From Bradyrhizobium sp. RP6 (lineage in GTDB: Bacteria > Pseudomonadota > Alphaproteobacteria > Rhizobiales > Xanthobacteraceae): a stretch of 64,000 nucleotides of DNA. The stretch lies in NCBI RefSeq assembly GCF_003837805.1, contig NZ_RQIT01000021.1, forward strand, positions 62,001 to 126,000, read 5' to 3'. The notes below the pieces were generated by a model. It did not search any database, was not told the origin of the DNA, and saw only the letters and a program-made list of their open reading frames with translations. The translations under genes were made by a program, and so were the position numbers. Numbering within the stretch: position 1 is the stretch's first letter; the number at the start of each line of letters is the position of its first letter. Below are positions 1 to 64,000 of the stretch, piece after piece.

Positions 1-45
1 ATGGACGCGGGGCGGTAAGACTCAAGCGGTTGCCGGATAGCAGCG

Positions 46-66
46 GACGTGCGCCTGGCGCACGTC
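46..66 (-). terminator. Hairpin at the 3' end of the M48 gene
   Basis: A perfect inverted repeat with arms GACGTGCGCC and GGCGCACGTC and a one-base centre lies over the stop codon of the minus-strand protease gene. It has no T tract, so intrinsic termination is likely but not certain. It may instead protect the 3' end of the mRNA. Confidence 0.5.
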
Positions 67-1567
67 AATCCGCCACGATCTTCACGCGATCGCGTACCTT
101 CACCTGCGCGGTCCGATCGAGGCCGTTCAGCACGCGGAAGCGCTCGGCGGGATGATCGACGCCGGCCATGCGGTGGGAGAGCGATTCCACGGTGTCGCCG
201 GGCTGCACGGTGATGACCTTGATGCGCAGCGGCCGCGCGGCCTGGATCTCGTCGAGTGTGAGACGGCGGAACGAGTTGACGGTCTCGCGCGCGTTGCGCT
301 CGCTCTCGGTCGATTTCTGCCGTGTCGCGAAGATGAAGCGATAGACGTCGCTGCCAAAGCGCAGCGCATAGACCTTGAACTGCCACTGATCGCCCTTGGC
401 GGTGGCGGACGCCGCCGGAAAACCGTTGATCGTGATATCCTCGGTCGACGCCTTCTCGACGCCCTCCATCCAGCCCGAATTCAGGTAGTCGCCGAGCGAC
501 TGTTCGGCCGGCACGCGCACCACGTCGAAGCGCATCGCCTGTGCGCCGCCCTCGCGCACGCCGATCACGGCCTGCGCGGTGTTGTCGAGCGTGAAATTCT
601 CGGGCGCCTGGAAGGTGAAGCCGAGCTTCGGATGCAGGAAACGGCGGCCGCGGACAAAGCCTTCGCTGGGATCCTCGCCATAGACGAGGTTGTCGATCGC
701 GGCGAGATAGCTTTCGCGGTCGCGCTCGGCGCCTTCAGGCGCAGTGTACTGCCGCGCGATATTCTGCGCGTTCTGCACGCGTTCCGGGGTTGCCGGATGT
801 GACGAGGTGAAATCCTGCGCGCGCGGATCGAGCGAGCTCTTGCCGGCCTTCAGCTCTGCATTGCGCTCCATCGCCGAGAGGAAGCGCGCCGCGCCATAGG
901 GATCGAAATGTGCCTTGGCGGAGATGCCGACCCCGATCCCGTCGGCCTCGAGCTCCTGCTTGCGCGAGAAGCTCGCCATGGTGAGCTTGGTCTTGGCCAG
1001 CGCCAGCGCAGTGAGATCGGGATCATTGCTCATGTCGGTGACGACGCGGGTGACGATCGCGGCCTGGCGGGCCTGGTCCTCGCGCATGGCGGCGTGCTTG
1101 GACAGCACATGCGCCATCTCGTGGCTGAGCACGGAAGACAATTCGGAGGTGTCGCTGGCGAGCGCGAGCAGGCCGCGCGTGACATAGAGCTGGCCGTTCG
1201 GCAGCGCGAACGCGTTCACCGCGCCGGAATTGAGGATGGTGACCTTGTAGCCCTGGTCGGGACGGTCGGAGGCCGCCACCAGCCGGTCGACGGTCTTGCT
1301 GACGAGCGCCTCGAGCCTGGGATCGTCATAGGTGCCGCCATAGCTCGCCAGGATGCGTTCGTGCTCCTTCTCGGTGGCGGGGGTTTGCGCCACGGCGGGC
1401 TTCGGCTTCGGCATCACGACGGTCGCCGGGGCCGCCGCGGTCTGGAACCGGCCCATATCGCCGCAACCGGCGAGAGCAGCCGCTCCCAGAACAAGGCACA
1501 GCGCGCCCGGCGCCGCCCGCAGGCGGCGGCGTTCAACCCATACGTGCCGTTCTAGCACCCCATCCAC
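65..1567 (-). CDS. M48 family metalloprotease, lipoprotein with C-terminal LysM-like domain
   Basis: Predicted periplasmic zinc protease of the M48 (BepA/LoiP-like) type, probably involved in outer-membrane protein quality control. Residues 20-35 form a lipoprotein signal ending in LAGC (Cys35). The zinc site HEMAH is at 149-153 and the downstream ELEADG motif (about 205-210) supplies the third ligand. A DUF-like region follows, and residues about 450-498 (VQPGDTVESL...) look like a LysM peptidoglycan-binding domain. At 500 residues it fits the long alphaproteobacterial M48-LysM form. The start is a GTG at 1567; a second GTG three codons later is equally possible, and no strong ribosome site separates them. 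Family identification is firm; substrate is not known. Confidence 0.9.
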   Translation of the reverse strand: MDGVLERHVWVERRRLRAAPGALCLVLGAAALAGCGDMGRFQTAAAPATVVMPKPKPAVAQTPATEKEHERILASYGGTYDDPRLEALVSKTVDRLVAASDRPDQGYKVTILNSGAVNAFALPNGQLYVTRGLLALASDTSELSSVLSHEMAHVLSKHAAMREDQARQAAIVTRVVTDMSNDPDLTALALAKTKLTMASFSRKQELEADGIGVGISAKAHFDPYGAARFLSAMERNAELKAGKSSLDPRAQDFTSSHPATPERVQNAQNIARQYTAPEGAERDRESYLAAIDNLVYGEDPSEGFVRGRRFLHPKLGFTFQAPENFTLDNTAQAVIGVREGGAQAMRFDVVRVPAEQSLGDYLNSGWMEGVEKASTEDITINGFPAASATAKGDQWQFKVYALRFGSDVYRFIFATRQKSTESERNARETVNSFRRLTLDEIQAARPLRIKVITVQPGDTVESLSHRMAGVDHPAERFRVLNGLDRTAQVKVRDRVKIVAD

Positions 1568-1594
1568 GTCGCTTAACCCGTGCCTGGCCTGACT

Positions 1595-2365
1595 TTAAGG
1601 CCTTACCCCTGCCGGCTCGTTTGCGCCCAGCAACTCGACCTGCCCCACGAGGCGCACATCGATGCGCGGCCCTGTATTCCCCTCAACCCAGCCCCGAACT
1701 CGAATACGTCGATTCTCCAGAGACTTAAGGCTGATGCCGGCGCCTTCGAACGCCGCCAGCGTGCGCTTTGAAATAGTCACGGCAAACCCGCGTGTCCAGC
1801 TCCGTCCGAAGTTGAGGTAGGTCGTTGCCCCAGCTTGCCGGACCGACAGGACTTTGCCTTCGACCACCGCAAAACGCCCGATCTCCGCCAAAATATCGTC
1901 CGGACTTTCCGTGTTTTTTATGGCCGACGGGTCAGCCCAGCTGCCCATTTTTTGGCGCCGTGCTGCGGCTTCCGACGCCATCAGGGCGGCCGCGCAGTCC
2001 TTGTCTGCGATCTCGGCGGAGACGATGGCGTCGCCCTGGGCGAGCAGCATGGCCTGCACCGGGCTATCGCTTCCGCCGAAGAAGACCAGCGCGCCCTGGC
2101 GGCCGTAGCGATCGGGCGCGTCGTCAGCGCTTCGCAGCGTCACGTTGCGGCCGATGAGCAGTGATGTCAGCGCCTGCTTCGTCGTTGCCGTCGGCTCGAT
2201 CCCGGCAAGGCGGATTTCGCGGCCGTCGTCGAGCCGCATGCTGCGCGCATCGACGATCGCGGCAACGCGGCCTTCGCCTTGGGATTCGAACTGGCACGGA
2301 TTGGCGAGCGCGGCGCTGCTCGCGGCGAGAAGACATACGACGACGAGATGAAGCAGTCGCGTCAC
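1595..2365 (-). CDS. SNase-like (thermonuclease-fold) secreted protein
   Basis: A 256-residue exported protein starting at GTG 2365 with a signal peptide (VTRLLHLVVVCLL...ALA). Residues about 30-130 resemble the staphylococcal-nuclease OB fold: DGREIRLAGIEPT corresponds to the usual RLxGIDAPE strand and DRYGRQ to the second arginine motif. The catalytic Glu of the ApE position is replaced by Thr, so nuclease activity may be lost. The C-terminal half (about 160-245) looks like a second OB-like domain. The reading frame stays open far upstream, but that part crosses a dispersed repeat, so the GTG just before the signal peptide is preferred; an ATG at 2446 inside the repeat is the alternative. 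Confidence 0.72.
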   Translation of the reverse strand: MTRLLHLVVVCLLAASSAALANPCQFESQGEGRVAAIVDARSMRLDDGREIRLAGIEPTATTKQALTSLLIGRNVTLRSADDAPDRYGRQGALVFFGGSDSPVQAMLLAQGDAIVSAEIADKDCAAALMASEAAARRQKMGSWADPSAIKNTESPDDILAEIGRFAVVEGKVLSVRQAGATTYLNFGRSWTRGFAVTISKRTLAAFEGAGISLKSLENRRIRVRGWVEGNTGPRIDVRLVGQVELLGANEPAGVRP

Positions 2366-2440
2366 GTGACCCGGAGAGGTTGCGTTGCGCGTTGATCTTA
2401 ACTCGAACGATGCGTGAGGCGAAGACACTTCCTCACACTC

Positions 2441-2515
2441 CGTCATTGTGAGCGCAGCGAAGCAGATTCCCTCCGCGGAAAGATTCTGGATTGCTTCGAT
2501 GCGCTCGCAATGACG
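2441..2515. repeat. Dispersed palindromic repeat, family A (copy 1)
   Basis: An imperfect inverted repeat: the left arm reads CGTCATTGTGAGCGCAGCGA and the right arm returns as TCGATGCGCTCGCAATGACG, separated by a CCGCGG-containing centre. Three further copies occur in this window (9949, 12378, 44384). It sits between the SNase-like gene and the solute-binding protein gene. The 345-base gap 2366-2710 holds this element and no gene that I can support. Confidence 0.85.
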
Positions 2516-2710
2516 CGGAGAAATCTTGCATCCTCGCCATTCCGCTTTGCGGAAATCATGTGCGGCGTTCGCGCTCTTGCAACCCCCTCGCGCTTTCTGC
2601 GCTGTTGCGCATGTGGCATGATTGCGGCAATAGCGATAGCGAACAGCTATCACCAAGAGCAATAACCAGGCCGCCATCAGAGTACGGCGCGATAAGGGAG
2701 ATCGTTTTCG

Positions 2711-3916
2711 ATGAAGAGAATTTTGCCGGGCATTCTTGCCGCCGCTTTTGCATTGAGTGCGAGTGTGGCGCAGGCCCAGGACAAGCCGCCGCTGAAGATC
2801 GGCGGCATCCTCGATATGTCGAGCCTGTATGCCGACATCACCGGTCCCGGCAGCGAGACCGCGGCCAAAATGGCGGTCGAGGATTTCGGTGGCGAGGTGC
2901 TGGGGCGCAAGATCCAGGTGCTGGCGGCCGACCATCTCAACAAGGCCGATCTCTCCGCCAACATCGCACGCGACATGCTCGACAACCAGGGCGTCGAGAT
3001 GATCTACGACGTCGCGGCCTCCGCGACCGCGCTTGCCGCCGGCGAGATCGCGAAAGCGCGCAACAAGATCATCATGTTCAACGGCCCGGGCTCGATCCGT
3101 CTCACCAACGAGGCCTGTGGTCCCTACACGATCCACTACGTGTTCGATACCTACGGCCAGGCCAATGTGACCGGTCTTGCGGCTGTGAAGTCGGGTCTCG
3201 ACACCTGGTTCTTCCTCACCGCCGATTACGCCTTCGGCCAGGACCTGGAGAAGGACACCAGCAGCGTCGTGACCAAGACCGGCGGCAAGGTGCTCGGCAG
3301 CGTGCGCCATCCGCTCAACACGTCGGATTTCTCCTCGTTCCTGCTGCAGGCCCAGGCTTCCAAAGCCAAGGTCATCGGGCTTGCCAACGCCGGCGGCGAC
3401 ACCGTCAACGCGATCAAGCAGGCGGCCGAGTTCGGCATCACCAAGGGCGGCCAGAAGGTCTCGCCGCTGCTCGCCTTCGTCTCCGACATCGATTCGATCG
3501 GGCTGGAGACCGCGCAGGGCCTGTTGCTGGCCGAGGCGTTCTACTGGGACCTCAACGACGACACGCGCGCATTCTCGAAGCGCTTCATGGAACGCACCAA
3601 GCGGGTGCCGACCTCGGCGCAAGCCGGCGTCTATTCCTCCGTCACACATTACCTGAAAGCCGTGAAGGCGGCCGGCACGACCGATGCCGCGGCAGTGATC
3701 AAGGTGATGAAGGAGACGCCGATCAACGATTTCTTCGCCAAGGGTGGCAAGATCCGCGAGGACGGCCGCATGATCCACGACATGTACCTGTTCGAGGTGA
3801 AGAAGCCGTCAGAGTCCAAGGGCCGCTGGGACGACTACAAGCTGCTCGCCACGGTGCCCGGTGCCGAGGCGTTCCAGCCGCTGGAGCAGTCGCGCTGCCC
3901 GTTGGTGAAGAAGTGA
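2711..3916 (+). CDS. ABC transporter substrate-binding protein, branched-chain amino acid type
   Basis: A 401-residue periplasmic binding protein of the LivK/type-I fold (Peripla_BP_6). An N-terminal signal peptide (MKRILPGILAAAFALSASVAQAQ region) is followed by LKIGGILDMSSLYADITGPG and later AKVIGLANAGGDTVNAIKQ, typical of this family. In catabolic settings these proteins often bind aromatic or short organic acids rather than amino acids. No permease or ATPase gene is adjacent, so it is an orphan that must share a transporter encoded elsewhere. The enoyl-CoA hydratase downstream is on the same strand, separated by a palindromic repeat. Confidence 0.92.
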   Translation: MKRILPGILAAAFALSASVAQAQDKPPLKIGGILDMSSLYADITGPGSETAAKMAVEDFGGEVLGRKIQVLAADHLNKADLSANIARDMLDNQGVEMIYDVAASATALAAGEIAKARNKIIMFNGPGSIRLTNEACGPYTIHYVFDTYGQANVTGLAAVKSGLDTWFFLTADYAFGQDLEKDTSSVVTKTGGKVLGSVRHPLNTSDFSSFLLQAQASKAKVIGLANAGGDTVNAIKQAAEFGITKGGQKVSPLLAFVSDIDSIGLETAQGLLLAEAFYWDLNDDTRAFSKRFMERTKRVPTSAQAGVYSSVTHYLKAVKAAGTTDAAAVIKVMKETPINDFFAKGGKIREDGRMIHDMYLFEVKKPSESKGRWDDYKLLATVPGAEAFQPLEQSRCPLVKK

Positions 3917-3958
3917 CGGCGTGAGTCGTCGTGGCGACGAGCGCGCCCAACGGTAGGT

Positions 3959-4064
3959 CGTCATCCCGGGGCTCGCGCAGCGAGAACCCGGGATCCATCG
4001 GGCGGCAGTGACGGTTGAGGAACGGATTCCGGGTTCGCGCCAAGGGGCGCGCCCCGGAATGACG
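3959..4064. repeat. Dispersed palindromic repeat, family B (copy 1)
   Basis: A CGTCATCCCGGGGCTCGCGC-type element that opens with CGTCATCCCGG and closes with CCGGAATGACG. Inside are GCTCGCGCAGCGAG-like and GGCGCGCC hairpins. It occupies almost the whole gap between the binding-protein gene and the enoyl-CoA hydratase gene. Related copies are at 42663 and 45612. Confidence 0.8.
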
Positions 4065-4093
4065 GAGCAAAACAGCAACAAGGGAGACGTCCT

Positions 4094-4885
4094 GTGAGCA
4101 ACGACATGGTCCTGCAGAAGCTCGAAGGCGGGCTGCTCACCATCACGATGAACCGGCCGGAGCGGAAGAACGCGCTCAACCCGGACATGGTCGCCGGGCT
4201 GGTCGAGGCGGCGCGGCGCGCGGCCGACGATCCGGAGGTGCGGGCCGTGCTGTTCAAGGGCGCCGGCGGCTCCTTCTGCGTCGGTGGCGACGTCAAGTCG
4301 ATGGCAGCGGGCCGCGCGCCGCTGCCGTTCGAGCAGAAGCTTGCAAATCTGCGCCGCGGCATGGAGGTCTCGCGCATCCTGCATCAGATGCCCAAGCCCG
4401 TGGTGGCGCAGCTCGATGGTGCCGCCGCCGGCGCGGGCCTGTCGATGGCGCTGTCATGCGACCTGCGCATCGCTTCCGAATCCTGCAAGATCACCACCGC
4501 CTTCGCCAAGGTCGGCTTCTCCGGGGATTACGGCGGGACCTATTTCCTGACGCAACTGCTCGGCAGCGCGCGGGCGCGCGAGCTCTATCTGATGTCGCCG
4601 GTGCTCACGGCCAGGGAAGCGCATGCGATCGGCATGGTGACCAGGGTCGTGCCCGACGCCGAGATCGATGCCGCCGCCCACGAGCTCGCGCTGTCGCTGG
4701 CACAGGGCCCGTCGATCGCGCTCGGCTTCATCAAGCGCAACATCAACAATGCCGAGCATCTGGCGCTGGAGGACTGCTTCGACGGCGAGGCGATCCATCA
4801 CACCCGCTGCGGCGACACCGAGGATCACAAGGAAGCCGCCAAGGCCTTCGTCGAGAAGCGCAAGCCGACCTTCAAGGGCGCATGA
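4094..4885 (+). CDS. Enoyl-CoA hydratase/isomerase family protein
   Basis: A 263-residue crotonase-fold enzyme expected to hydrate or isomerise an enoyl-CoA. Visible are the N-terminal NRPERKNALN strand, the oxyanion-hole segment GSFCVGGDVKS (about 57-67) and the second one, AAGAGLSMALSCDLRIA (about 116-132). The active-site stretch FSGDYGGTYFLTQLLG has Asp in the PaaG-like position, which points to a PaaG-type hydratase or isomerase, not a classic two-Glu crotonase. The stop overlaps the start of the VOC gene (ATGA), so the two are translationally coupled. The substrate is unknown. Confidence 0.9.
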   Translation: MSNDMVLQKLEGGLLTITMNRPERKNALNPDMVAGLVEAARRAADDPEVRAVLFKGAGGSFCVGGDVKSMAAGRAPLPFEQKLANLRRGMEVSRILHQMPKPVVAQLDGAAAGAGLSMALSCDLRIASESCKITTAFAKVGFSGDYGGTYFLTQLLGSARARELYLMSPVLTAREAHAIGMVTRVVPDAEIDAAAHELALSLAQGPSIALGFIKRNINNAEHLALEDCFDGEAIHHTRCGDTEDHKEAAKAFVEKRKPTFKGA

Positions 4886-5637
4886 CCATGGCGCCCCATA
4901 TGCGGCTGCGGCAGATCTGCCTGGTCGCGCCGCAGCTCGCGCCTGTCGTCTCCGATATCGCGGAGATCATGGGCCTGTCCGTCTGCTATCAGGACGGCAA
5001 TGTCGCTAAATACGGCCTGGAGAACGCGCTGCTCCCGGTCGACACGATTTTGCTGGAGGTGGTTGCGCCGTTCAAGGAGGGCACTACGGCCGGCCGCTTC
5101 ATCGAGAAGACCGGCGGCCGCGGCGGCTACATGGCGATCTTCTGCTGCGACGATCCGGACGCGCGCGGCCGCAACGCCAACGCGCTCGGCGTGCGAACCG
5201 CGAACGTCATCGACCATGCGCCCTATCACGGCGTTCAGCTCCACCCCCGCGACTGCCGCGCCGCCTTCATCGAGTTCAACCACACCGAAGGCAGCGACGA
5301 CATTCTTGGCGCCTACCCGCCGGCGGGACCGGACTGGCAGAAGTTCATCCGCAAGGATGTGACGCAGGCGCTGACGGCGGTGGAGATGCAGAGCCCGAAT
5401 CCGATCGAGCTTGCGGAGCACTGGGGCAAGATCATCGGCGTTGCGCCGACTGGCGCCGAACTGAAGCTGCCCAACGCAACCTTCCGCTTCGTGAAGGGCG
5501 CCAGCGAGATCATGAGCGCGTTGGAGTTTCGTGTGACTGACGTGGCGCAGGTGCTGCATGCCGCCAAGGCGAAGGGCCTCGCGGTTGCGGGCAAAGAGTT
5601 TCTGCTGGGCGGAGTGACGTTCCGGGTTGTAGCTTGA
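4882..5637 (+). CDS. VOC superfamily (glyoxalase/dioxygenase fold) protein
   Basis: A 251-residue protein that begins at the ATG overlapping the preceding stop codon. It contains two VOC-like halves: RLRQICLVAPQLAPVVSDIA near the N-terminus and a weaker repeat toward residue 165-250. The long version resembles the Glyoxalase_3-like group whose activity is mostly undetermined. Because it is coupled to an enoyl-CoA hydratase, a role as an epimerase, lyase or isomerase on a CoA-linked or hydroxy-acid intermediate is plausible, but this is inference. Confidence 0.75.
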   Translation: MTMAPHMRLRQICLVAPQLAPVVSDIAEIMGLSVCYQDGNVAKYGLENALLPVDTILLEVVAPFKEGTTAGRFIEKTGGRGGYMAIFCCDDPDARGRNANALGVRTANVIDHAPYHGVQLHPRDCRAAFIEFNHTEGSDDILGAYPPAGPDWQKFIRKDVTQALTAVEMQSPNPIELAEHWGKIIGVAPTGAELKLPNATFRFVKGASEIMSALEFRVTDVAQVLHAAKAKGLAVAGKEFLLGGVTFRVVA

Positions 5638-5658
5638 GCGGTTGCCACACACACCGCT

Positions 5659-5790
5659 GTCGTCCCGGACAAGCGAAGCGCAGATCCGGGACCCATAGCC
5701 ACAGCGAGTGGTTTGGCGAAGACTCGGAGTTGTCAACTCGCGCTACAACCACTCCCTGTGGTTATGGGTCCCCGCTTTCGCAGGGACGAC
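5659..5790. repeat. Dispersed palindromic repeat, family C (copy 1)
   Basis: A 132-base inverted repeat whose ends read GTCGTCCCGGACAAGCG and CGCAGGGACGAC. The inner parts GGGACCCATAGCCACAG and CTGTGGTTATGGGTCCC are near-complementary, so the whole can fold into one long hairpin. It fills the gap between converging genes and could act as a bidirectional transcription barrier. A partial copy lies at 55429. Confidence 0.82.
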
Positions 5791-5839
5791 AGGGGAGTTT
5801 GTGGAAGCGCTAGAGGGACACGGCGAGACCCTGCCGCAA

Positions 5840-6652
5840 TCACCGCCCTCTAAAATTCGCCACCCGCCGCTCTTCCGTGGCTTTCACGCCTTCCTTAAAG
5901 TCCTCCGTCGCGCGCAACCTGGTCTGCTCGGCGAGCTCGTGGTTGGTCGCGGCCATCACGCGGTCGGCGAGGCCAGCGCGCATCGTGGCGCGGGTGGAGA
6001 GCAGGCCGAGCGGGGAGCATTCGGCGATCTCGCCGGCGAGCTTCATCGCGGCCGCCTTGACCTGGTCCTGCGGCACCAGCTCGTTGGCGAGGCCCCACTT
6101 GTAGGCCTCCTCGCCGGTGACGCGGCGGCTGGTGTAGAACATCAGCTCGGCGTTGTTCTTGCCGATCAGCTCGGGCAGCGTCACGGTCAGGCCGAAGCCA
6201 GGATGAAAGCCGAGCTTGGTGAAATTCGCGGAGAAGCGCGCCTCGGGGCAGGTGACGCGGAAGTCGGCGGACACCGCGAGCCCCAGGCCACCGCCGATGG
6301 CCGCGCCCTGGACGGCGGCAACGATCGGCTTCTTGGCGCGGAAGATGCGGACGGCCTGGATGTAGAGATGGTTGATCGAGCCGAGACTGTCGGCCGGATC
6401 GCCTTTCTTCTCGGCCTCGCGCGCTTCCTGCGCCTGCCGAGCCGGATCCTGGAAATTGGCGCCGGCGCAGAACGCCTTGCCCTGCGCGGACAGAACCGAG
6501 GCACGAATCTCGATGTCGCGGTCGAACTCGTCGAGCGCATCCGCGATCTGGTTGATCAGCGAGATGTCGAAGAAGTTGAGCGGCGGGCGGCGGATCTCGA
6601 TGGTGCCAACGTGCCCGACCTTCTCGACGCCGATGTCTTTGTAGGTGCTCAT
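5840..6652 (-). CDS. Enoyl-CoA hydratase/isomerase family protein
   Basis: A 270-residue crotonase-family protein. It shows RRPPLNFFDISLINQIADAL near the N-terminus, the oxyanion segment KAFCAGANF (about 58-66) and the AAIGGGLGLAVSADFRV segment (about 116-132). The usual active-site Glu region reads LGFHPGFGLTVTLPELIG and lacks an obvious paired Glu, so isomerase, hydrolase or non-classical hydratase activity is possible. It is the last gene of a minus-strand unit with two acyl-CoA dehydrogenases 17 and 35 bases apart, which supports a shared beta-oxidation-like path. Confidence 0.9.
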   Translation of the reverse strand: MSTYKDIGVEKVGHVGTIEIRRPPLNFFDISLINQIADALDEFDRDIEIRASVLSAQGKAFCAGANFQDPARQAQEAREAEKKGDPADSLGSINHLYIQAVRIFRAKKPIVAAVQGAAIGGGLGLAVSADFRVTCPEARFSANFTKLGFHPGFGLTVTLPELIGKNNAELMFYTSRRVTGEEAYKWGLANELVPQDQVKAAAMKLAGEIAECSPLGLLSTRATMRAGLADRVMAATNHELAEQTRLRATEDFKEGVKATEERRVANFRGR

Positions 6653-6669
6653 GATGATCCTCGATTGAA

Positions 6670-7830
6670 TTAGCGCAGGCCCAATCCGCGGGCGATGATG
6701 CCGCGCAGCACCTCTGTGGTGCCGCCCTGGATGGTGAGCTTCGGTGCGGTCTTGATCGCGAAGTCGAGCTGCCGCTCCAGCGTCTCGCGGTTGGTCGCGG
6801 TCTCCTCGACGAAGGCGGCGAGATCGCGCACGCGATGCGGCAGCTGCTGCTCCCAGACCGTGCCGATGTCCTTCACGATGGACGCCTCGACCACTGGCTC
6901 CTTGCCGGCTTCCAGCATACCGGCCACCGAGACCGACATGCGCCGCATGGTGTGGAGTTGCGCCACCAGCCGGCCGATGCCCTCGGCGCTGCGCGTGTCC
7001 GGATTGGGGCCGACTGCGCGGACGAGCTCGGTCAGCACGTAATAGGTTTCGAGGAAGCGCTCGGGACCCGAGCGCTCGTAGGCGAGCTCCGAGGTCGCCT
7101 GCTTCCAGGCGCCGTCGATCTCGCCGAGCACATGATCGTCGGGAATGAAATGGTCGGTGAAGACGACCTCGTTGAACTCGTATTGGCCGGTGATCTGGCC
7201 GATCGGGTTCACCTTGATGCCGGGCTGCTTCATCTTGACCAAAAACTGCGTCAGGCCGTGGCGGCGGTTTTCCTTGGTCGGCGGCGAGGTGCGGAAGATC
7301 GCGATCATGTAGTCGGCGATATGCGCCGACGAGGTCCAGATCTTGGTTCCGTTGATGAGGTAGCCACCGTTGGTCTTGGTCGCACGCGTCTTCGCCGCGA
7401 ACAAGTCGGAGCCGGAGTTCGGCTCGCTCATGCCGATGGCAAAGCAGATCTCGCCGCGGCAGATCCGCGGCAGGATATCCATCTTGATGTTTTCAGGGGC
7501 GTATTTCAGCAGCACCGGCCCGCTCTGGCGGTCGGCGACGAAGAAGCGTCGCGTCGGCGCGTTGGCCACGCGCATCTCTTCGGTCACGACGTAGCGTTCG
7601 AGGAAGGAGCGTTCCTGGCCGCCATATTTCTTCGGCCACGTCATCCCCAGCCAGCCCTTGGCGCCGACCCGGCGAGAAAATTCCGGTGCGTCGGTGTCCT
7701 CGCGGTTGGGCTTGTGCGGATCGAAGGTGCCGGCGGCGATTTCCTCGGCGAGGAAGGCGCGCACTTCCTTGCGCAATTGTTCGCATTTCTCCGGCAGGCG
7801 GATCGGATCGAAACGGAGGGCAGCGGTCAT
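6670..7830 (-). CDS. Acyl-CoA dehydrogenase family protein (larger subunit-like)
   Basis: A 386-residue flavoenzyme of the acyl-CoA dehydrogenase fold. CFAIGMSEPNSGSDLF (about 130-146) is the FAD/substrate-loop signature and INGTKIWTSSAHIADYM follows as usual. The C-terminal IQGGTTEVLRGIIARGLGLR is the classic FAD-binding tail. It is next to a second, more divergent acyl-CoA dehydrogenase. Paired genes like this are known from the PimC/PimD pimeloyl-CoA enzymes and the actinobacterial FadE heterotetramers, so a heteromeric enzyme acting on a branched, cyclic or dicarboxylic acyl-CoA is likely. Confidence 0.92.
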   Translation of the reverse strand: MTAALRFDPIRLPEKCEQLRKEVRAFLAEEIAAGTFDPHKPNREDTDAPEFSRRVGAKGWLGMTWPKKYGGQERSFLERYVVTEEMRVANAPTRRFFVADRQSGPVLLKYAPENIKMDILPRICRGEICFAIGMSEPNSGSDLFAAKTRATKTNGGYLINGTKIWTSSAHIADYMIAIFRTSPPTKENRRHGLTQFLVKMKQPGIKVNPIGQITGQYEFNEVVFTDHFIPDDHVLGEIDGAWKQATSELAYERSGPERFLETYYVLTELVRAVGPNPDTRSAEGIGRLVAQLHTMRRMSVSVAGMLEAGKEPVVEASIVKDIGTVWEQQLPHRVRDLAAFVEETATNRETLERQLDFAIKTAPKLTIQGGTTEVLRGIIARGLGLR

Positions 7831-7848
7831 TGTTGTCTCGTCCCCTGA

Positions 7849-8913
7849 TCAGCGCGACGCCACGAGCGGCCACAATTCGTCGGCGCCGCGGTTTGCGACG
7901 AGCTTGCCGAGCTCGACGGCCCAGTAGCTTTCCGAGCCGAAATCGTCCCGCCAGGCCAGCGCGCGCAGCGAATAGCGGTGCAGGATGTGCTCCATGGTGA
8001 AGCCGATCGCGCCATGGACCTGATGGGCGATGCCGCCGCCTTTCTCGGCGGCTTCCGCGCAGCGGATCTTGGCGGAGGCGGCTTCGAGATACACCTCGTC
8101 GTTGAAGGATCTTGCGTTGGCGATCGCGTCGGCGGCCGACGTCGCCGCCGCAAGCGCCGCGGCGGACTCGCCGGCAAGGCGCGCGAGATTGTGCTGCACC
8201 GCCTGGAATTTCGAGATCTTCTTCTCGAAGGCGACGCGCTCGTTGGAATAGCGCACGGAGATATCGAGCATGGACTCCAGCGCGCCTGCGATCTGGAGGC
8301 TGCGCGAGACGCCGCCCATCAGCATCAGCGTGGTCTGGTCGAAGCCCTTCGGCGCGGGTTTGATGGTGATGGGCTGGACCTTGTCGAGCGTCACGGTGTC
8401 GCTGTGGTCGTAGCCGACATTGAGCCCGGCCTCGATCCGCGCCTTGGCCGCATCGACCAGCGCGATGGAAACACCGTCCTTGCCGTGCGCCAGCACCGCG
8501 AAGTGCTTTGCTGTCTTCCCGAACGGCACGCCGCGGACGCGGCCGGAGAGCGCGCCGTCGGCATCGAGGCTGATGCGGTCCCTCGGCGATGCCGGCAACA
8601 CTGTCATCTCGCCTTCGGGCGAGGCGATCCTGCCTTGCGCCAGCAGCCACCCCGCCAGCATGGTCTCGGCCAGGGGCACCGCGACCGCGAAACGGCCGGC
8701 GGCGTTCAGCAGTGCAAAGCCGTCGGCAAGGCTCGCGCCTGAGCCGCCGAGGTCATCGGACACCCAGGACAATGGCAGGCCCGCCTCGCTCAGCGCCTGC
8801 CACAGCGGCGCCTGCCACGAACCTTTCTTGTCGTTGTTGATGGTTTGCGGGTCGGCGAGATCGGCGAAGATCTTCTCCGCGGTCTCGACGACGATATTGT
8901 CACTCTCCGCCAC
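7849..8913 (-). CDS. Acyl-CoA dehydrogenase family protein (smaller, divergent subunit)
   Basis: A 354-residue protein starting at GTG 8913 (VAESDNIVVE), preceded by GGGGAA. It is clearly acyl-CoA-dehydrogenase-like: LSWVSDDLGGSGASLADGFA near residue 50, MLDISVRYSNERVAFEKKIS near 230 and HQVHGAIGFTMEHILHRYSL near 300. The central FAD-loop signature seen in its neighbour is degraded (no SEPxxGSD), typical of the non-identical subunit in heteromeric dehydrogenases. An upstream extension to 9054 is open but arginine-rich and not protein-like. First gene of the unit; the 247-base divergent gap to the SDR gene should hold both promoters. Confidence 0.88.
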   Translation of the reverse strand: MAESDNIVVETAEKIFADLADPQTINNDKKGSWQAPLWQALSEAGLPLSWVSDDLGGSGASLADGFALLNAAGRFAVAVPLAETMLAGWLLAQGRIASPEGEMTVLPASPRDRISLDADGALSGRVRGVPFGKTAKHFAVLAHGKDGVSIALVDAAKARIEAGLNVGYDHSDTVTLDKVQPITIKPAPKGFDQTTLMLMGGVSRSLQIAGALESMLDISVRYSNERVAFEKKISKFQAVQHNLARLAGESAAALAAATSAADAIANARSFNDEVYLEAASAKIRCAEAAEKGGGIAHQVHGAIGFTMEHILHRYSLRALAWRDDFGSESYWAVELGKLVANRGADELWPLVASR

Positions 8914-9160
8914 AGCGTTCCCCGTGTCTTGCCATTGGCGCGTCCCGTTCCGTAGGTGGGTGCGCGGTCTCTTCTTGCGCCCGATGATCGAAAAAAGCCA
9001 TGGCCCTGACAAGCGTTGATCGCAGGTCAGCCTGCGGCGCGGGCATGGGCGCAAGGGCCAATAGGAGGCTAATTCCGCTTAGCGGAGTTTGCTCGATTTG
9101 CAGGGCGCGGCAAAGTCGCTAAAGAGGACGCCAGCGTCAGAACAGGGGAAGGAATTCGGG

Positions 9161-9946
9161 ATGGCAAAGGATAGTCTGTGCGCAATCGTGACGGGGTCGG
9201 CGTCCGGCCTCGGCGCGGCGACTGCGGCAATTCTCGCGCGGAGCGGGGCGCGGCTCGTCATCAACTATTCGTCGAGCCAGAAGGAGGCCGAGGCCACGGC
9301 TGAGCTCTGCCGCAAGGCGGGCGCCGCTGAGGTCCTGGTCGCGCAGGGCGACGTTTCCAAAGATGAGGACTGCCGCAAGATCGTTGCAGCAGCCAGCGGA
9401 TGGGGCCGGCTCGACGTGCTCGTCAACAATGCCGGCACCACCAAGCATGTCGCTCACGCCGATCTCGACGGATTGTCGGCGGAAGATTTCCAGCGGGTCT
9501 ACGGAGTCAACACGATCGGCCCGTTCCAGATGGTGCGCGCGGCGCGCAGCCTGCTCGAGGCCGGCGCCAAGGCTTCGGGGCGACCGTCCGCGGTGGTCAA
9601 CGTGTCGTCGGTCGCCGGCATCAGCGGCGTCGGCTCGTCGATTGCGTACGCCGCGAGCAAGGGCGCGCTCAACACCATGACGCTGTCGCTGTCGCGCGCG
9701 CTGGCGCCGCTGATCCGCGTCAACACGGTGTGCCCCGGCTATATCGACACCCCCTGGTTCACCAAAGGCCGCGGCGAGGCGGGAGCCAAGCAGGTGCGCG
9801 ACGGCGTGGTCGCCAAGGTGCCGCTGAAGGTGGCCTCGAGCGCAGAGGATATTGCCCAGCTCGTCTGCTTCCTGGCGATGCCGGCCTCCAGCAACATGAC
9901 CGGCGAGGTCGTGCGCATGGATGCGGGGATGCATTTGATTACTTAG
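9161..9946 (+). CDS. Short-chain dehydrogenase/reductase (FabG-like)
   Basis: A 261-residue SDR. The NAD(P)-binding motif TGSASGLGAA is at residues about 11-20, NNAG near 94 and the catalytic YAASK near 160. The C-terminal end resembles FabG-type 3-oxoacyl reductases. The ATG at 9161 is chosen because it follows GGGGAAGG and the SDR fold begins directly; the frame is open back to 9089 with no fold content. The gene diverges from the acyl-CoA dehydrogenase operon, so it may supply the 3-hydroxyacyl-CoA dehydrogenase step of the same path. A family A repeat begins three bases after the stop. Confidence 0.92.
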   Translation: MAKDSLCAIVTGSASGLGAATAAILARSGARLVINYSSSQKEAEATAELCRKAGAAEVLVAQGDVSKDEDCRKIVAAASGWGRLDVLVNNAGTTKHVAHADLDGLSAEDFQRVYGVNTIGPFQMVRAARSLLEAGAKASGRPSAVVNVSSVAGISGVGSSIAYAASKGALNTMTLSLSRALAPLIRVNTVCPGYIDTPWFTKGRGEAGAKQVRDGVVAKVPLKVASSAEDIAQLVCFLAMPASSNMTGEVVRMDAGMHLIT

Positions 9947-9948
9947 TT

Positions 9949-10035
9949 CGTCATTGCGAGCGCAGCGAAGCAATCCAGAATCCCTCCGCGGAAATTGTCT
10001 GGATTGCTTCGTCGCAAGGACTCCTCGCAATGACG
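9949..10035. repeat. Dispersed palindromic repeat, family A (copy 2)
   Basis: Left arm CGTCATTGCGAGCGCAGCGA and right arm ending CTCGCAATGACG, with inner arms CAATCCAGA and TCTGGATTG. It starts three bases after the SDR stop and lies before the convergent GlsB-like gene, a position that suits a transcript end or mRNA 3' stabiliser. Confidence 0.9.
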
Positions 10036-10077
10036 GTGAGGAGGCGGTTTGCTTCTCTCATTGTCGGCGTCTTGGCG

Positions 10078-10350
10078 CTACCCCTTGATCACGCCGCTCG
10101 CCACCAGCCGGTGCCAGATGAACAGCACCACCACCGCGCCGATCGTGGCCGTGATGAAGCCGGCGCCCTGGTCGAGGCTGTAGTGCCCGATGGCCTGGCC
10201 GATGAAGGTCGCCAGAAATGCGCCGGCGATGCCGAGGATGGTTGTGAGGATGAAGCCGCTCGGATTGTTCGGCCCCGGCGCCAGCCAGCGCGCGATGAGG
10301 CCGGCGACGAAGCCGACGACGATGATCCACAACAGGCCGCCTATGCTCAT
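10078..10350 (-). CDS. GlsB/YeaQ/YmgE family small membrane protein
   Basis: A 90-residue hydrophobic protein with three predicted membrane segments: LLWIIVVGFVAGLIARWL, FILTTILGIAGAFLATFIG and ITATIGAVVVLFIWHRL. The GxxxGLIARWLxPGxNxxGF and GIAGA motifs are diagnostic of the transglycosylase-associated / GlsB stress family, whose members are often induced by envelope or general stress. The start at 10350 is preceded by GGGAAGGGGAG. The biochemical role of the family remains unclear. Confidence 0.93.
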   Translation of the reverse strand: MSIGGLLWIIVVGFVAGLIARWLAPGPNNPSGFILTTILGIAGAFLATFIGQAIGHYSLDQGAGFITATIGAVVVLFIWHRLVASGVIKG

Positions 10351-10392
10351 GAGTGTGCTCCCCTTCCCGAGAACGAGTCGATCGGATTTCGA

Positions 10393-10959
10393 CTAGATTC
10401 TGCTCGAGATCTCGTTCTCGTTCGGCAGCCGCCCATCCGGCGTCAGATGGTCGACCACCTGCGGCAGGTATTGGCTGAGACCGGAGAGTAGCTCCTCACG
10501 TGACAGGCCGCTCTGGGCGGACAGGCTGTCGATCTGGTCGGCGCCGAGTGCGCTGGCGAGATCGCCCGGCGCGATCGGCTTGTTCTCGCCCTTGCCGACC
10601 CAGGAGTTCGCGGTGTCGCCGTGACCGCTCTGCTGGAGTTGGTTGAGGAGATCGCCGAGCCCGCCGCTGAGTACGGTGCCGGCCGCGCCGCCAGCAAGCA
10701 GGCCGCCGAGGCCACCCTTGAGTGCGTCGCTCAGGCTGCCACCCCCACCCGCGTTCACCGGCGGAGGCGCGGGCGTCGGCGACGGTTGCGGCGCCGAGCC
10801 GGACTGGTTGTCGGTGAAATGCTTGAACGCCTTCCAGGCGAGCAGGCCGAGGAGCGCCATGGTCATCGGCGACATGCCGCCGGACGATTTCTCCGAGCTT
10901 GGCGTGCTCGGGCCGCGCGGGCCGTTCTGCATGCCGTTGAGGACGTCGAGTAGACCCAT
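10393..10959 (-). CDS. YidB family (DUF937) protein
   Basis: A 188-residue protein starting MGLLDVLNGM at ATG 10959 after GGGAGAGCACC. A low-complexity Pro/Ala/Gly linker (about 55-80) is followed by the DUF937 core: LKGGLGGLLAGGAAG, LNQLQQSGHGDTANSWVGKG and ALGADQIDSLSAQSGLSREE. The C-terminus LTPDGRLP matches YidB. A hydrophobic stretch MTMALLGLLAWKAF near residue 35 may be a membrane anchor. Molecular function is unknown. Same strand and 42 bases upstream of the GlsB-like gene, so the two may share a stress-linked transcript. Confidence 0.9.
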   Translation of the reverse strand: MGLLDVLNGMQNGPRGPSTPSSEKSSGGMSPMTMALLGLLAWKAFKHFTDNQSGSAPQPSPTPAPPPVNAGGGGSLSDALKGGLGGLLAGGAAGTVLSGGLGDLLNQLQQSGHGDTANSWVGKGENKPIAPGDLASALGADQIDSLSAQSGLSREELLSGLSQYLPQVVDHLTPDGRLPNENEISSRI

Positions 10960-11118
10960 GGTGCTCTCCCGTTCGGCGAGTGCTCGCCGCTGACTTGCCC
11001 CCCGGATCGAAAACATATGGGGCACTCATGACGGTTACAAGGCGGCTGCGACGCGATGGGCAGCCGGCCTGGCCTCTGCTATCGAAGATGGGCCCTTCAG
11101 GTTGAGCAAGGCGAGTTT

Positions 11119-12117
11119 ATGACAAATCCACCAATCGTAGTCGCCGGCGCGGGTGCCATCGGCTGCTTCGTCGGCGGCATGCTGGCCGCTGCGGGCCGCC
11201 GCGTCGCACTCCTCGTGCGGCCGCGAGTGAAGACCGAGATCGAACGGTTCGGCCTGCTTCTGACCGATTTCGACGCCTCCGAGAGGAGGCTCGGCGCGGG
11301 TCAGCTCGCGCTATCGGAGGACCCCGCGATCTTCCACAGCGCAGGTATCGTGCTGGTCACGGTGAAGAGCGCCGACACCGCCGATATCGCGGATCAGATC
11401 GCGCAGCATGCGCCGCAGGATGCCATCGTCGTCTCGCTCCAGAACGGCATCGGCAATGTCGCGGTGCTGCGCGAGCGGCTTGGCGGCCGCCGCGTGCTTG
11501 CCGGCATGGTGCCGTTCAACGTGATCGCGATGGGCGAGGGCCGTTTCCACCGTTCGACCTCCGGCGACATCCGCATGGGAGAGGATCCGGAGAACACGGC
11601 TGCGGCGCTTTCGGTTGCCGGTCTCGCGGTGCGCGCGAGCGCCGACATCGCCGGTGTGCAATGGGGCAAGCTGATCATCAATCTGAACAATGCGCTCAGC
11701 GCGTTGTCCGACATGCCGCTCGCCGCGCAACTGGCGAACCGCGACTGGCGCAGATTGTTCGCCGACCAGATGGCCGAGGGGCTCGCCGTGCTGAAGGCCG
11801 CCGGCATCACGCCGGTCTCGGCGACGCCGATCCCGATGGGCTGGTCTCCGGCCTTGCTACGGCTGCCGGATGCGATCTTCAAAGCGATTCTGGGACGCAC
11901 GATGAAGATCGATCCCGAGGCGCGCTCCTCGATGTGGCAGGATCTGAAGCAGGGCCGCAAGACCGAGATCGACTATCTCCAGGGCGCGGTCATCGCGCTC
12001 GCCGAGCAGAACAATGTCAGCGTGCCGCTGATGCGCCGCATTGTTGCGCTGATCAAGGAGGCTGAGGCGGCCGGCAAAGGTCCGCTTCGTCTGACGCCGC
12101 AGCAGATCCGCGGGTAG
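11119..12117 (+). CDS. Ketopantoate reductase (ApbA/PanE) family protein
   Basis: A 332-residue NADP-dependent 2-oxoacid reductase-like protein. The Rossmann motif VVAGAGAIGCFVGGML is at residues 6-21, the SLQNGIGN segment near 109 and the catalytic Lys region WGKLIINLNNALSAL near 184. The C-terminal helical domain contains IDYLQGAVIALAEQ, matching the EIDxLxG motif. ATG 11119 follows AAGGCGAG. Only biochemical proof would separate pantoate synthesis from a catabolic 2-oxoacid reductase; a second paralogue lies at 36987. Confidence 0.9.
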   Translation: MTNPPIVVAGAGAIGCFVGGMLAAAGRRVALLVRPRVKTEIERFGLLLTDFDASERRLGAGQLALSEDPAIFHSAGIVLVTVKSADTADIADQIAQHAPQDAIVVSLQNGIGNVAVLRERLGGRRVLAGMVPFNVIAMGEGRFHRSTSGDIRMGEDPENTAAALSVAGLAVRASADIAGVQWGKLIINLNNALSALSDMPLAAQLANRDWRRLFADQMAEGLAVLKAAGITPVSATPIPMGWSPALLRLPDAIFKAILGRTMKIDPEARSSMWQDLKQGRKTEIDYLQGAVIALAEQNNVSVPLMRRIVALIKEAEAAGKGPLRLTPQQIRG

Positions 12118-12135
12118 CGCCCGAGGGAGGAACGC

Positions 12136-12351
12136 ATGAAACGTCGCTTGGTAATCGGGCTCGCGCTGACCGCCTTCTGCGGCACATCGACGCTCGCCTA
12201 TGCAAGGCCGCCGACGGTGATGAACTCACCTGGCTATGACAGGCGATTGCAGGAGAGCCGGTCGCAATTGGGGAGTTCGCCGATGGTGACGGAGCCGGCG
12301 ACTGCGCCGGTGGCCAAACCGAAGCAGGGCAAGAAGAAGCGCACGAACTGA
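12136..12351 (+). CDS. Small exported protein of unknown function
   Basis: A 71-residue protein with a clear signal peptide (MKRRLVIGLALTAFCGTSTLAYA) and a short mature part that ends in a Lys-rich tail (KQGKKKRTN). It is 18 bases after the ketopantoate-reductase-like gene and has its own GGGAGG ribosome site, so it is probably cotranscribed. No domain is recognised. The basic tail could bind nucleic acid or membrane phospholipid, but nothing proves this. Confidence 0.7.
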   Translation: MKRRLVIGLALTAFCGTSTLAYARPPTVMNSPGYDRRLQESRSQLGSSPMVTEPATAPVAKPKQGKKKRTN

Positions 12352-12377
12352 GGGTGGGAGCTGATCTCGATGCAACT

Positions 12378-12458
12378 CGTCATTGCGAGCGCAGCGAAGC
12401 AATCCCAGAATCGCGCCGCGGAAAGACTCTGGATTGCTTCGCTGCGCTCGCAATGACG
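12378..12458. repeat. Dispersed palindromic repeat, family A (copy 3, most symmetrical)
   Basis: The best-preserved copy: 29-base arms, CGTCATTGCGAGCGCAGCGA onward and its mirror TCGCTGCGCTCGCAATGACG, with inner AAGCAATCC and GGATTGCTT. It lies between two converging genes and can form a very stable cruciform or RNA hairpin. Confidence 0.92.
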
Positions 12459-12472
12459 GTCGTGGGTGCAGC

Positions 12473-13096
12473 TCAGCCCTTCTTCGCGGGCTTGCTCGGC
12501 GTCGGGTTGAACAGCTTCTTCAGATCATTCAAGCTTTCCGATAGCCGCGGCCATTCGCAGGAGAACGAGCCCTTGGTGCAGGGCGCGCCCTTCGGCCTCG
12601 GGCTTGCGGCCTGCTGCACCTTCGGCCGCTCGAGCGGGATCGGCACGCGCGCGGTCTCGGTGCGCAGCGCGACCTGTTGAAGCTGCTGCAACTGCTGTTC
12701 CTGCTGCTCGCGCTGCTGGCGGGCCATGGCTTGAGCCGCTTCGTTGCTGCGGCGCTGATTGGCGAGATAGGCGGTGTAGGCCTCGTCTATTTTCTTCTGC
12801 TCCTCCGGCGTCGGATTGGGGCCGGCGATATCGAAGGTGCGATCCTGGAGGAAGTCGTAATAGGAATAGCCGCCACCCGGCTTGCGGCGGCCGGCAAACT
12901 TGGCGTTGCAATCTGCAAGCGCGGATGTCTTCTCGGTCTTGGTTGCGGCTTTCTCGGCGGCGTCGGCGCATTCCTCGAAATCGACCGGCGCGCGTTTCCA
13001 CCATTGCGCCTCGGCATGCGCATGCGTCAGCAGGAAAAATCCTGCTGCGGTCATGAGAAGCAGCGCCGCACGACGCGATGTAGCTACGGCCGACAT
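12473..13096 (-). CDS. Exported Gln-rich coiled-coil protein of unknown function
   Basis: A 207-residue protein with a signal peptide (residues 1-30, ending HAEA). The mature part has paired cysteines (FEECADAAEKAA...ADCNAKF), then TPEEQKKIDEAYTAYLANQRR and a Gln-rich heptad region (REQQEQQLQQLQQV, about 130-145) that should form a coiled coil. Two more cysteines (PCTKGSFSCEW) and a Lys-rich end follow. The spaced cysteines suggest periplasmic disulphides. No family is recognised; it is probably a lineage-specific envelope protein. Confidence 0.75.
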   Translation of the reverse strand: MSAVATSRRAALLLMTAAGFFLLTHAHAEAQWWKRAPVDFEECADAAEKAATKTEKTSALADCNAKFAGRRKPGGGYSYYDFLQDRTFDIAGPNPTPEEQKKIDEAYTAYLANQRRSNEAAQAMARQQREQQEQQLQQLQQVALRTETARVPIPLERPKVQQAASPRPKGAPCTKGSFSCEWPRLSESLNDLKKLFNPTPSKPAKKG

Positions 13097-13327
13097 TCTA
13101 CGAGAGCATTCCTTGAAAGACTCAACCCGAACTGAGTCGAGACGGATTTTTGCCCCTTTCTCGCCGCCTTGTCACCCATGGAACTCGGTATTTTCATGGC
13201 CGGAATGCTGACATTTTGTGCTTGACGTGGCGCGGGAGTCACAGCGCCCTGCCGGCAGACTGTTACACTCATGCCGTGAGTGCCTCACCCCCGAGGCATC
13301 ACCAAGAAGACGAAGTGGAAACGCCTG

Positions 13328-14845
13328 ATGCTGCTGCCCCTGTCCGACGTGCCGCGCTGGTACGCTGAACGCAAACCGCATGGCACGATCGCCATCCGCC
13401 ACGGGCAGGACACGCTGACCTGGGACGAGCTCGAGCGTGGCGCCAACCGGCGCGCCCGGGCATTCGCGGCCAGGGGCGTCAAGCCCGGCGATTTCGTCGC
13501 GATCGGCTTGCCGAACGGCAACGCGTTCTTCGAGACCTCCTTTGCGGTATGGAAGTGCGGGGCGACGCCGACCTCGCTGTCATGGCGGCTGCCGCGCGGC
13601 GAGGCCGCTGCCGTGCTCGACATTCTGAAGCCGGCGCTTGTGGTCGGCGGCGAGGCCGACTGGAATGCGCCCAACCGGCTGCCTGTGGACTTCGTGCCGG
13701 AAGGGTTCTCGGACGAGCCGCTCGATGCCCCGGTGGCGCGCTATTGGAAAGCGATGACCTCGGGCGGCTCGACCGGCCGTCCCAAGGTGATCCTCGATCA
13801 TCAGCCGGCGGTGACCGACACGGTCGCCGCGCCGCCGCTCAACATCCCGCTCGGGGTTTCGCTGCTCAATCCCGGTCCGCTCTACCACAATGCGCCGTTC
13901 ATCGTGTCGCATTACGCGCTGTTCGCCGGCGGCCAACTCACCGGCCTCGTCAAGTTCGATGCCGAAGAGACGCTGCGCCAGATCGAACGCGAGCGCGTGC
14001 AATGGGTCAATTTCGTGCCGACCATGATGCACCGGATCTGGGCGCTGCCGGAGAACGTGCGCAACGCCTACGATGTGTCGAGCCTGCAGACCGTCTTCCA
14101 TATGGCCGCGCCGATGCCGCCCTGGCTGAAGGAGAACTGGATCGCCTGGCTCGGGCCCGAGCGGGTCTGGGAGCTCTATGGCGGCACCGAGCGCCAGGGC
14201 GCCTGCATCATCTCCGGCACGGAATGGCTGACGCACAAGGGCTCGGTCGGCAAGATCGGCGACATGGCGAAGCTTCGTATCATCGGCGAGGACGGCAATG
14301 ATGTTGCGCCGGGCGAAACCGGCGAGATCTACTTCCTCAACAACGACGGCAAGGACGCCACCTATCACTACCTCGGTGCCGAGCCGAAGCGCCGCGCTGA
14401 CGGCTGGGAGTCGCTCGGCGATATCGGCAGGCTGGATGCGGAAGGCTATCTCTATCTCGGCGACCGCCTGGCCGACATGGTCTTGCGCGGCGGCGCCAAC
14501 ATCTATCCGGCTGAGGTCGAGGCCGCGGTTTCCGCCTGCCCCGGCGTGCGCTCCTGCGTGGTGGTGGGACTGCCCGATCCGGAATTGGGTCAGCGCGTGC
14601 ATGCGATCATCGAATCAGAGCCTGATGCGGACGGCCAGGCCATCGCCGACGGCATGGCCGAATTTTTGAAGGACCGGCTCAGCCGCTACAAGCATCCTGA
14701 GAGCTTCGAGTTCGTCGGCGCTCCGCCGCGCGATGATTCCGGCAAAGTCCGCCGCACGCTGTTGCGCGATGAGCGCGCAGCGTGGATGAGGGAGGGGCGC
14801 GCCTTCCGGATTTGGCCGGCGAAGGCGCGGGCGCACGTCGAGTAA
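13328..14845 (+). CDS. AMP-binding acid-CoA ligase
   Basis: A 505-residue ANL-superfamily enzyme that would activate a carboxylic acid to its CoA ester. The P-loop motif TSGGSTGRPKV is near residue 143, ELYGGTERQG near 284, the GDIGRLDAEGYLYLGDR hinge near 370 and the adenylating Lys in DDSGKVRRTLLR near 475. ATG 13328 begins the usual LSDVPRWYAERKP N-terminus; a GTG at 13280 would add 16 basic residues. It heads a cluster with an RraA-like protein, a cupin and a Bug-type binding protein. The bile-acid/long-chain ligase branch is suggested by GGSTGRPK, but the substrate cannot be read from sequence. Confidence 0.9.
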   Translation: MLLPLSDVPRWYAERKPHGTIAIRHGQDTLTWDELERGANRRARAFAARGVKPGDFVAIGLPNGNAFFETSFAVWKCGATPTSLSWRLPRGEAAAVLDILKPALVVGGEADWNAPNRLPVDFVPEGFSDEPLDAPVARYWKAMTSGGSTGRPKVILDHQPAVTDTVAAPPLNIPLGVSLLNPGPLYHNAPFIVSHYALFAGGQLTGLVKFDAEETLRQIERERVQWVNFVPTMMHRIWALPENVRNAYDVSSLQTVFHMAAPMPPWLKENWIAWLGPERVWELYGGTERQGACIISGTEWLTHKGSVGKIGDMAKLRIIGEDGNDVAPGETGEIYFLNNDGKDATYHYLGAEPKRRADGWESLGDIGRLDAEGYLYLGDRLADMVLRGGANIYPAEVEAAVSACPGVRSCVVVGLPDPELGQRVHAIIESEPDADGQAIADGMAEFLKDRLSRYKHPESFEFVGAPPRDDSGKVRRTLLRDERAAWMREGRAFRIWPAKARAHVE

Positions 14846-14866
14846 GACAGATACGGAAGGACTGAC

Positions 14867-15505
14867 ATGACGATCACCATCGCAGCGAGCAGCGTGCCAA
14901 AGCCGCCGGCCGATATCATCGAGGGTTTCAGGGGCGCGCCGACTTCGGTGATTTCGGACAATCTCGCCCGCTTGCCGGGCGCGGTGGGGCTAAGGCCCTA
15001 TCATCGCGGCGGCAAGCTGGTAGGGACGGCCTTCACGGTGCGCACCCGGCCCGGCGACAATCTCGCCATCCATCGCGCGCTCGAGCTGGTCGGCCCGGGT
15101 GACGTCATCGTGGTCGACGGCGGCGCCGACGAGACGCGGGCGCTGGTGGGCGAGATCATGAAGAACATTGCGCAGTGGCGCAAAGCCGAAGGCTATGTGA
15201 TCGATGGTGCGATCCGCGACGTCGCGGCTTTCGCGGCCGACGACTTTCCCTGCTATGCGCGCGCGGTGATCCATCGCGGTCCCTACAAGAACGGCCCCGG
15301 CGAGATCAACGTGCCTGTCAGCGTCGGCGGCAGCGTGATCTCGCCCGGCGACATCGTGGTCGGCGACGAGGACGGCGTGGTGTCGTTTCCCGCCGCCGGT
15401 GCCGCCGCGCTGCTGGATGCGGTACGCGTGCAGGTCGCGCGCGAGGAGGAGACGCTGAAGGCGATCCGCGAGGGCCGCTACCAGGGCTCGTACGGAAAGT
15501 CCTGA
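14867..15505 (+). CDS. RraA-like / HMG-CHA aldolase family protein
   Basis: A 212-residue protein of the RraA fold. DVIVVDGGADETRALVGEIM (about 80-99) and VIDGAIRDVAAFAADDFPCYARAV (about 112-135) contain the G-x20-R-D metal and substrate site (Arg-Asp in AIRDVA) of 4-hydroxy-4-methyl-2-oxoglutarate / 4-carboxy-4-hydroxy-2-oxoadipate aldolases. GDIVVGDEDGVV near 160 is the other family block. Catalytic residues are kept, so an aldolase or oxaloacetate-decarboxylase-type role is more likely than RNase E inhibition. It is 21 bases after the ligase gene and 27 before the cupin gene. Confidence 0.87.
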   Translation: MTITIAASSVPKPPADIIEGFRGAPTSVISDNLARLPGAVGLRPYHRGGKLVGTAFTVRTRPGDNLAIHRALELVGPGDVIVVDGGADETRALVGEIMKNIAQWRKAEGYVIDGAIRDVAAFAADDFPCYARAVIHRGPYKNGPGEINVPVSVGGSVISPGDIVVGDEDGVVSFPAAGAAALLDAVRVQVAREEETLKAIREGRYQGSYGKS

Positions 15506-15532
15506 TCGGACGAGAACGAAGCGGAGGATGCC

Positions 15533-15904
15533 GTGAGCCAGAAGGACGAATTCCACAACATCGACGATACCAGCGACGGGCTTTTCCGCGAGCTCGCAAG
15601 TGGCGTGACCACGCGCATCTTCTCCGGCGAGCAGGCGATGCTCTCGGTGGTGACGCTGGCGCCGCATGCGCAAGGTACGCTGCATCATCACCCCGAGGAG
15701 CAATGGGGCGTGCTCCTCGACGGCTCCGCCATCCGCGTCCAGGGCGATGAGGAAATCCCGGTGAAGAAGGGCGACTTCTGGCGCACGCCGGGCAACGTGC
15801 CGCACACCATGCGCGCCGGCCCGGACGGCGCCCGCGTGCTGGACATCTTCAGTCCGCCTCGGCCAGAATACAGAAAAGCAGGGTCGGGCTTCGGAACGAC
15901 CTGA
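15533..15904 (+). CDS. Cupin domain protein
   Basis: A 123-residue single-domain cupin starting at GTG 15533 after GCGGAGG. Motif 1 is HHHPEEQWGVLLDGS (about 50-65) and motif 2 is PGNVPHTMRAG (about 88-98), with His and Glu ligands for a metal. Small cupins like this serve as isomerases, decarboxylases or dioxygenase-like enzymes and also as sensors. Its place inside a ligase/aldolase cluster suggests a catabolic step. The exact reaction is unknown. Confidence 0.85.
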   Translation: MSQKDEFHNIDDTSDGLFRELASGVTTRIFSGEQAMLSVVTLAPHAQGTLHHHPEEQWGVLLDGSAIRVQGDEEIPVKKGDFWRTPGNVPHTMRAGPDGARVLDIFSPPRPEYRKAGSGFGTT

Positions 15905-15921
15905 AGCGCTCGGCGCTTCAG
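15901..15921 (+). terminator. Perfect hairpin at the cupin stop codon
   Basis: Arms CTGAAGCGC and GCGCTTCAG with a TCG loop overlap the cupin stop. There is no T-run, so termination would be weak or Rho-assisted; it may also set a processing end ahead of the binding-protein gene. Confidence 0.45.
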
Positions 15922-15932
15922 GTATCTATCTG

Positions 15933-15977
15933 GAGCATGATCTTTCCGGAAAGCTGCTAGCTTTCCGGATCATGCTC
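15933..15977. repeat. Dispersed palindromic repeat, family F (GAGCATGATC type)
   Basis: Outer arms GAGCATGAT and ATCATGCTC enclose a 10-bp inner hairpin, CCGGAAAGCT and AGCTTTCCGG around GCT. A four-base bulge (CTTT) lies on the left side. The last bases of the window (63983-64000) begin another copy. It separates the cupin and Bug-type genes. Confidence 0.82.
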
Positions 15978-16027
15978 GAGCGCCAAAGAGCAAACAAAGC
16001 CGGGCGCAAAATCACAGGGAGGGGACA

Positions 16028-16984
16028 ATGACGATCACAAGACGCACGTTGCTGGCCGCGCCCGCCATTCTCGCCGTGGCGCCCGCGGCTGCACAGGCCG
16101 GAAAGATCACGCTTGTCGTGCCGTTCCCGCCGGGCGGCTCGACCGACGCGATGGCGCGGCTGCTGCAGAGCAACCTACAGACAAAACTCAATCGCATCGT
16201 GGTGGTCGAGAACAAATCCGGCGCGGCCGGTGCGCTCGGCGCGGCGCAGGTCGCCAAGAGTCCGGCGGACGGCTCGACCTTCCTGGTGACGTTCGATTCC
16301 CACGCGGTGATCCCGGCGATTCTCGATAAGCCGCCGGTCGATGTCGAGCGCGAGCTGATGCCGGTGCTGCTGATCGGCACCGCGCCTTACGTGATCGCCG
16401 CGGGCGCCGGCCGTCCCTACAGGAGCTTTGCCGACGTGGTCGCGGCCTGCAAGGCGACGCCCGGCGCGGTGAAATATGCCTCGGTCGGCATCGGCACGCT
16501 CGGCCATCTCGCCATGACGGTGCTCGGCAGCAAAGCCGGCGTCGAGATCATGCACGTGCCCTACCGCGGCGGCGGCCCTGCGATGAACGACGTGCTCGGC
16601 GGCCATGTCGACCTGATCGCGGGATCGGCCGCGCTGGTCGCAGCCCAGCTCGGCACCAACATGCTGCGCCCGATCCTTCAACTCGGCCGCGAGCGGTTGC
16701 CGGCCCTGCCGGACACTCAAACCGCGATCGAGGCCGGCTTCCCGGATTTCGAGACGCTCGCCTGGTGGGGCATCTTCGCCCCCGCAGGCACGCCGACCGA
16801 GATCGTTTCGGCCATGGCGACGGCCTCCAAGGAGATCCTGAACGAGCCTGCGACCGCTACCCAGCTCAAGGAGACGCAGCACATGACGCTGCTGCTCCAG
16901 GAGGGCGCCGCCTTCAAGACCTTCTTCGACAAGCAGGTCGCCTATTGGGGCAAGGTGGTGAAGGACAACAACATCAGGGCGTAG
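16028..16984 (+). CDS. Bug/TctC-type tripartite tricarboxylate transporter substrate-binding protein
   Basis: A 318-residue periplasmic binding protein of the Bug family. An RR-containing signal (MTITRRTLLAAPAILAVAPA) is followed by the family start ITLVVPFPPGGSTDAMARLL (about 25-44), VVENKSGAAGALGAAQVAKS and EIMHVPYRGGGPAMNDVLGG. These bind carboxylates and aromatic acids in a pocket rich in main-chain contacts. No TctA/TctB genes are present, as usual for orphan Bug proteins. The neighbouring ligase suggests that it captures the acid which that enzyme activates. Twin arginines make Tat export possible. Confidence 0.93.
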   Translation: MTITRRTLLAAPAILAVAPAAAQAGKITLVVPFPPGGSTDAMARLLQSNLQTKLNRIVVVENKSGAAGALGAAQVAKSPADGSTFLVTFDSHAVIPAILDKPPVDVERELMPVLLIGTAPYVIAAGAGRPYRSFADVVAACKATPGAVKYASVGIGTLGHLAMTVLGSKAGVEIMHVPYRGGGPAMNDVLGGHVDLIAGSAALVAAQLGTNMLRPILQLGRERLPALPDTQTAIEAGFPDFETLAWWGIFAPAGTPTEIVSAMATASKEILNEPATATQLKETQHMTLLLQEGAAFKTFFDKQVAYWGKVVKDNNIRA

Positions 16985-17259
16985 GGCTGCTGGCACTCAT
17001 CCGCACACGGATGCGGCGCTGCAGGCGTGTCGGGCACCAAGCCGGCCTAAATTTGTTGCAATAAGTCGATGGGCCGTCTCGGTGAATTGCCGGCGCTCGG
17101 TCTGCTACCCCCGGTATAAAGGCGATTTCGGCCTGTTTGCGAGAAGCAGCCCTCAACCGGAAGGCGCTGCGCGGCCAATCGCAGACCTTGCATTTGCCCG
17201 CCGATAGCTGTTTGCTATCCTTCCACCTGGCGGTTGTGCCTGCCCAGAGTTGTTGAGCT

Positions 17260-19050
17260 GTGATGATCAGAGTCGACAACACGTCCCCGGAAGGCGGCTC
17301 GGATCAGAGTCGACCAAGGCGGCACAGCGCCGCCACGGTATTCATTGATGTCGTTGGCTACTCGCGGCTGATGGGAGCGGACGAGGAAGGCACGCACAAG
17401 CGGTGGATGTCGTTGCGAGCCGACGTCATCGAGCCGCGTGTTGCCTCGTGCGGCGGCGATGTGATCAAGAGCACAGGGGATGGCCTGCTTCTGGAGTTCG
17501 AGCAGCCGGTTGACGCGATCCGCTTCGCGCTCGACACTCAACTGCATCTGGCCGAAGCTTCCGCTGGCGCAAGCGAATCGCTGCAACTGAGGATGTCGGC
17601 AAATGTCGGCGACGTCATTGCTGAGCGCGACGACATCTACGGCGACGGGGTGAATATCGCAGCCCGCCTCCAGGAATTTGCCGGCGCGGGCGGCATTGTG
17701 ATTTCCGGCGCCATTCACGATCGCGTCAAGGATGATGTGCACTACCATGCCGCCGATCTCGGCTTCCTGACGCTCAAGAACATCGAGCGGCGCGTTCGCG
17801 CATTCAAGATATCGCATCAGCAGTTGCGTCCTCCGACCGTCTCGGTAGCTCACGCGCTCAAACCGTCAGTCGCGGTATTGCCCCTCCAGATGCTCGGACT
17901 TGAGGCAAAGGATGCCTATCTCGCGCAGGGAATTGTCCACGACATCGTCGCTTCGCTGGCGGGTATTCGCGAGCTGTTTGTCGTATCCAGCACATCGACG
18001 CTGGGATTCAGCGATCCTACGATCGACCCGGCTGCCATCTGCCACCGCCTGGGTGTGCGATACCTCGTGACCGGAACGCTGACCCGTCAGGGTGAGCTGT
18101 TGCGGATGCGGGTGCAATTGATCGATGTCGATACCCGCTCCATGCTGTGGACCAATCAGTACGAAGCGTCGATCGCGCAGCTCTTCGATGTGCAGGAGAA
18201 GATCGCGACCAGTATCGCATATGCACTGCTTCCGCACATTCATATCTCCGAGCTGCAGCGTGCCGAGCGCAAGGTTCCACAGAGCATGAACGCTTATGAT
18301 CTCGTTCTGCAGGGAATGTACCGACTGTACCGCCTCGGCCACGATGACATGATTGCCGCGCGTAGCTTGTTCGAGCGTGCCTTGGAATACGATCCGCACT
18401 ATGCCGCGGCCTATGCATTAATGGCCAAGTGGTACATCCTGCACATTGGTGAGGGTCATTCCACTGACTTCAAGGCCGATTCGGCAGAAGCGCTCAGACT
18501 TGCGTCGCGGGCGCTCGAGTTCGAGCCGTCAGATCCTGTTGCGCTCGCCATTTTCGGACACATCAATTCCTTTCTGTTCGCCGCGTATGACCGTGCTCTC
18601 GATGCTTTCGACCGTGCCATCTGGGGAACGCCCAATTCTGCCATTGCGTGGTCCCTGAGCGCATCGACCTATTGCTATCTCGGTGACGGCCCCCGTGCAG
18701 TGGCGCGAGCGTCCTATGGTGTGTCGCTGTCGCCGCTGGATCCGTACGCCTATTTCTATCAGTCGGCGCTCACCAACGCGCACTACACCAATGAAACCTT
18801 CGACGAGGCCGTGCATTGGGGCACGAAGGTCATGGCAGCTGCTCCGCGGTTTGCCGCGAATTTGCGGCTTCTTGCCGCGAGCCTCGTGGCCGCCGGTTCT
18901 ATCGAGCGGGCGCGCGAAGTTGGCGCCGCGCACATGAGGATCGATCCCTCGTTCTCAGTTGAGAAATATTGCAGTTGGTATCCAATCAAGCAGCCGGACC
19001 GGCTCGCTCTACTTGCTGAACGATTGATTGAAGCTGGGTTGCCTCGCTGA
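17260..19050 (+). CDS. Class III adenylate/guanylate cyclase with TolB-like and TPR domains
   Basis: A 596-residue cytoplasmic protein. Residues about 25-180 form a class III cyclase domain: metal Asp in FIDVVGYSRL, second metal Asp in STGDGLLLEF, and the transition-state Asn/Arg in GVNIAARLQEF, so it should be active. Residues about 200-330 (SVAVLPLQML...DVQEKIATSI) match the FlgO/TolB-like domain of such cyclases, and TPR-type helices fill about 345-590. This architecture is abundant in Bradyrhizobium. GTG 17260 directly precedes an in-frame ATG. The 275-base gap before it holds no recognised gene and is the likely promoter region. Confidence 0.92.
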   Translation: MMIRVDNTSPEGGSDQSRPRRHSAATVFIDVVGYSRLMGADEEGTHKRWMSLRADVIEPRVASCGGDVIKSTGDGLLLEFEQPVDAIRFALDTQLHLAEASAGASESLQLRMSANVGDVIAERDDIYGDGVNIAARLQEFAGAGGIVISGAIHDRVKDDVHYHAADLGFLTLKNIERRVRAFKISHQQLRPPTVSVAHALKPSVAVLPLQMLGLEAKDAYLAQGIVHDIVASLAGIRELFVVSSTSTLGFSDPTIDPAAICHRLGVRYLVTGTLTRQGELLRMRVQLIDVDTRSMLWTNQYEASIAQLFDVQEKIATSIAYALLPHIHISELQRAERKVPQSMNAYDLVLQGMYRLYRLGHDDMIAARSLFERALEYDPHYAAAYALMAKWYILHIGEGHSTDFKADSAEALRLASRALEFEPSDPVALAIFGHINSFLFAAYDRALDAFDRAIWGTPNSAIAWSLSASTYCYLGDGPRAVARASYGVSLSPLDPYAYFYQSALTNAHYTNETFDEAVHWGTKVMAAAPRFAANLRLLAASLVAAGSIERAREVGAAHMRIDPSFSVEKYCSWYPIKQPDRLALLAERLIEAGLPR

Positions 19051-19128
19051 CGGCGCGATAAGTGCACCGTGGCCCTTGGTGGCCGCCCATAACATTCAGG
19101 ATCCCACAAAACAGCTCTGGAGGATGAC

Positions 19129-19158
19129 ATGGGGATGGGAATGGGAATGGGAATGGCC
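19129..19158 (+). repeat. In-frame hexanucleotide tandem repeat at a start codon
   Basis: Five ATGGGN/ATGGCC hexamers (one ATGGGG, three ATGGGA, one ATGGCC) encode Met-Gly-Met-Gly-Met-Gly-Met-Gly-Met-Ala. Each unit carries its own ATG, six bases apart, and a GGAGG ribosome site ends at 19123. Gain or loss of a unit keeps the frame and just shifts the number of possible starts. Confidence 0.85.
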
Positions 19159-19995
19159 TTCGGTGCCACGCCACCCGAGCTCGGCTTCCGACCCCTGACC
19201 TTGCAGTACGACCTCGGGCCGAACACGGACCCGAGCTTTCCGGAGAAATTGCTGCCCAAGGAATGCTGGAAAGACAGGATCGGCCCATGGGATCCCGACG
19301 TCCTTTGTCTGCTCTCTCTCACGGAGTTCATAAGGGATACCGATTGGGACACGATCCACACGGACCTCGCCGCGGAGCGGCCGACTCTGCTCGCCTGGGA
19401 CCCGAGCAAGCCGGACTATCAGGATTTTGTGGCCGGCGAGATCCTGCAACTTCAGCTGCTCATGCAGACCGATCGCGAGCGCTACATGGGCGAAATCGTT
19501 GCGCAGCATGACAATGCGCCCGGATACTGGGTGAGCCTGATGGCGGCCAATAATCGTGAGCACCACTATACGCTGGTGATCATGAATCTTGCCGTTCGCA
19601 TCGGCCAGATCGTGGCGGCCTTTTACAAGGACTACTACAAGCGACCGCGGCCATCGTACGCCTGCCCAGGCTTGCTGCCGGCCTTCGGCCCACCAGCACA
19701 TGCTTCATTTCCAAGCGGTCATTCCTTGCAGAGCTGGCTCATGTCTCTGTTTCTGGAGGAGGTCGCGTGTTCCTACAAGTGTGAACTCGAATGGCTTGCT
19801 GACAGAGTCGCAGTGAACCGCGAGCGAGCGGGGGTGCACTATCGAAGCGATACCGAGGCGGGAAAGTTCATTGCCGAAAAGTGCAAGGCAAAGATCATGG
19901 CTCTGCCTGTCAGCTCCAAGACCAAGATGCTTTTCGAGGCGGCCAAGACGGAGTGGAAGCCAGTAACAACGGCGCCCGCGCCCGCTCCGGTTTAA
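19129..19995 (+). CDS. Soluble PAP2-superfamily phosphatase / vanadium haloperoxidase-like protein
   Basis: A 288-residue protein with the three PAP2 signature blocks: YYKRPRPSYACP (about 163-174, Lys and Arg-Pro), FPSGHS (about 189-194) and RERAGVHYRSD (about 228-238, Arg, His nucleophile, Asp). It has no signal peptide and no convincing membrane helix, unlike lipid phosphatases. That favours the soluble vanadium-haloperoxidase-like or acid-phosphatase-like branch. A Pro/Ala-rich tail (TTAPAPAPV) ends it. The first ATG after GGAGG is chosen. It converges with the metallopeptidase-like gene 65 bases away. Substrate is unknown. Confidence 0.85.
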   Translation: MGMGMGMGMAFGATPPELGFRPLTLQYDLGPNTDPSFPEKLLPKECWKDRIGPWDPDVLCLLSLTEFIRDTDWDTIHTDLAAERPTLLAWDPSKPDYQDFVAGEILQLQLLMQTDRERYMGEIVAQHDNAPGYWVSLMAANNREHHYTLVIMNLAVRIGQIVAAFYKDYYKRPRPSYACPGLLPAFGPPAHASFPSGHSLQSWLMSLFLEEVACSYKCELEWLADRVAVNRERAGVHYRSDTEAGKFIAEKCKAKIMALPVSSKTKMLFEAAKTEWKPVTTAPAPAPV

Positions 19996-20060
19996 GCGGC
20001 ATTGCCGGAGGTCATGACGGCCGATCTTGCGGCAAACGCCGGTCCAGACCGGCGCAGGCT

Positions 20061-22520
20061 CTACGAAAGGGTCCACTCCCGATAACCGAGATTGTTGTCG
20101 GCGCGGACAAGATCCGCGACGACCACGGGACCGGTAGCACATGGCAGGGTGGACCCCGTATCGATGTTGCTGCGGTCGCCCGCGACGGTCGCGCGGGCGA
20201 GCAAAGCGTTTCTCTTCCCGGCCTGTGGTGTCCATCTGAAGGGTCCGAATTTCACCGGAGCCCCATTGGGTACGTAGCGCTGCGTCGTGTCGCCATCGAG
20301 CAGCTCCCAGCCGGTCGATGCGGTATTCCAGACATCGGCAGCATCGTCAGTGGCCGCGAACACGCTGACCGTCGCGCCGTTTGCCGGCTGGGCGCCGCGG
20401 TTGCGGAGAATGACGTAGATATAGTTGACATAGCCCGGGCGCGGCGCCTCATGTGGCGCGCCGTCACCCTCGCTGTGCTGGACCCATAGAACCTCGGGAA
20501 GCGCTGACCAAGTGTCGCTGTATTGGTATTCTCCCTTGCGTCCATCGTCGACGTAAATATCGATCGGCGGTGCGCTGCCCGGCTTGTTTTGGCCGGGCGA
20601 AGAGGTCTGATACAGGCCCTGTTGCTCGAAACTCCAGCGGACAACCTTGTGCAGCATTCCGCCGTGCCGTGTCGATCCCTCATAGTCGAGATCGGGCGTG
20701 CCGACATCCGCGTCCATGAGGGCGGTCGCGAACTGGGTCGCTTCGCCTGTCGGCTCCGTTTCAACGGCCCCGAGCGAAGCTATGGCGCGGACGATGAGGT
20801 AAGCAGTGTAATATGCGGCCGCCCGGCGGCGCTCGAGGTCCGGCTCGCGTGCCGGATTGCTGCGAACCGCATCACCCCCCGCGGCGAGATAGAGCCGGAA
20901 CAGGGTGCTCGACAGGATCTGCTCGGAAATGTAGCCGGCGGGATCACGGGCGCCGTAAGTGGGTGCGGGTTTCTCATAGAGCGTACCGCTCCAGCCCCAG
21001 CCTTGCTCGACCTTGCGGTCGTGCCGCCGCAACGGCAGCTGGACAAAGGGGAACGTCACCCCACGCCAGGCCTTCGGGAGCTTCGACGCCGGATCACACA
21101 TGATCGCTCCGAGCGCGTCGCCGGCGCTGTGAGCGAAATCGAATTCGGTCGAGCCGGTCGCGGCAAGGATCAGGACATGACAGAACTCGTGCCATACGAA
21201 GCGCACGTCCGCGACGAGCCCCAAGGGGTGCTTCCAGGTGTCCGAAAGATCTGCGAGGGCAAACAGCATCGCGACGTTCCAGGGCCGCTGTGCGGTGTCG
21301 CCCAGAAACGGCGTCACGTAGGCATTGATGCCGCGGCCGTCATGTGCGCCGGACCCCGCCAGGAGCTTGGCTCGATGGTCGACGGTCAGGGGCAGCCTGA
21401 CATCATGGAAGTGATCTTGCAGGCCGAAGCCGAATCCGCGGATCAGTCGCATCATGGAATCGCAATGACAGTAGGCGCTGACCGCGGCGAATTCATTCGT
21501 TCGAGCCGAGAAGGCGAATGGGGGTACCTGCTCCGGCGGATCGTATTTCTCGCCGAGCGCGGCCGGCTTGCGCACCGTTACCCGCGGACCGGACAGCCTG
21601 CGCTGTCCGCCGCCGGCGTGTTCGAGGTCAAGCAGTGCCACGGGGTCGCGCTGTTGGTCGAGAGTGGTGCCGCCGCTGTCAGGTCGTATGTGGAACGTGC
21701 CTGTCTTGCTGGAGGGATCACTAAGGAAGGCATACCCGGCGCACGCCGACGCGATTGGGGTCTTGCGGATAAGCCTTGTCGCGAGAGGATCAAAGACGAC
21801 CCGGTGCGCAATCGAGTCGCCGTTTGCCACCGGCAGGAAAACCGTGGCGCTGGCCGCCAAGCCAAGCCCGCCATTCTCGTACACGGTGCTGGGCTCGCTT
21901 CGATGATACGTAACGAGTCGTCCCTCTGCGATTGCGTCCGGCGACACAAAGCCCAGGACAGGGCCGAGCCAGCCTGCGATCTTTTCCGCGTCAAGGCTGT
22001 CGGCCCACTCCGGATTGAAATCGCGAAACGCCCTTTCAACGAAGCCCGGCTTGATCGACAGGTTGGCATTCATGAGCAATGTTGATCGGGCACTGGTGAT
22101 TTGCCACCGGCCGGTCTGCCGCCCGTAATGTGCGACGACACGGATGCTGCCACCCTGAACATCGGGGACGAAATTAAAACCCTTGACCTTGGTCGGAAGT
22201 GTTTGCTGACACCAGACGACCGTCGTCTCGATCTCGCCATTGCGCTTCAGTTCGCGGCGCTGTGACCATCGAAATCCTGATTTGTCGGATCGGCCCGGTC
22301 CGTTGGAATCGGCCGTGTGGTCGAGGTGGTCCAAATCGTGGTGGCTGAGCGGCAGCAAAGGCGGATCGGTGTCGGACGCCAGCCTCAGATACGCGACTGC
22401 GGCTTGCTGCGCTGACACGTCAGGGTCGGCCACTGCTGGCGTCTGCAGATGGCGCAACTCACGAACAACCCCGTCCGCATCCTTCTCAATCAGAAGATCT
22501 GGTTCTTGCGGAAGATTCAT
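20061..22520 (-). CDS. Large HEFCH zinc-metallopeptidase-like protein of unknown family
   Basis: An 819-residue protein starting at ATG 22520 after GAGGTGAG, with no signal peptide or membrane segment. Residues 444-448 read HEFCH, a zinc HExxH motif, preceded by a hydrophobic strand (VADVRFVW). Asp468 in HSAGDALGAI lies exactly 20 residues after the second His, the spacing of the third zinc ligand (Glu) in thermolysin-like gluzincins. The C-terminal part (about 690-810, YIYVILRNRGAQPANGATVS) looks like a CARDB/Ig-like beta domain. This could be a divergent gluzincin or an inactive relative. The N-terminal 400 residues match nothing I recognise. Confidence 0.72.
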   Translation of the reverse strand: MNLPQEPDLLIEKDADGVVRELRHLQTPAVADPDVSAQQAAVAYLRLASDTDPPLLPLSHHDLDHLDHTADSNGPGRSDKSGFRWSQRRELKRNGEIETTVVWCQQTLPTKVKGFNFVPDVQGGSIRVVAHYGRQTGRWQITSARSTLLMNANLSIKPGFVERAFRDFNPEWADSLDAEKIAGWLGPVLGFVSPDAIAEGRLVTYHRSEPSTVYENGGLGLAASATVFLPVANGDSIAHRVVFDPLATRLIRKTPIASACAGYAFLSDPSSKTGTFHIRPDSGGTTLDQQRDPVALLDLEHAGGGQRRLSGPRVTVRKPAALGEKYDPPEQVPPFAFSARTNEFAAVSAYCHCDSMMRLIRGFGFGLQDHFHDVRLPLTVDHRAKLLAGSGAHDGRGINAYVTPFLGDTAQRPWNVAMLFALADLSDTWKHPLGLVADVRFVWHEFCHVLILAATGSTEFDFAHSAGDALGAIMCDPASKLPKAWRGVTFPFVQLPLRRHDRKVEQGWGWSGTLYEKPAPTYGARDPAGYISEQILSSTLFRLYLAAGGDAVRSNPAREPDLERRRAAAYYTAYLIVRAIASLGAVETEPTGEATQFATALMDADVGTPDLDYEGSTRHGGMLHKVVRWSFEQQGLYQTSSPGQNKPGSAPPIDIYVDDGRKGEYQYSDTWSALPEVLWVQHSEGDGAPHEAPRPGYVNYIYVILRNRGAQPANGATVSVFAATDDAADVWNTASTGWELLDGDTTQRYVPNGAPVKFGPFRWTPQAGKRNALLARATVAGDRSNIDTGSTLPCATGPVVVADLVRADNNLGYREWTLS

Positions 22521-22651
22521 AGCTCACCTCAAGGGGTCTCGATCTCCGGCACGACGGGAGGCAAGCATGCATCGGGCGGTGACCCAAAGCAAGGTTCGTT
22601 CCTCCAGGTGGAAAAGTAGTGGAAGAACAGACCTCTATGTCCACCGCCTCG

Positions 22652-23011
22652 TCACGCCCCGCGCAACGGCCGCGCGAAGCTGAGTTCATGGCCGTCGGGG
22701 TCGGTGAGATGGAAGTAGCGCTCGCCCCATTCGGCATCGCGGGGCGTGGTCGACGGCTGCCATCCCGCAGCGCGCGCCTGCTCGTAGGTCGCGTCCACGT
22801 CGGCGACATGGAAGATGACGCGGCCCCACCAGGACCAGCGCCTGTCGTCCGGCTGCGCCGTCAGGTTGAGATAGCCGCTGCCGGCGCGAAAGCTCGTGAA
22901 TGCTGCGGCTTCGCCGCCATACAGCAGCTCGAACCCGAGCGAGCGGTAGAAGTGCACGGCGCGCGCCATGTCGTGGGTGCCGAGCGTGATGGCGCTGATG
23001 CTGTCGATCAT
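22652..23011 (-). CDS. VOC family (glyoxalase-like) protein
   Basis: A 119-residue single-domain VOC protein. SAITLGTHDMARAVHFYRSLGFELLY forms the first beta-alpha-beta unit, and GRVIFHVADVDATYEQARAAGW with RYFHLTDPDGHELSFARPL the second. The His in FHVAD-type and Glu in GHELSF positions are compatible with metal binding. It may be a lactoylglutathione-lyase-like, resistance or dioxygenase-related protein; the small size does not discriminate. It is followed on the other strand by tRNA-Arg. Confidence 0.88.
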   Translation of the reverse strand: MIDSISAITLGTHDMARAVHFYRSLGFELLYGGEAAAFTSFRAGSGYLNLTAQPDDRRWSWWGRVIFHVADVDATYEQARAAGWQPSTTPRDAEWGERYFHLTDPDGHELSFARPLRGA

Positions 23012-23155
23012 GTGAGCTGCTCCGCCAGGAGGGATTGGGCCGCGATTGTACAGCCGCCTTGTTCAGCTTGACGATGGTCCGGCCCGCCTTGCGGCTTGGC
23101 GAACCGCATCCTGCTCTGCTATGAGGGGGCCGAACCTGCAACTGTGGGGTTCCGC

Positions 23156-23232
<77 letters not shown>

Positions 23233-23259
23233 TTTTCATCTTTCCTCTCGTATCGCGTA

Positions 23260-24243
23260 TCAGGCCGAGATCCGCGCGAAGCGCTTGCGATATTCGGCGG
23301 GCGTCACGCCGACGTGGCGGGCAAATGCACGGCGCAGCGTGTCCGCGTCCGCAAAGCCGCAATGCAGGGCCACCTGCTTGGGCGCTTCGTTTCCAAGCTC
23401 CAGCAGGCGCCTCGCCGCGTTGACGCGGGCTTCCTCGACCCAGGTCGCAGGGGTGGTTCCGACTTCGGCACGGAATAGCCGCGCAAAGTGACGCGGGCTG
23501 ATGTTTATGCGCGCTGCGAGGCTCGCGACGCTGTGGTCCAGTCCGGGATTGGCGGCGACCCAGCGCTGCAGCTCCTGCAGTGCGGCACGGCCGGCGGGGA
23601 CGGTCTCGCCCTTGCGGCTGAACTGCATTTGCCCGCCCGGGCGCTTGAAGAACATGACCAGCTGGCTCGCAACCTTCATCGCCGTCTCGCGCCCGAGATC
23701 CTCCTCGACGAGGGCGAGCGCGAGATCGAGCCCCGCAGTGACACCGGCAGCCGTGCGAAGCTTGCCGTCGGTGATGTAGATCGCGTCCTTGTCCACGGTG
23801 ACTGACGGGTATTTCTCGGCAAGTCGGTCGGCGACTGCCCAGTGTGTCGTAACTCGTCTGCCGTCGAGGAGGCCCGCCGCTGCAAGGAAGAAGGCGCCGC
23901 TGCAAACCGACCCGAAGCGCCGGGACCTGGTCGCCCGCCGGCGGAGCCAATCGGTCACGACGCCGTCAGCCGGCACGTCGCCGGCATGCGGGCATCCCGC
24001 GATCAGCAATGTGTCGATGCTCTCCTGGAAGCCGCGATCGATGATCCGGTCCGGCATCAGTCGCACGCCTGAAGAGCTGCGGATCGGTCCGGGCTCCGTC
24101 CCAGCCACCAAGAGCACATAGGCCTGATGGCCGGCCTGCACGTTGGCCTCGGCGAAAACGTCGAGCGGACCCGCCACGTCGAGATGCTGCACCCCGGGCA
24201 ACGCCACGATCACAACTGTCCTCGGTTTCGGCTTCGCGCTCAT
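23260..24243 (-). CDS. GlxA-type transcriptional regulator (DJ-1/PfpI domain plus AraC HTH)
   Basis: A 327-residue regulator. Residues about 8-190 are a DJ-1/PfpI fold with VVIVALPGVQHLDVAGPLDV at the start and the nucleophile elbow VCSGAFFLA (Cys near 114). Residues about 225-325 hold a double helix-turn-helix AraC domain (SVASLAARINISPRHFARLF and KQVALHCGFADADTLRRAFA). GlxA proteins sense small metabolites and activate neighbouring genes. The HD-domain gene starts 104 bases away in the opposite direction and is the likely target. Confidence 0.93.
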   Translation of the reverse strand: MSAKPKPRTVVIVALPGVQHLDVAGPLDVFAEANVQAGHQAYVLLVAGTEPGPIRSSSGVRLMPDRIIDRGFQESIDTLLIAGCPHAGDVPADGVVTDWLRRRATRSRRFGSVCSGAFFLAAAGLLDGRRVTTHWAVADRLAEKYPSVTVDKDAIYITDGKLRTAAGVTAGLDLALALVEEDLGRETAMKVASQLVMFFKRPGGQMQFSRKGETVPAGRAALQELQRWVAANPGLDHSVASLAARINISPRHFARLFRAEVGTTPATWVEEARVNAARRLLELGNEAPKQVALHCGFADADTLRRAFARHVGVTPAEYRKRFARISA

Positions 24244-24347
24244 GTCCGCCTCGGTCGGTATTTGTCTGTTTTAGACGTGTTACGTAAATTGAAGACAGAA
24301 TAGCCCGGCTTTAGCTTGCGGGCGAGCAGAGATTTCAGGAGATCCTC

Positions 24348-24989
24348 ATGCCAGAGATTGCCAAAGCCGCCGCCATTCCCGACAGCAAGCTTGCGCGCGC
24401 CATCACCCACTACATCCGTGACACCGAGACGGATCTGCTCTTCAACCATTCCAGCCGCGTCTATCACTTCGGCGCGCTCGCGGGCATTCGGCGCGGGCTG
24501 AAATTCGACCGCGAGCTGCTCTATGCCGGCGCGATGTTTCACGACATCGGCCTGATGCCGGGCCATGGCAGCAAGCACGAACGGTTCGAAGTCGACGGCG
24601 CGCACGCCGCTCGTGACTTCCTGCGCAGCCATGGCATCTCCGAAGCCGACGCCTACACGGTCTGGACCGCGATCGCGTTGCACACGACGCCGGGCGTGCC
24701 GCAGCACATGCATCCCGTCGTCGCTCTGGTGACCGCCGGCGTCGAGATGGACGTTCTCGGCCTCACCTACGAGGATTATTCCAGCGACGAACGCGAGGCG
24801 GTGGTGGAGGCTTTTCCGCGAACGCCGCACTTCAAGGAGGACATCATCCAGGCGTTCTATGACGGCATCAAGCACAGGCCGGATACCACCTTCGGCAACG
24901 TCAAGGCCGACGTCATCGCCGACAAGGAGCCGCATTTCCATCGCGGCAATTTCTGCAGCGTCATCCGCGGCTCGCATTGGCACGGCTGA
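24348..24989 (+). CDS. HD-domain hydrolase, cyanamide-hydratase-like
   Basis: A 213-residue HD-domain protein. His in [11 protein letters not shown] (about 42-52), the HD pair in [15 protein letters not shown] (about 62-76) and a further Asp region near [12 protein letters not shown] give a metal site. The order and the [15 protein letters not shown] block resemble cyanamide hydratase (Cah/DDI-type) and related small-molecule hydratases more than nucleotide phosphohydrolases. The divergent GlxA regulator and the catalase 69 bases downstream suggest a stress- or toxin-responsive unit. The cyanamide or isocyanide role is inference. Confidence 0.82.
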
Positions 24990-25057
24990 GCCGGCGTTCG
25001 GCGCCGCCGCGCGGCCCTACCGCTTCTTTCTTCAAACCACCGATCGGGAATCATCAC

Positions 25058-26518
25058 ATGAGCGACAAGCCACCCCATCTCACGCACGCGACCGGCGCTC
25101 CCGTCAGCGACAACCTGAACATCATGACCGCCGGGCGTCGTGGCCCCGCCCTTCTGCAGGACGTCTGGCTGATCGAGAAGCTGGCTCATTTCGACCGTGA
25201 AGTGATCCCCGAGCGGCGGATGCATGCCAAGGGATCGGGCGCCTTCGGCAGCTTCATCGTAACCCATGACATCACCCGCTATACCAAGGCGAAGATCTTC
25301 TCGCAGATCGGAAAGCAGACGCCGATGTTCGCACGGTTCTCGACCGTCGCCGGTGAGCGCGGCGCGGCCGACGCCGAGCGCGACATCCGTGGCTTTGCGC
25401 TGAAATTCTACACCGAGGAAGGCAACTGGGACATGGTGGGCAACAACACCCCCGTATTCTTCTTCCGTGATCCCCTGCGCTTCCCCGATCTCAATCACGC
25501 GATCAAGCGCGACCCGCGGACCGGGATGCGCAGCGCCGACAACAATTGGGATTTCTGGACGCTGCTGCCGGAGGCGCTGCATCAAGTCACCATCGTCATG
25601 AGCGAGCGCGGCATTCCCAAGAGCTATCGTCACATGCACGGGTTTGGCAGCCATACCTACAGTTTCCTCAACGCTGCCAATGAGCGGACCTGGGTGAAGT
25701 TTCACTTCCGCACGCAGCAGGGCATCGAGAACCTGACGGATGCCGAGGCCGAGGCGCTCGTCGGCAAGGACCGCGAGTCTCATCAACGCGACCTGTTCGG
25801 GAGCATAGAACGCGGCGATTTTCCGCGCTGGACCATGTTCGTGCAGGTCATGACGGATGAAGAAGCCAAAGCGTTTCCGTTCAACCCCTTCGATCTGACC
25901 AAGGTCTGGCCCAAGCCGGACTTTCCGCTGATCGAGGTCGGTTATTTCGAGTTGAACCGGAATCCCGAAAACGTCTTTGCCGAGGTCGAACAGGCGTCCT
26001 TCTCGCCGGCTCATGTCGTGCCCGGCATCGGCTTCTCGCCCGACAAGATGCTGCAGACTCGTCTGTTCTCTTATGGAGACGCTGCGCGCTATCGGCTCGG
26101 CGTCAACCATCACCTGATTCCGGTCAATGCCCCAAAATGCCCGTATCACAGCTACCATCGCGACGGCGCAATGCGGACGGACGGCAATTTGGGGAGAACG
26201 CCGGCCTATTTTCCTAACAGTCACGGCGAGTGGACCGATCAGCCCGATCTCAACGAGCCACAGCTGGAGATAGACGGCGCCGCCGCCCACTGGGATCATC
26301 GCGTCGACGACGACCACTATCAGCAGCCCGGAGACCTGTTCCGCAAGATGAGCGCGGCGCAGCGGCAGGTCCTGTTCGACAATACGGCACGCGCCCTCGG
26401 CAGTGCAGCCGTCCACATCCAGGAGCGCCACATCGCGAACTGCACGAAAGCCGATCCGGCCTATGGCGGCGGTGTCCGCCAAGCGCTGATGCGCCTTGCC
26501 ACGGTTCGCTCGGAATAG
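25058..26518 (+). CDS. Monofunctional haem catalase (small-subunit, clade 3-like)
   Basis: A 486-residue catalase decomposing hydrogen peroxide. The distal-side block [19 protein letters not shown] follows the His-containing [16 protein letters not shown] (about 49-64), Asn is in [12 protein letters not shown] (about 128-139), and the proximal haem Tyr is in [14 protein letters not shown] (about 334-347). The length excludes the large-subunit HPII type. ATG 25058 fits the conserved N-terminus. It lies 68 bases after the HD-domain gene on the same strand. Confidence 0.96.
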
Positions 26519-26558
26519 GTGTATCGACAGCACCCCGGAAGAGAGGCATCTGCGTCGC

Positions 26559-26589
26559 AGGTCGGCGCGTGGCACTTACCGGGATCGCC
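26559..26589 (+). repeat. Degenerate copy of the tRNA-Arg 3' end
   Basis: AGGTCGG followed nine bases later by CTTACCGGGATCGCC. In the tRNA at 23200-23231 the same two blocks occur as AGGTCGG, ten bases, CTTCCCGGGATCGCC. The T-loop between them is scrambled. This looks like a remnant of the tRNA end and could be an attachment-site scar bounding 23233-26558. Confidence 0.5.
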
Positions 26590-26709
26590 GATTTGTCATG
26601 GGTCTTCGTCTCCGTTTACCAGGGACTCCGGCGCAAAAATTGCTAGAAGGATAGGGATTCCCTCTCTTCGGCTGACCAGTCGGCCGCCTCATAGCCACAT
26701 CAGGAGACC

Positions 26710-27852
26710 ATGATGCCTTTCGACCTCATCCTGCGCGGGGGCCGCGTGGTCGACCCTTCGCAGAAGCTCGATGCCGTGACCGATGTCGCCTTTGCCGGCG
26801 GCAAGGTCGCCGCCATCGGCACCGGGCTCAAGGCCGATCCCGGCACGGAGGTGCGCGACGTTTCGAAATACATCGTCACGCCGGGGCTGATCGATCTGCA
26901 CACCCACGTCTATTGGGGTGGCACCTCGCTCGGCATCGATGCCGAGGAATTCTGCCGTCTCTCCGGCGTCACCACGGCGGTCGACACCGGCAGCGCCGGG
27001 CCGGGCAACTTCGCCGGCTTCCGCAAGCACGTCATCGAGCCGAGTCAGGTCCGCATCCTCGCTTACCTGCACGTCTCCCATGCCGGTATCTTCGGCTTCT
27101 CGCACCGGATCATGGTCGGCGAGAGCGAGGAATTGCGGCTGATGAATCCCATCGAGGCGGCGAAGGTGGCCGATGCCAACCGCGACCTCATCGTCGGCAT
27201 CAAGGTGCGCGTGGGCTTGCACTCCTCGGGCACCTCCGGGGCCGTGCCGCTCGACATTGCGCTGGAGGTTGCGAACGAGGTCGGCATGCCGCTGATGGCG
27301 CATATCGACCACCCGCCGCCGAGCTATGAGGAGGTGCTGGCCCGCCTGCGGCCCGGCGACGTGCTGACCCACGCGTTCCGTCCCTTCCCCAACACGCCGG
27401 CGACGGCGCAGGGCACGGTGAAGAAGGCAGTGCTTGACGCGCGCGAGCGCGGCGTGCTGTTCGACATCGGCCACGGCAAGGGCTCGTTCGCCTTCAAAAC
27501 CGCGCGCGCCATGCTCGCCAACGGCTTCTATCCGGACACGATCTCCTCCGACATCCATCAGCTCTGCATCGACGGCCCGGCCTACGACCAGGTGACCACC
27601 ATGTCCAAGTTCCTGTGCATGGGCATGGAGCTGTCCGACGTCGTCGCGGCCTCGACGGTGAATGCGGCAATGGCGCTGCGGCGCCCCGAGCTCGGCAGCC
27701 TCAAGCCGGGCAGCGTCGGCGACGCCACGCTGATCTCGGTCAGGCAGGGCCAGTTCGATTATGAAGACGTCGTCGGCGAGCGCCTGATCGGGGATCGCAA
27801 GATCGTCTCCGAGGGCGTCGTCATCGGCGGCTGCTGGTGGCATCCGAATTGA
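26710..27852 (+). CDS. Amidohydrolase/deacetylase family metallohydrolase
   Basis: A 380-residue TIM-barrel amidohydrolase. The first metal site is in TPGLIDLHTHVYWGG (HxH near 65-67), the carbamylated Lys in LIVGIKVRVGLHSSGTSG (near 160), then His in PLMAHIDHPP (near 200), VLTHAFRPF (near 222) and the Asp in ISSDIHQ (near 280). This set fits the binuclear dihydroorotase/D-aminoacylase-like branch. It would hydrolyse a cyclic amide, N-acyl compound or ester. It stands alone between intergenic DNA and a convergent esterase, so its substrate is open. Confidence 0.92.
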   Translation: MMPFDLILRGGRVVDPSQKLDAVTDVAFAGGKVAAIGTGLKADPGTEVRDVSKYIVTPGLIDLHTHVYWGGTSLGIDAEEFCRLSGVTTAVDTGSAGPGNFAGFRKHVIEPSQVRILAYLHVSHAGIFGFSHRIMVGESEELRLMNPIEAAKVADANRDLIVGIKVRVGLHSSGTSGAVPLDIALEVANEVGMPLMAHIDHPPPSYEEVLARLRPGDVLTHAFRPFPNTPATAQGTVKKAVLDARERGVLFDIGHGKGSFAFKTARAMLANGFYPDTISSDIHQLCIDGPAYDQVTTMSKFLCMGMELSDVVAASTVNAAMALRRPELGSLKPGSVGDATLISVRQGQFDYEDVVGERLIGDRKIVSEGVVIGGCWWHPN

Positions 27853-27888
27853 GCGGCCCACGATCGAGAGCGTGCACAGGGCGCGCTA

Positions 27889-28614
27889 TCAGTCGCGTCC
27901 AGCCTCCATGATCGCATGGGCGAGCCGCGCCGGATCGGAGAAGCACAGCTCATGGCTTCCCGGCACCTGCACCAAACGGAACAGGCCGAGCTTCTCCGAC
28001 AGACGCGGATGCCAGCCATAGCTGTGCGGTAGCGCGGTGTCCTCGGTGCAGTTGATGTAGGATTTGGCCAGCGGCATCTCGGCCGGATTGGTCTTGAGCG
28101 CGATCTTGTCGGTGAAGGTCGCCAGCGGATGCGGGTTGAGGACCTCGTAAGCCTTCTGCGCCAGCGCGATATCGGCATCGTTGATGAAGGCTTCGCGCCA
28201 GATCGGGAAGGGCAGCACCACCGAGCCGTCGCCGCGCTCGGCCGCGATCGCGTCGAACAGCCCGATATAGTGCGGCGGCACCATGTCGTTGAGACATTCG
28301 CCATTGTTGGGCACGAAAGCATTCCAGTAAACCAGGCGGCGGATGCGCTCCGGCGCGAGATCGGCAACGCCCGTGATGACCATGCCGCCATAGGAATGGC
28401 CGAGCAGGATGACGTCTTTCAGATTGTTCTCGGCAAGGTAGTCGACGATCGACTGGATCGCTTCCGTTAGCCCTGTGGTCTTGGCGTCGCCCGGACGGTT
28501 GCCCTTGATGGTGGGGGTATGGACCTGATGACCGGCCGCGCGGATCGTCGCGGCGACAGGCTCGAACTCGGCTCCGGTGTGCCAGGCTCCGTGGACGAGA
28601 ACGTAGGTCGACAT
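27889..28614 (-). CDS. Alpha/beta hydrolase, plant-methylesterase-like
   Basis: A 241-residue hydrolase. YVLVHGAWHTGAEFEPVA gives the oxyanion HG motif, VILLGHSYGGMVITGVA (about 76-92) the nucleophile Ser, and VPGSHELCFSDPARLA the catalytic His. The compact cap and overall pattern resemble hydroxynitrile-lyase/MES-type esterases and bacterial pyrethroid or salicylate esterases. An AraC-family regulator diverges from it 141 bases away and probably controls it. Confidence 0.92.
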   Translation of the reverse strand: MSTYVLVHGAWHTGAEFEPVAATIRAAGHQVHTPTIKGNRPGDAKTTGLTEAIQSIVDYLAENNLKDVILLGHSYGGMVITGVADLAPERIRRLVYWNAFVPNNGECLNDMVPPHYIGLFDAIAAERGDGSVVLPFPIWREAFINDADIALAQKAYEVLNPHPLATFTDKIALKTNPAEMPLAKSYINCTEDTALPHSYGWHPRLSEKLGLFRLVQVPGSHELCFSDPARLAHAIMEAGRD

Positions 28615-28755
28615 GTTGTGGCTCCTCCCGAGGGTGTGGTTAGATCGAGGCTGCGCGGCCTTTGGCCGGTGCGGCGCGGCCGTACGTCGATTGTGGACCG
28701 GCGGCTGATTTGCCGCTTGGCTGGGAGTGAACCGGATTGGTCTTGGAGTGAACCG

Positions 28756-29736
28756 ATGCAGCAGATCGAGCGCGCCATTCCGTCACGTCAATCGGCCTGG
28801 AATACTGCGGGCGTGCGGCCGACCGAGCAATTCGCCTATTATCGCGAGGCGATCTGCCAGGCCTTCATGAATCTGACGCCGGAGCCGGCGGCCGCAGCCG
28901 GCTTTCCGGCCAGCGTCGAGCACGTCCGTCTCGGCGATGCCGCGATCAACCGCGTCAGCTTTCCCGAACATGTGGTGCGGCGCTCTGCGGCCGACATCGC
29001 GGCATCCGACCGCAGTTGCTTCTACCTCAACCTGAAGCTGGCCGGCCGCTGTCGCATCCAGCAGGGGGATCGCGAGATCAGCCTGTCGCCCGGACAGGTC
29101 GGCATCTTCGACAGCGATCGGCAGTTCGCGCTTCTGCACGACCGCGGGCCACAGTTGCGCGTCGCCTCGTTCTGGGTGCCGGCTGAGCTCTTGCGCGAAC
29201 GGTTGCCGGCCTCGTTCGATGTCGGAGCAGCGCGCGTCTCCGACGATCCCTATGTCGGCCATCTCATCGCCGAGACGGCGCGCACGCTCAGCGACGGGGC
29301 GCTGCGCCTAACCGAGGATGAGGGCGTGCGGTTGTTCCGGGCGTTGATCGAGCTGGTCGCCGTGAGCCTGTCGCGGCGCAGCCGGGCAGGCGCCGCGGAG
29401 GCCGAGGGTCTCGCCGACGCAACCACGCTGGCGGTGAAGCGTGCCATTCAACGGCGGCTCCGCGAGCCCGGCCTTGCGGTTGCCGATATCGCCGAAGCCG
29501 TAGGCATCAGCGAGCGCTACGTGCATAAACTGCTCGCGCGATCAGGCTCCAGCTTCACCGATTACGTCATCGACCACCGGCTCGACGGCGCAGCCAGGGA
29601 TCTCAGGAATCCTGCGATGGCGGCCCGTGCGATCGGCGCCATCGCGTTCGACTGGGGCTTTTCGGACCTCTCCCACTTTACGCGGCGCTTCAAGCAGCGC
29701 TTCGGCTGCCGGCCGAGCGACTGGCGCGCGCGATGA
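28756..29736 (+). CDS. AraC family transcriptional regulator
   Basis: A 326-residue regulator. The N-terminal half (about 30-200) is an AraC-binding-like sensor (CYLNLKLAGRCRIQ-type beta strands, LSPGQVGIFDSDR). The C-terminal 110 residues hold two HTH motifs: VADIAEAVGISERYVHKLL and the FDWGFSDLSHFTRRFKQRFG signature. ATG 28756 begins the folded region; the frame is open upstream but that part overlaps the divergent esterase gene. Likely regulator of that esterase, sensing its substrate or product. Confidence 0.92.
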   Translation: MQQIERAIPSRQSAWNTAGVRPTEQFAYYREAICQAFMNLTPEPAAAAGFPASVEHVRLGDAAINRVSFPEHVVRRSAADIAASDRSCFYLNLKLAGRCRIQQGDREISLSPGQVGIFDSDRQFALLHDRGPQLRVASFWVPAELLRERLPASFDVGAARVSDDPYVGHLIAETARTLSDGALRLTEDEGVRLFRALIELVAVSLSRRSRAGAAEAEGLADATTLAVKRAIQRRLREPGLAVADIAEAVGISERYVHKLLARSGSSFTDYVIDHRLDGAARDLRNPAMAARAIGAIAFDWGFSDLSHFTRRFKQRFGCRPSDWRAR

Positions 29737-29752
29737 TCTACAGCGAGCTGGT

Positions 29753-30898
29753 CTACAAGGATCTGGCGATCAGCAGCTTCATGATCTCGTTGGTGCCGCC
29801 ATAGATCTTCTGGATGCGGGAATCGATGAAGATGCGCGAGATCGGGTATTCCTGCATGTAGCCGTAGCCGCCGAACAGCTGCAGGCATTCGTCGGCGGTC
29901 TCGACCTGCTTCTCCGAGCACCAGTATTTCGCCATCGAGGCCGTGACCGTGTCGAGATCTTTTGCGATCAGGCGCTCGATGCACCAGTCCACGAAGACGC
30001 GCCCGATCATCGCCTCGGTCTTGCGCTCGGCCAGCGTGAAGGCGGTGTTCTGGAAATCCATCAGCGGCTTGCCGAACGCCTTCCGCTCCTTGGTGTAGTC
30101 GGTGGTGAGCTTGACCGCGCGCTCCATCGAGGCGACGGCGCCGACCGCGAGTGCGAGGCGCTCCTGCGGCAATTGCTGCATCAGCTGGACGAAACCCTGG
30201 CCTTCCTCCTTGCCGAGCAAATTCTCCGGCGGCACCGTGACGTTGTCGAAGAACAGTTCCGACGTGTCGGAGGCATGCAGGCCGATCTTGTCGAGATTGC
30301 GCCCGCGCTTGTAGCCGTCGGCACCCGCGGTCTCGACCACGATCAGCGAAATGCCCTTGGCGCCGGCATCGCCGGTGCGCGCGACCACGATGACGAGATC
30401 TGCGGCCTGGCCGTTGGTGATGAACGTCTTCTGGCCGTTGATGACGTAGGAATTGCCCTGTTTCTTCGCCGTGGTCTTCACGGCCTGGAGGTCCGAGCCG
30501 GTGCCGGGCTCGGTCATGGCGATGGCGCCGACCATCTCGCCGGAGGCCATCTTGGGCAGCCAGCGCTTCTTCTGCTCCTCCGAGCCGTAATTGAGGATGT
30601 AATGCGCGACGATGGCGCTGTGCACGGAGACCCCGGTCGTCATCTCCGGCACCGTGCTTTCGAGGTCTTCCAACACCGCTGCGTCATAGGCGAAGGTCGC
30701 ACCCAGGCCGCCATATTCCTCCGGCACGCTCGCCAGCAGCGCGCCCATCTCGCCGAGCCCGCGCCAGGCAAAGCGGTCGACCATCTTCTGCTCGCGCCAT
30801 TTTTCGGCATGCGGCGCCAGGTCCTTGGCGAGATATTTCCGGAACTGGTCGCGGAACGTGTCCAGCTCTTCGGTCATCCACGACGATCGGTATTGCAT
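29753..30898 (-). CDS. Acyl-CoA dehydrogenase
   Basis: A 381-residue FAD enzyme oxidising an acyl-CoA to the 2-enoyl-CoA. AIAMTEPGTGSDLQAVKTTA (about 120-139) is the FAD/loop signature, INGQKTFITNG follows, and the C-terminus has FGGYGYMQEYPISRIFIDSR with the usual catalytic-Glu region and IYGGTNEIMKLLIARSL. ATG 30898 follows GAGGGGCTG; a TTG seven codons upstream is the alternative. It is the last gene of the five-gene beta-oxidation operon. Confidence 0.95.
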   Translation of the reverse strand: MQYRSSWMTEELDTFRDQFRKYLAKDLAPHAEKWREQKMVDRFAWRGLGEMGALLASVPEEYGGLGATFAYDAAVLEDLESTVPEMTTGVSVHSAIVAHYILNYGSEEQKKRWLPKMASGEMVGAIAMTEPGTGSDLQAVKTTAKKQGNSYVINGQKTFITNGQAADLVIVVARTGDAGAKGISLIVVETAGADGYKRGRNLDKIGLHASDTSELFFDNVTVPPENLLGKEEGQGFVQLMQQLPQERLALAVGAVASMERAVKLTTDYTKERKAFGKPLMDFQNTAFTLAERKTEAMIGRVFVDWCIERLIAKDLDTVTASMAKYWCSEKQVETADECLQLFGGYGYMQEYPISRIFIDSRIQKIYGGTNEIMKLLIARSL

Positions 30899-30911
30899 CA
30901 GCCCCTCGCTC

Positions 30912-31739
30912 TCAGACAATCAGGCCGCCACCGGCGACCACCACCTGGCCGCTGATATAGTTGGATTCCGGGCTGCAGAACAGATAGACGGCGTCGGCTG
31001 CCTCTCCCGGCGTGCCACCGCGGCCGAGCGGGATCATGCGCGACATGGCTTCGAGCATGTGCGGCTGCACGCCCACCTTGATGTCGCGGCCGGCGACGTC
31101 GATGGTCTTCTGCTGCGCCTCGATCGGTTGGGTCAGACGGGTGTTGATGAGGCCGAAGGCGACGCAATTGACGTTGACCTTGTAGCGGCCCCACTCCTTG
31201 CACATGGTTCGGGTCAACCCGATCAGCGAGGCCTTGGCCGAGGAATAGCTTGCCTGTCCGGCGTTGCCGTAGAGGCCTGCGATCGAGGAAATGTTCACGA
31301 CCTTGCGGAACACCTCGCGCCCCTCCTCGGCTTCCTTCCTGGCAAAGACGCGGATCGGCTCGGCCGCCGCGCGCAGAATCCGGAACGGCGCGACGAGGTG
31401 GACGTCGAGCATGGCCTGAAACTGCTCGTCCGTCATTTTCTGGATGGTGGAATCCCAGGTGTAGCCGGCATTGTTGACGATGATGTCGAGCCCGCCGAAC
31501 TTGTCCAGCGCGGCGCCGACGAAGCGGTCGGCGAAGCCCGTTTCCGCGACGCTGCCGTTCACGGCGGCGGCGTCTCCGCCGAGCGCCTTGATCTCCGCGA
31601 CCACGGCGTTCCCCGGTTCGGCATCGAGGTCATTGACGACGAGCTTGGCGCCCTCGTGCGCGAGCTTGAGTGCAATCGCGCGTCCGATGCCGCGGCCGGA
31701 ACCGGTGACGAGCGCGACCTTTCCCTGCAGTTTTGCCAT
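30912..31739 (-). CDS. SDR family 3-hydroxyacyl-CoA dehydrogenase-like protein
   Basis: A 275-residue SDR with cofactor motif TGSGRGIGRAI (about 12-22), NNAGYTWD near 93 and YSSAK catalytic site near 178. Asp in VVNDLD suggests NAD preference. In this operon it fits the 3-hydroxyacyl-CoA oxidation step. An insert ARKEAEEGREVFRKV (about 145) is longer than usual and may shape the substrate pocket. It ends 13 bases before the dehydrogenase start. Confidence 0.93.
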   Translation of the reverse strand: MAKLQGKVALVTGSGRGIGRAIALKLAHEGAKLVVNDLDAEPGNAVVAEIKALGGDAAAVNGSVAETGFADRFVGAALDKFGGLDIIVNNAGYTWDSTIQKMTDEQFQAMLDVHLVAPFRILRAAAEPIRVFARKEAEEGREVFRKVVNISSIAGLYGNAGQASYSSAKASLIGLTRTMCKEWGRYKVNVNCVAFGLINTRLTQPIEAQQKTIDVAGRDIKVGVQPHMLEAMSRMIPLGRGGTPGEAADAVYLFCSPESNYISGQVVVAGGGLIV

Positions 31740-31760
31740 TTTGAATGAGTCCTCTTGCTG

Positions 31761-32168
31761 TTACAGCGCGACGATTGCGCTGCCTTCGAGCTTGACCTCG
31801 CCGCGATCGTCCCTGGTGGTGAGCGCGAGCCGTGCGCGGCGCTCGCCATTCTCGGCGAAGATCTCGGTCACGGTGCCTTCGCAAGTCAGCTTGGCGCCGA
31901 GCTGGGTGATGGCGACGAACCGGGTGGCGAAACTGCGGAGCTTTGACGGCGGCACCGCGTCCGTGAGCGCCTGCCCGAGATAGGCCATCACCAGCATGCC
32001 GTGGGCGAACACATCCGGGAATCCGGCCGCCTTGGCAAAGTCGATATCGACGTGGATCGGATTGTGATCGCCCGATGCGCCGCAATAGAGCGCCAGCGTG
32101 TGGCGGGTGATCGGCGGAAAGACCTTGTGGACGATGCGGTCGCCGGCCTTGATGTCTGCGGATGCCAT
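31761..32168 (-). CDS. MaoC-like hot-dog dehydratase/hydratase
   Basis: A 135-residue hot-dog protein with the catalytic hydratase-2 motif GASGDHNPIHVDIDFAKAAG (about 31-50), Asp and His intact, then FPDVFAHGMLVMAYLGQAL. It should hydrate a 2-enoyl-CoA. Its ATG overlaps the stop of the upstream subunit gene (TGATG), so the two are coupled and probably form a heteromeric hydratase, as in ChsH1/ChsH2-type and related pairs. Confidence 0.93.
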   Translation of the reverse strand: MASADIKAGDRIVHKVFPPITRHTLALYCGASGDHNPIHVDIDFAKAAGFPDVFAHGMLVMAYLGQALTDAVPPSKLRSFATRFVAITQLGAKLTCEGTVTEIFAENGERRARLALTTRDDRGEVKLEGSAIVAL

Positions 32169-32623
32169 CACGACGCCACCTTGTTGCGGACGACGATGGT
32201 GCGCGCGGTATCGGCGACATGCACGCCGTCCTGGTTGGTCACCTCGCATCGGATGCCGATCAGCGTCATCGCGCCGCCCTTCTTCTCCGTCACGCTGGCC
32301 ACACGCGGTCGAAAGGTCAGGGTGTCGCCGACCAAAACCGGCGCGTGATAGAGGAAGCTTTGCTCACCATGCAGCACGCTGCCGAGATCGATCCCGAGCG
32401 CGTTGAACATGTCGAACGGGTCCTCGACGTCCAGCATCTCCAGGCAGAACAAGTAGGTCGGCGGCACCGGCATGCCGGTGAATCCGGCCGCCCGCGCCGC
32501 ATCCGCGTTGCGGTAGACCGGGTTCTGTTCACCCAGCGTATTGAGGAAGTAGCGGAGACGGCCGGGCTCCACGCGCGCGGTGACGGGCGTGAAGCTGCGC
32601 CCTACGGCGGACTGATCGACCAT
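32168..32623 (-). CDS. FAS1-like/MaoC N-terminal dehydratase domain protein
   Basis: A 151-residue hot-dog subunit of the MaoC_dehydrat_N type. It starts VGRSFTPVTARVEPGRLRYF and contains GEQNPVYRNADAARAAGFTG at the place where an active hydratase has GDxNPIH, so the catalytic residues are missing. It would form the substrate-binding, non-catalytic half of a heterodimer with the next gene product. ATG 32623 is five bases after the thiolase stop. Confidence 0.9.
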   Translation of the reverse strand: MVDQSAVGRSFTPVTARVEPGRLRYFLNTLGEQNPVYRNADAARAAGFTGMPVPPTYLFCLEMLDVEDPFDMFNALGIDLGSVLHGEQSFLYHAPVLVGDTLTFRPRVASVTEKKGGAMTLIGIRCEVTNQDGVHVADTARTIVVRNKVAS

Positions 32624-32628
32624 GTATG

Positions 32629-33810
32629 TCAGTGCCGCTTGTAGAGCGTAACGACGCAGGCGCCGCCGAGGCCCAGATTGTGCTGCAGCGCGACCTTGGC
32701 ACCCTCGACCTGCGTGGGACCTGCCGTGCCGCGCAACTGCCGCGTCAGCTCGTAGCATTGCGCAAGTCCCGTGGCGCCGAGCGGGTGTCCCTTCGACAGC
32801 AATCCGCCGGACGGATTGGTCACGATCCGGCCGCCATAGGTGTTGTCGCCGTCATTGATGAACTTGCCGGCTTCCCCCTCGCCGCAGAGGCCGAGCGCCT
32901 CGTAGGTGATGAGCTCGTTGTGGGCGAAGCAGTCGTGCAGCTCGACCACGTCGAGATCGTCGGGCCCGATGCCGGCGCTTTCATAGACGCGGCTTGCCGC
33001 CTCTTTGGCCATGTCGTAGCCGACCAGCTGCATCATGTCGCCGGCCTTGAAGGTCGAGGGCGTGTCGGTGGTCATGGCCTGCGCCGCGATGCGTACTTCT
33101 TTGCCGATGCCATGCTTGTCCGCAAACCGCTCCGACACCAGCACGGCGGCGGCGCCGCCACAGGTCGGCGGGCACGCCATCAGGCGCGTCATCACGCCCG
33201 GCCAGATCACCTGATCGTTCATGACGTCGTCCGCGCTGACTTCCTTGCGGAAGAGTGCGAGTGGATTGTTCTTGGCGTGACGGCTCGCCTTGGCGCGCAC
33301 TTTGGCGAAGGCCTCGAGCGGGGTGCCGTATTTCTTCATGTGGCTGAGCCCGGCGCCGCCGAAATAGCGCAGCGCCAGCGGAATGCCGGGGGCGTCGATC
33401 AGCTGGTCCGCAGCCGCGTCGAACTCCTCGAACGCGCTGGGGCGATCGGTATAGACGCTGCCGAGCGCGCCGGGCTTCATCTGCTCGAACCCGACCGCCA
33501 GCACGCAATCCAGCGCGCCGCTCGCGATCATCTGCCGCGCCATGAACAGCGCGGTCGACCCGGTCGAGCAGTTGTTGTTGACGTTGACGATGGGGATGCC
33601 GGTCATCCCGACAGGGTAGAGCGCGCGCTGCCCGCAGGTGGAATCGCCGTAGACGTAGCCGACATAGGCCTGCTCGACCTTCTCGTAGCCGAGGCCTGCG
33701 TCGTCGAGCGCGAGCTTGGCCGCCTCCGTCCCCATCTCGTGATAGGGCGCACTGGCGCCCGGCTTGGCAAAGGGGATCATGCCGACCCCTGCGACGACCA
33801 CGTCAGACAT
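32629..33810 (-). CDS. SCP-x-type thiolase / lipid-transfer acetyl-CoA acetyltransferase
   Basis: A 393-residue thiolase-fold enzyme catalysing the last cleavage of the cycle. The acyl-accepting Cys is in VNNNCSTGSTALFMA (Cys81), the HDCF motif in VELHDCFAHNELI (about 290-302) and the His of GHPLGATG near 347. ATG 33810 follows GGAGGAAGCC. No DUF35/OB-fold partner is encoded here, unlike many SCP-x thiolases. First gene of the operon, divergent from a TetR regulator. Confidence 0.94.
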   Translation of the reverse strand: MSDVVVAGVGMIPFAKPGASAPYHEMGTEAAKLALDDAGLGYEKVEQAYVGYVYGDSTCGQRALYPVGMTGIPIVNVNNNCSTGSTALFMARQMIASGALDCVLAVGFEQMKPGALGSVYTDRPSAFEEFDAAADQLIDAPGIPLALRYFGGAGLSHMKKYGTPLEAFAKVRAKASRHAKNNPLALFRKEVSADDVMNDQVIWPGVMTRLMACPPTCGGAAAVLVSERFADKHGIGKEVRIAAQAMTTDTPSTFKAGDMMQLVGYDMAKEAASRVYESAGIGPDDLDVVELHDCFAHNELITYEALGLCGEGEAGKFINDGDNTYGGRIVTNPSGGLLSKGHPLGATGLAQCYELTRQLRGTAGPTQVEGAKVALQHNLGLGGACVVTLYKRH

Positions 33811-33827
33811 GGCTTCCTCCAAACAAA

Positions 33828-33860
33828 TTACCCATTGGACTTTTTCTTACCCACGGGTAA
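33828..33860. promoter_or_regulatory. Probable operator between the beta-oxidation operon and its TetR regulator
   Basis: Two TTACCCA blocks lie 19 bases apart (33828-33834 and 33847-33853), and the second forms the dyad TTACCC-AC-GGGTAA at 33847-33860. The element sits just 11 bases before the TetR start and 18 bases before the thiolase start, as expected for auto- and operon repression by the divergent TetR protein. Confidence 0.7.
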
Positions 33861-33871
33861 CATATCGACCG

Positions 33872-34642
33872 ATGTCCTCCGGAGTCAACCGATCCAGCAT
33901 GGATTCAGCGCCGCCCGTTCCACCCTCATCGCCGCCGTCTTCGCCCTGGCTGCCGTTCGAGAGCCGGCGCCGCGCCCGCGATGAGAAGCGCGAGGCGGTG
34001 CTGCGCGCCGCCGTGCAGCTCTTCCTCGAGCAGGGCTATCATCGCGTGACGTTGAGCGAGGTCGCCGAACGGCTGAACATCACCAAGCCCGCGCTCTATA
34101 ACTATTTCCGGGGCAAGGACGAGATCCTGTTCGAATGCTGGTCGATGGGCGCCGAGCTCGTCGACAGCGTCATTACGGAGATCAACGCCGGCGGCGGTTC
34201 GGGCCTCGCCAAGCTGCGCAAGCTGGTGCACGCCTATGCCGGGCTGATGGCGACCGATTTCGGCGCGAGCCTGGTGCGTTTCGACCTGCGCGATCTGGCC
34301 GAGCGGAACGCCGCCGTCGCGCGCGCCGCCAAGAAGCGGATCGACGCCACCTTCCGGCGCTACATTGCCGGAGGCATCGACGACGGTTCGATCAGGCCAT
34401 GCGATCCCAAGCTTGCAGCGTTCGCGATCGCGGGCGCGCTCAACTGGATCGGCCACTGGTACCAACGCGACGGCGGGCTGTCGCCGACCGAAATCGCCGA
34501 CGAGTTCACGGTTCGGCTGACGGAAGGCATGGCGACCGAGGGCCGGCAGCAGACGACAAAAAAGACGCCGAGGGTGCCGAAAGGGCGCAACTCAGGACGC
34601 AAAACGACAGGGAAGAAGCGCACAGGAGGAGGAACGCGATGA
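33872..34642 (+). CDS. TetR/AcrR family transcriptional regulator
   Basis: A 256-residue regulator. After a Ser/Pro-rich leader (PPVPPSSPPSSPW) the HTH lies at about 36-80: REAVLRAAVQLFLEQGYHRV then TLSEVAERLNITKPALYNYF. The remaining helices form a ligand-binding domain; a basic Lys/Arg/Gly tail ends it. ATG 33872 is chosen; an ATG at 33899 would omit nine residues. Its stop overlaps the ligase start (ATGA). It probably represses both itself and the divergent beta-oxidation operon, with an acyl-CoA as likely effector. Confidence 0.92.
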   Translation: MSSGVNRSSMDSAPPVPPSSPPSSPWLPFESRRRARDEKREAVLRAAVQLFLEQGYHRVTLSEVAERLNITKPALYNYFRGKDEILFECWSMGAELVDSVITEINAGGGSGLAKLRKLVHAYAGLMATDFGASLVRFDLRDLAERNAAVARAAKKRIDATFRRYIAGGIDDGSIRPCDPKLAAFAIAGALNWIGHWYQRDGGLSPTEIADEFTVRLTEGMATEGRQQTTKKTPRVPKGRNSGRKTTGKKRTGGGTR

Positions 34643-36195
34643 ACGTCACGCACGGGCTGCGGCGCGCGCTGCAGATCAATCCGAAGGGGCTCGCCACCGT
34701 CTATGGCCAGCGGCGCCGCAACTGGGGCGAACTCGGCGAACGCGTCGCGAGGCTCGCCGGCGGCCTGCGCACGCGCGGCGTCCGCGACGGCGATCGCGTC
34801 GCCGTGCTGTCCTTCAACTCGGACCGCTATCTCGAGCTTTATCTGGCGACCGGCTGGGCGGGCGGCGTGATCGTGCCGCTCAACATCCGCTGGAGCGCCC
34901 TTGAGAACGAGGACGCGCTGCGCGACTGCCGCGCCTCCGTTCTCGTGGTCGACAAGGCCTTCGCACAGGTCGGCGCGCAGCTCGCCGGCGCCATTCCGGG
35001 GCTGAGGCTGATCTATGCCGACGACGGCGATGTGCCGGCGGGCATGGAGAGCTATGAGGATCTGATCGCGGGCAGCCCTCCGGTCTCCGATGCCATGCGC
35101 AAGGGCGAGGATCTCGCCGGCATCTTCTACACCGGCGGCACCACGGGACGTTCAAAGGGCGTGATGCTCAGCCACCACAATCTGATGGCCAATGCGCTGA
35201 ATGCCCTCGGTGAAGGATTGTTTCCGGCGAGCACGACCTATCTGCACGCGGCGCCGATGTTTCACCTCGCCAACGGCGCGGCGATGTATTCGCTGCTGCT
35301 CTCCGGCGGCTCGAACGTGATCGTTCAGGGCTTCACGCCCGAAGGCGTGATGGCTGCGATGCAGAACGAGCGTGTCACCGACGTGCTGCTGGTGCCCACG
35401 ATGATCCAGATGTTCGTCGATCACCCCGCGATCGGAAGCTACGACCTGTCGTCGCTCAAGCACATCATCTACGGGGCCTCGCCGATCAGCGAGGCGGTGC
35501 TCGACCGTGCCGCGCGCGCACTGCCGCATGTGCGCTTCACCCAGGCCTATGGCATGACCGAACTGTCGCCGATCGCGACGCTGCTGCACGCCGATGAGCA
35601 TGTCGGGGAGGGGCGGAGAAAGGGGCGCCATCGCGGTGCCGGCCGCGCCACGCTCGGCTGCGAGGTCCGAATCGTCGACGAGAACGACCGGCCTGCGCCG
35701 ACGGGCGCTGTCGGCGAGATCGTGGTGCGCGGCGACACCGTAATGATGGGCTATTGGGAACGGCCGGAGGAGACCGCGCGCGCCGTCGTCGACGGCTGGA
35801 TGCACACCGGCGATGGCGGCTACATGGACGAGGACGGGTTCATCTATGTCGTCGACCGCGTGAAGGACATGATCATCTCCGGCGGCGAGAACGTGTACTC
35901 GGTCGAGGTCGAGAACGCGCTGGCGCAGCATCCGTCGGTGCTGCAATGCGCCGTCATCGGAATTCTCAATGAGCAATGGGGAGAGCAGGTCCATGCCGTC
36001 GTGGTCAGACGCAGCGGCGTGGAGGTTTCGGCGGGCGAGCTGATCGAATTCACGAAGACGCTGATTGCGGGCTACAAATGTCCCCGCAGCATCGAGATCA
36101 CGGAGACACCGCTGCCGCTGTCGGGCGCGGGCAAGGTGCTGAAGCGCGAGCTGCGCCGGCCGTTCTGGGAAGGTCGGGAACGGCGGGTCAGCTGA
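34639..36195 (+). CDS. Acyl-CoA synthetase (AMP-binding)
   Basis: A 518-residue ANL ligase providing the acyl-CoA for the divergent operon. The P-loop is YTGGTTGRSKGVML (about 163-176), the adenylate-binding segment is FTQAYGMTELSP (about 300) and the GDGGYMDEDGFIYVVDR hinge is near 395. The C-terminal Lys is in LSGAGKVLKREL. It starts after AGGAGGAGG and is coupled to the regulator gene. Placement suggests medium-to-long-chain or cyclic acids, but this cannot be read directly. Confidence 0.93.
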   Translation: MNVTHGLRRALQINPKGLATVYGQRRRNWGELGERVARLAGGLRTRGVRDGDRVAVLSFNSDRYLELYLATGWAGGVIVPLNIRWSALENEDALRDCRASVLVVDKAFAQVGAQLAGAIPGLRLIYADDGDVPAGMESYEDLIAGSPPVSDAMRKGEDLAGIFYTGGTTGRSKGVMLSHHNLMANALNALGEGLFPASTTYLHAAPMFHLANGAAMYSLLLSGGSNVIVQGFTPEGVMAAMQNERVTDVLLVPTMIQMFVDHPAIGSYDLSSLKHIIYGASPISEAVLDRAARALPHVRFTQAYGMTELSPIATLLHADEHVGEGRRKGRHRGAGRATLGCEVRIVDENDRPAPTGAVGEIVVRGDTVMMGYWERPEETARAVVDGWMHTGDGGYMDEDGFIYVVDRVKDMIISGGENVYSVEVENALAQHPSVLQCAVIGILNEQWGEQVHAVVVRRSGVEVSAGELIEFTKTLIAGYKCPRSIEITETPLPLSGAGKVLKRELRRPFWEGRERRVS

Positions 36196-36221
36196 CGGCT
36201 CTCGCTCGCGTTGGGGCGCTG

Positions 36222-36983
36222 ATGCCTGCGACGAGCACGCAAAGTTTCAGGTTTTCAGATCGCGGTCGCGCGGGTACCATTGGCGCGATTCATCGGGAAC
36301 GTTCAGTCTTGGTCGAGACGCGCGAGCTCAAGCTCGACATCGAGCGCATCGGTACGGTCTCGGCGATCCTGACGCAGCCGGACCGTGCGCGCGCCTGCTA
36401 CGTGCTGGCGCACGGCGCCGGTGCCGATATGCGGCATTCCTTCATGGAGAAGGTCGCAGAAGGTCTCGCGAGCCGCAGTATTGCGACCTTCCGCTTCAAT
36501 TTTCCCTACATGGAAAGGAAGCAGGGGCGCCCCGACCAGCCCGCAGTCGCGCACGCCGCCATCCGCGCGGCGGCCGCGGAGGCGGCGCGGCTCTGCCCCG
36601 GCGTGAAGCTCGTCGCCGGCGGAAAGTCGTTCGGCGGGCGCATGACCTCGCAGGCGCAGTCCAAGGCTGCATTGCCTGATGTCAAAGGGCTCGCCTTTCT
36701 CGGCTTTCCCCTCCATGCCGACAAGAAGCCGTCGAGCGAGCGCGCCGAGCACCTCGCCGGCATCGCAATCCCCATGCTGTTCCTGCAAGGCACGCGCGAC
36801 GGGCTTGCCGACCTGAGCTACCTCAAGCCTGTCGTCGAGAAGCTCGGCCCGAAGGCGACGCTGCATGAAATCGAAGGCGGGGATCACTCGTTTGCGGTGC
36901 TGAAGAAGTCCGGCCGCAGCAATGACGAGGCGCTGACGGAGGTGCTGGATACGCTCGCGACCTGGATCGACGAACTCGCCTGA
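36222..36983 (+). CDS. Alpha/beta hydrolase (KANL3/Tex30-like, dienelactone-hydrolase fold)
   Basis: A hydrolase-fold protein of up to 253 residues. YVLAHGAGADMRHSFMEKVA is the oxyanion block, VAGGKSFGGRMTS the nucleophile elbow, GTRDGLADLS the acid and GGDHSF the catalytic His. ATG 36222 would add about 29 residues before the fold; a TTG at 36309 (LVETRELKLD) gives a more family-typical length. It is 26 bases after the synthetase gene, so it may act as a thioesterase-like accessory, which is inference. Confidence 0.85.
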   Translation: MPATSTQSFRFSDRGRAGTIGAIHRERSVLVETRELKLDIERIGTVSAILTQPDRARACYVLAHGAGADMRHSFMEKVAEGLASRSIATFRFNFPYMERKQGRPDQPAVAHAAIRAAAAEAARLCPGVKLVAGGKSFGGRMTSQAQSKAALPDVKGLAFLGFPLHADKKPSSERAEHLAGIAIPMLFLQGTRDGLADLSYLKPVVEKLGPKATLHEIEGGDHSFAVLKKSGRSNDEALTEVLDTLATWIDELA

Positions 36984-36986
36984 ACC

Positions 36987-37961
36987 TCACGCCGCATAAA
37001 GCCCCTTGTCGCGCGCCTTCTGGATCGCGAGCGCGGCGATCAGGTCGAGCGTCGGCGTCGACAGGCCGGCGGTGCGCGCGAAGGCTTGCGGCGCCTTCAC
37101 CAGCACGTCGATCTCCATGGCGCGGCCAAGCTCGTAATCCTGGAGCAGCGACGGCTTGTGATTGGGGGCGGGGCCGCTGCGGGTCACGCGCTTGACTTCG
37201 GGGATGAAGTGCTGCGCGATCTCGTTCGCCTCGTTCAGCATGCGCGGAATCACCTCGGCAAAGGCCGGGTCGTCGCGCACGCCGCGCGCGGTCTGGCCGG
37301 TGAGCAGGCACAGCACCGAAAGCGACATGTTGGTCAGCAGCTTTGACCAGATCGCCTCGCGGATCTCGGCCACCGGCGGCGATTCCAGCCGGGCGTCGTT
37401 GAGGACGTTGCGCAGCCTCGTGATGCGCTCGCAATTGCGATCGTCGCATTCGCCGATCAAGACGCGATTGCGGTCCGGAGTGAGGTTCTGCACCACGCCC
37501 GGCGCGGTCACCTCGTTCGAGGAGAAGATCACGCCCCCGATGATCCGCTCTTTCGGGATGCAGGCGCGCAGGCGTCCGCCGGGATCGAGGAAGGAAATGT
37601 CCGGCGGCGTCGGGTGCCGCGGCGGCAGGCCGATGCCGTACCACCAGGGAATCCCGTTCTGCGCGAATACGATCGCGGTATCGTCCTGAAGCAGCGGCTT
37701 GATGCAGCCGACCAGCCCCGGAAGCGCGGTGGCCTTCAGCGTCGAGATCACGACGTCCTGTGGGCCGAGCTGGGCCGGATCGCCGGATGCGTTCACCCTG
37801 GCGCCGACCTCGGAATCGCCGACGCGCAGCTTGAGCCCATTGGCGCGAGCCGCCTCCAGATGCGCCCCCCGCATGACGCACGAGACCTCGTGGCCGGCGC
37901 GCGCCAGCCGCACCGCAATGTGGCTGCCGACGGCGCCCGCGCCAAAAATGCAGATGCGCAT
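36987..37961 (-). CDS. Ketopantoate reductase (ApbA/PanE) family protein
   Basis: A 324-residue enzyme. The Rossmann segment ICIFGAGAVGSHIAVRLARA is at 3-22, VVISTLKATALPGL at about 72, the Asn/Lys region SKLLTNMSLSVLCLLTG near 200 and the C-terminal MEIDVLVKAPQAFAR near 280. It shares fold and length with the paralogue at 11119 but not local sequence. Convergent with the hydrolase gene three bases away. Confidence 0.88.
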   Translation of the reverse strand: MRICIFGAGAVGSHIAVRLARAGHEVSCVMRGAHLEAARANGLKLRVGDSEVGARVNASGDPAQLGPQDVVISTLKATALPGLVGCIKPLLQDDTAIVFAQNGIPWWYGIGLPPRHPTPPDISFLDPGGRLRACIPKERIIGGVIFSSNEVTAPGVVQNLTPDRNRVLIGECDDRNCERITRLRNVLNDARLESPPVAEIREAIWSKLLTNMSLSVLCLLTGQTARGVRDDPAFAEVIPRMLNEANEIAQHFIPEVKRVTRSGPAPNHKPSLLQDYELGRAMEIDVLVKAPQAFARTAGLSTPTLDLIAALAIQKARDKGLYAA

Positions 37962-38114
37962 GATGATGTCCCGTACCTATCCCATGGTGCCGCCCCGACG
38001 CCAGCATGACACAAGCCGCCATGCGATGGACGCGGCCGCCCCACGCCGTAAAGATATGGATCAGGATGCGCCCTCTCGGCCATAGTGCGCGGCAAACAAG
38101 CCGGAGGATCGCCG

Positions 38115-38918
38115 ATGACCGCCAACCCCGTCCCGTGGACTCTCGACGAGCGTGGGGTTGCGACCGTCACGTTGAACCGGCCGGAGGTCAACAATGCCTA
38201 TGACGGCGCCCTGATCGCGGGCGTGCTCGCGGCCATGGACGATCTCGGCAGAAAGCCGAACCTGCGCCTCGTCGTGCTCCGGGGTAACGGCAAGCATTTT
38301 CAGGCCGGCGCCGACCTCAAATGGATCAACGGCGTGCGGCCGCAATCGGCTGAAGCGAACGAGGCCGCGTCGCGGGCGACGTTCGAGGCGGTGCAGCGGC
38401 TCAACACGCTGCCGATCCCGACCGTCGCGCTGGTGCAGGGCGGCTGTTTCGGCGGCGGCACCGGCGTGATCGCGGCCTGCGATGTCGTGATTGCCGCCGA
38501 TAACGCCCTGTTCTCGATCACGGAGGTGCGCTGGGGCCTGACCGCCGCGATCATCATCCCGCAGCTCTGCGACGCCATCGGTGTGCGACAGGTTCGCCGC
38601 TATGCGCTGACCGGCGAGCGCTTCGGCGCCGAGGACGCCCGTCGCATCGGTCTCGTCCACGAGGTGGTGCCGCTCGCCGATCTCGAGGCCGCAGGCAGCA
38701 GGGTAGTGGAGCAATTGCTCGCCAACGGGCCGGAGGCAATGGCTGAAACCAAGAAACTCGCGCTGGAAAGCTCGTTCGGCGGCATGGCGGTGGACGATGC
38801 CACCTACAAGCGGCTCGTGCAGCTGCATTCACTCAAGCGCCAGAGCACGGAGGCGGCGGAGGGACTGGCCTCGTTTGCGGAGAAGCGTGCGGCGAATTGG
38901 GGCGGCAACAAAGGCTGA
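38115..38918 (+). CDS. Enoyl-CoA hydratase family protein, methylglutaconyl-CoA-hydratase-like
   Basis: A 267-residue crotonase-fold protein. The first oxyanion block is KHFQAGADLKWING (about 58-71) and the second VQGGCFGGGTGVIAACDVVIA (about 99-119). The active-site stretch ITEVRWGLTAAIIIP carries a Glu, as in AUH-type hydratases and 3-methylglutaconyl-CoA hydratases. ATG 38115 follows CCGGAGGATCG. It stands alone between a ketopantoate-reductase-like gene and a small secreted-protein gene. Confidence 0.9.
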   Translation: MTANPVPWTLDERGVATVTLNRPEVNNAYDGALIAGVLAAMDDLGRKPNLRLVVLRGNGKHFQAGADLKWINGVRPQSAEANEAASRATFEAVQRLNTLPIPTVALVQGGCFGGGTGVIAACDVVIAADNALFSITEVRWGLTAAIIIPQLCDAIGVRQVRRYALTGERFGAEDARRIGLVHEVVPLADLEAAGSRVVEQLLANGPEAMAETKKLALESSFGGMAVDDATYKRLVQLHSLKRQSTEAAEGLASFAEKRAANWGGNKG

Positions 38919-38921
38919 ATG

Positions 38922-39194
38922 TCAGCAGCCGCGGCAGATATTGCTGATGCTGCGATTCACGGCGTCGTCGTCCTGGCGCAACTGGCGCAGTGTTTCGAGC
39001 GTCTTGCCCTCGTCGGTCGCTGGAGACGGCTTGCGCCTTGCAGCCAGCTCTTCCTCCTGACGCTTGTAGCAGGCCTCGCGGTCAGGCTTTTCCCGGATGA
39101 AGCGGCAGTTTTGCTCCACCGCCGAGGCGGCGGTGGTTGTGATCGTGAGAACGGTCAGGGCCGCGAATGCGCATATCACAGATGTCGAATTCAT
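38922..39194 (-). CDS. Small exported Cys-containing protein
   Basis: A 90-residue protein with a signal peptide (MNSTSVICAFAALTVLTITTTAASA). The mature part has CRFIREKPDREACYKRQEEE and ends NRSISNICRGC, so four cysteines could form two periplasmic disulphides. The charged middle is probably helical. Three bases separate its stop from the convergent hydratase stop. No known domain. Confidence 0.75.
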   Translation of the reverse strand: MNSTSVICAFAALTVLTITTTAASAVEQNCRFIREKPDREACYKRQEEELAARRKPSPATDEGKTLETLRQLRQDDDAVNRSISNICRGC

Positions 39195-39253
39195 GGCGGC
39201 TCTTCTCTCAGTTCCACCGGACGAGAGCAACTGCAAACCGCACTTGGCAAGGC

Positions 39254-40138
39254 TCACAGTGACGACGCAAGTGACGCCTTCAGCAGGGTGAGCAGCGCCT
39301 GGACCGCAGCGGCGTTGCGGCGCCGCTCGGGAATCGCGGCCTTCACCCACAATTCCGGAATCGGAAAGTCGCGCAGCACCGGCTTGAGCGTGCCGTCGCG
39401 CAAAGAGCCCGCCACGAGATAATGCGAGATCAGCGCGATGCCGTTGCCGGCGATCGCGCTGCGCGCCAGCACATGACCCTCGTTGGAGGACAGCAGCGGG
39501 CTGACCTGGATGCTGATGCGGCCGCGCGGCCCGTCGAAGATCCATTCGGGGCCGGTCGGCAGGAAGCTGAGGCAGCGATGCTCGACGAGATCACGTGGAT
39601 GTCTGGGCGTGCCATGTTTCTTCAGGTAGGCCGGCGAGGCGCAGAGCAGCCGCTTCAGCGGACAGAGCGGCTCGTCGATCACGCCGCCGAACGAATGCGG
39701 GAAGGCGCCGATCGCCATGTCAAATCCCTCCGTGACGGGATCGACCGGACGGTCGATCAGCACGATCTCGAGCTTGAGCCGCGGGTTCTGGGTCTGGAAG
39801 GCGCTGAAGGCATCTGCGAGGCGCGCCACCGTCAGCGAGGTCGGGGCCTTGATGCGCAGATGATCGACGAGGTCGTGGCCCTTCTCGCCCATGCGCGAGA
39901 GCAGGTCGGTGGCGTCGGCCACGACACCACGCGCGCGATGCACATAGCGCTGGCCTGCTTCGGTCAGCCGCAACTGCCGGGTCGAGCGGTGAAACAGCGG
40001 CGTGCCGATCCGTGTCTCCAGCTGCGTGACGCGCTTTGCGACCACCGAGGTCGAGACGTTGAGCTTTCGCCCGGCAGCGGAAAAGCCGGCTGCATCCGCG
40101 GTGGCGAGGAAGGCCTGCAGGTTCACCAGGACGTCCAT
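39254..40138 (-). CDS. LysR family transcriptional regulator
   Basis: A 294-residue LysR protein. The HTH spans about 1-60: FLATADAAGFSAAGRKLNVS then VVAKRVTQLETRIGTPLFHR. A substrate-binding domain (about 90-290) contains LRIKAPTSLTVARLADAF. It diverges from the FAD-oxidoreductase/ABC-importer cluster with a 110-base gap, the usual LysR arrangement, and should activate that cluster in response to its substrate. Confidence 0.95.
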   Translation of the reverse strand: MDVLVNLQAFLATADAAGFSAAGRKLNVSTSVVAKRVTQLETRIGTPLFHRSTRQLRLTEAGQRYVHRARGVVADATDLLSRMGEKGHDLVDHLRIKAPTSLTVARLADAFSAFQTQNPRLKLEIVLIDRPVDPVTEGFDMAIGAFPHSFGGVIDEPLCPLKRLLCASPAYLKKHGTPRHPRDLVEHRCLSFLPTGPEWIFDGPRGRISIQVSPLLSSNEGHVLARSAIAGNGIALISHYLVAGSLRDGTLKPVLRDFPIPELWVKAAIPERRRNAAAVQALLTLLKASLASSL

Positions 40139-40248
40139 GTCGGCCTTTCTCGATTTGCGAAAGTTGATCGCGTATTTTGGTGGATTGTAGCTTGCTGCGC
40201 GTTAATTCATAGTCGTCCTCAAGCAAGAGATTTGGGAGCGGACGCGCC

Positions 40249-41616
40249 ATGCGGGCCACGATGATCGAAGAACCGGCACGACAAGTGCCGCTCTACGGCG
40301 AATTTGAAGTCGTCGTGCTCGGCGGCGGCCCGGCTGGCATCGTCGCGGCAGCCGCAGCGGCGCGCGCGGGGCGGAAGACGCTGCTGATCGAGCGCTACGG
40401 TTTTCTCGGCGGTATGGGCACCGCGGCCGGCGTCACCAATTTCTGCGGCCTGCACGGCAATGTCCATGGCGAGCACCGGCGGCTGGTGCAGGGCATGGCG
40501 TCGGATCTGCTGGCGCGGATTGATCGGCTGAACGGCCTCAACACGCCGCATCTGATCCTCGGCAAGGTCTTCGCGCAGGCTTATGACACCGCCGCGTACA
40601 AGATCGCCGCCGACGAGCTTCTCGCCAGCCACAAGGTGCGCATCCTCTTCCATGCGCTCGGTGCCGGCGTCGTGATGGGCGATGACCGCCGCATCGACGC
40701 GCTGCTGGTCGAGACCAAGGCCGGCCGGCAGGCAGTTCGCGCCGAGATCTTCATCGACTGCTCGGGCGACGGCGATCTCGCCATCTGGGCCGGTGTACCG
40801 TTCGAAATCGGCGACGAGCACGGCCATCCGCTATACCCCTCGATGATGCTGCGTCTCAACGGCATCGATCCCGAGCGAGCGGGCGAAGCCTGGCGGACCA
40901 TCCCGCAACTGATGGAGAAGGCGCTCGCCGCCGGCACCCACACATTCCCGCGCAAGAGCGCCATCGTGCGGCCGCAGAAATCCGGCATCGAATGGCGCGT
41001 GAACTTTACGCAGGTCGCGCGCGAGGACGGCCATGCCATCAACGGCATCGAGCCCGACGATCTCACCCGCGGCGAGATCGAGGGCCGCAAGCAGGCGCTC
41101 GCCGCGTTCGAGTTCCTGCGCAGCACCGTGCCGGGCTTTGAAAAATCCTACATCGTCGACCTGCCGCCGCAACTCGGCATCCGCGAGACCCGTCGCATCA
41201 AGGGCGGCTATCAGCTCAGCGGCGAGGATGTGCTCGGCTGTGCCTCGTTCGAGGATTCGATCGGCGTCAACGGCTGGCCGATCGAGGCCCATGTTCCCGG
41301 CGATGTCGTCTTCACATTTCCGCCAATTCCGGAATCGCGCGGCTACAACGAGCTGCCCTACCGGATGCTGGTACCCCAAAGCGTCGACAATCTCCTGGTC
41401 GCCGGTCGCTGTGCCTCCATGACACATGAAGGCCAGTCGGCAGCGCGTGTCTCCGGTGCCTGTTTTGTGATGGGCGAGGCCGCCGGTTCCGCCGCCGCGC
41501 TGGCGCTCTCCGGAAACCGGATCCCGCGTGACATCCCCATTGAAAAATTGCAGGAAACGTTGAAACAACAGGGCGCCTTCATCGGACGGGATCAGGCACT
41601 GCCCGAAGGCCTGTAG
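40249..41616 (+). CDS. FAD-dependent oxidoreductase (FAD_oxidored family)
   Basis: A 455-residue flavoprotein. The dinucleotide fold VVVLGGGPAGIVAAAAAARA is at about 18-37, ERYGFLGGMGTAAGV at about 48-62, then a central IDCSGDGDLAIWAGVPF block and the C-terminal VAGRCASMTHEGQSAARVSG FAD motif. The family includes poorly studied enzymes often beside sugar-lyase or ABC genes. GTG-like upstream codons are absent; ATG 40249 is the first start. It is followed after 34 bases by a binding protein, so the cluster may import a compound which this enzyme then oxidises. Confidence 0.88.
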   Translation: MRATMIEEPARQVPLYGEFEVVVLGGGPAGIVAAAAAARAGRKTLLIERYGFLGGMGTAAGVTNFCGLHGNVHGEHRRLVQGMASDLLARIDRLNGLNTPHLILGKVFAQAYDTAAYKIAADELLASHKVRILFHALGAGVVMGDDRRIDALLVETKAGRQAVRAEIFIDCSGDGDLAIWAGVPFEIGDEHGHPLYPSMMLRLNGIDPERAGEAWRTIPQLMEKALAAGTHTFPRKSAIVRPQKSGIEWRVNFTQVAREDGHAINGIEPDDLTRGEIEGRKQALAAFEFLRSTVPGFEKSYIVDLPPQLGIRETRRIKGGYQLSGEDVLGCASFEDSIGVNGWPIEAHVPGDVVFTFPPIPESRGYNELPYRMLVPQSVDNLLVAGRCASMTHEGQSAARVSGACFVMGEAAGSAAALALSGNRIPRDIPIEKLQETLKQQGAFIGRDQALPEGL

Positions 41617-41650
41617 CGGACTGCAAGACAACGACGGCGGAGGAATTGGA

Positions 41651-42655
41651 ATGATCGGGATGGCGCGGCTCGCGATAGCGGGCCTGGTGGCGATCATGGC
41701 GATGGGCACGGCGCGGGCCGAGGATGCGCTGAAGGCCAGGATCGGCGTGCTCCGCCTGTCGTCCTCCGCCCCCGTCTTCATTGCGCAGGACAAGGGCTAT
41801 TTCCGCGACGCCGGCTTGGCGGTCGAGCTCAAATTCTTCGATGCGGCGCAGCCGATCGCGGTGGCGACGACCTCAGGCGATGTCGATTTCGGCGTCACCG
41901 CCTTCACCGCGGGTCTCTACAATCTCGCCGGCAAGGGCGTGCTGAAGGTGATCGGCGGCATGAGCCGCGAGAAGCCCGGCTATCCCCTGATCGGCTATTT
42001 CGCCAGCAACAACGCCTATGCGAGCGGTCTGAAGACGCCGAAGGACCTCGCGGGCAAGCGCGTGGCGGTGACGCAGGTCGGATCGAGCTTTCACTACTCG
42101 CTCGGCCTGCTCGCCGATAAATACGGCTTCAAGCTTGCCGACGTGAAGATCGTGCCGCTGCAATCGCTGTCGAATGCGGCGGCCGCGCTCAAGGGCGAGA
42201 CCGTCGATGCGGCGCTGCTGCCGATCTCCACCGCGCGAAAGCTGATGGACGAGGGCGGCGCGAAGTTCCTGGGCTGGGTCGGCGACGAGACGCCGTGGCA
42301 GTTGGGGGCGGTGTTCGCCTCGCCGAAGACGCTGGCCAACAAGGCGCTGGTGACGAAGCTGCTCGGCGCGCTGGCCAGGGCCGACCGCGAATATCACGAC
42401 GTCATCCTCGCTGCGATGAAGGACGGCGTCGCCCCCATCAACGAGCAGACAAAACCGCTCTTGGAGATCATCGCGAAGTACACCAACTTGCCGGTCGAGC
42501 AGGTGGTCGGCAACTGCGCCTATGTCGATCCCGACGGCAAGCTCGACGTCAAGAATGTCGACAACCAGATCAAATGGCTCCAGGAGCAGGGCTTCGCGGA
42601 CAAGGGCTTTGATGCCGATGCGATCATCGCCAAGGATTACGTGAAGGCGGACTAG
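41651..42655 (+). CDS. ABC transporter substrate-binding protein (NMT1/SsuA-like)
   Basis: A 334-residue periplasmic binding protein. After a signal peptide (to about residue 24, ARAED) comes RIGVLRLSSSAPVFIAQDKG, then ATTSGDVDFGVTAFTAGLYN and DLAGKRVAVTQVGSSFHYSL, typical of the NMT1/SsuA group that binds sulfonates, aromatic acids or pyrimidine precursors. Followed by a family B repeat, then the ATPase and permease genes. Confidence 0.93.
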   Translation: MIGMARLAIAGLVAIMAMGTARAEDALKARIGVLRLSSSAPVFIAQDKGYFRDAGLAVELKFFDAAQPIAVATTSGDVDFGVTAFTAGLYNLAGKGVLKVIGGMSREKPGYPLIGYFASNNAYASGLKTPKDLAGKRVAVTQVGSSFHYSLGLLADKYGFKLADVKIVPLQSLSNAAAALKGETVDAALLPISTARKLMDEGGAKFLGWVGDETPWQLGAVFASPKTLANKALVTKLLGALARADREYHDVILAAMKDGVAPINEQTKPLLEIIAKYTNLPVEQVVGNCAYVDPDGKLDVKNVDNQIKWLQEQGFADKGFDADAIIAKDYVKAD

Positions 42656-42662
42656 CCATTCT

Positions 42663-42762
42663 TGACATTCCGGGGCTCGCGAAGCGAGAACCCGGAACCT
42701 CGAGGTTCCCCGGTGTGCAATTGCGCACCTGAGGTCTGATCCTTCGATCATCCCGGAACGAC
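42663..42762. repeat. Family B repeat (copy 2) inside the ABC importer operon
   Basis: Three hairpins: TTCCGGG/CCCGGAA around CTCGCGAAGCGAG (42668-42697), GGAACCTCGAGGTTCC (42694-42709, overlapping the first, so they exclude each other) and GGTGTGCAATTGCGCACC (42712-42729). It lies between the binding-protein and ATPase genes and could lower or stabilise parts of the polycistronic mRNA. Confidence 0.75.
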
Positions 42763-42786
42763 TGAGAACAGGATCGACGAGCTCTC

Positions 42787-43560
42787 ATGGACCTGATCGC
42801 CAACCACATCACCCACCGCTTCGACGATCTCGCCGTGCTCGACGATGTCTCCTTCACCGTCAGCGCAGGCGAGGTGGTGGCGATCGTCGGGCCCTCGGGA
42901 TGCGGCAAGAGCACGTTGCTGTCGATCCTGGGCGGGTTGCTGCAGCCGACCTCCGGCGCGGCGGAGCTGCGCGGCGCGCCGCCGGCGGACAGTCTCAATC
43001 CGTTGACCTTCGTGTTCCAGGATTTCGCGCTGCTGCCCTGGGCTACGGTCGAGGAGAACGTCGAATTCCCGCTGCTGCACGCCCAGCTCACCGCTGCGCA
43101 ACGCCGCGCGCTGGTCGAGGATGCCCTGCGCCGCACCGGCTTGACCGATTTCCGCACCACCTATCCAAAGCAGCTTTCCGGCGGCATGCGCCAGCGCGTC
43201 GGCATCTCGCGCGCGCTTGCGGTGAAGCCCGCGATCCTGCTGATGGACGAGCCGCTCTCGGCCCTGGATTCGCAGACCCGCGAGCTCTTGATGGAAGACT
43301 TTGTCCGCCTGCTCGCCGATGGCGGCATGGGCGCGGTTTACGTCACCCACAATCTCGAGGAAGCCGCCCGTCTCGCCGACCGCATCGTGGTGCTGTCGCG
43401 GCGGCCGGGACGCATCCGCGAGGTCGTGGCCGTGCCGATGACGCGAGCGGCGCGCGCCGAAGTGGCGGCGCGCGAAAGGCTGCTTGCGCTTCAGAACCAG
43501 ATCTGGTCGCTGATCCGCAACGAGGCGATCGACGCTGAACGCGAGGTCCAGCATGCTTGA
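42787..43560 (+). CDS. ABC transporter ATP-binding protein (nitrate/sulfonate/taurine type)
   Basis: A 257-residue ATPase. Walker A is GPSGCGKSTLL (about 37-47), Q-loop FVFQDFALLPW, ABC signature LSGGMRQRVGISRAL, Walker B ILLMDEPLSALD and the switch His in YVTHNLEEA. Sequence order is that of the SsuB/TauB group. Its stop overlaps the permease start by eight bases, so both are coupled. Confidence 0.96.
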   Translation: MDLIANHITHRFDDLAVLDDVSFTVSAGEVVAIVGPSGCGKSTLLSILGGLLQPTSGAAELRGAPPADSLNPLTFVFQDFALLPWATVEENVEFPLLHAQLTAAQRRALVEDALRRTGLTDFRTTYPKQLSGGMRQRVGISRALAVKPAILLMDEPLSALDSQTRELLMEDFVRLLADGGMGAVYVTHNLEEAARLADRIVVLSRRPGRIREVVAVPMTRAARAEVAARERLLALQNQIWSLIRNEAIDAEREVQHA

Positions 43561-44374
43561 TCGCGCGCCGGCCGAAATTGCGAAGGACACTGCGACCCGG
43601 CGCGTCCGCTTCCGCGGCGCCGGCTTCGTTCCCGCCAGCAGCCGTTTTGGCGGCTGGATCGCGCTCGCGCTCGTCATCGCCATCTGGGAGGCTGCCGGCA
43701 CCACTGGCCTTGTCAATCCGCTGTTCCTGCCGGCGCCCTCGGCGATCGCGCGCGCGATCTATCAGCTCGCGGTGTCGGGCGCGCTCTGGCAGCACGTCTC
43801 GGCCTCGCTGCTGCGTATCGGCGTCGGCTGGCTGCTCGGGACCGCTGCGGGTATCGCGGTCGGCTTCGCCATCGGCCTGTCGCGGCTTGCGCGCGGCGTC
43901 GGCATCACCTTCATTTCCGCACTGTTCCCTATCCCGAAGATCGCGCTGCTGCCGCTGCTCATCCTCTGGCTCGGCATTGGCGAGGAGCCGAAGATCGCGA
44001 CCATTGCATTGGGCGTGTTCTTCTCGACCGCGATCTCGGTCTATAGCGGCGTCGATGCCGTGCCGCGCAACCTGATCCGCATGGCGCAGAGCTTCAACGT
44101 TCCCTTCGCCACGATCGTGCGCAAGGTGATCTGGCCCGGCGCACTGCCCGCGATCCTCGCCGGCTTCCGTATCACCGCCTCCGTGGCGCTGCTCCTCGTC
44201 GTCAGCGCCGAGATGATCGGCGCGCAATACGGCATCGGCGCCTTCGTGCTCCAGGCCGGCAACCTGATGCAGACCGATCAGCTGCTTGCGGGCGTGGTGA
44301 TCCTGTCGGTGTTCGGGCTCATGGTGGGGAAGGTGATCGGCTGGCTGGAGACGAGGCTGTTGCACTGGCGGTGA
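43553..44374 (+). CDS. ABC transporter permease (SsuC/TauC type)
   Basis: A 273-residue inner-membrane protein with about six helices, such as WIALALVIAIWEAAGTTGL, GVGWLLGTAAGIAVGFAIGL and VALLLVVSAEMIGAQYGIGA. The EAA-like loop reads KVIWPGALPAILAGFRI (about 195-211), contacting the ATPase. It completes a full importer with the two preceding genes. A family A repeat starts nine bases after the stop. Confidence 0.95.
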   Translation: MLDRAPAEIAKDTATRRVRFRGAGFVPASSRFGGWIALALVIAIWEAAGTTGLVNPLFLPAPSAIARAIYQLAVSGALWQHVSASLLRIGVGWLLGTAAGIAVGFAIGLSRLARGVGITFISALFPIPKIALLPLLILWLGIGEEPKIATIALGVFFSTAISVYSGVDAVPRNLIRMAQSFNVPFATIVRKVIWPGALPAILAGFRITASVALLLVVSAEMIGAQYGIGAFVLQAGNLMQTDQLLAGVVILSVFGLMVGKVIGWLETRLLHWR

Positions 44375-44383
44375 AGTATACTC

Positions 44384-44470
44384 CGTCATTGCGAGCGCAG
44401 CGAAGCAATCCAGACTGGTCACCGCGGATACAGTCTGGATTGCATCGTTGCTACGCTTCTCGCAATGACG
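44384..44470. repeat. Dispersed palindromic repeat, family A (copy 4)
   Basis: Arms CGTCATTGCGAGCGCAGCGA and TACGCTTCTCGCAATGACG with inner CAATCCAGACT and AGTCTGGATTG. It lies between the convergent permease and gentisate dioxygenase genes. Confidence 0.88.
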
Positions 44471-44489
44471 ACGTGGCTGGCACCAGAGC

Positions 44490-45530
44490 TCACGCGTTCC
44501 CGCGATCCTCGCGGAACAGATCCAGCTTCTGCTGCACCGGACGGTCCGAGAAGCTGAACAGCACGGCGTCTTCGTCCGCCTCGTGCGTCACCCAGTGCCA
44601 GCTCGGCACCACGAACAGATCGCGGGGCCCCCATTCGAAGACGGCGTCGCCGATGCGGCTGCGGCCCTTGCCCTCGATCGGGCAGAACACCGTCGCATCG
44701 GTCGAACGATAGCGCGCGGTCTTGAAACCCTTCGGCAGCAGCTGGATGAAGGTGCCGATGGTCGGCATCGCAAAGTCGCCGGTCTCGGGATTGCTGAACT
44801 TCAGCTTCAGCCCGTGGCACGCGTCCCACTCCTGGCTCAGGCGCGCCCTTTCCAGGGCTTCGCGGGTGTAGGCATAGGGATAACTGAAGATCGGCGACGT
44901 CTTCGACCTCCGCTTCGCGTCGACCGGGAGCAGATTGTAGCCGTAGCGGGCAAAGCTGTCACCGGCAGGCTTCCTGATCTTTTGCTGATCCTCTTTCGAG
45001 CCTTCCGCAAAGGAGCAATCGAAGAACTGCACCAGGGGAATGTCGAGGCCGTCGAGCCAGAACATCGGCTCGTTCGTTTCGTTGGAATGATCGTGCCAGG
45101 TCATCGACGGCGTGATGATGAAGTCCCCTGGCTCCATCGCGGTGCGCTCGCCGTCGACTGCAGTGTGGGCGCCCTTGCCTTCGAGCACGAAGCGCAGCGC
45201 CGACTGGCTGTGGCGGTGCGCGGGCGCGACGTCGCCGGGCACCACCATCTGCACGCCGGCATAGAGCGAGGTCGTGATCTTGGATTGCCCGCGCAACCCC
45301 GGGTTCTCCAGCACCAGAACGCGCCGCTCGGCTTCCTTGGCGGTAATGAGCTTGCCGGCCTCCGTCATGTAGTCGCGGATGACGTCGAACTTCCAGAGGT
45401 GAGGACGGCAGGCGCTCTTCGGCTCCGGCGTGATCAGGTCGCTCATCACCGTCCAGAGCGCGGTGAGATTTTCGCCGTCGATCTTCTTGTAGAACGCCTC
45501 GCGTTCCGGCGTCCTGGTCACGGCTTCCAT
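44490..45530 (-). CDS. Gentisate 1,2-dioxygenase
   Basis: A 346-residue bicupin opening the gentisate ring to maleylpyruvate. The first cupin has PAHRHSQSALRFVLEGKG (about 105-122, Fe-ligand His pair) and PSMTWHDHSNE (third His). The second cupin, IEGKGRSRIGDAVFEWGPRD onward to WHWVTHE, is degraded as usual. ATG 45530 is placed 25-30 bases after a predicted promoter. It is divergent from the isomerase gene and shares its promoter element with the ligase/monooxygenase unit at 47-49.8 kb. Confidence 0.93.
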   Translation of the reverse strand: MEAVTRTPEREAFYKKIDGENLTALWTVMSDLITPEPKSACRPHLWKFDVIRDYMTEAGKLITAKEAERRVLVLENPGLRGQSKITTSLYAGVQMVVPGDVAPAHRHSQSALRFVLEGKGAHTAVDGERTAMEPGDFIITPSMTWHDHSNETNEPMFWLDGLDIPLVQFFDCSFAEGSKEDQQKIRKPAGDSFARYGYNLLPVDAKRRSKTSPIFSYPYAYTREALERARLSQEWDACHGLKLKFSNPETGDFAMPTIGTFIQLLPKGFKTARYRSTDATVFCPIEGKGRSRIGDAVFEWGPRDLFVVPSWHWVTHEADEDAVLFSFSDRPVQQKLDLFREDRGNA

Positions 45531-45554
45531 GGTTGCTGCTCCCGATCGTTTGTT

Positions 45555-45589
45555 AATTGACAGTATACTTACGATCCAGGTAGCGTCAA
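45555..45589 (-). promoter_or_regulatory. Promoter with embedded operator of the gentisate dioxygenase gene
   Basis: On the minus strand a -35 TTGACG (45584-45589) and -10 TATACT (45562-45567) are 16 bases apart. The -10 lies in AATTGACAGTATACTTAC (plus-strand 45555-45572), which recurs exactly at 49789. The AGTATACT core is palindromic, fitting a MarR-type repressor site that blocks RNA polymerase. Confidence 0.72.
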
Positions 45590-45611
45590 TGTGACGAATG
45601 ACAATCACCGT

Positions 45612-45691
45612 CGTCATTCCGGGGCGATGCGTTAGCATCGAACCCGGAATCTCGAGGTTCCGGGTTCTCGCGTCGCGAGCCCCGGAACGAC
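45612..45691. repeat. Family B repeat (copy 3)
   Basis: Two tandem hairpins: ATTCCGGG/CCCGGAAT around CGATGC-GTTA-GCATCG, and TTCCGGG/CCCGGAA around CTCGCG-CGCGAG. It lies in the divergent gap between the gentisate dioxygenase promoter and the isomerase ribosome site at 45700-45712. Confidence 0.85.
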
Positions 45692-45712
45692 AAGAAATAT
45701 GGGAGGCTCTCC

Positions 45713-46345
45713 ATGAAGCTGCACGGCTATTTCCGCTCCAGCGCCGCCTATCGGGTGCGGATCGCGCTGAACCTGAAGGGGCTCGGCGCCGAGCATCTGC
45801 CGCACCATCTGCGCAAGGGCGAGCAATGCGCGCCCGCTTATCTCGCCATCAATCCGCAAGGCCTGGTGCCGTCGCTGGAGAACGATGTGGGAGCAGTGCT
45901 GACCCAATCGGTGGCGATCATCGAATGGCTCGACGAGACGCACCCCAATCCGCCGCTGCTGCCGAAGGATCCGCTCCGCCGCGCCAAGGTAAGGGCGTTC
46001 GCGCTGGCGATCGCCTGCGACACTCATCCGGTGCAGAACCTGAAAGTGCTGGCGCGGCTGCGCGAGCTCGGCCTGCCCGAGGAGAAGGTGCAGGACTGGG
46101 CGGCCTGGGTCAATCGCGAGGGCCTGTCGGCCTGTGAGACGCTGATCAGGGACGAACCGGGCCCATTCTGCTTCGGCGATGCGCCGACGCTTGCCGATCT
46201 GTGCCTCGTGCCGCAGCTCGGCAATGCGCGCCGCTTCGGCGTCGATGTCTCGGCCTATCCGCGTCTGCTCAAGGCCGAGGCCGCGGCAAAGGCGCTGCCC
46301 GCCTTCGCCGATGCCGCACCGGAGAAGCAGCCCGATGCCGAGTAA
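45713..46345 (+). CDS. maiA: Maleylacetoacetate / maleylpyruvate isomerase (zeta-class GST)
   Basis: A 210-residue glutathione-dependent cis-trans isomerase. The zeta-class motif SSAAYRVRIALNLKG (about 10-24) holds the catalytic Ser-Ser, NPQGLVPSL the glutathione site and CDTHPVQNLKVL (about 102-113) the zeta-specific loop. Next to gentisate dioxygenase it most likely turns maleylpyruvate into fumarylpyruvate (the NagL role); homogentisate-pathway use is the alternative. It overlaps the MarR gene by 11 bases. Confidence 0.93.
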   Translation: MKLHGYFRSSAAYRVRIALNLKGLGAEHLPHHLRKGEQCAPAYLAINPQGLVPSLENDVGAVLTQSVAIIEWLDETHPNPPLLPKDPLRRAKVRAFALAIACDTHPVQNLKVLARLRELGLPEEKVQDWAAWVNREGLSACETLIRDEPGPFCFGDAPTLADLCLVPQLGNARRFGVDVSAYPRLLKAEAAAKALPAFADAAPEKQPDAE

Positions 46346-46847
46346 GCCTACCCCTCCGATCACGATCGACGCGGTCTATGCCGCGCCGGGCTATCTGTTC
46401 CGGCGCATGCAGCAGATCGCGGTCTCGATCTTCATGGAGGAGTGCAAGGCGTTCGATCTCACCCCCGTGCAATATGCCGCGCTGATCGCGATCCATACCC
46501 ATCCCGGCATCGACGCGACGCGGCTTTCGGCGGTGATCGCCTTCGACCGCTCCACGCTGGGCAGCGTGATCGAGCGGCTTGAAGCCAAGGACTATATCGA
46601 GCGCAAGCCGGCGCCGGAAGACAAGCGGATCAAGCTGCTGTATCTGACCAAGTCGGGCGCCGCGATCCTGCGCGAGATCATCCCCGCCGTCGAACGCGCG
46701 CAGGCGCGCATGCTGGAGCCGCTGAAGCCCGCCGACCGCAAGGCGCTGATGGGTCTGCTGGCGCAACTGGTCGATCTCAACAACGAGGCCTCGCGGGTGC
46801 CGCTGCGGGCGGAGGATGCACTGGAGCATCTGGGGAAGGGCGGGTGA
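46335..46847 (+). CDS. MarR family transcriptional regulator
   Basis: A 170-residue winged-helix regulator. The core is LTPVQYAALIAIHTHPGIDA then LSAVIAFDRSTLGSVIERLE (recognition helix, about 70-90) and the wing IERKPAPEDKRIKLLYLT. ATG 46335 overlaps the end of maiA. It is the likely repressor that binds the AGTATACT elements at 45555 and 49789 and releases with an aromatic acid or its CoA ester; this assignment is inference from position. Confidence 0.93.
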   Translation: MPSKPTPPITIDAVYAAPGYLFRRMQQIAVSIFMEECKAFDLTPVQYAALIAIHTHPGIDATRLSAVIAFDRSTLGSVIERLEAKDYIERKPAPEDKRIKLLYLTKSGAAILREIIPAVERAQARMLEPLKPADRKALMGLLAQLVDLNNEASRVPLRAEDALEHLGKGG

Positions 46848-46865
46848 GGGGCTGCCAATGTCTCG

Positions 46866-46996
46866 TGTCCCGGACGCGCTGCAGCGATCTTGCGCTGCTG
46901 CGCAGAGCCGGGACCCAGGACATTGGACGCGCGGCGCTGAAGTCTAGGCCCCGGCTCTGCAGCGCACCGCTTCGCGCTGCACTGCGTCCGGGGCAC
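46866..46996. repeat. Dispersed inverted repeat, family D
   Basis: Outer arms GTGTCCCGGACGCGCTGCAG and CTGCACTGCGTCCGGGGCAC, with an inner AGAGCCGGGACC/GGCCCCGGCTCT pair. It fills the convergent gap between the MarR gene and the CoA-ligase gene and could end transcription from both sides. Confidence 0.82.
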
Positions 46997-47025
46997 AGCA
47001 CCGCGGCTACGGCCGAGCCGTCGCC

Positions 47026-48639
47026 CTACATCCGCAGCAACGCCTGCCGGTCGATCTTGCCCGTGCCCGTCTTCGGCAGTTCGTCGATGAAAATCACCTC
47101 GCGCGGATATTTGTACGGCAGCAGCTTGCCTTTTACATAGTCCTGCAATCGGCGCGTCGCTTCGCTTGGATCGTTGGCGCGGCGGTTCATCACCACCACC
47201 GCCTTCAGCGTCATGCGACGGTCCGGCAATTCGGCGGCGAACACCGCGCATTCGCGGATGTCGGGGTGGTCGGCGAGACACAGCTCGACCTCGAGCGGAT
47301 AGACCCACTGGCCGGAGATCTTGATGAGATCGTCGGCGCGGCCGCGGAAGAAGTGGAAGCCATCGGCATCGCGGACGAAGCGGTCGCCGGTGTAGATCCA
47401 GCCGCCCTCGCGAATGGTTTCCGCTGACTTGTCCGGCCGGTTCCAGTACAGCGGCGTGTTGGAATCGCCGCGGACCCACAAGATGCCGTCCTCGTTGTCG
47501 CCGACCTCGTTTCCGTCCTTGTCGCGCAGCGCGATCTCGTAGCCGGGCACGCGCAGGCCGGCGGCGCCGAGCTTCTTCTGCCCCTCGCGGTTGGAGAGAT
47601 AGATGTGGAGCACCTCGGTCGAGCCGAGGCCTTCGACGATCTCGAGTCCCGTGAGCGTCTTCCAGCCGTTGAAGACCTCGGCGGAGAGCACCTCGGCGGC
47701 GGAGAGCGCCATGCGCAGCGACGAGAAATTCGTCTTGTCCGCGCCTTCGGCCTTTGTCAGCGATGTATAAAGCGTCGGCAGGCCGAAGAAGACGGTCGGC
47801 TTGTATTGTTCGATCGCCGCGAAGATCGATGCAGGCTTCGGCTGGCCCGGCAAGAGCAGTGTCGCCGCGCCGGCCGAGAACGGGAAGGTCACGGAATTGC
47901 CGAAGCCGTAGGCGAAGAAGATCTTCGGCACCGAGAAGCAGATGTCATCTGGCGTCAGCTTCAGCACGTTCCGCGCAAAGGCGGCATCGGTGTAGGCCAT
48001 GTCGTGCTGGAGATGCACGATGCCCTTGGGCCGCCCGGTCGACCCGGAGGAGTACATCCAGAACGCCATCTCGTTGCGATGCGTCGGAGCTTCCGCCAGT
48101 TCGGGCGGGAACTGCGCGAGCCAGCCTGCCGCCGCGAACGCCGCGGGCGCGGCGTGCTCGCCTACTGCACCATTCACGACGATCAGCGTATGGAGCTTCG
48201 TGTCCTTGCAGGCTTCCGCATTGAAGCGCGCCGCGAACTCGGCATCCGCGACCGCGACAGTCGCGCCGGAATCGGCGAGATAGAATTGCAGGAGGTCTGG
48301 CGGCGTCAGCGTGTTGATCAGGAGTGGCACGAAGCCGGCCCGCACCGCGCCGAAGAAGGCGGCCGGATAGGCCGGCGTATCGTCGAGGAACAAGAGCACG
48401 CGATCGCCGCGCTCGAGGCCGAGCGAGGCAAGACCGTTGCCCCAGCGGCAGGCTTCGCCGCAGAGCTCGGCATAGGTCCGCGTGCCCGCCGGACCCATGA
48501 GCGCGCGATTGTCGCCGCGGCCTTTGGCCAAATTGTCGAACAGCACGCGGCTGGCGTTGTAAATTTCAAGAACGGCAAAGCCGATCTCGCGCGCGCCCGG
48601 GCTGTCCGCAGGCACCTGGTCGCGGATCTCGCTGCTCAT
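47026..48639 (-). CDS. Benzoate-CoA ligase family protein (aromatic acid-CoA ligase)
   Basis: A 537-residue ANL enzyme that should activate a benzoate-type acid with ATP and CoA. The P-loop MYSSGSTGRPKGIVHL (about 175-190), FSVPKIFFAYGFGNSVTFPF (about 219-238) and LPGQPKPASIFAAIEQYKP are characteristic of benzoate/hydroxybenzoate-CoA ligases. The catalytic Lys is in LPKTGTGKIDRQAL. Its ATG overlaps the monooxygenase stop (ATGA). The substrate could be benzoate, salicylate, 3-hydroxybenzoate or anthranilate. Confidence 0.93.
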   Translation of the reverse strand: MSSEIRDQVPADSPGAREIGFAVLEIYNASRVLFDNLAKGRGDNRALMGPAGTRTYAELCGEACRWGNGLASLGLERGDRVLLFLDDTPAYPAAFFGAVRAGFVPLLINTLTPPDLLQFYLADSGATVAVADAEFAARFNAEACKDTKLHTLIVVNGAVGEHAAPAAFAAAGWLAQFPPELAEAPTHRNEMAFWMYSSGSTGRPKGIVHLQHDMAYTDAAFARNVLKLTPDDICFSVPKIFFAYGFGNSVTFPFSAGAATLLLPGQPKPASIFAAIEQYKPTVFFGLPTLYTSLTKAEGADKTNFSSLRMALSAAEVLSAEVFNGWKTLTGLEIVEGLGSTEVLHIYLSNREGQKKLGAAGLRVPGYEIALRDKDGNEVGDNEDGILWVRGDSNTPLYWNRPDKSAETIREGGWIYTGDRFVRDADGFHFFRGRADDLIKISGQWVYPLEVELCLADHPDIRECAVFAAELPDRRMTLKAVVVMNRRANDPSEATRRLQDYVKGKLLPYKYPREVIFIDELPKTGTGKIDRQALLRM

Positions 48640-49775
48640 GGCGTATCTCCGGCATTCCTGGCGGCCTCGTAGCGGGCCATGAAGGCCGGCGACATCGCGC
48701 GTAGCCGGGAATCGTCGATGCGGCCGGAACGGGTGATGTAGCTGTAGGCGAAGTCCAGCAGGGGAAGCTTCATGTGCTCGGCGAAGTGTTCGTACCAGAA
48801 CGCACTCGTGCGCGCGGCATCGACGAGCTTCTGCACGATGGGCTTGCGCGCGGCCTGGTAGCGGTGCAGCGCGGTCGCAAGATGCGCATCCGACTCCAGC
48901 GCCTTGACCAGCGCGATCGCGTCCTCGATTGCGAGCCGCGTGCCCGAGCCGATCGAGAAATGCGCCGAATGCAGCGCGTCGCCGAGCAGCACCATGTTCT
49001 TGAACGACCAGTGCTCGTTCCAGACCCAGGGAAAGTTGCGCCAGACCGATTTGTTGGAGATGAGGCAATGGCCGCCAAGCGTGTCGGCGAACACCTCCTC
49101 GCAGACCCCCTTGGACTGCTCGACGTCCTTGTAGGCGAAACCATAGGCCTGCCATGTGGCGTGATCGCACTCGACCAGGAAGGTGCTCATGGTCGGCGAA
49201 TAGCGGTAGTGATGGGCGTTGAAGGCGCCGCGGTCGGTCCGCACGAACGTCTGCGACAGCGTGTCGAAACGTTTCGAGGTGCCGTACCAGACGAACTTGT
49301 TGGAGGAGTAGGACAACGAGGTGCCGAAGTCGCCTTCAAAGGCGCGGCGCACCAGCGAGTTCAGCCCGTCGGCGGCGACGATCAAATCGTGGCCGTTCAG
49401 CTGGTCGATTGCCTGGATCTGCGTATCGAAGCGCGGCGTGGCGCCGACATCGAGCGCGCGCTGCTGCAGGAACCTGAGGAGCTCGAGGCGCCCGATCGAG
49501 GAGAAGCCGACCCCGTCGATGGCGACGCTGTCGCCATGCAGGTTCAGCGTGATGTTCTCCCAGCTCTCCATGTGCGGGGCGATCGCATCGACCGTTTCGG
49601 GGTCGTCGGCGCGCAGGAATTCCAGCGCCTGGTCGGAGAACACAACGCCAAATCCCCAGGTCGCGTCGGCCGGGTTCTGTTCGAACAGGTCGACTTGATC
49701 CTCGGGATGACGCTTCTTCCAGAGATAGGCGAAGTAGAGCCCACCCGGCCCCCCGCCAATCACGGCGATCCGCAA
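48636..49775 (-). CDS. Salicylyl-CoA 5-hydroxylase-like FAD monooxygenase (stand-alone)
   Basis: A 379-residue flavin monooxygenase. It starts IAVIGGGPGGLYFAYLWKKR (FAD GxGxxG, about 3-22), has LIVAADGLNSLVRRAF (DG motif, about 130) and GDALHSAHFSIGSGTRLAIE (about 268-287), a block I know from bifunctional salicylyl-CoA 5-hydroxylases and 2-aminobenzoyl-CoA monooxygenases. The second, Old-Yellow-Enzyme half of those proteins is missing. It would hydroxylate an aromatic-CoA ester. ATG 49775; first gene of the unit. Confidence 0.88.
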   Translation of the reverse strand: MRIAVIGGGPGGLYFAYLWKKRHPEDQVDLFEQNPADATWGFGVVFSDQALEFLRADDPETVDAIAPHMESWENITLNLHGDSVAIDGVGFSSIGRLELLRFLQQRALDVGATPRFDTQIQAIDQLNGHDLIVAADGLNSLVRRAFEGDFGTSLSYSSNKFVWYGTSKRFDTLSQTFVRTDRGAFNAHHYRYSPTMSTFLVECDHATWQAYGFAYKDVEQSKGVCEEVFADTLGGHCLISNKSVWRNFPWVWNEHWSFKNMVLLGDALHSAHFSIGSGTRLAIEDAIALVKALESDAHLATALHRYQAARKPIVQKLVDAARTSAFWYEHFAEHMKLPLLDFAYSYITRSGRIDDSRLRAMSPAFMARYEAARNAGDTP

Positions 49776-49788
49776 CGTCTGCCTCCCT

Positions 49789-49806
49789 AATTGACAGTAT
49801 ACTTAC
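49789..49806 (-). promoter_or_regulatory. Second copy of the 18-base operator, at the monooxygenase promoter
   Basis: AATTGACAGTATACTTAC, identical to 45555-45572. On the minus strand it contains the -10 TATACT (49796-49801), about 20 bases before the ATG. The -35 (about TAGTCT) is weak. Coordinate control of both transcription units by one repressor is likely. Confidence 0.72.
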
Positions 49807-49961
49807 TATCTAGGGCTAGACTAGTGTGCTCCGGCCTCCGGCGCCAGCGGAATTATTGGCCACGCGCGGCGAGCCGAAACGCGATCCAAAGCTGCGTGCG
49901 ACGCAACTCCGATCGGTCAGGCGCCACCATAAAGAAACAGCCGCGGCTTGACCACAAGCGC

Positions 49962-50816
49962 CTACCTCGTCGCGAACGGTACGAGGACGTCTTTGCAGGC
50001 CGGCGAGAGCGACGCCGCCCGGTTGGAAATGCATTGCATGATCCGGCCGCCGCCGGGCGCCACACCGGTGCAGAGCGTGCGGATGTCGGCGCCGCAGGCC
50101 GACCGGACGATGAACAGCTCCTCGCGCGGCAGCAATGGCCGCAGTACGATCGTGGTCGGCGCCGCGGCGGGGGCGGCCGCGGGAGCGGCAGCTGCAGGCG
50201 CCGCTGTGGCCGCCGCACCGCCGGATGCCGCGCTCAGCGCACCTTGGCAGGACGGTGAGACCCTTGCCTTGTTCTTCTCCAGGCATTCGAGCGCAGCCGC
50301 GCCGCCCGGCGGGACGCTGGCGCAGACCTTTGGATAATCGGACCGACAGGCGCTCTTGACGGCGGAGACCTGCGCGCTGCTCGGTTGCTTGGCGGAAGCA
50401 GCCTTGGGCGCGGCGGAGGTCGAGGCCGGCTTGGCAGGTTCAGTGGAGGGCACGCTGGGCGCCGCGGGCTTCGGCGCGGCAGGCGTCGGCTCGACCTTGG
50501 GTGCAGCTTCAGCTTCAGTTTTCGGCGCTGCGGGAGCGGCTTCGGTCTTCGGAGCCGCGGCGGGCTCGACGGCGCGGACCGCGGTCTGGCATCCCGATGA
50601 CAGGCTCGATTCGTTCTTCTTCAGACATTGATACGCTTCCACGCCGCCCGGCGTCACGCTCGAGCAGTGCGTCATGAAATCCGAGCGGCACGCCGACCGG
50701 ATCGCGCTCTTCTGCGCATCGGTCGGCGCTTGCGCAAAAATGGGTGCTGCAGTTGCGAACAGCGCCGACGCCAGCAACGCAGCGCGCGTGGCGCCATGCT
50801 TCAATATCTCGAACAT
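49962..50816 (-). CDS. Exported protein with three Cys-rich repeats
   Basis: A 284-residue exported protein (signal peptide to about residue 28, IFAQA). Three units share ACRSD-x4-C-x3-PGG-x5-CL-x2-N-x4-LS-x2-C: near 40-75, about 150-185 and about 230-265, each with four cysteines. Pro/Ala-rich spacers (KTEAAPAAPKTEAEAAP and similar) separate them. The units match the bacterial Cys-rich repeat (GLG1-like) domain of unknown role. ATG 50816 follows AGGAAG. Confidence 0.85.
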   Translation of the reverse strand: MFEILKHGATRAALLASALFATAAPIFAQAPTDAQKSAIRSACRSDFMTHCSSVTPGGVEAYQCLKKNESSLSSGCQTAVRAVEPAAAPKTEAAPAAPKTEAEAAPKVEPTPAAPKPAAPSVPSTEPAKPASTSAAPKAASAKQPSSAQVSAVKSACRSDYPKVCASVPPGGAAALECLEKNKARVSPSCQGALSAASGGAAATAAPAAAAPAAAPAAAPTTIVLRPLLPREELFIVRSACGADIRTLCTGVAPGGGRIMQCISNRAASLSPACKDVLVPFATR

Positions 50817-50983
50817 ATGGATGACTTCCTGCCCTATAGGTCGAGCGCTCGAGCCGCCGTTCGACGCTCCGAAAAAGGTGATGTGATTGCAATCGTCGCG
50901 AGCCATGCGATGCAAGACATCATGGACGCTTTGTCCGCCATCGCAAGCAGATTTTGGTCAAAGACGACGGAGCGAGGGCGGCG

Positions 50984-51985
50984 CTAGAGTCTCACCATGC
51001 GCTTGCCGCGGTTCTCGCCCGCGAGCAGTCCGATCAGCGCCTTCGGTGTGTTCTCGAACCCGTCGATGATGTCCTCCTGAACCTTCAGCTTGCCGGATTT
51101 CACCCAGGCCTGCAGGTCGGCGAGCGCACGCTGGCTCTCCTTCATGTAATCCATCACGATGAAGCCCTGCATGGTCAGCCGCTTCACCACGATCAGCCCG
51201 GGCACGCCGCGAGGGCCATGCGCGGCAGGAGTGCCGTCATATTGCGAAATCGCGCCGCAGCAGGCGATGCGGCCGTAGTTGTTCATCTGTGGCAGGCAGG
51301 CCTCGAGAATGTCGCCGCCGACATTGTCGAAATAGACGTCGATGCCTTTGGGAGCCGCTGCGCGCAGCGCTTTGAAGACGGCGCCGTTCTTGTAGTCCAC
51401 CGCGGCATCGAAGCCGAGCTCGGACGTCAGCCACCTGCACTTGTCTGCGCCGCCGGCGATGCCGATAACGCGACATCCCTTGATCTTCGCGATCTGCCCG
51501 ACGATCGAGCCGACCGAGCCCGCAGCGGCGGAGACCACGACCGTGTCGCCCTCTCTGGGCTTGCCGATCTCCAGGAGGCCGAAATAGGCGGTGAGACCGG
51601 CGATGCCGAACACGCTGAGCAGATGCGTCATCGGCTCGAGCTTCGGCATTTTGGTGAGATGCTTCGCCGGCACCGCGGCATATTCCTGCCAGCCGGTGTC
51701 GCCGAACACGACGTCGCCGGGCGCAAGGTCGGGCGCCTTCGAGCTGACGACCTCGGCGATGGCGCCGCCGGCCATCACGCTGTTGGCTTCGACGGCGGAA
51801 CGATAGGTTGCGCCGTGCATCCAGGCGCGGTTGGCGGCATCGAGCGAGATGTATCGGACGCGCAGCAAGGCCTCGCCGTCCTTCGGCTCCGGCACCGCGC
51901 TCTCCACCATCTTGAAATGTTCGGGACCGAGCTTGCCGCCGGGTTTCTCCACCAAAAGAATCTGGCGATTGATGTTGCCGCTCAT
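50984..51985 (-). CDS. Zinc-independent NADP-dependent medium-chain reductase
   Basis: A 333-residue MDR-superfamily protein of the CurA/leukotriene-B4-dehydrogenase type. The start NRQILLVEKPGGKLGPEHFK, the cofactor motif VVSAAAGSVGSIVGQIAKIK (about 151-170) and VYFDNVGGDILEACLPQMNN are typical. No structural or catalytic zinc Cys/His set is present. It should reduce an activated double bond using NADPH. ATG 51985 follows AAGGGAACGCG. Confidence 0.93.
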   Translation of the reverse strand: MSGNINRQILLVEKPGGKLGPEHFKMVESAVPEPKDGEALLRVRYISLDAANRAWMHGATYRSAVEANSVMAGGAIAEVVSSKAPDLAPGDVVFGDTGWQEYAAVPAKHLTKMPKLEPMTHLLSVFGIAGLTAYFGLLEIGKPREGDTVVVSAAAGSVGSIVGQIAKIKGCRVIGIAGGADKCRWLTSELGFDAAVDYKNGAVFKALRAAAPKGIDVYFDNVGGDILEACLPQMNNYGRIACCGAISQYDGTPAAHGPRGVPGLIVVKRLTMQGFIVMDYMKESQRALADLQAWVKSGKLKVQEDIIDGFENTPKALIGLLAGENRGKRMVRL

Positions 51986-52238
51986 CGCGTTCCCTTCTTC
52001 ATGTGTCTGGCAATTGTTGATGCAGCTGTCGCAAGGAGAACGTGCAAGCCGCATGTGCCGTGCGCCGCGTGAAAGCTAGATCGCCGCGTTCCATTTCACA
52101 ACGGGAACATCCGGCCAACACGACCACGCGCAAAGCGCCACAAGGCGCAAGGACAAGTCTCGCGTCACGGGCGAGCGCCTGAACGTGCCGCTGCAACTCG
52201 GAGAAGCGTTCAGGGCAAGGGGCGATTCAGCCGGCGCC

Positions 52239-52276
52239 AAAAAAAAGCAGCGGCGGTCTTCGTCACGGCCGCGTCA
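52239..52276 (-). terminator. Intrinsic terminator of the 69-residue protein gene
   Basis: On the minus strand GCGGC and GCCGC arms with a short loop are followed by eight T (plus-strand A run 52239-52246). The stop codon of the small gene lies in the hairpin region. Confidence 0.65.
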
Positions 52277-52472
52277 CCATGACGAGGTCCGGCCTTGTGC
52301 GACTGCGCGCCTCCGCTGGCGTCGAAGTGCCTAGCGACACCGTCTGCGTGTGTCTGGGAGCAGAGGGCTTCGTATCCACGCTCTGCTCCATGTAGAGCTG
52401 CCCCGCAACGAGCGTCATGGCTGTGCAGGCCAATACAAACATCGCCAGAGCCAATTGGTGCGCTTCATTCAT
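52263..52472 (-). CDS. Small single-span membrane protein of unknown function
   Basis: A 69-residue protein with one hydrophobic segment (LALAMFVLACTAMTLVAGQL, about 7-26) and a basic, Ser/Thr-rich tail. ATG 52472 follows ACGGAG. The T-run terminator right after the stop makes a real gene likely. No family is recognised. Confidence 0.55.
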   Translation of the reverse strand: MNEAHQLALAMFVLACTAMTLVAGQLYMEQSVDTKPSAPRHTQTVSLGTSTPAEARSRTRPDLVMVTRP

Positions 52473-52731
52473 CTCCGTTTGCCCGATGCAGTTCGAGACA
52501 ATGAAAGTTGCCGATACGAGAGGATTTCATCTCCGGTCGCGACCGACCGGGCGGCGCCTTGTGCTGCTCTTTCCTCCGAACGAGGCGAGGCGACCTTGAT
52601 ATTGCTCAACCTTTGGCTGAAAACCGGCATCCGTCAAACTACTTAGGGAACTCGCCCTAAGATACGACGCGAGCTAGCGAGGCCGGCAGCTCCGCTCGAC
52701 AATGGGCTGATGGATGGAGTTCGGAGGCCCG

Positions 52732-52932
52732 ATGAATCATTCGATCTATAGCGCCGACCGCGCCACCCATTCGAAGATCGTCATCGTCGCATTGCTGGTT
52801 GCAGCGGTCGTCGCCGGTATTGCCGTTTCTTTCCACGCCGACACGAGAACCGCGGCGGTCGAGCGGGCAGCCGTATTCAAGCCCGGAAAGCCGGTGGTCC
52901 TGGGCGGCTCGGCCGCCGTGGCCGTCCGCTGA
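52732..52932 (+). CDS. Small membrane protein of unknown function
   Basis: A 66-residue protein with one strong helix (IVIVALLVAAVVAGIAVSF, about 17-35) flanked by a polar N-terminus and a mixed tail ending VVLGGSAAVAVR. ATG 52732 follows CGGAGGCCC and is better placed than the ATG at 52714. It is 15 bases ahead of an even smaller membrane-protein gene, so they form a mini-operon. Confidence 0.7.
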   Translation: MNHSIYSADRATHSKIVIVALLVAAVVAGIAVSFHADTRTAAVERAAVFKPGKPVVLGGSAAVAVR

Positions 52933-52947
52933 TCCGGAGGATTTGCA

Positions 52948-53061
52948 ATGCGCAAGAGCAGAACCGAGACCGGAGCTGTCGCCGAGTCGTTCGACCCGGC
53001 GTTGTGGTCAGTCGCAGCCGTCCTCAGCGGGGCGGTGGTCTATCTCGCGTGCCTGATCTAG
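52948..53061 (+). CDS. Very small (37-residue) membrane protein
   Basis: It reads MRKSRTETGAVAESFDPA, then a hydrophobic span LWSVAAVLSGAVVYLACLI to the stop TAG. The start follows GGAGG at a good distance. A charged head and one membrane helix suggest a regulatory or assembly peptide. It was found by eye because of its size and its tie to the gene upstream; conservation would need checking. Confidence 0.6.
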   Translation: MRKSRTETGAVAESFDPALWSVAAVLSGAVVYLACLI

Positions 53062-53309
53062 CGTGCGGAGAATAGTTCCGAAGTCGGGACGCTCCTGCGA
53101 GCAATCGCAGAATGCGCGTTGACGCAGGTTACCATTGTTTGCGCTGGCGCAACCGACACGTCCAGGATTTGCAATAGCGTCTTCGAGCCTGGCGGCTTCT
53201 CTCTGAAACCCAAACGCAGTTGCCATGGCGGCGAGGCTCGGTATTCCGGGCCTCGTTCCATTTCAATCGACGCGCGCTCGCGCGCGATACGGCAATTGGC
53301 GCCGGCAGT

Positions 53310-54239
53310 TCAGAGGGATGTCTCGAAAATGCGATCCAGCGCCGCGTCATAGGTCGTCTGAACCAGTCCGGGATGGAGCCGTCCGAGCGCCTCCATCATC
53401 ACCCCGGAATTGATCTCGAGCACGCGCCAGATGCCGTCGACCCGGACCACGTCGATGGAGGCGAAGGTGATGCCGATGAAGTTTGCGGCGTCGATGGCGA
53501 GCTTCGCACAGTCAGCCCGAACCTCGCCCTCATCGAGGAGGATCGGCTTTGCGCCGGCGTCGAGATTGTGCCGCCAGGTCAGGAGGCGCCGTTCCCCCTT
53601 GGGAACGATGGCGTTGAGCTCGTGCGCAGCGAGTTCGTGCAGACGTCCGTCCTGTCCCGCCGCGCTCGCCAGCTCACGTAACGTCTGCATGCCGTCGCCG
53701 ACGACCGACGGCCGCTCCTTGCGGTAGACGATCATCGGCTTGCCATCGAGCACGATCACGCGGACTTCCTCCTCGATCTCGACATAGGGGGCGATCACCA
53801 GCCCAAGGCCGGACGAGAAGATCTCGGTGATGGCGCGGTCGAGCTCGTCGCTGCTCGTCGCCTTGAACACGGCGCGTCCGGACGTGCCCTCGTTCGGCTT
53901 CACCACCACGCCTTGCGGATTCCGGGCGAGCAGTGCCAGCATGCCCTGGCGCCAATCGGTCCCGGCGACGTGCACGCCCATGCTCGGATTGAGGAAGAGG
54001 TGGTGAGGAACGCACGGCACGCCGGCCATCTCCAGCGCCTCGGCGGTGGCCGATTTATCGTTGGCGAGGCGGTGGGCGATGGCGCTGTTGAGTCCGATGT
54101 CGTAGCCGAAGGCGAAGCGGCACCTCGCACCTTTGCGCATCGCGATCAGCCAGCCCCTGGCGCGGACATCGACTGCGATGTCGTGCTCCGCGCAATAGCG
54201 CCTGATCGCCTGAACGAAGATTCGCTCGCCGCCTGCCAT
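53310..54239 (-). CDS. ATP-grasp domain protein (cyanophycin-synthetase/RimK-like)
   Basis: A 309-residue ATP-grasp ligase. NDKSATAEALEMAGVPCVPH (about 67-86) begins the fold, GVVVKPNEGTSGRAVF (about 113-128) gives the ATP Lys, IAPYVEIEEEVRVIVLDGK the grasp strand and WRVLEINSGVMMEALG (about 275-290) the Mg-binding end. It would form an amide or peptide bond using ATP. ATG 54239 is preferred; an extension to 54443 lacks fold content. The product cannot be named. It diverges from fpr over a 373-base gap. Confidence 0.88.
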   Translation of the reverse strand: MAGGERIFVQAIRRYCAEHDIAVDVRARGWLIAMRKGARCRFAFGYDIGLNSAIAHRLANDKSATAEALEMAGVPCVPHHLFLNPSMGVHVAGTDWRQGMLALLARNPQGVVVKPNEGTSGRAVFKATSSDELDRAITEIFSSGLGLVIAPYVEIEEEVRVIVLDGKPMIVYRKERPSVVGDGMQTLRELASAAGQDGRLHELAAHELNAIVPKGERRLLTWRHNLDAGAKPILLDEGEVRADCAKLAIDAANFIGITFASIDVVRVDGIWRVLEINSGVMMEALGRLHPGLVQTTYDAALDRIFETSL

Positions 54240-54612
54240 GGTCTTTCGTCGTTCCTGTCGCCAAAAGCCGCAAAAATGCGGAAATCGGCGCCAATGGGGA
54301 TGAAATTCAGAGCTATTCTTAATGAAATTCTCGCGAGCGCGACGGAAATTAAGTGCTTCAATCCAGCCCAGCAGGGAAAAGAAATTGCCTCCCTCATGCG
54401 CCCGGCAGCAGATTTCTGAATGATGTGACCAGTTCTGCCGCAAATGCCGGTTTGACCGGCATCAATTGCATCCGGAACGAGGTTGATTATTGGTCTCAAT
54501 GGCGTAGATCACACAGGCGAAATCCTCCGCCATGGCAAATGGTGTCCGCCCCGCTTCCAGGGCCGGGCAACGCTTTTGCCCTAAAACCGCAGTTATTCGG
54601 AAATCGAGAATC
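54240..54612. other. Divergent intergenic region between ATP-grasp gene and fpr
   Basis: 373 bases that are more AT-rich than the flanks (for instance CTATTCTTAATGAAATTC near 54312). No supported gene. It must contain the two divergent promoters and includes the 19-base palindrome listed separately. Confidence 0.6.
54445..54463. promoter_or_regulatory. Perfect 19-base palindrome, possible operator
   Basis: ATGCCGGT-TTG-ACCGGCAT, 8-base arms and a 3-base centre, about 150 bases before the fpr start and 206 before the ATP-grasp start. The form suits a dimeric regulator site. No regulator gene is adjacent. Confidence 0.5.
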
Positions 54613-55386
54613 ATGAGCGCGTTTTACCGAGAGAAGGTTCTTTCCGTCCACCACTGGACCGACACGCTGTTCAGCTTTCGCGCCACCCGCGATACCGGCT
54701 TCCGCTTCCAGAACGGCCAGTTCGCCATGATCGGACTCGAAGTCGACGGCCGTCCGCTGCTGCGCGCCTACAGCATGGCGAGCGCCAATCACGAGGAACA
54801 GCTCGAGTTCTTCTCGATCAAGGTTCAGGACGGCCCGCTCACCTCGCGCCTGCAGAAGATCAAGGAAGGCGATACCATCCTGGTCGGCCGCAAGGCGACC
54901 GGCACGCTGATCACCGACAATCTGCTTCCCGGCAAGCGGCTGTTGTTGCTCTCGACCGGCACCGGCCTCGCGCCCTTCGCGAGCCTGATCAAGGATCCCG
55001 AGGTCTACGACCAGTTCGAGTCGATCGTGCTGGTGCATGGCTGCCGCCAGGTCTCCGAGCTCGCCTATGGCGAGAAGCTCGTCGCGACCTTACGCGAGGA
55101 TGAGCTGTTCGGCGAGCTGCTCGCGGACAAGCTCGTCTATTATCCGACCGTGACCCGTGAGCCGTTCAGGAACCGCGGCCGCATCACCGACCTCATCAGC
55201 TCCGAGCAGATCTTCAACGACATCGGCCAAGGTCCGCTCGATATCGAAACCGACCGCATCATGATGTGCGGCAGCCCGGCGATGCTCGAAGAGCTGAAGG
55301 TGATGTTCGAGAGCCGCGACTTCATCGAGGGCTCCGGCAACAAGCCCGGCCATTTCGTGATCGAGAAGGCCTTCGTCGAGCGGTAA
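54613..55386 (+). CDS. fpr: Ferredoxin/flavodoxin-NADP+ reductase
   Basis: A 257-residue FAD enzyme moving electrons between NADPH and ferredoxin or flavodoxin. The FAD motif RAYSMAS (about 53-59), GTGLAPFASLI for NADP (about 116-126), VLVHGCR and the C-terminal HFVIEKAFVER match bacterial subclass-I FPRs. ATG 54613 opens the standard N-terminus MSAFYREKVLSVHHWTDTLF. Supports oxidative-stress defence and ferredoxin-dependent enzymes. Confidence 0.96.
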   Translation: MSAFYREKVLSVHHWTDTLFSFRATRDTGFRFQNGQFAMIGLEVDGRPLLRAYSMASANHEEQLEFFSIKVQDGPLTSRLQKIKEGDTILVGRKATGTLITDNLLPGKRLLLLSTGTGLAPFASLIKDPEVYDQFESIVLVHGCRQVSELAYGEKLVATLREDELFGELLADKLVYYPTVTREPFRNRGRITDLISSEQIFNDIGQGPLDIETDRIMMCGSPAMLEELKVMFESRDFIEGSGNKPGHFVIEKAFVER

Positions 55387-55790
55387 GCTCCGTTGAAGAA
55401 GTGGCGTGATCGCGCGCCACACTCAACTCGTCGTCCCGGACAAGCGAAGCGCCGATCGGGGACCTATAACCACAGGCCGTGGTTATGCGAAGGCTCGGAG
55501 TGACAGCTTTCCTCCAGTCGTCAAATCCCGTTGATGTGGATGCCGGACTCGCGCTTGCCCGGAGCGTCAGCTGAGCTTGTGGAATCCAGAGTGGCCCCCT
55601 CGCAACCCAAAAGGGGCCCTGCGGCCCGCCGCAGCTTCCTCTCAACACCTCTGCTGCAGTGCAGCAGCCCGCCATCGGGCTGATTGATTTGTCTCCGCCG
55701 AATTCGCTAGCCTGAAACAAGGGCCGCGTCATATCCGTATGACAGGCGCAGGCGTATCGTACCGCCTCATGCTGGCGAGAGGATCGGATC
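55387..55790. other. Intergenic region with a partial family C repeat
   Basis: 404 bases without a supported gene. A GTGGCG/CGCCAC hairpin (55401-55420) follows fpr. A shortened family C element is at 55429-55504 (GTCGTCCCGGACAAGCG, then CCACAGGCCGTGGTTATG). The remainder has GC-rich short hairpins such as GGCCCTGCGGCCC and the promoter for the next gene. Confidence 0.6.
55429..55504. repeat. Dispersed palindromic repeat, family C (partial copy 2)
   Basis: Begins GTCGTCCCGGACAAGCGAAG as at 5659, contains CCTATAACCACAGGCCGTGG and lacks the complementary closing arm found in copy 1. Confidence 0.72.
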
Positions 55791-57494
55791 GTGGCCGACG
55801 ACAACAAGACGCGGGAATCGCCTCAACACTCATCCCCCAAACGCCTGCCGCTGGCGGAAGAGGGGGTCATGGAAACCCTGCTGCTGCCGTTCTCGCCGCG
55901 CTTCATCGTGCTGACGATCTGTGCGGTGGTCACCGCGCTCCTGATCGGCATCGGCCTCGCGGATCGCAAGATCTTCGACATCATGCTGGTCCCGATCCTG
56001 ATCTTCGGCGCGCTGACGCTGCTCGGTGTCCGCGATCTCCTGCAGAAGAGCCACGCGGTGCTGCGCAACTACCCGATCTCCGCGCATATCCGCTTCCTGC
56101 TCGAAGAGATCCGGCCCGAGATGCGGCAGTATTTCTTCGAGAGCGAGAAGGATGGCATGCCGTTCTCGCGAGACACCCGCGCGGTGGTCTATCAGCGCGC
56201 CAAGATGGAGCTCGACAAGCGGCCGTTCGGCACCCAGGAGGACGTCTACCGCGAGGGCTATGAGTGGATGCACCACTCGGTCTCGCCGAAGGCGCATGCC
56301 ACGGAGAAATTCCGTGTCATGATCGGTGGGCCGGATTGCGCAAAACCCTATTCGGCCTCGGTGTTCAACATCTCGGCGATGAGTTTTGGCGCGCTCAGCC
56401 CGAATGCGGTGCGGGCACTGAATGCCGGCGCCAAAAAGGGCGGCTTCGCGCACGACACCGGCGAGGGCGGCGTCAGCCCCTATCACCGCGAGATGGGCGG
56501 CGACATCATCTGGGAGATCGGCTCGGGCTATTTCGGCTGCCGCCATCTTGACGGCAGCTTCGATCCCGAAGCTTTCGCGCGCGTTGCCAGCGACGACCAG
56601 ATCAAGATGGTCGAGCTCAAGGTCAGCCAGGGCGCCAAGCCCGGTCATGGCGGCGTGCTGCCGGCGGCCAAGGTCTCTGAGGAGATCTCCAAGATCCGCG
56701 GCGTCGCCATGGGCGAGGACTGCATCTCGCCGGCCTCGCACCGCGCGTTCTCGACGCCGGTTGGCATGATGCAGTTCATCGCCGAGATGCGCCGCCTGTC
56801 CGGTGGCAAGCCGGCCGGCTTCAAGCTGTGCATCGGCCATCCCTGGGAATTCCTGGCGATCTGCAAGGCGATGCTTCAGACCGGCATCTATCCCGACTTC
56901 ATCGTCGTGGACGGCAATGAGGGTGGCACCGGTGCGGCCCCGCTGGAGTTCATGGATCATCTGGGCATGCCGATGCGCGAGGGCGTCAATTTCGTCCACA
57001 ACGCGCTGGTCGGCATCAATGCGCGCGACCGCATCAAGATCGGCGCCTCCGGCAAGATCGCGACGGCCTTCGACATGGCCCGCGCGATGGCGATCGGCGC
57101 CGACTGGTGCAATTCGGCACGCGGCTTCATGTTCTCGCTCGGCTGCATCCAGTCGCTGAGCTGCCACACCGACCGTTGCCCGACCGGGGTAGCGACGCAG
57201 GACCCGACGCGGGCGCGCGCGCTCTACGTGCCGCTCAAGATCGACCGCGTAAAAAATTACCATCATGCGACCCTGCACTCGCTGACGGAGCTCATTGCCG
57301 CGGCCGGCCTCGAACATCCGCAGCAGCTGCGCCCGATTCACTTCAGCCAGCGGACGTCGACGACCCAGGTGCAATCCTTCGCGCAGCTCTATCCGGCGCT
57401 GCGCCCGGGCGAGCTGCTCGAAGGCACGCAAGACCCGCGCTTCCGCGACGCCTGGCGGATGGCGCGCGCCGAGACGTTCCAGCCGGCGCCGTAG
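55791..57494 (+). CDS. Membrane-anchored glutamate-synthase-like FMN protein
   Basis: A 567-residue protein from GTG 55791 (VADDNKTRES) after GAGAGGATC. Two N-terminal helices (IVLTICAVVTALLIGIGLA and IMLVPILIFGALTLLGV) precede a Glu_synthase FMN barrel: PYSASVFNISAMSFGALSPN (about 185), VELKVSQGAKPGHGGVLP (about 275) and DGNEGGTGAAPLEFMDHLG (about 365). SCHTDRCPTGVATQ (about 458) with an earlier Cys gives the C-x5-C-x4-C [3Fe-4S] motif. It lacks the GATase and GXGXG domains of GltB, so it is not a full synthase; an electron-transfer or redox-enzyme role is possible. Confidence 0.88.
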   Translation: MADDNKTRESPQHSSPKRLPLAEEGVMETLLLPFSPRFIVLTICAVVTALLIGIGLADRKIFDIMLVPILIFGALTLLGVRDLLQKSHAVLRNYPISAHIRFLLEEIRPEMRQYFFESEKDGMPFSRDTRAVVYQRAKMELDKRPFGTQEDVYREGYEWMHHSVSPKAHATEKFRVMIGGPDCAKPYSASVFNISAMSFGALSPNAVRALNAGAKKGGFAHDTGEGGVSPYHREMGGDIIWEIGSGYFGCRHLDGSFDPEAFARVASDDQIKMVELKVSQGAKPGHGGVLPAAKVSEEISKIRGVAMGEDCISPASHRAFSTPVGMMQFIAEMRRLSGGKPAGFKLCIGHPWEFLAICKAMLQTGIYPDFIVVDGNEGGTGAAPLEFMDHLGMPMREGVNFVHNALVGINARDRIKIGASGKIATAFDMARAMAIGADWCNSARGFMFSLGCIQSLSCHTDRCPTGVATQDPTRARALYVPLKIDRVKNYHHATLHSLTELIAAAGLEHPQQLRPIHFSQRTSTTQVQSFAQLYPALRPGELLEGTQDPRFRDAWRMARAETFQPAP

Positions 57495-57591
57495 GATGCC
57501 GGCCGCGGCAGGCAGGCACGCGGGCCGCAAATTTGTCGCGAGCGGGGGGTGGGCTTAACGGTTGGTTCAGCTTTGGGTGTAAATTGCGCCC

Positions 57592-57831
57592 ATGGACGAG
57601 CGACGCAGCAAATCGAGGCACCGCGTGCTGAAGGCCGGAACCATCGAGTTCGGCGGCGGTGCGATCGACTGTACCGTTCGCAATCTCTCCGATACCGGCG
57701 CCGCACTCGACGTCACCAGCCCAGTCGGCATCCCCCAGTATTTCACTCTGTTCGTGCAGGCCGACGGAACGCATCTGTCCTGCACTGTGGTCTGGCGCAA
57801 GGAAAAGCGGATCGGGGTGAGGTTCGGATGA
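57592..57831 (+). CDS. PilZ domain protein (c-di-GMP binding)
   Basis: A 79-residue stand-alone PilZ domain. The RxxxR block is in ERRSKSRHRVLKAG (about 3-16) and the D/NxSxxG block is NLSDTGAAL (about 32-40). LFVQADGTHLSCTVVWRKEK completes the barrel. Both c-di-GMP motifs are kept, so it should bind the second messenger and control an unidentified partner. Confidence 0.92.
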   Translation: MDERRSKSRHRVLKAGTIEFGGGAIDCTVRNLSDTGAALDVTSPVGIPQYFTLFVQADGTHLSCTVVWRKEKRIGVRFG

Positions 57832-57878
57832 CGCTCGCCGTGTGACGCGCGCTTGTCCGGGACGACGGCCATTTCAAC

Positions 57879-59174
57879 TCACGCCGCTGCCTGCTCGCCC
57901 CGCCGGGTTGCCAGGATCTTGTCGATCCTCCGTCCGTCGAGATCGACCACCTCGATGTGCCAGCCGCGGAAGTCGAAGGCGTCGCCGGCGTTGGGCAGCG
58001 CGTTGAACTGTTGCAGCACCAGGCCCGCCACCGTGTTGTAGCGGTGCGGCGGCAGTTCGACGCCGAGCAGCTCGCCGAATTCGTCGACCGGCATCCAGCC
58101 GGAGATCAGCAGCGAGTCGTCGGCGCGCCTGACATAGGCCGGCTCCGGCGGCCCCGCCTCGGAATGGAAGGCGCCGACGATCGACTCGAGGATGTCGGCA
58201 GCCGTCACCATGCCTTCGAAGGCACCGTATTCGTCGTAGACGAGGCCGACGTGAACCGGAGCAGCTTTCAGGATGGTCAGCACGTCGCGCGCATCTGCCG
58301 ACACCGGAATGCCCGGTGCCTCGCGCACGAGCGCGCGCAGGTCCGGCGTGCGCTCGTCCATATAGGCAACCAGCAGGTCCTTGGCCTGGAGCACGCCGAT
58401 CGGCTTGTCGCGGTCGCCGTCGCAGACGGGAAAGCGCGAATGCGGGCTCTTGGCGATGATCTCCCGGATGGCGGCCGGATCGTCGTTCAGGTCGATCTCG
58501 TCGACCTCCGTGCGCGGCGTCATGACCGCGCCGACCGGCCGGTCGCCGAGCCGCATCACGCCGGCGATCATCTCCTTCTCTCCAGGCTCGAGCACGCCCG
58601 CGCTCTCGGCCTCACGGACGAGGTGATGGATCTCGTCCTCCGAGACCTTTTCCTCCGTCTTGCCGCCGCGGCCGAGCAGCGCGAGGATCAGCTTTCCGGA
58701 GAGGTCGAGCAGAAAAACAAGCGGCAGCGATATCTTCGCAAGCGTGTGCATCGCGGGCGCGACGCGGACCGCGATGCTTTCGGGATCGCGTAGCGCCACC
58801 TGCTTCGGCACCAGCTCGCCGACGATCAAGGTCGCATAGGTGATGAGCGTGACCACGAGCCCGACCCCGACGATGTCGGCAATGCCCTTGGAGAGGCCGA
58901 GCTCGAGCAGCCATTGCGTCAGCCGCTGCCCGAGCGTCGCGCCCGAGAACGCGCCGGAGAGCACGCCGACCAGCGTGATGCCGATCTGCACCGTCGACAG
59001 GAACTTGCCGGGATCGGCTGCCAGCGTCTGCGCCCGCTCGGCGCCGCGCACGCCCTTGGCCGCGAGCAGCGACAGCCGCGCCGGACGTGACGAGACCACG
59101 GCCAGTTCGGACATCGAGAGCAAACCGTTGATGACGATCAGGATGACGACGATGACGAGTTCGAGCGAGAGCAT
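57879..59174 (-). CDS. Hemolysin-type CNNM/CBS/CorC_HlyC membrane protein
   Basis: A 431-residue protein. Residues 1-200 form a DUF21/CNNM membrane domain (SLELVIVVILIVINGLLSMS, GITLVGVLSGAFSGATL, VVTLITYATLIVGELVPKQV). A tandem CBS pair spans about 215-330 (DRPVGAVMTPRTEV, KPIGVLQAKDLL, EGMVTAADILESIVGA), and CorC_HlyC is at about 345-425. Family members handle Mg2+ or Co2+ efflux. ATG 59174 follows GGAAGG; an upstream extension has no fold content. The old name hemolysin is misleading. Confidence 0.93.
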   Translation of the reverse strand: MLSLELVIVVILIVINGLLSMSELAVVSSRPARLSLLAAKGVRGAERAQTLAADPGKFLSTVQIGITLVGVLSGAFSGATLGQRLTQWLLELGLSKGIADIVGVGLVVTLITYATLIVGELVPKQVALRDPESIAVRVAPAMHTLAKISLPLVFLLDLSGKLILALLGRGGKTEEKVSEDEIHHLVREAESAGVLEPGEKEMIAGVMRLGDRPVGAVMTPRTEVDEIDLNDDPAAIREIIAKSPHSRFPVCDGDRDKPIGVLQAKDLLVAYMDERTPDLRALVREAPGIPVSADARDVLTILKAAPVHVGLVYDEYGAFEGMVTAADILESIVGAFHSEAGPPEPAYVRRADDSLLISGWMPVDEFGELLGVELPPHRYNTVAGLVLQQFNALPNAGDAFDFRGWHIEVVDLDGRRIDKILATRRGEQAAA

Positions 59175-59417
59175 TGACCTTCCGGAGGTAAGTAAGTGTG
59201 TCACAGATGACGCCAAGCCATCTCGATATAGGTATTCGGTGAGGAGATGCTGCCAATTCCGCGCATTCGGGCACCGAAGGGAACTGGCGTCCGGCAATGT
59301 TCCCGAGGCCTCCGCGACAACCTGACACTCAGCGGAACTACGGACGTTGCTTAACGCCCCCTTAGTGGCCGCCCGCTAGATTTTCGACATTGCAGAAATA
59401 AATTCGGGGAAATCAGG

Positions 59418-61493
59418 ATGCGGGTCGGGAAGCTTTTCGCACTGTCGATGCTGACGGTGACGGTATTTGCAGTCATCCTTGGCGCCGAGGTGCTGATCCC
59501 TCAGACCCGAATCTTCACGAACCGCTCCGATGCGATCAAGACCGTCGATGCCTTTGGTGCGACGCTGATGGCCAGCCAGCACGTCGCCAGCCTTCGCGCT
59601 CCCTACATCGGACCTATCTTCCAGGAAGGCGCTGCGACGCAGGCACAGCTCGATGTCGCCACCAAGGCTGCGAAAACTGCCGAGGCCGGCTTCGAGGCCG
59701 CAAGGCGCGCCGTCATGGTGCTGGACGACGGCGGCGCGATTGCCGAGAATCTCGACCGTGCTGCGCGACGGTTGAAGGAGATCACCACCGCGGCAGATCG
59801 CGCGATGAGCGTTCCCCTGGCGGCGCGCGACAGCGCCGCGACGAAGGGCTTCCTGCCCGGCGTTGCCGAGGTCATCGGCCACATCGAACCGGTCATGAAC
59901 CGGCTCGAGGCGAAAATCATCAATGCCGATTCCTCGCTTGCGGCGCTGTTGAGCCTGGCGCGAACGGCGCAGGATCTGCGCGTTTCGGCCGGCAGTCGCG
60001 CGGCCACGCTGTCCCCGGCGCTCTCTGCACGCCGCCCGCTCACCGCGGCTGAACTGTCGCTGATGGACCGCATGCAGGGACGCGTGGAGGCCGACCGCGA
60101 GCGCATCGAGGCCGGTATCGACCAGCTCGGAAATCCCTCCCGCATCGCTGCCGCGCTGAAGGCGGCGACGGAATCCTATTTCGGACGAGCTGCGGTTGCC
60201 GTGGACAAGGAGATGCCCGCGGCGCGGAGTGACGGCAAATACGGCGCCACCGCCGACGAGCTGGCGAAGGTCATCGTGCCGGCCATCCAAATGTTCTACG
60301 GCGTACGCGACGCCGCGTTGGCGGAAGCAGGCGAGCGCGCCGCGGCCGCGCGCGACGGCGCGCTGGCGATGCTCGCGCTCGCCGGTGTCGCCGTGTTGGC
60401 GCTGCTCGGGACGCTCGGTGGCGTGACCATGATGCTGCGCAGGCGCGTGGTGACGCCGCTCGGCCGGATCGCCGACGTGATCGGAGCGCTCGCCGCCGGG
60501 CAGCATGATGTCGAGATCCCGGCGACCGGCCGCAACGACGAGATCGGCCAGGTCGCGGGCTCGCTCCAGCACTTCAAGGATTCGTTGCTAGCCAAGAAGG
60601 CCGCCGACGAGGCGGCCGCGGCCGAAGCCGAGGCGAAGCTCCGGCGCAGCCAGCGCGTCGACCAGATCGCGCGCGAGTTCGAAGCCATGATCGGCGACGT
60701 CATCAACACCGTCTCGTCGGCCTCCTCCGAGCTGGAAGCGTCCGCGGGAACGCTGACGAGCACGGCCGAGCAATCGGAAAAGGTGACCGCGACCGTCGCG
60801 GCTGCCTCCGAACAGGCCTCCACCAACGTGCAGACCGTCGCTGCGGCGGCCGGGGAGATGGCCTCGTCGGTCGACGAGATCAGCCGTCAGGTTCAGGATT
60901 CCGCGCGCATCGCCGGCGAGGCGGTGCAGCAGGCGGGGCGGACCAACGATCATGTCGGCGAGTTCGCCAGGGCCGCGGGCCGGATCGGGGACGTCGTCGA
61001 GCTCATCAGCCAGATCGCGGGTCAGACCAATCTTCTCGCCCTCAATGCCACCATCGAGGCGGCGCGCGCCGGCGAGGCCGGCCGCGGCTTTGCCGTCGTC
61101 GCCTCCGAGGTCAAGGCGCTGGCCGAGCAGACCGCCAAGGCCACCGGCGAGATCAGTCAGCAGATCTCGGGGATCCAGACGGCGACCGAGGACTCCGTCG
61201 GCGCCATCAAGGCAATCGGCGACACCATCACACGCATGTCCGAGATCGCGTCGGCAATCGCCTCGGCGGTCGAGCAGCAGGGCGCGGCAACGCGGGAGAT
61301 CTCACGCAACGTGCAGCAGGCGGCGCGCGGCACCCAGCAGGTCTCCGCCAGCATCGTCGATGTGCAGCGCGGCGCGAGCCAGACCGGATCGGCCTCCTCC
61401 AACGTGCTCGCGTCGGCCAGATCGCTGTCCGGTGAGAGCAGCCGCCTCAAGGTCGAGGTCGGAAAATTCCTCGACGCGATCCGCGCGGCGTAG
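59418..61493 (+). CDS. Methyl-accepting chemotaxis protein
   Basis: A 691-residue chemoreceptor. First membrane helix 5-25 ([20 protein letters not shown]), a large periplasmic helical sensor (about 30-310), the second helix about 316-340 ([19 protein letters not shown]), a HAMP domain about 343-400 ([20 protein letters not shown]) and the signalling domain with the hairpin tip [20 protein letters not shown] (about 529-548). No pentapeptide CheR tether at the C-terminus. The start follows GGGGAAATCAGG. Ligand unknown. Confidence 0.96.
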
Positions 61494-61554
61494 AATTTGA
61501 ACACCTCTTCCTGCCGGGGACGCAATCGCATTTGAAGATCAGCTTCCCAGCGGC

Positions 61555-61700
61555 GCATCCTTAGACGCCCGCCTACGGCGGGCCCTCAGGATGAGGGTGG
61601 GGTGCGCGGCAGCAATATCCGTTGGCACCGATGCTGCTTAGCCTGTTCCTGAGACCGCGAAGCGGTCGTCTCGAAGGACGAGGCGCGCGCACCGCAGTCG
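61555..61700. repeat. Dispersed repeat, family E (GCGCATCCTTAGACGCCCGC type)
   Basis: CCCGCC-TAC-GGCGGG hairpin (61567-61581) followed by CCCTCAGGATGAGG and a second arm CCTGAGACCGCGAAGCGGTC that returns as GACGAGGCGCG. It lies between the convergent chemoreceptor and porin genes. Confidence 0.7.
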
Positions 61701-61708
61701 CGTTGCGC

Positions 61709-63775
61709 TCAGAACTCGCCGTGCAGCCGCCCCGAAAACACCGACACCGGTCCGCGATCGGCGTTGTAGGCGGGGTTGACGATGAGCTGGTAGTCGGCGG
61801 TGAAGGTCAGCGCCTTGTTCAGCGCGTAGGCGTAATAGGTCTCCAGCACGCGTTCGCGACGGTAGTTGAGGCGGCCATCGCCGATCAGCGGGCCGAGACC
61901 ACCGGCGGCGATGAAATCGCGATGATCCTGCGACAGGGCGTTGACGGCGCCGGCAATGGCGACGACGTCGTCGGGCCGGCCCCAACTCGCTCCCTTGACC
62001 GAAACGCCACCGGACAGGCTGCGATCGATGTCCGTGAAGGCCATGATCTCGTTGCGGCCGTCGTTCCAGCTCCAGCGACCGAACATGCCGATATCGTCGG
62101 TGATGGCCTGTTCGAGATTGAGCGCGTAGCCGTATTTGAGGCGGCCGCGGCGAGTCTGGCTGATATCCACGCCGAACGCGGGATTGTCCAGCGTCTGCCG
62201 ATAGCTGCCGGAGAAAGCGCTGTTGACGAAGCCGAGCGTGCGCAGCTTGCCGGGCTGGCCAAACAGTGAATAGCGCAACTCGAGCTCCGCGACGTACTCG
62301 CCGCGACGGCCGATATTCATGTCGAAATTGTTGGAGTTGGAGACGGCATCCATCAGGAAGTAGCCGCCGCGCAGCGCCCATTGCTTCTGGTTCAACTCGG
62401 CGGTAGCGCCATAGCCGAGGCCGAGCTTGTCGGCGGCATAGTCGAAGGCGCCGGACGCCCAGATCGACCAGTTCATGAAATCCTTGCGCGGATCATGCGC
62501 GTAGGCATTGCCGTCGAACACGTCGACCACCGAGAACTTGCCGACCTGCAAGGTCAAACGCGAGACGTCGACCTTGCTGGCGAGCTGAAGCTGGCCGCTG
62601 GCCAGCTCCTCCTGCTCGCCGCCGAAGCCGAAGGTGTGCCGCACGAACAGCCGCGAGGCGTTGAAGTGCGGATAGGGGAAGCCGGACTTCTGCGCCTCGC
62701 CGTTGGGGAAGCCCGCGGCGCCCGTCGTGTTGTTGAAGCCGAAGCCCTGGAGCAGCTCGGGATTGAAATAGACCTCGCCGCCGTCCCACAGCCGCGCATT
62801 CAGATAGAGCGAATTGCTCCAGGTCTGCTGAAAATCCGGCGACGGCAGCAGGCTGTTCGGTCCGGTATAAGGCGCGTGGAACGCGGGGTAGCCCTGCCCG
62901 AGCACGGTCGACTGGCCGTGAATCTCCCAGCGGCTGGATTCGGTGTCGGTGACGTCGGATTTCGGGTCGTAGGTCGGCACGCCCGGCCAGTCGATCTTGC
63001 GATTGAGGCCGATGCGCAGGCTGTGAAAATCCATCGACGACGAATATTGCCCGCCGGAGGGGAAGGTGACGCTGGCGTTCTCGAACTTGCTGTAGAGATA
63101 CTCGAGCCGCGCGCTCCAGTGCGGCGCGAAAGCGTATTCGGCGCCGCCGCCGGCAGTCCAGCCGAACCGCGTGTGCAGCACTTTCTCTTCAACGCCGCCG
63201 GTCGGCGTCGAGAGAAATCGCTCGCCGGCAAACGCCGCGCCGCCCGTCGCGTAAAACAGCCAGTTGCCGCTGGTGTAGCCGAGCCGCGCGCGCAGGCTCG
63301 CGACATAGTCCCAGCGCTCCTCCGCGCTCGAGAGCGCGGTCGCCGCCGATGACACGACGTGATTGGAGGGGAGGTAGTTCGGGAAGGAGATATCGCCTTC
63401 GACGCCGAGCAGGAAGCCTGAATTGAGGCGCCAATTGTAGCCGGCCTGGACGCCTCCGGTCATGCCGTTGAACACGTGATCGTCGGTCGCGACCGTGGGA
63501 TCGGCAAGAGTCGCCGCGGATGTGCCGCGGGTGAAGCCGACATGCGCGCCGATATAGAGGCCGGTCCAGTCATAGACCGCCTTCAAGGCCGGGGCCTTCA
63601 GCGGCAGATCAGCCGTTTGGCCGATGGCGGGGAAAGCCACCATGCCCGCGGCAATTGCCGTGGCCGTCCGCAAGTACCTGTAACGGTGACCTCTCAACGT
63701 CAAAACGCACGCCCCCAAACGCGAATGTATTCCATCTGCCGCGATATCACTGCCGATTCGCGGCACCCCTGTCAT
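61709..63775 (-). CDS. Two-part outer-membrane protein: beta-barrel (OMP_b-brl) plus OprB-like carbohydrate porin
   Basis: A polypeptide of up to 688 residues. The signal region is GHRYRYLRTATAIAAGMVAF to QTAD; then YDWTGLYIGAHVGFTRG starts an OmpA-like small barrel ending near SLRIGLNRKIDW. After a linker an OprB-like barrel follows: SLYLNARLWDGGEVYFNPEL, KVDVSRLTLQVGKFSVVDVF (carbohydrate-porin hallmark) and FSGRLHGEF at the end with a terminal Phe. The start is uncertain: ATG 63775 gives a long leader; TTG 63703 or 63697 gives a normal signal peptide. Predicted sugar or solute channel. Confidence 0.85.
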   Translation of the reverse strand: MTGVPRIGSDIAADGIHSRLGACVLTLRGHRYRYLRTATAIAAGMVAFPAIGQTADLPLKAPALKAVYDWTGLYIGAHVGFTRGTSAATLADPTVATDDHVFNGMTGGVQAGYNWRLNSGFLLGVEGDISFPNYLPSNHVVSSAATALSSAEERWDYVASLRARLGYTSGNWLFYATGGAAFAGERFLSTPTGGVEEKVLHTRFGWTAGGGAEYAFAPHWSARLEYLYSKFENASVTFPSGGQYSSSMDFHSLRIGLNRKIDWPGVPTYDPKSDVTDTESSRWEIHGQSTVLGQGYPAFHAPYTGPNSLLPSPDFQQTWSNSLYLNARLWDGGEVYFNPELLQGFGFNNTTGAAGFPNGEAQKSGFPYPHFNASRLFVRHTFGFGGEQEELASGQLQLASKVDVSRLTLQVGKFSVVDVFDGNAYAHDPRKDFMNWSIWASGAFDYAADKLGLGYGATAELNQKQWALRGGYFLMDAVSNSNNFDMNIGRRGEYVAELELRYSLFGQPGKLRTLGFVNSAFSGSYRQTLDNPAFGVDISQTRRGRLKYGYALNLEQAITDDIGMFGRWSWNDGRNEIMAFTDIDRSLSGGVSVKGASWGRPDDVVAIAGAVNALSQDHRDFIAAGGLGPLIGDGRLNYRRERVLETYYAYALNKALTFTADYQLIVNPAYNADRGPVSVFSGRLHGEF

Positions 63776-63928
63776 CAGGCCCCGGTCGTCCACGCGATCC
63801 GATGCGACCTTAGTCCCAAGTTCCCGAGTCCAGTTGCAAGGCTTATTGCTATTAATTCGCAATTGCAACTGAGTAGATCGTTGCAGGTGGATGCTTCGCA
63901 CTGCTTTGTGACGGGGGTGCAACAACTG

Positions 63929-63973
63929 CCTAAAGCGCGGATGGGTTTAGGAGAGTGCTCGTCGCGCTTTAGG
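63929..63973. repeat. Inverted repeat CCTAAAGCGCG / CGCGCTTTAGG
   Basis: Perfect 11-base arms with a 23-base centre in the intergenic end of the window. A separate small palindrome type, probably dispersed. The region 63776-64000 has no supported gene. Confidence 0.7.
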
Positions 63974-63982
63974 CTATTGTTT

Positions 63983-64000
63983 GAGCACGATCTTCTCGGA
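63983..64000. repeat. Start of a second family F repeat, cut by the window end
   Basis: GAGCACGATCTTCTCGGA resembles GAGCATGATCTTTCCGGA at 15933; the second arm lies outside the window. Confidence 0.6.

Follow-up and report, generated by a model that had tools for sequence, protein, structure and literature searches.

A probable MarR-controlled regulon for salicylate degradation via CoA thioesters in Bradyrhizobium

Described CoA-dependent pathways and the Bradyrhizobium locus

The closest described system is CehGHI of Rhizobium sp. X9, a CoA-mediated pathway for salicylate (Zhou et al. 2021, doi 10.1111/mmi.14771; the function of the ceh enzymes is taken from annotation, from the title of that study and from a sentence citing it in PMC11335346). 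A CoA-dependent conversion of salicylate to gentisate is also described for SdgABCD of Streptomyces sp. WA46 (Ishiyama 2004; PMC4600096). Compared by the description given there, in that pathway a ligase forms salicylyl-AMP and the CoA synthetase is probably a separate enzyme, whereas the locus studied here encodes one benzoate-CoA-ligase-type enzyme. On the Agrobacterium plasmid NZ_CP048525, cehH and cehG are annotated as salicylyl-CoA hydroxylase and salicylyl-CoA ligase, in a cluster that also holds cehI (gentisyl-CoA thioesterase), an FAA hydrolase, maiA and a cupin. The ceh gene names presumably stem from the study of Rhizobium sp. X9 by Zhou et al.

The window analysed is a stretch of 64,000 nucleotides from Bradyrhizobium sp. 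RP6. Profile matches confirmed the five genes named in the original prediction, for a dioxygenase, a zeta-class GST, a MarR regulator, a ligase and a monooxygenase (Table 1), and the ATGA overlap between the last two lies, as had been stated, at 48636-48639. Among solved structures the dioxygenase matches PDB 2d40, a putative gentisate 1,2-dioxygenase (1e-117). A longer form of its reading frame, starting at 45638, is unlikely: the TIGR02272 match sets in only past the ATG at 45530, and the stretch between both starts holds an operator-like site. The monooxygenase scores 397 bits with NF006101, "bifunctional salicylyl-CoA 5-hydroxylase/oxidoreductase", which is below the cut-off of 1078 and covers model positions 1-382 of 768.

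Table 1. Positions of the genes and operator-like sites in the window
Feature	Position	Strand	Basis or remark
FAD_oxidored protein and NMT1-type ABC importer	40249-41616, 41651-42655, 42787-43560, 43553-44374	+	PF12831, PF09084, PF00005, PF00528
Gentisate 1,2-dioxygenase, 346 aa	44490..45530	-	TIGR02272, 623 bits (cut-off 442)
Operator-like site 1, TTGACAGTATACTTACGA	45557..45574		3 mismatches to the palindrome TTGACAGTATACTGTCAA; dioxygenase side
Zeta-GST, probable glutathione-dependent maleylpyruvate isomerase	45713..46345	+	TIGR01262 (maiA), 263 bits (cut-off 171)
MarR-family regulator, 170 aa	46335..46847	+	PF01047 and PF12802 over cut-off; overlaps the GST gene
Aryl-CoA ligase, predicted salicylyl-CoA ligase, 537 aa	47026..48639	-	TIGR02262 (benzoate-CoA ligase family), 485 (cut-off 375)
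Stand-alone FAD monooxygenase, predicted salicylyl-CoA 5-hydroxylase, 379 aa, TTG start	48636..49775	-	NF006101, N-terminal half only
Operator-like site 2, TTGACAGTATACTTACTA	49791..49808		directly upstream of the hydroxylase start

The window ligase shares 54% identity with the protein annotated as cehG, and the window hydroxylase just as much with the one annotated as cehH; the zeta-GST is 49% identical to the maiA product of the ceh cluster, and a ring-cleaving cupin is likewise present. However, the window dioxygenase is only 36% identical to that cupin, which scores 273 with TIGR02272 as opposed to 623 for the window protein (cut-off 442). Regulation differs as well, with a MarR protein and its own operator-like sites at the window locus and an IclR protein in the ceh cluster. 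These differences extend to related loci, of which 61 Bradyrhizobium-type (core) loci were compared with 40 other loci holding both enzymes. IclR is found at none of the 61 core loci and at 33 of the 40 others, a linked FAA hydrolase at none versus 22, and a linked CehI at none versus 24. In the hydroxylase tree the window protein falls in a clade of 55 rows (99/84), apart from the monooxygenase/reductase of its own genome, and the cehH-annotated protein (L033) in a clade of 28 rows (99/98). Since both clades are separately supported, the cehH-annotated enzyme is a cousin rather than a sister of the window hydroxylase. The locus is thus a known pathway in rewired form, with a different regulator wiring and without the usual release enzyme in its gene set. 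The original prediction had pointed to a CoA path in Streptomyces but did not name the Rhizobium sp. X9 pathway; as a CoA-mediated route for salicylate has been published for that strain too, the novelty is smaller than had been implied.

We consider it likely, judging from gene identities, promoter sites, conservation and the relation to the ceh enzymes, that the locus is a MarR-controlled regulon that degrades salicylate via CoA thioesters. The ligase would convert salicylate, ATP and CoA to salicylyl-CoA, and the flavin hydroxylase, which may be translated with the ligase off one message through the ATGA overlap, would add a hydroxyl group at C5, para to the phenol group, giving gentisyl-CoA. 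Gentisate would then be released, either by an enzyme from outside the regulon or spontaneously, its ring opened to maleylpyruvate by the gentisate 1,2-dioxygenase and the product isomerized to fumarylpyruvate by the zeta-GST. An unlinked fumarylpyruvate hydrolase, on contig C21, may carry out the final step. The order of steps foreseen originally, in which an acid is made into its CoA ester, hydroxylated, released as gentisate and opened, is supported by the identities to the cehG and cehH products, by natural hydroxylase-ligase fusions, which make up 16 of the 100 adjacent pairs, and by the operator-like site that is conserved at just the two promoters.

Operator-like sites and the predicted role of MarR

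Two 20-base sites, at 45557-45576 and 49791-49810, fit one common pattern exactly, with zero expected in shuffles, and they are the only operator-like sites with up to three mismatches in the whole genome of 7.7 Mb. The site search at this threshold found no further, unlinked members of the regulon in this genome. Among the 61 core loci, a TTGACAGTATACTGTCAA-like site with up to four mismatches stands before the dioxygenase gene in all and before the hydroxylase gene in 58, and no such site occurs elsewhere within these loci. Moreover, a scan of the genus allowing two mismatches found a site in 70 of 97 genomes, as opposed to three with a reversed-pattern control (G032, G064 and G082). Among the matches listed, those at G010:C1:2332084 and G037:C141:45649 have changed core letters and lie in other places, and were taken as chance. 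It is thus well supported, as far as conserved promoter sites can tell, that the dioxygenase and hydroxylase promoters belong to one regulon, in agreement with the original prediction. The MarR protein presumably binds both sites and keeps both promoters repressed until it is released by an inducer.

The genes for the FAD protein and the ABC importer are convergent with the dioxygenase gene. The importer permease adjoins 59 of the 61 core loci, and the FAD protein gene is present at 40 of the 61 within the extent of the loci. No operator-like site precedes either of them in this genome or in the core loci, and therefore both were left out of the regulon. The importer may nevertheless be an uptake system.

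The acid of the CoA branch

The original prediction proposed that an aromatic acid is esterified with CoA and left open which one; the esterification is supported, and salicylate is now the favoured acid. The nearest annotated relatives of the two enzymes are those assigned to the salicylate pathway, and the residue string of the ligase is mostly in common with those of ceh-type ligases.

The same product could be reached by the same para-to-hydroxyl chemistry if the branch took 3-hydroxybenzoate, with 3-hydroxybenzoyl-CoA hydroxylated at C6 to gentisyl-CoA, and the window genome does not encode a 3-hydroxybenzoate 6-monooxygenase over the cut-off (best score 323 versus 459). We regard this as unlikely. 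The classical free-acid route is represented in 22 of the 61 core loci, where a 3-hydroxybenzoate 6-monooxygenase gene lies behind marR (the one member scanned scored 557 bits with NF006021, cut-off 459); it is not present at the window locus. Nevertheless, these 22 loci keep the ligase and the hydroxylase, and at 17 ligase positions the commonest string is the same whether the free-acid enzyme is present, where 11 of 22 ligases carry it, or absent, where 31 of 37 do; the others differ at one position. As these loci have a gene for the free-acid enzyme behind marR and the ligase positions are largely the same, 3-hydroxybenzoate is most likely not the acid that the CoA branch handles. In addition, the window ligase scores just 364 with the HbdA 3-hydroxybenzoate-CoA ligase model NF053567, far from its equivalog cut-off of 1000. 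The original prediction also mentioned benzoyl-CoA and 3-hydroxybenzoyl-CoA variants from denitrifiers; a search of the open-licence PubMed Central literature found nothing that joins 3-hydroxybenzoyl-CoA with gentisate.

That the branch takes 2-aminobenzoate (anthranilate), or several benzoates with an ortho substituent, is very unlikely. Such a substrate would fit with an anthranilate-CoA ligase being among the solved structures nearest to the window ligase, and with NF006101 also covering a monooxygenase/reductase fusion whose domain make-up we take to be that of 2-aminobenzoyl-CoA monooxygenase/reductase. The N-terminal half of this fusion is 39% identical to the window hydroxylase, which lacks the C-terminal FMN oxidoreductase half. 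However, the same genome has such a protein elsewhere: on contig C27 a 783-aa monooxygenase/reductase exceeds the NF006101 cut-off (1135 versus 1078) and, with another enzyme of the benzoate-CoA ligase family, forms a candidate 2-aminobenzoate locus. We take the C27 protein to be of the 2-aminobenzoyl-CoA type. Furthermore, the product from 2-aminobenzoate would be an unusual substrate for the co-regulated gentisate dioxygenase, which scores 259 with the 5-aminosalicylate dioxygenase model NF049978, far below the cut-off of 650.

Benzoate was set aside as substrate, since flavin hydroxylases of this single-component class require a ring activated by a hydroxyl or amino group. That the monooxygenase is a classical salicylate 5-hydroxylase acting on the free acid, with the ligase serving something else, is highly improbable: nothing specific favours it, and it conflicts with the ATGA overlap, with the adjacency and fusion of the two genes and with the weak scores of the hydroxylase to free-acid models (42 of 459 for 3-hydroxybenzoate 6-monooxygenase and 32 of 446 for salicylate 1-monooxygenase).

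Thioester release and distribution in the genus

As originally noted, neither a thioesterase nor a fumarylpyruvate hydrolase is found in the window; the genome has 10 FAA-hydrolase, 22 4HBT and 3 CehI-profile matches, all of them off the window contig (C13), and neither enzyme was found at any of the 61 core loci. The unlinked FAA-type hydrolase on C21 is 57% identical to the ceh hydrolase. The thioesterase candidate of this genome, at C33:252096 and thus also unlinked and part of another operon, scores 87 bits and is 31% identical to CehI, outside whose clade it falls in a weakly resolved tree; scores of 140-149 bits to CehI were reached in 4 of 97 genomes of the genus. It looks as if the cluster has lost its dedicated thioesterase, so that the hydrolysis of gentisyl-CoA could be studied in one organism. 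In Bacillus halodurans the gentisyl-CoA thioesterase BH1999 catalyses the release step, by the description in PMC516016; set beside it, the window locus differs in that the profiles of the CehI and 4HBT families find no gene there.

Plants use salicylate as a central hormone of defence, and many Bradyrhizobium are legume symbionts. The hydroxylase occurs in 95 of the 98 Bradyrhizobium genomes sampled; a salicylate pathway so widespread, if true, would make the lowering of host salicylate by a symbiont directly testable. A broader scenario, which we offer as speculative and rather doubtful, is that the near-universal regulon was acquired from a ceh-type cluster and gave up the dedicated gentisyl-CoA thioesterase, that a single MarR switch came to govern the CoA branch, joined in many species by a free-acid 3-hydroxybenzoate branch, that release is handled by a hotdog thioesterase with a housekeeping role, by spontaneous hydrolysis or by one of the regulon's own enzymes, and that the plant salicylate signal is lowered in the rhizosphere or nodule. 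Among the open-licence PubMed Central papers listed by the searches, judged by titles, starts of abstracts and some passages, no assignment of this Bradyrhizobium locus was found.

An orthologue-level hydroxylase is missing in G040, G047 and G074, which also lack the thioesterase at 1e-15. This co-loss was not used as evidence, because G074 holds the start of a hydroxylase gene, cut at a contig end, and G089 has the hydroxylase without the thioesterase. The ligase gene is missing from 2 of the 61 core loci. Hydroxylase and ligase genes are adjacent at 100 examined loci. Some fusions suggested by the length of stop-to-stop reading frames, in L037, L047, L057 and others, were not borne out by a frame check, the ligase frame of L037 being simply open across the hydroxylase gene; among the core loci this check places a hydroxylase-ligase fusion in L061 only.

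A known pathway in a new arrangement

The pathway encoded in the window is of a known kind, but its regulation and genetic layout are new. The five gentisate genes noted earlier are all present (see the table): the dioxygenase, zeta-GST, MarR regulator and ligase exceed the curated cut-offs in profile scans, and the hydroxylase scores below the cut-off of profile NF006101, its match being confined to the first half of that profile. By sequence, the nearest solved structures to the hydroxylase are two VioD entries (3e-51 and 1.5e-50), and those nearest to the ligase are benzoate-CoA ligases, followed by anthranilate-CoA ligase.

Features of the gentisate region and of intergenic repeats in the window
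Feature	Position	Strand	Remark
Gentisate 1,2-dioxygenase gene	44490-45530	-	Divergent from GST-marR
GST-marR	45713-46847	+	Divergent from the dioxygenase gene
Hydroxylase-ligase operon	49775 down to 47026	-	Convergent with marR
Protein with repeated cysteine-containing units	49962-50915	-	Adjoins the hydroxylase
Repeat GTCATTGCGAGCGCAGCGAAGCAATCCAG	44385-44413, 2486-2514, 9950-9978, 12379-12407, 12429-12457		Intergenic
Repeat CCCGGAATCTCGAGGTTCCGGGTTC	45640-45667, 42688-42712		Intergenic, largely self-complementary; first copy flanked by operator-like site 1 and the GST gene

The annotation of Agrobacterium plasmid NZ_CP048525 names cehI a gentisyl-CoA thioesterase, cehH a salicylyl-CoA hydroxylase and cehG a salicylyl-CoA ligase, followed by genes for an FAA hydrolase, maiA, a cupin and a maleylpyruvate-isomerase-domain protein. 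The window's hydroxylase and ligase are each 54% identical to the cehH and cehG products, its GST is 49% identical to maiA and its dioxygenase 36% to the cupin. A CoA-mediated salicylate pathway is attributed to Rhizobium sp. X9 (cited in PMC11335346), a CoA route from salicylate is described in Streptomyces (PMC4600096), sdgC is salicylate-induced in Massilia M16 and found in 98% of the 59 Massilia strains examined (PMC13215587), and an Alcaligenes SdgC homologue is 40% identical to the Streptomyces protein (PMC6460240). Given this annotation and these reports, the pathway as such is not new.

We compared 124 loci, comprising 40 stretches chosen from hydroxylase matches in the genus (33 best matches and seven further copies), the best 80 of 569 loci from a scan of genome contigs, and four plasmid loci. 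The loci were at most about 20 kb long and some were ended by contig ends, so that all presence counts are lower bounds. Sixty-one were defined as core loci, with dioxygenase and MarR both more than 70% identical; no two of them have identical hydroxylase and dioxygenase sequences, and 59 contain the ligase. Unlike ceh-type loci, these carry MarR, and a CehI-profile thioesterase, an FAA hydrolase or IclR was found in none of the 61 within their length of up to about 20 kb. In contrast, among 40 non-core loci with both enzymes (hydroxylase and ligase each above 50% identity), which include the Bradyrhizobium-type fragments L051 and L124 with no MarR within reach, the CehI profile exceeded 80 bits in 24, IclR was present in 33 and an FAA hydrolase in 22. 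Of 100 adjacent pairs, 16 have hydroxylase and ligase fused into a single protein; 15 of these belong to IclR-linked loci, and the remaining one is in L061, a core locus of Bradyrhizobium. This natural fusion supports the view that the CoA ester would be handed from one partner to the other.

In a midpoint-rooted hydroxylase tree of 107 rows, the core rows group with Xanthobacteraceae MAG rows L132 (IclR and CehI) and L115 (IclR), the last forks joining them being weak (81/53, 81/71 and 89/52). The clade containing them (55 rows, 99/84) includes further rows that have IclR and CehI, from second copies in Bradyrhizobium and from Agrobacterium/Rhizobium, and the cehH-annotated row L033 falls in a separate clade of IclR-linked loci (28 rows, 99/98). 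Most simply, the ancestor had an IclR-CehI arrangement, which later lost the thioesterase and was captured by MarR; forks this weak allow other orders as well.

Four Bradyrhizobium genomes (G017, G018, G062 and G034; loci L062-L065) carry, beside the core regulon, a second, ceh-type cluster of IclR, CehI, hydroxylase, ligase, dioxygenase and FAA hydrolase; L062 and L063 also show an MFS-like transporter. The core locus of G017 is without ligase. On plasmid pSWIT02 of Rhizorhabdus wittichii RW1 (L177), a hydroxylase homologue (51%) lies directly behind a gentisate dioxygenase, with transposase and integrase genes on either side and no ligase annotated nearby. On the Pseudosulfitobacter plasmid CP069018.1 (L181), a distant hydroxylase (46%) is flanked by an AMP-binding ligase and a thioesterase. 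An Asp/Glu racemase and a TRAP transporter accompany them, and the set may follow the same scheme for another acid.

Operator-like sites and distribution in the genus

That the genes form a single regulon, as originally predicted, is well supported by a 20-base pattern derived from both promoters, with two copies in the window against none expected and, when up to three mismatches are allowed, just two in the whole 7.7 Mb genome. The palindrome TTGACAGTATACTGTCAA occurs in perfect or near-perfect copies at several core-locus sites. At up to four mismatches, a similar site precedes the dioxygenase in all 61 core loci and the hydroxylase in 58 (57 scored by script, plus L139, scored "other" though its site position matches the rest), and no additional ones were found elsewhere in these loci. 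The hydroxylase-side site was not found at this threshold in L050, L060 or L048, the last also being without ligase. At up to two mismatches the site is present in 70 of 97 whole genomes; the window's own two sites differ from the palindrome by three mismatches each, which places its genome among the remaining 27.

A hydroxylase match of 74-100% identity was found in 95 of 98 genomes evenly drawn from a larger group of the genus (partial in G024, G050 and G096). G040 and G047 have no hydroxylase orthologue (best E-values 5.6e-6 and 1.7e-77), and G074 has the start of the gene, cut by a contig end. The cysteine-containing protein beside the hydroxylase is mostly 47-74% identical across genus loci, conservation far below that of its neighbours. 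Repeat GTCATTGCGAGCGCAGCGAAGCAATCCAG has five copies in the window at up to three mismatches, against none expected.

Thioesterase and fumarylpyruvate hydrolase steps

No obvious gene for either enzyme lies in the window, and the candidates are elsewhere in the genome. For the fumarylpyruvate hydrolase this is a single unlinked gene on contig C21, whose product shares 57% identity with its ceh counterpart (next best 39%). The genome has 22 4HBT matches and three matches to the CehI profile, the best of the three (87 bits) being at C33:252096, in a gene run with what we read as TRAP-type transporter genes, an enoyl-CoA hydratase, an acyl-CoA ligase and an SDR. A gene scoring 80-88 bits occurs in 93 of 97 genus genomes, and CehI at 140-149 bits in four, those with a second hydroxylase copy at 67-70% identity. 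The C33 protein is 31% identical to CehI and lies outside the CehI clade (83/92, in a tree of short proteins). Two of its Asp residues align with CehI and are taken to be the catalytic pair that PMC516016 names for gentisyl-CoA thioesterase and 4HBT. Judged by sequence, the protein is a candidate, no more, for the regulon's gentisyl-CoA thioesterase.

The acid entering the CoA branch

The proposed CoA-ester route to gentisate holds, and the ceh relatives, the loci with 3-hydroxybenzoate 6-monooxygenase and the ligase positions allow it to be sharpened to salicylate. Since the dioxygenase can act only if the product is gentisyl-CoA, the acid should be either salicylate, hydroxylated at position 5, or 3-hydroxybenzoate, hydroxylated at position 6. 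A 3-hydroxybenzoate 6-monooxygenase gene lies behind marR, on the same strand, in 22 of the 61 core loci; the one member scanned scored 557 bits with NF006021 (cut-off 459), and the others are at least 84% identical to it. We compared 17 ligase positions selected around what we take to be the acyl pocket of BadA. Loci with this gene (11/22) and loci without it (31/37) share one commonest string, the others being one position off. The pattern is kept in most ceh-type ligases; BadA and the ligase beside the monooxygenase/reductase of the window's genome deviate from it. Because the ligase positions are mostly unchanged where the 3-hydroxybenzoate enzyme is present, the comparison favours salicylate as the substrate of the CoA branch.

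A separate locus of this genome (L085, G000:C27:33459-53000) is a candidate for 2-aminobenzoate, an assignment based on the presumed resemblance of its monooxygenase/reductase fusion to the 2-aminobenzoyl-CoA enzyme. This fusion scores 1135 bits (cut-off 1078) for the NCBIfam "bifunctional salicylyl-CoA 5-hydroxylase/oxidoreductase", a name that may mislead annotators.
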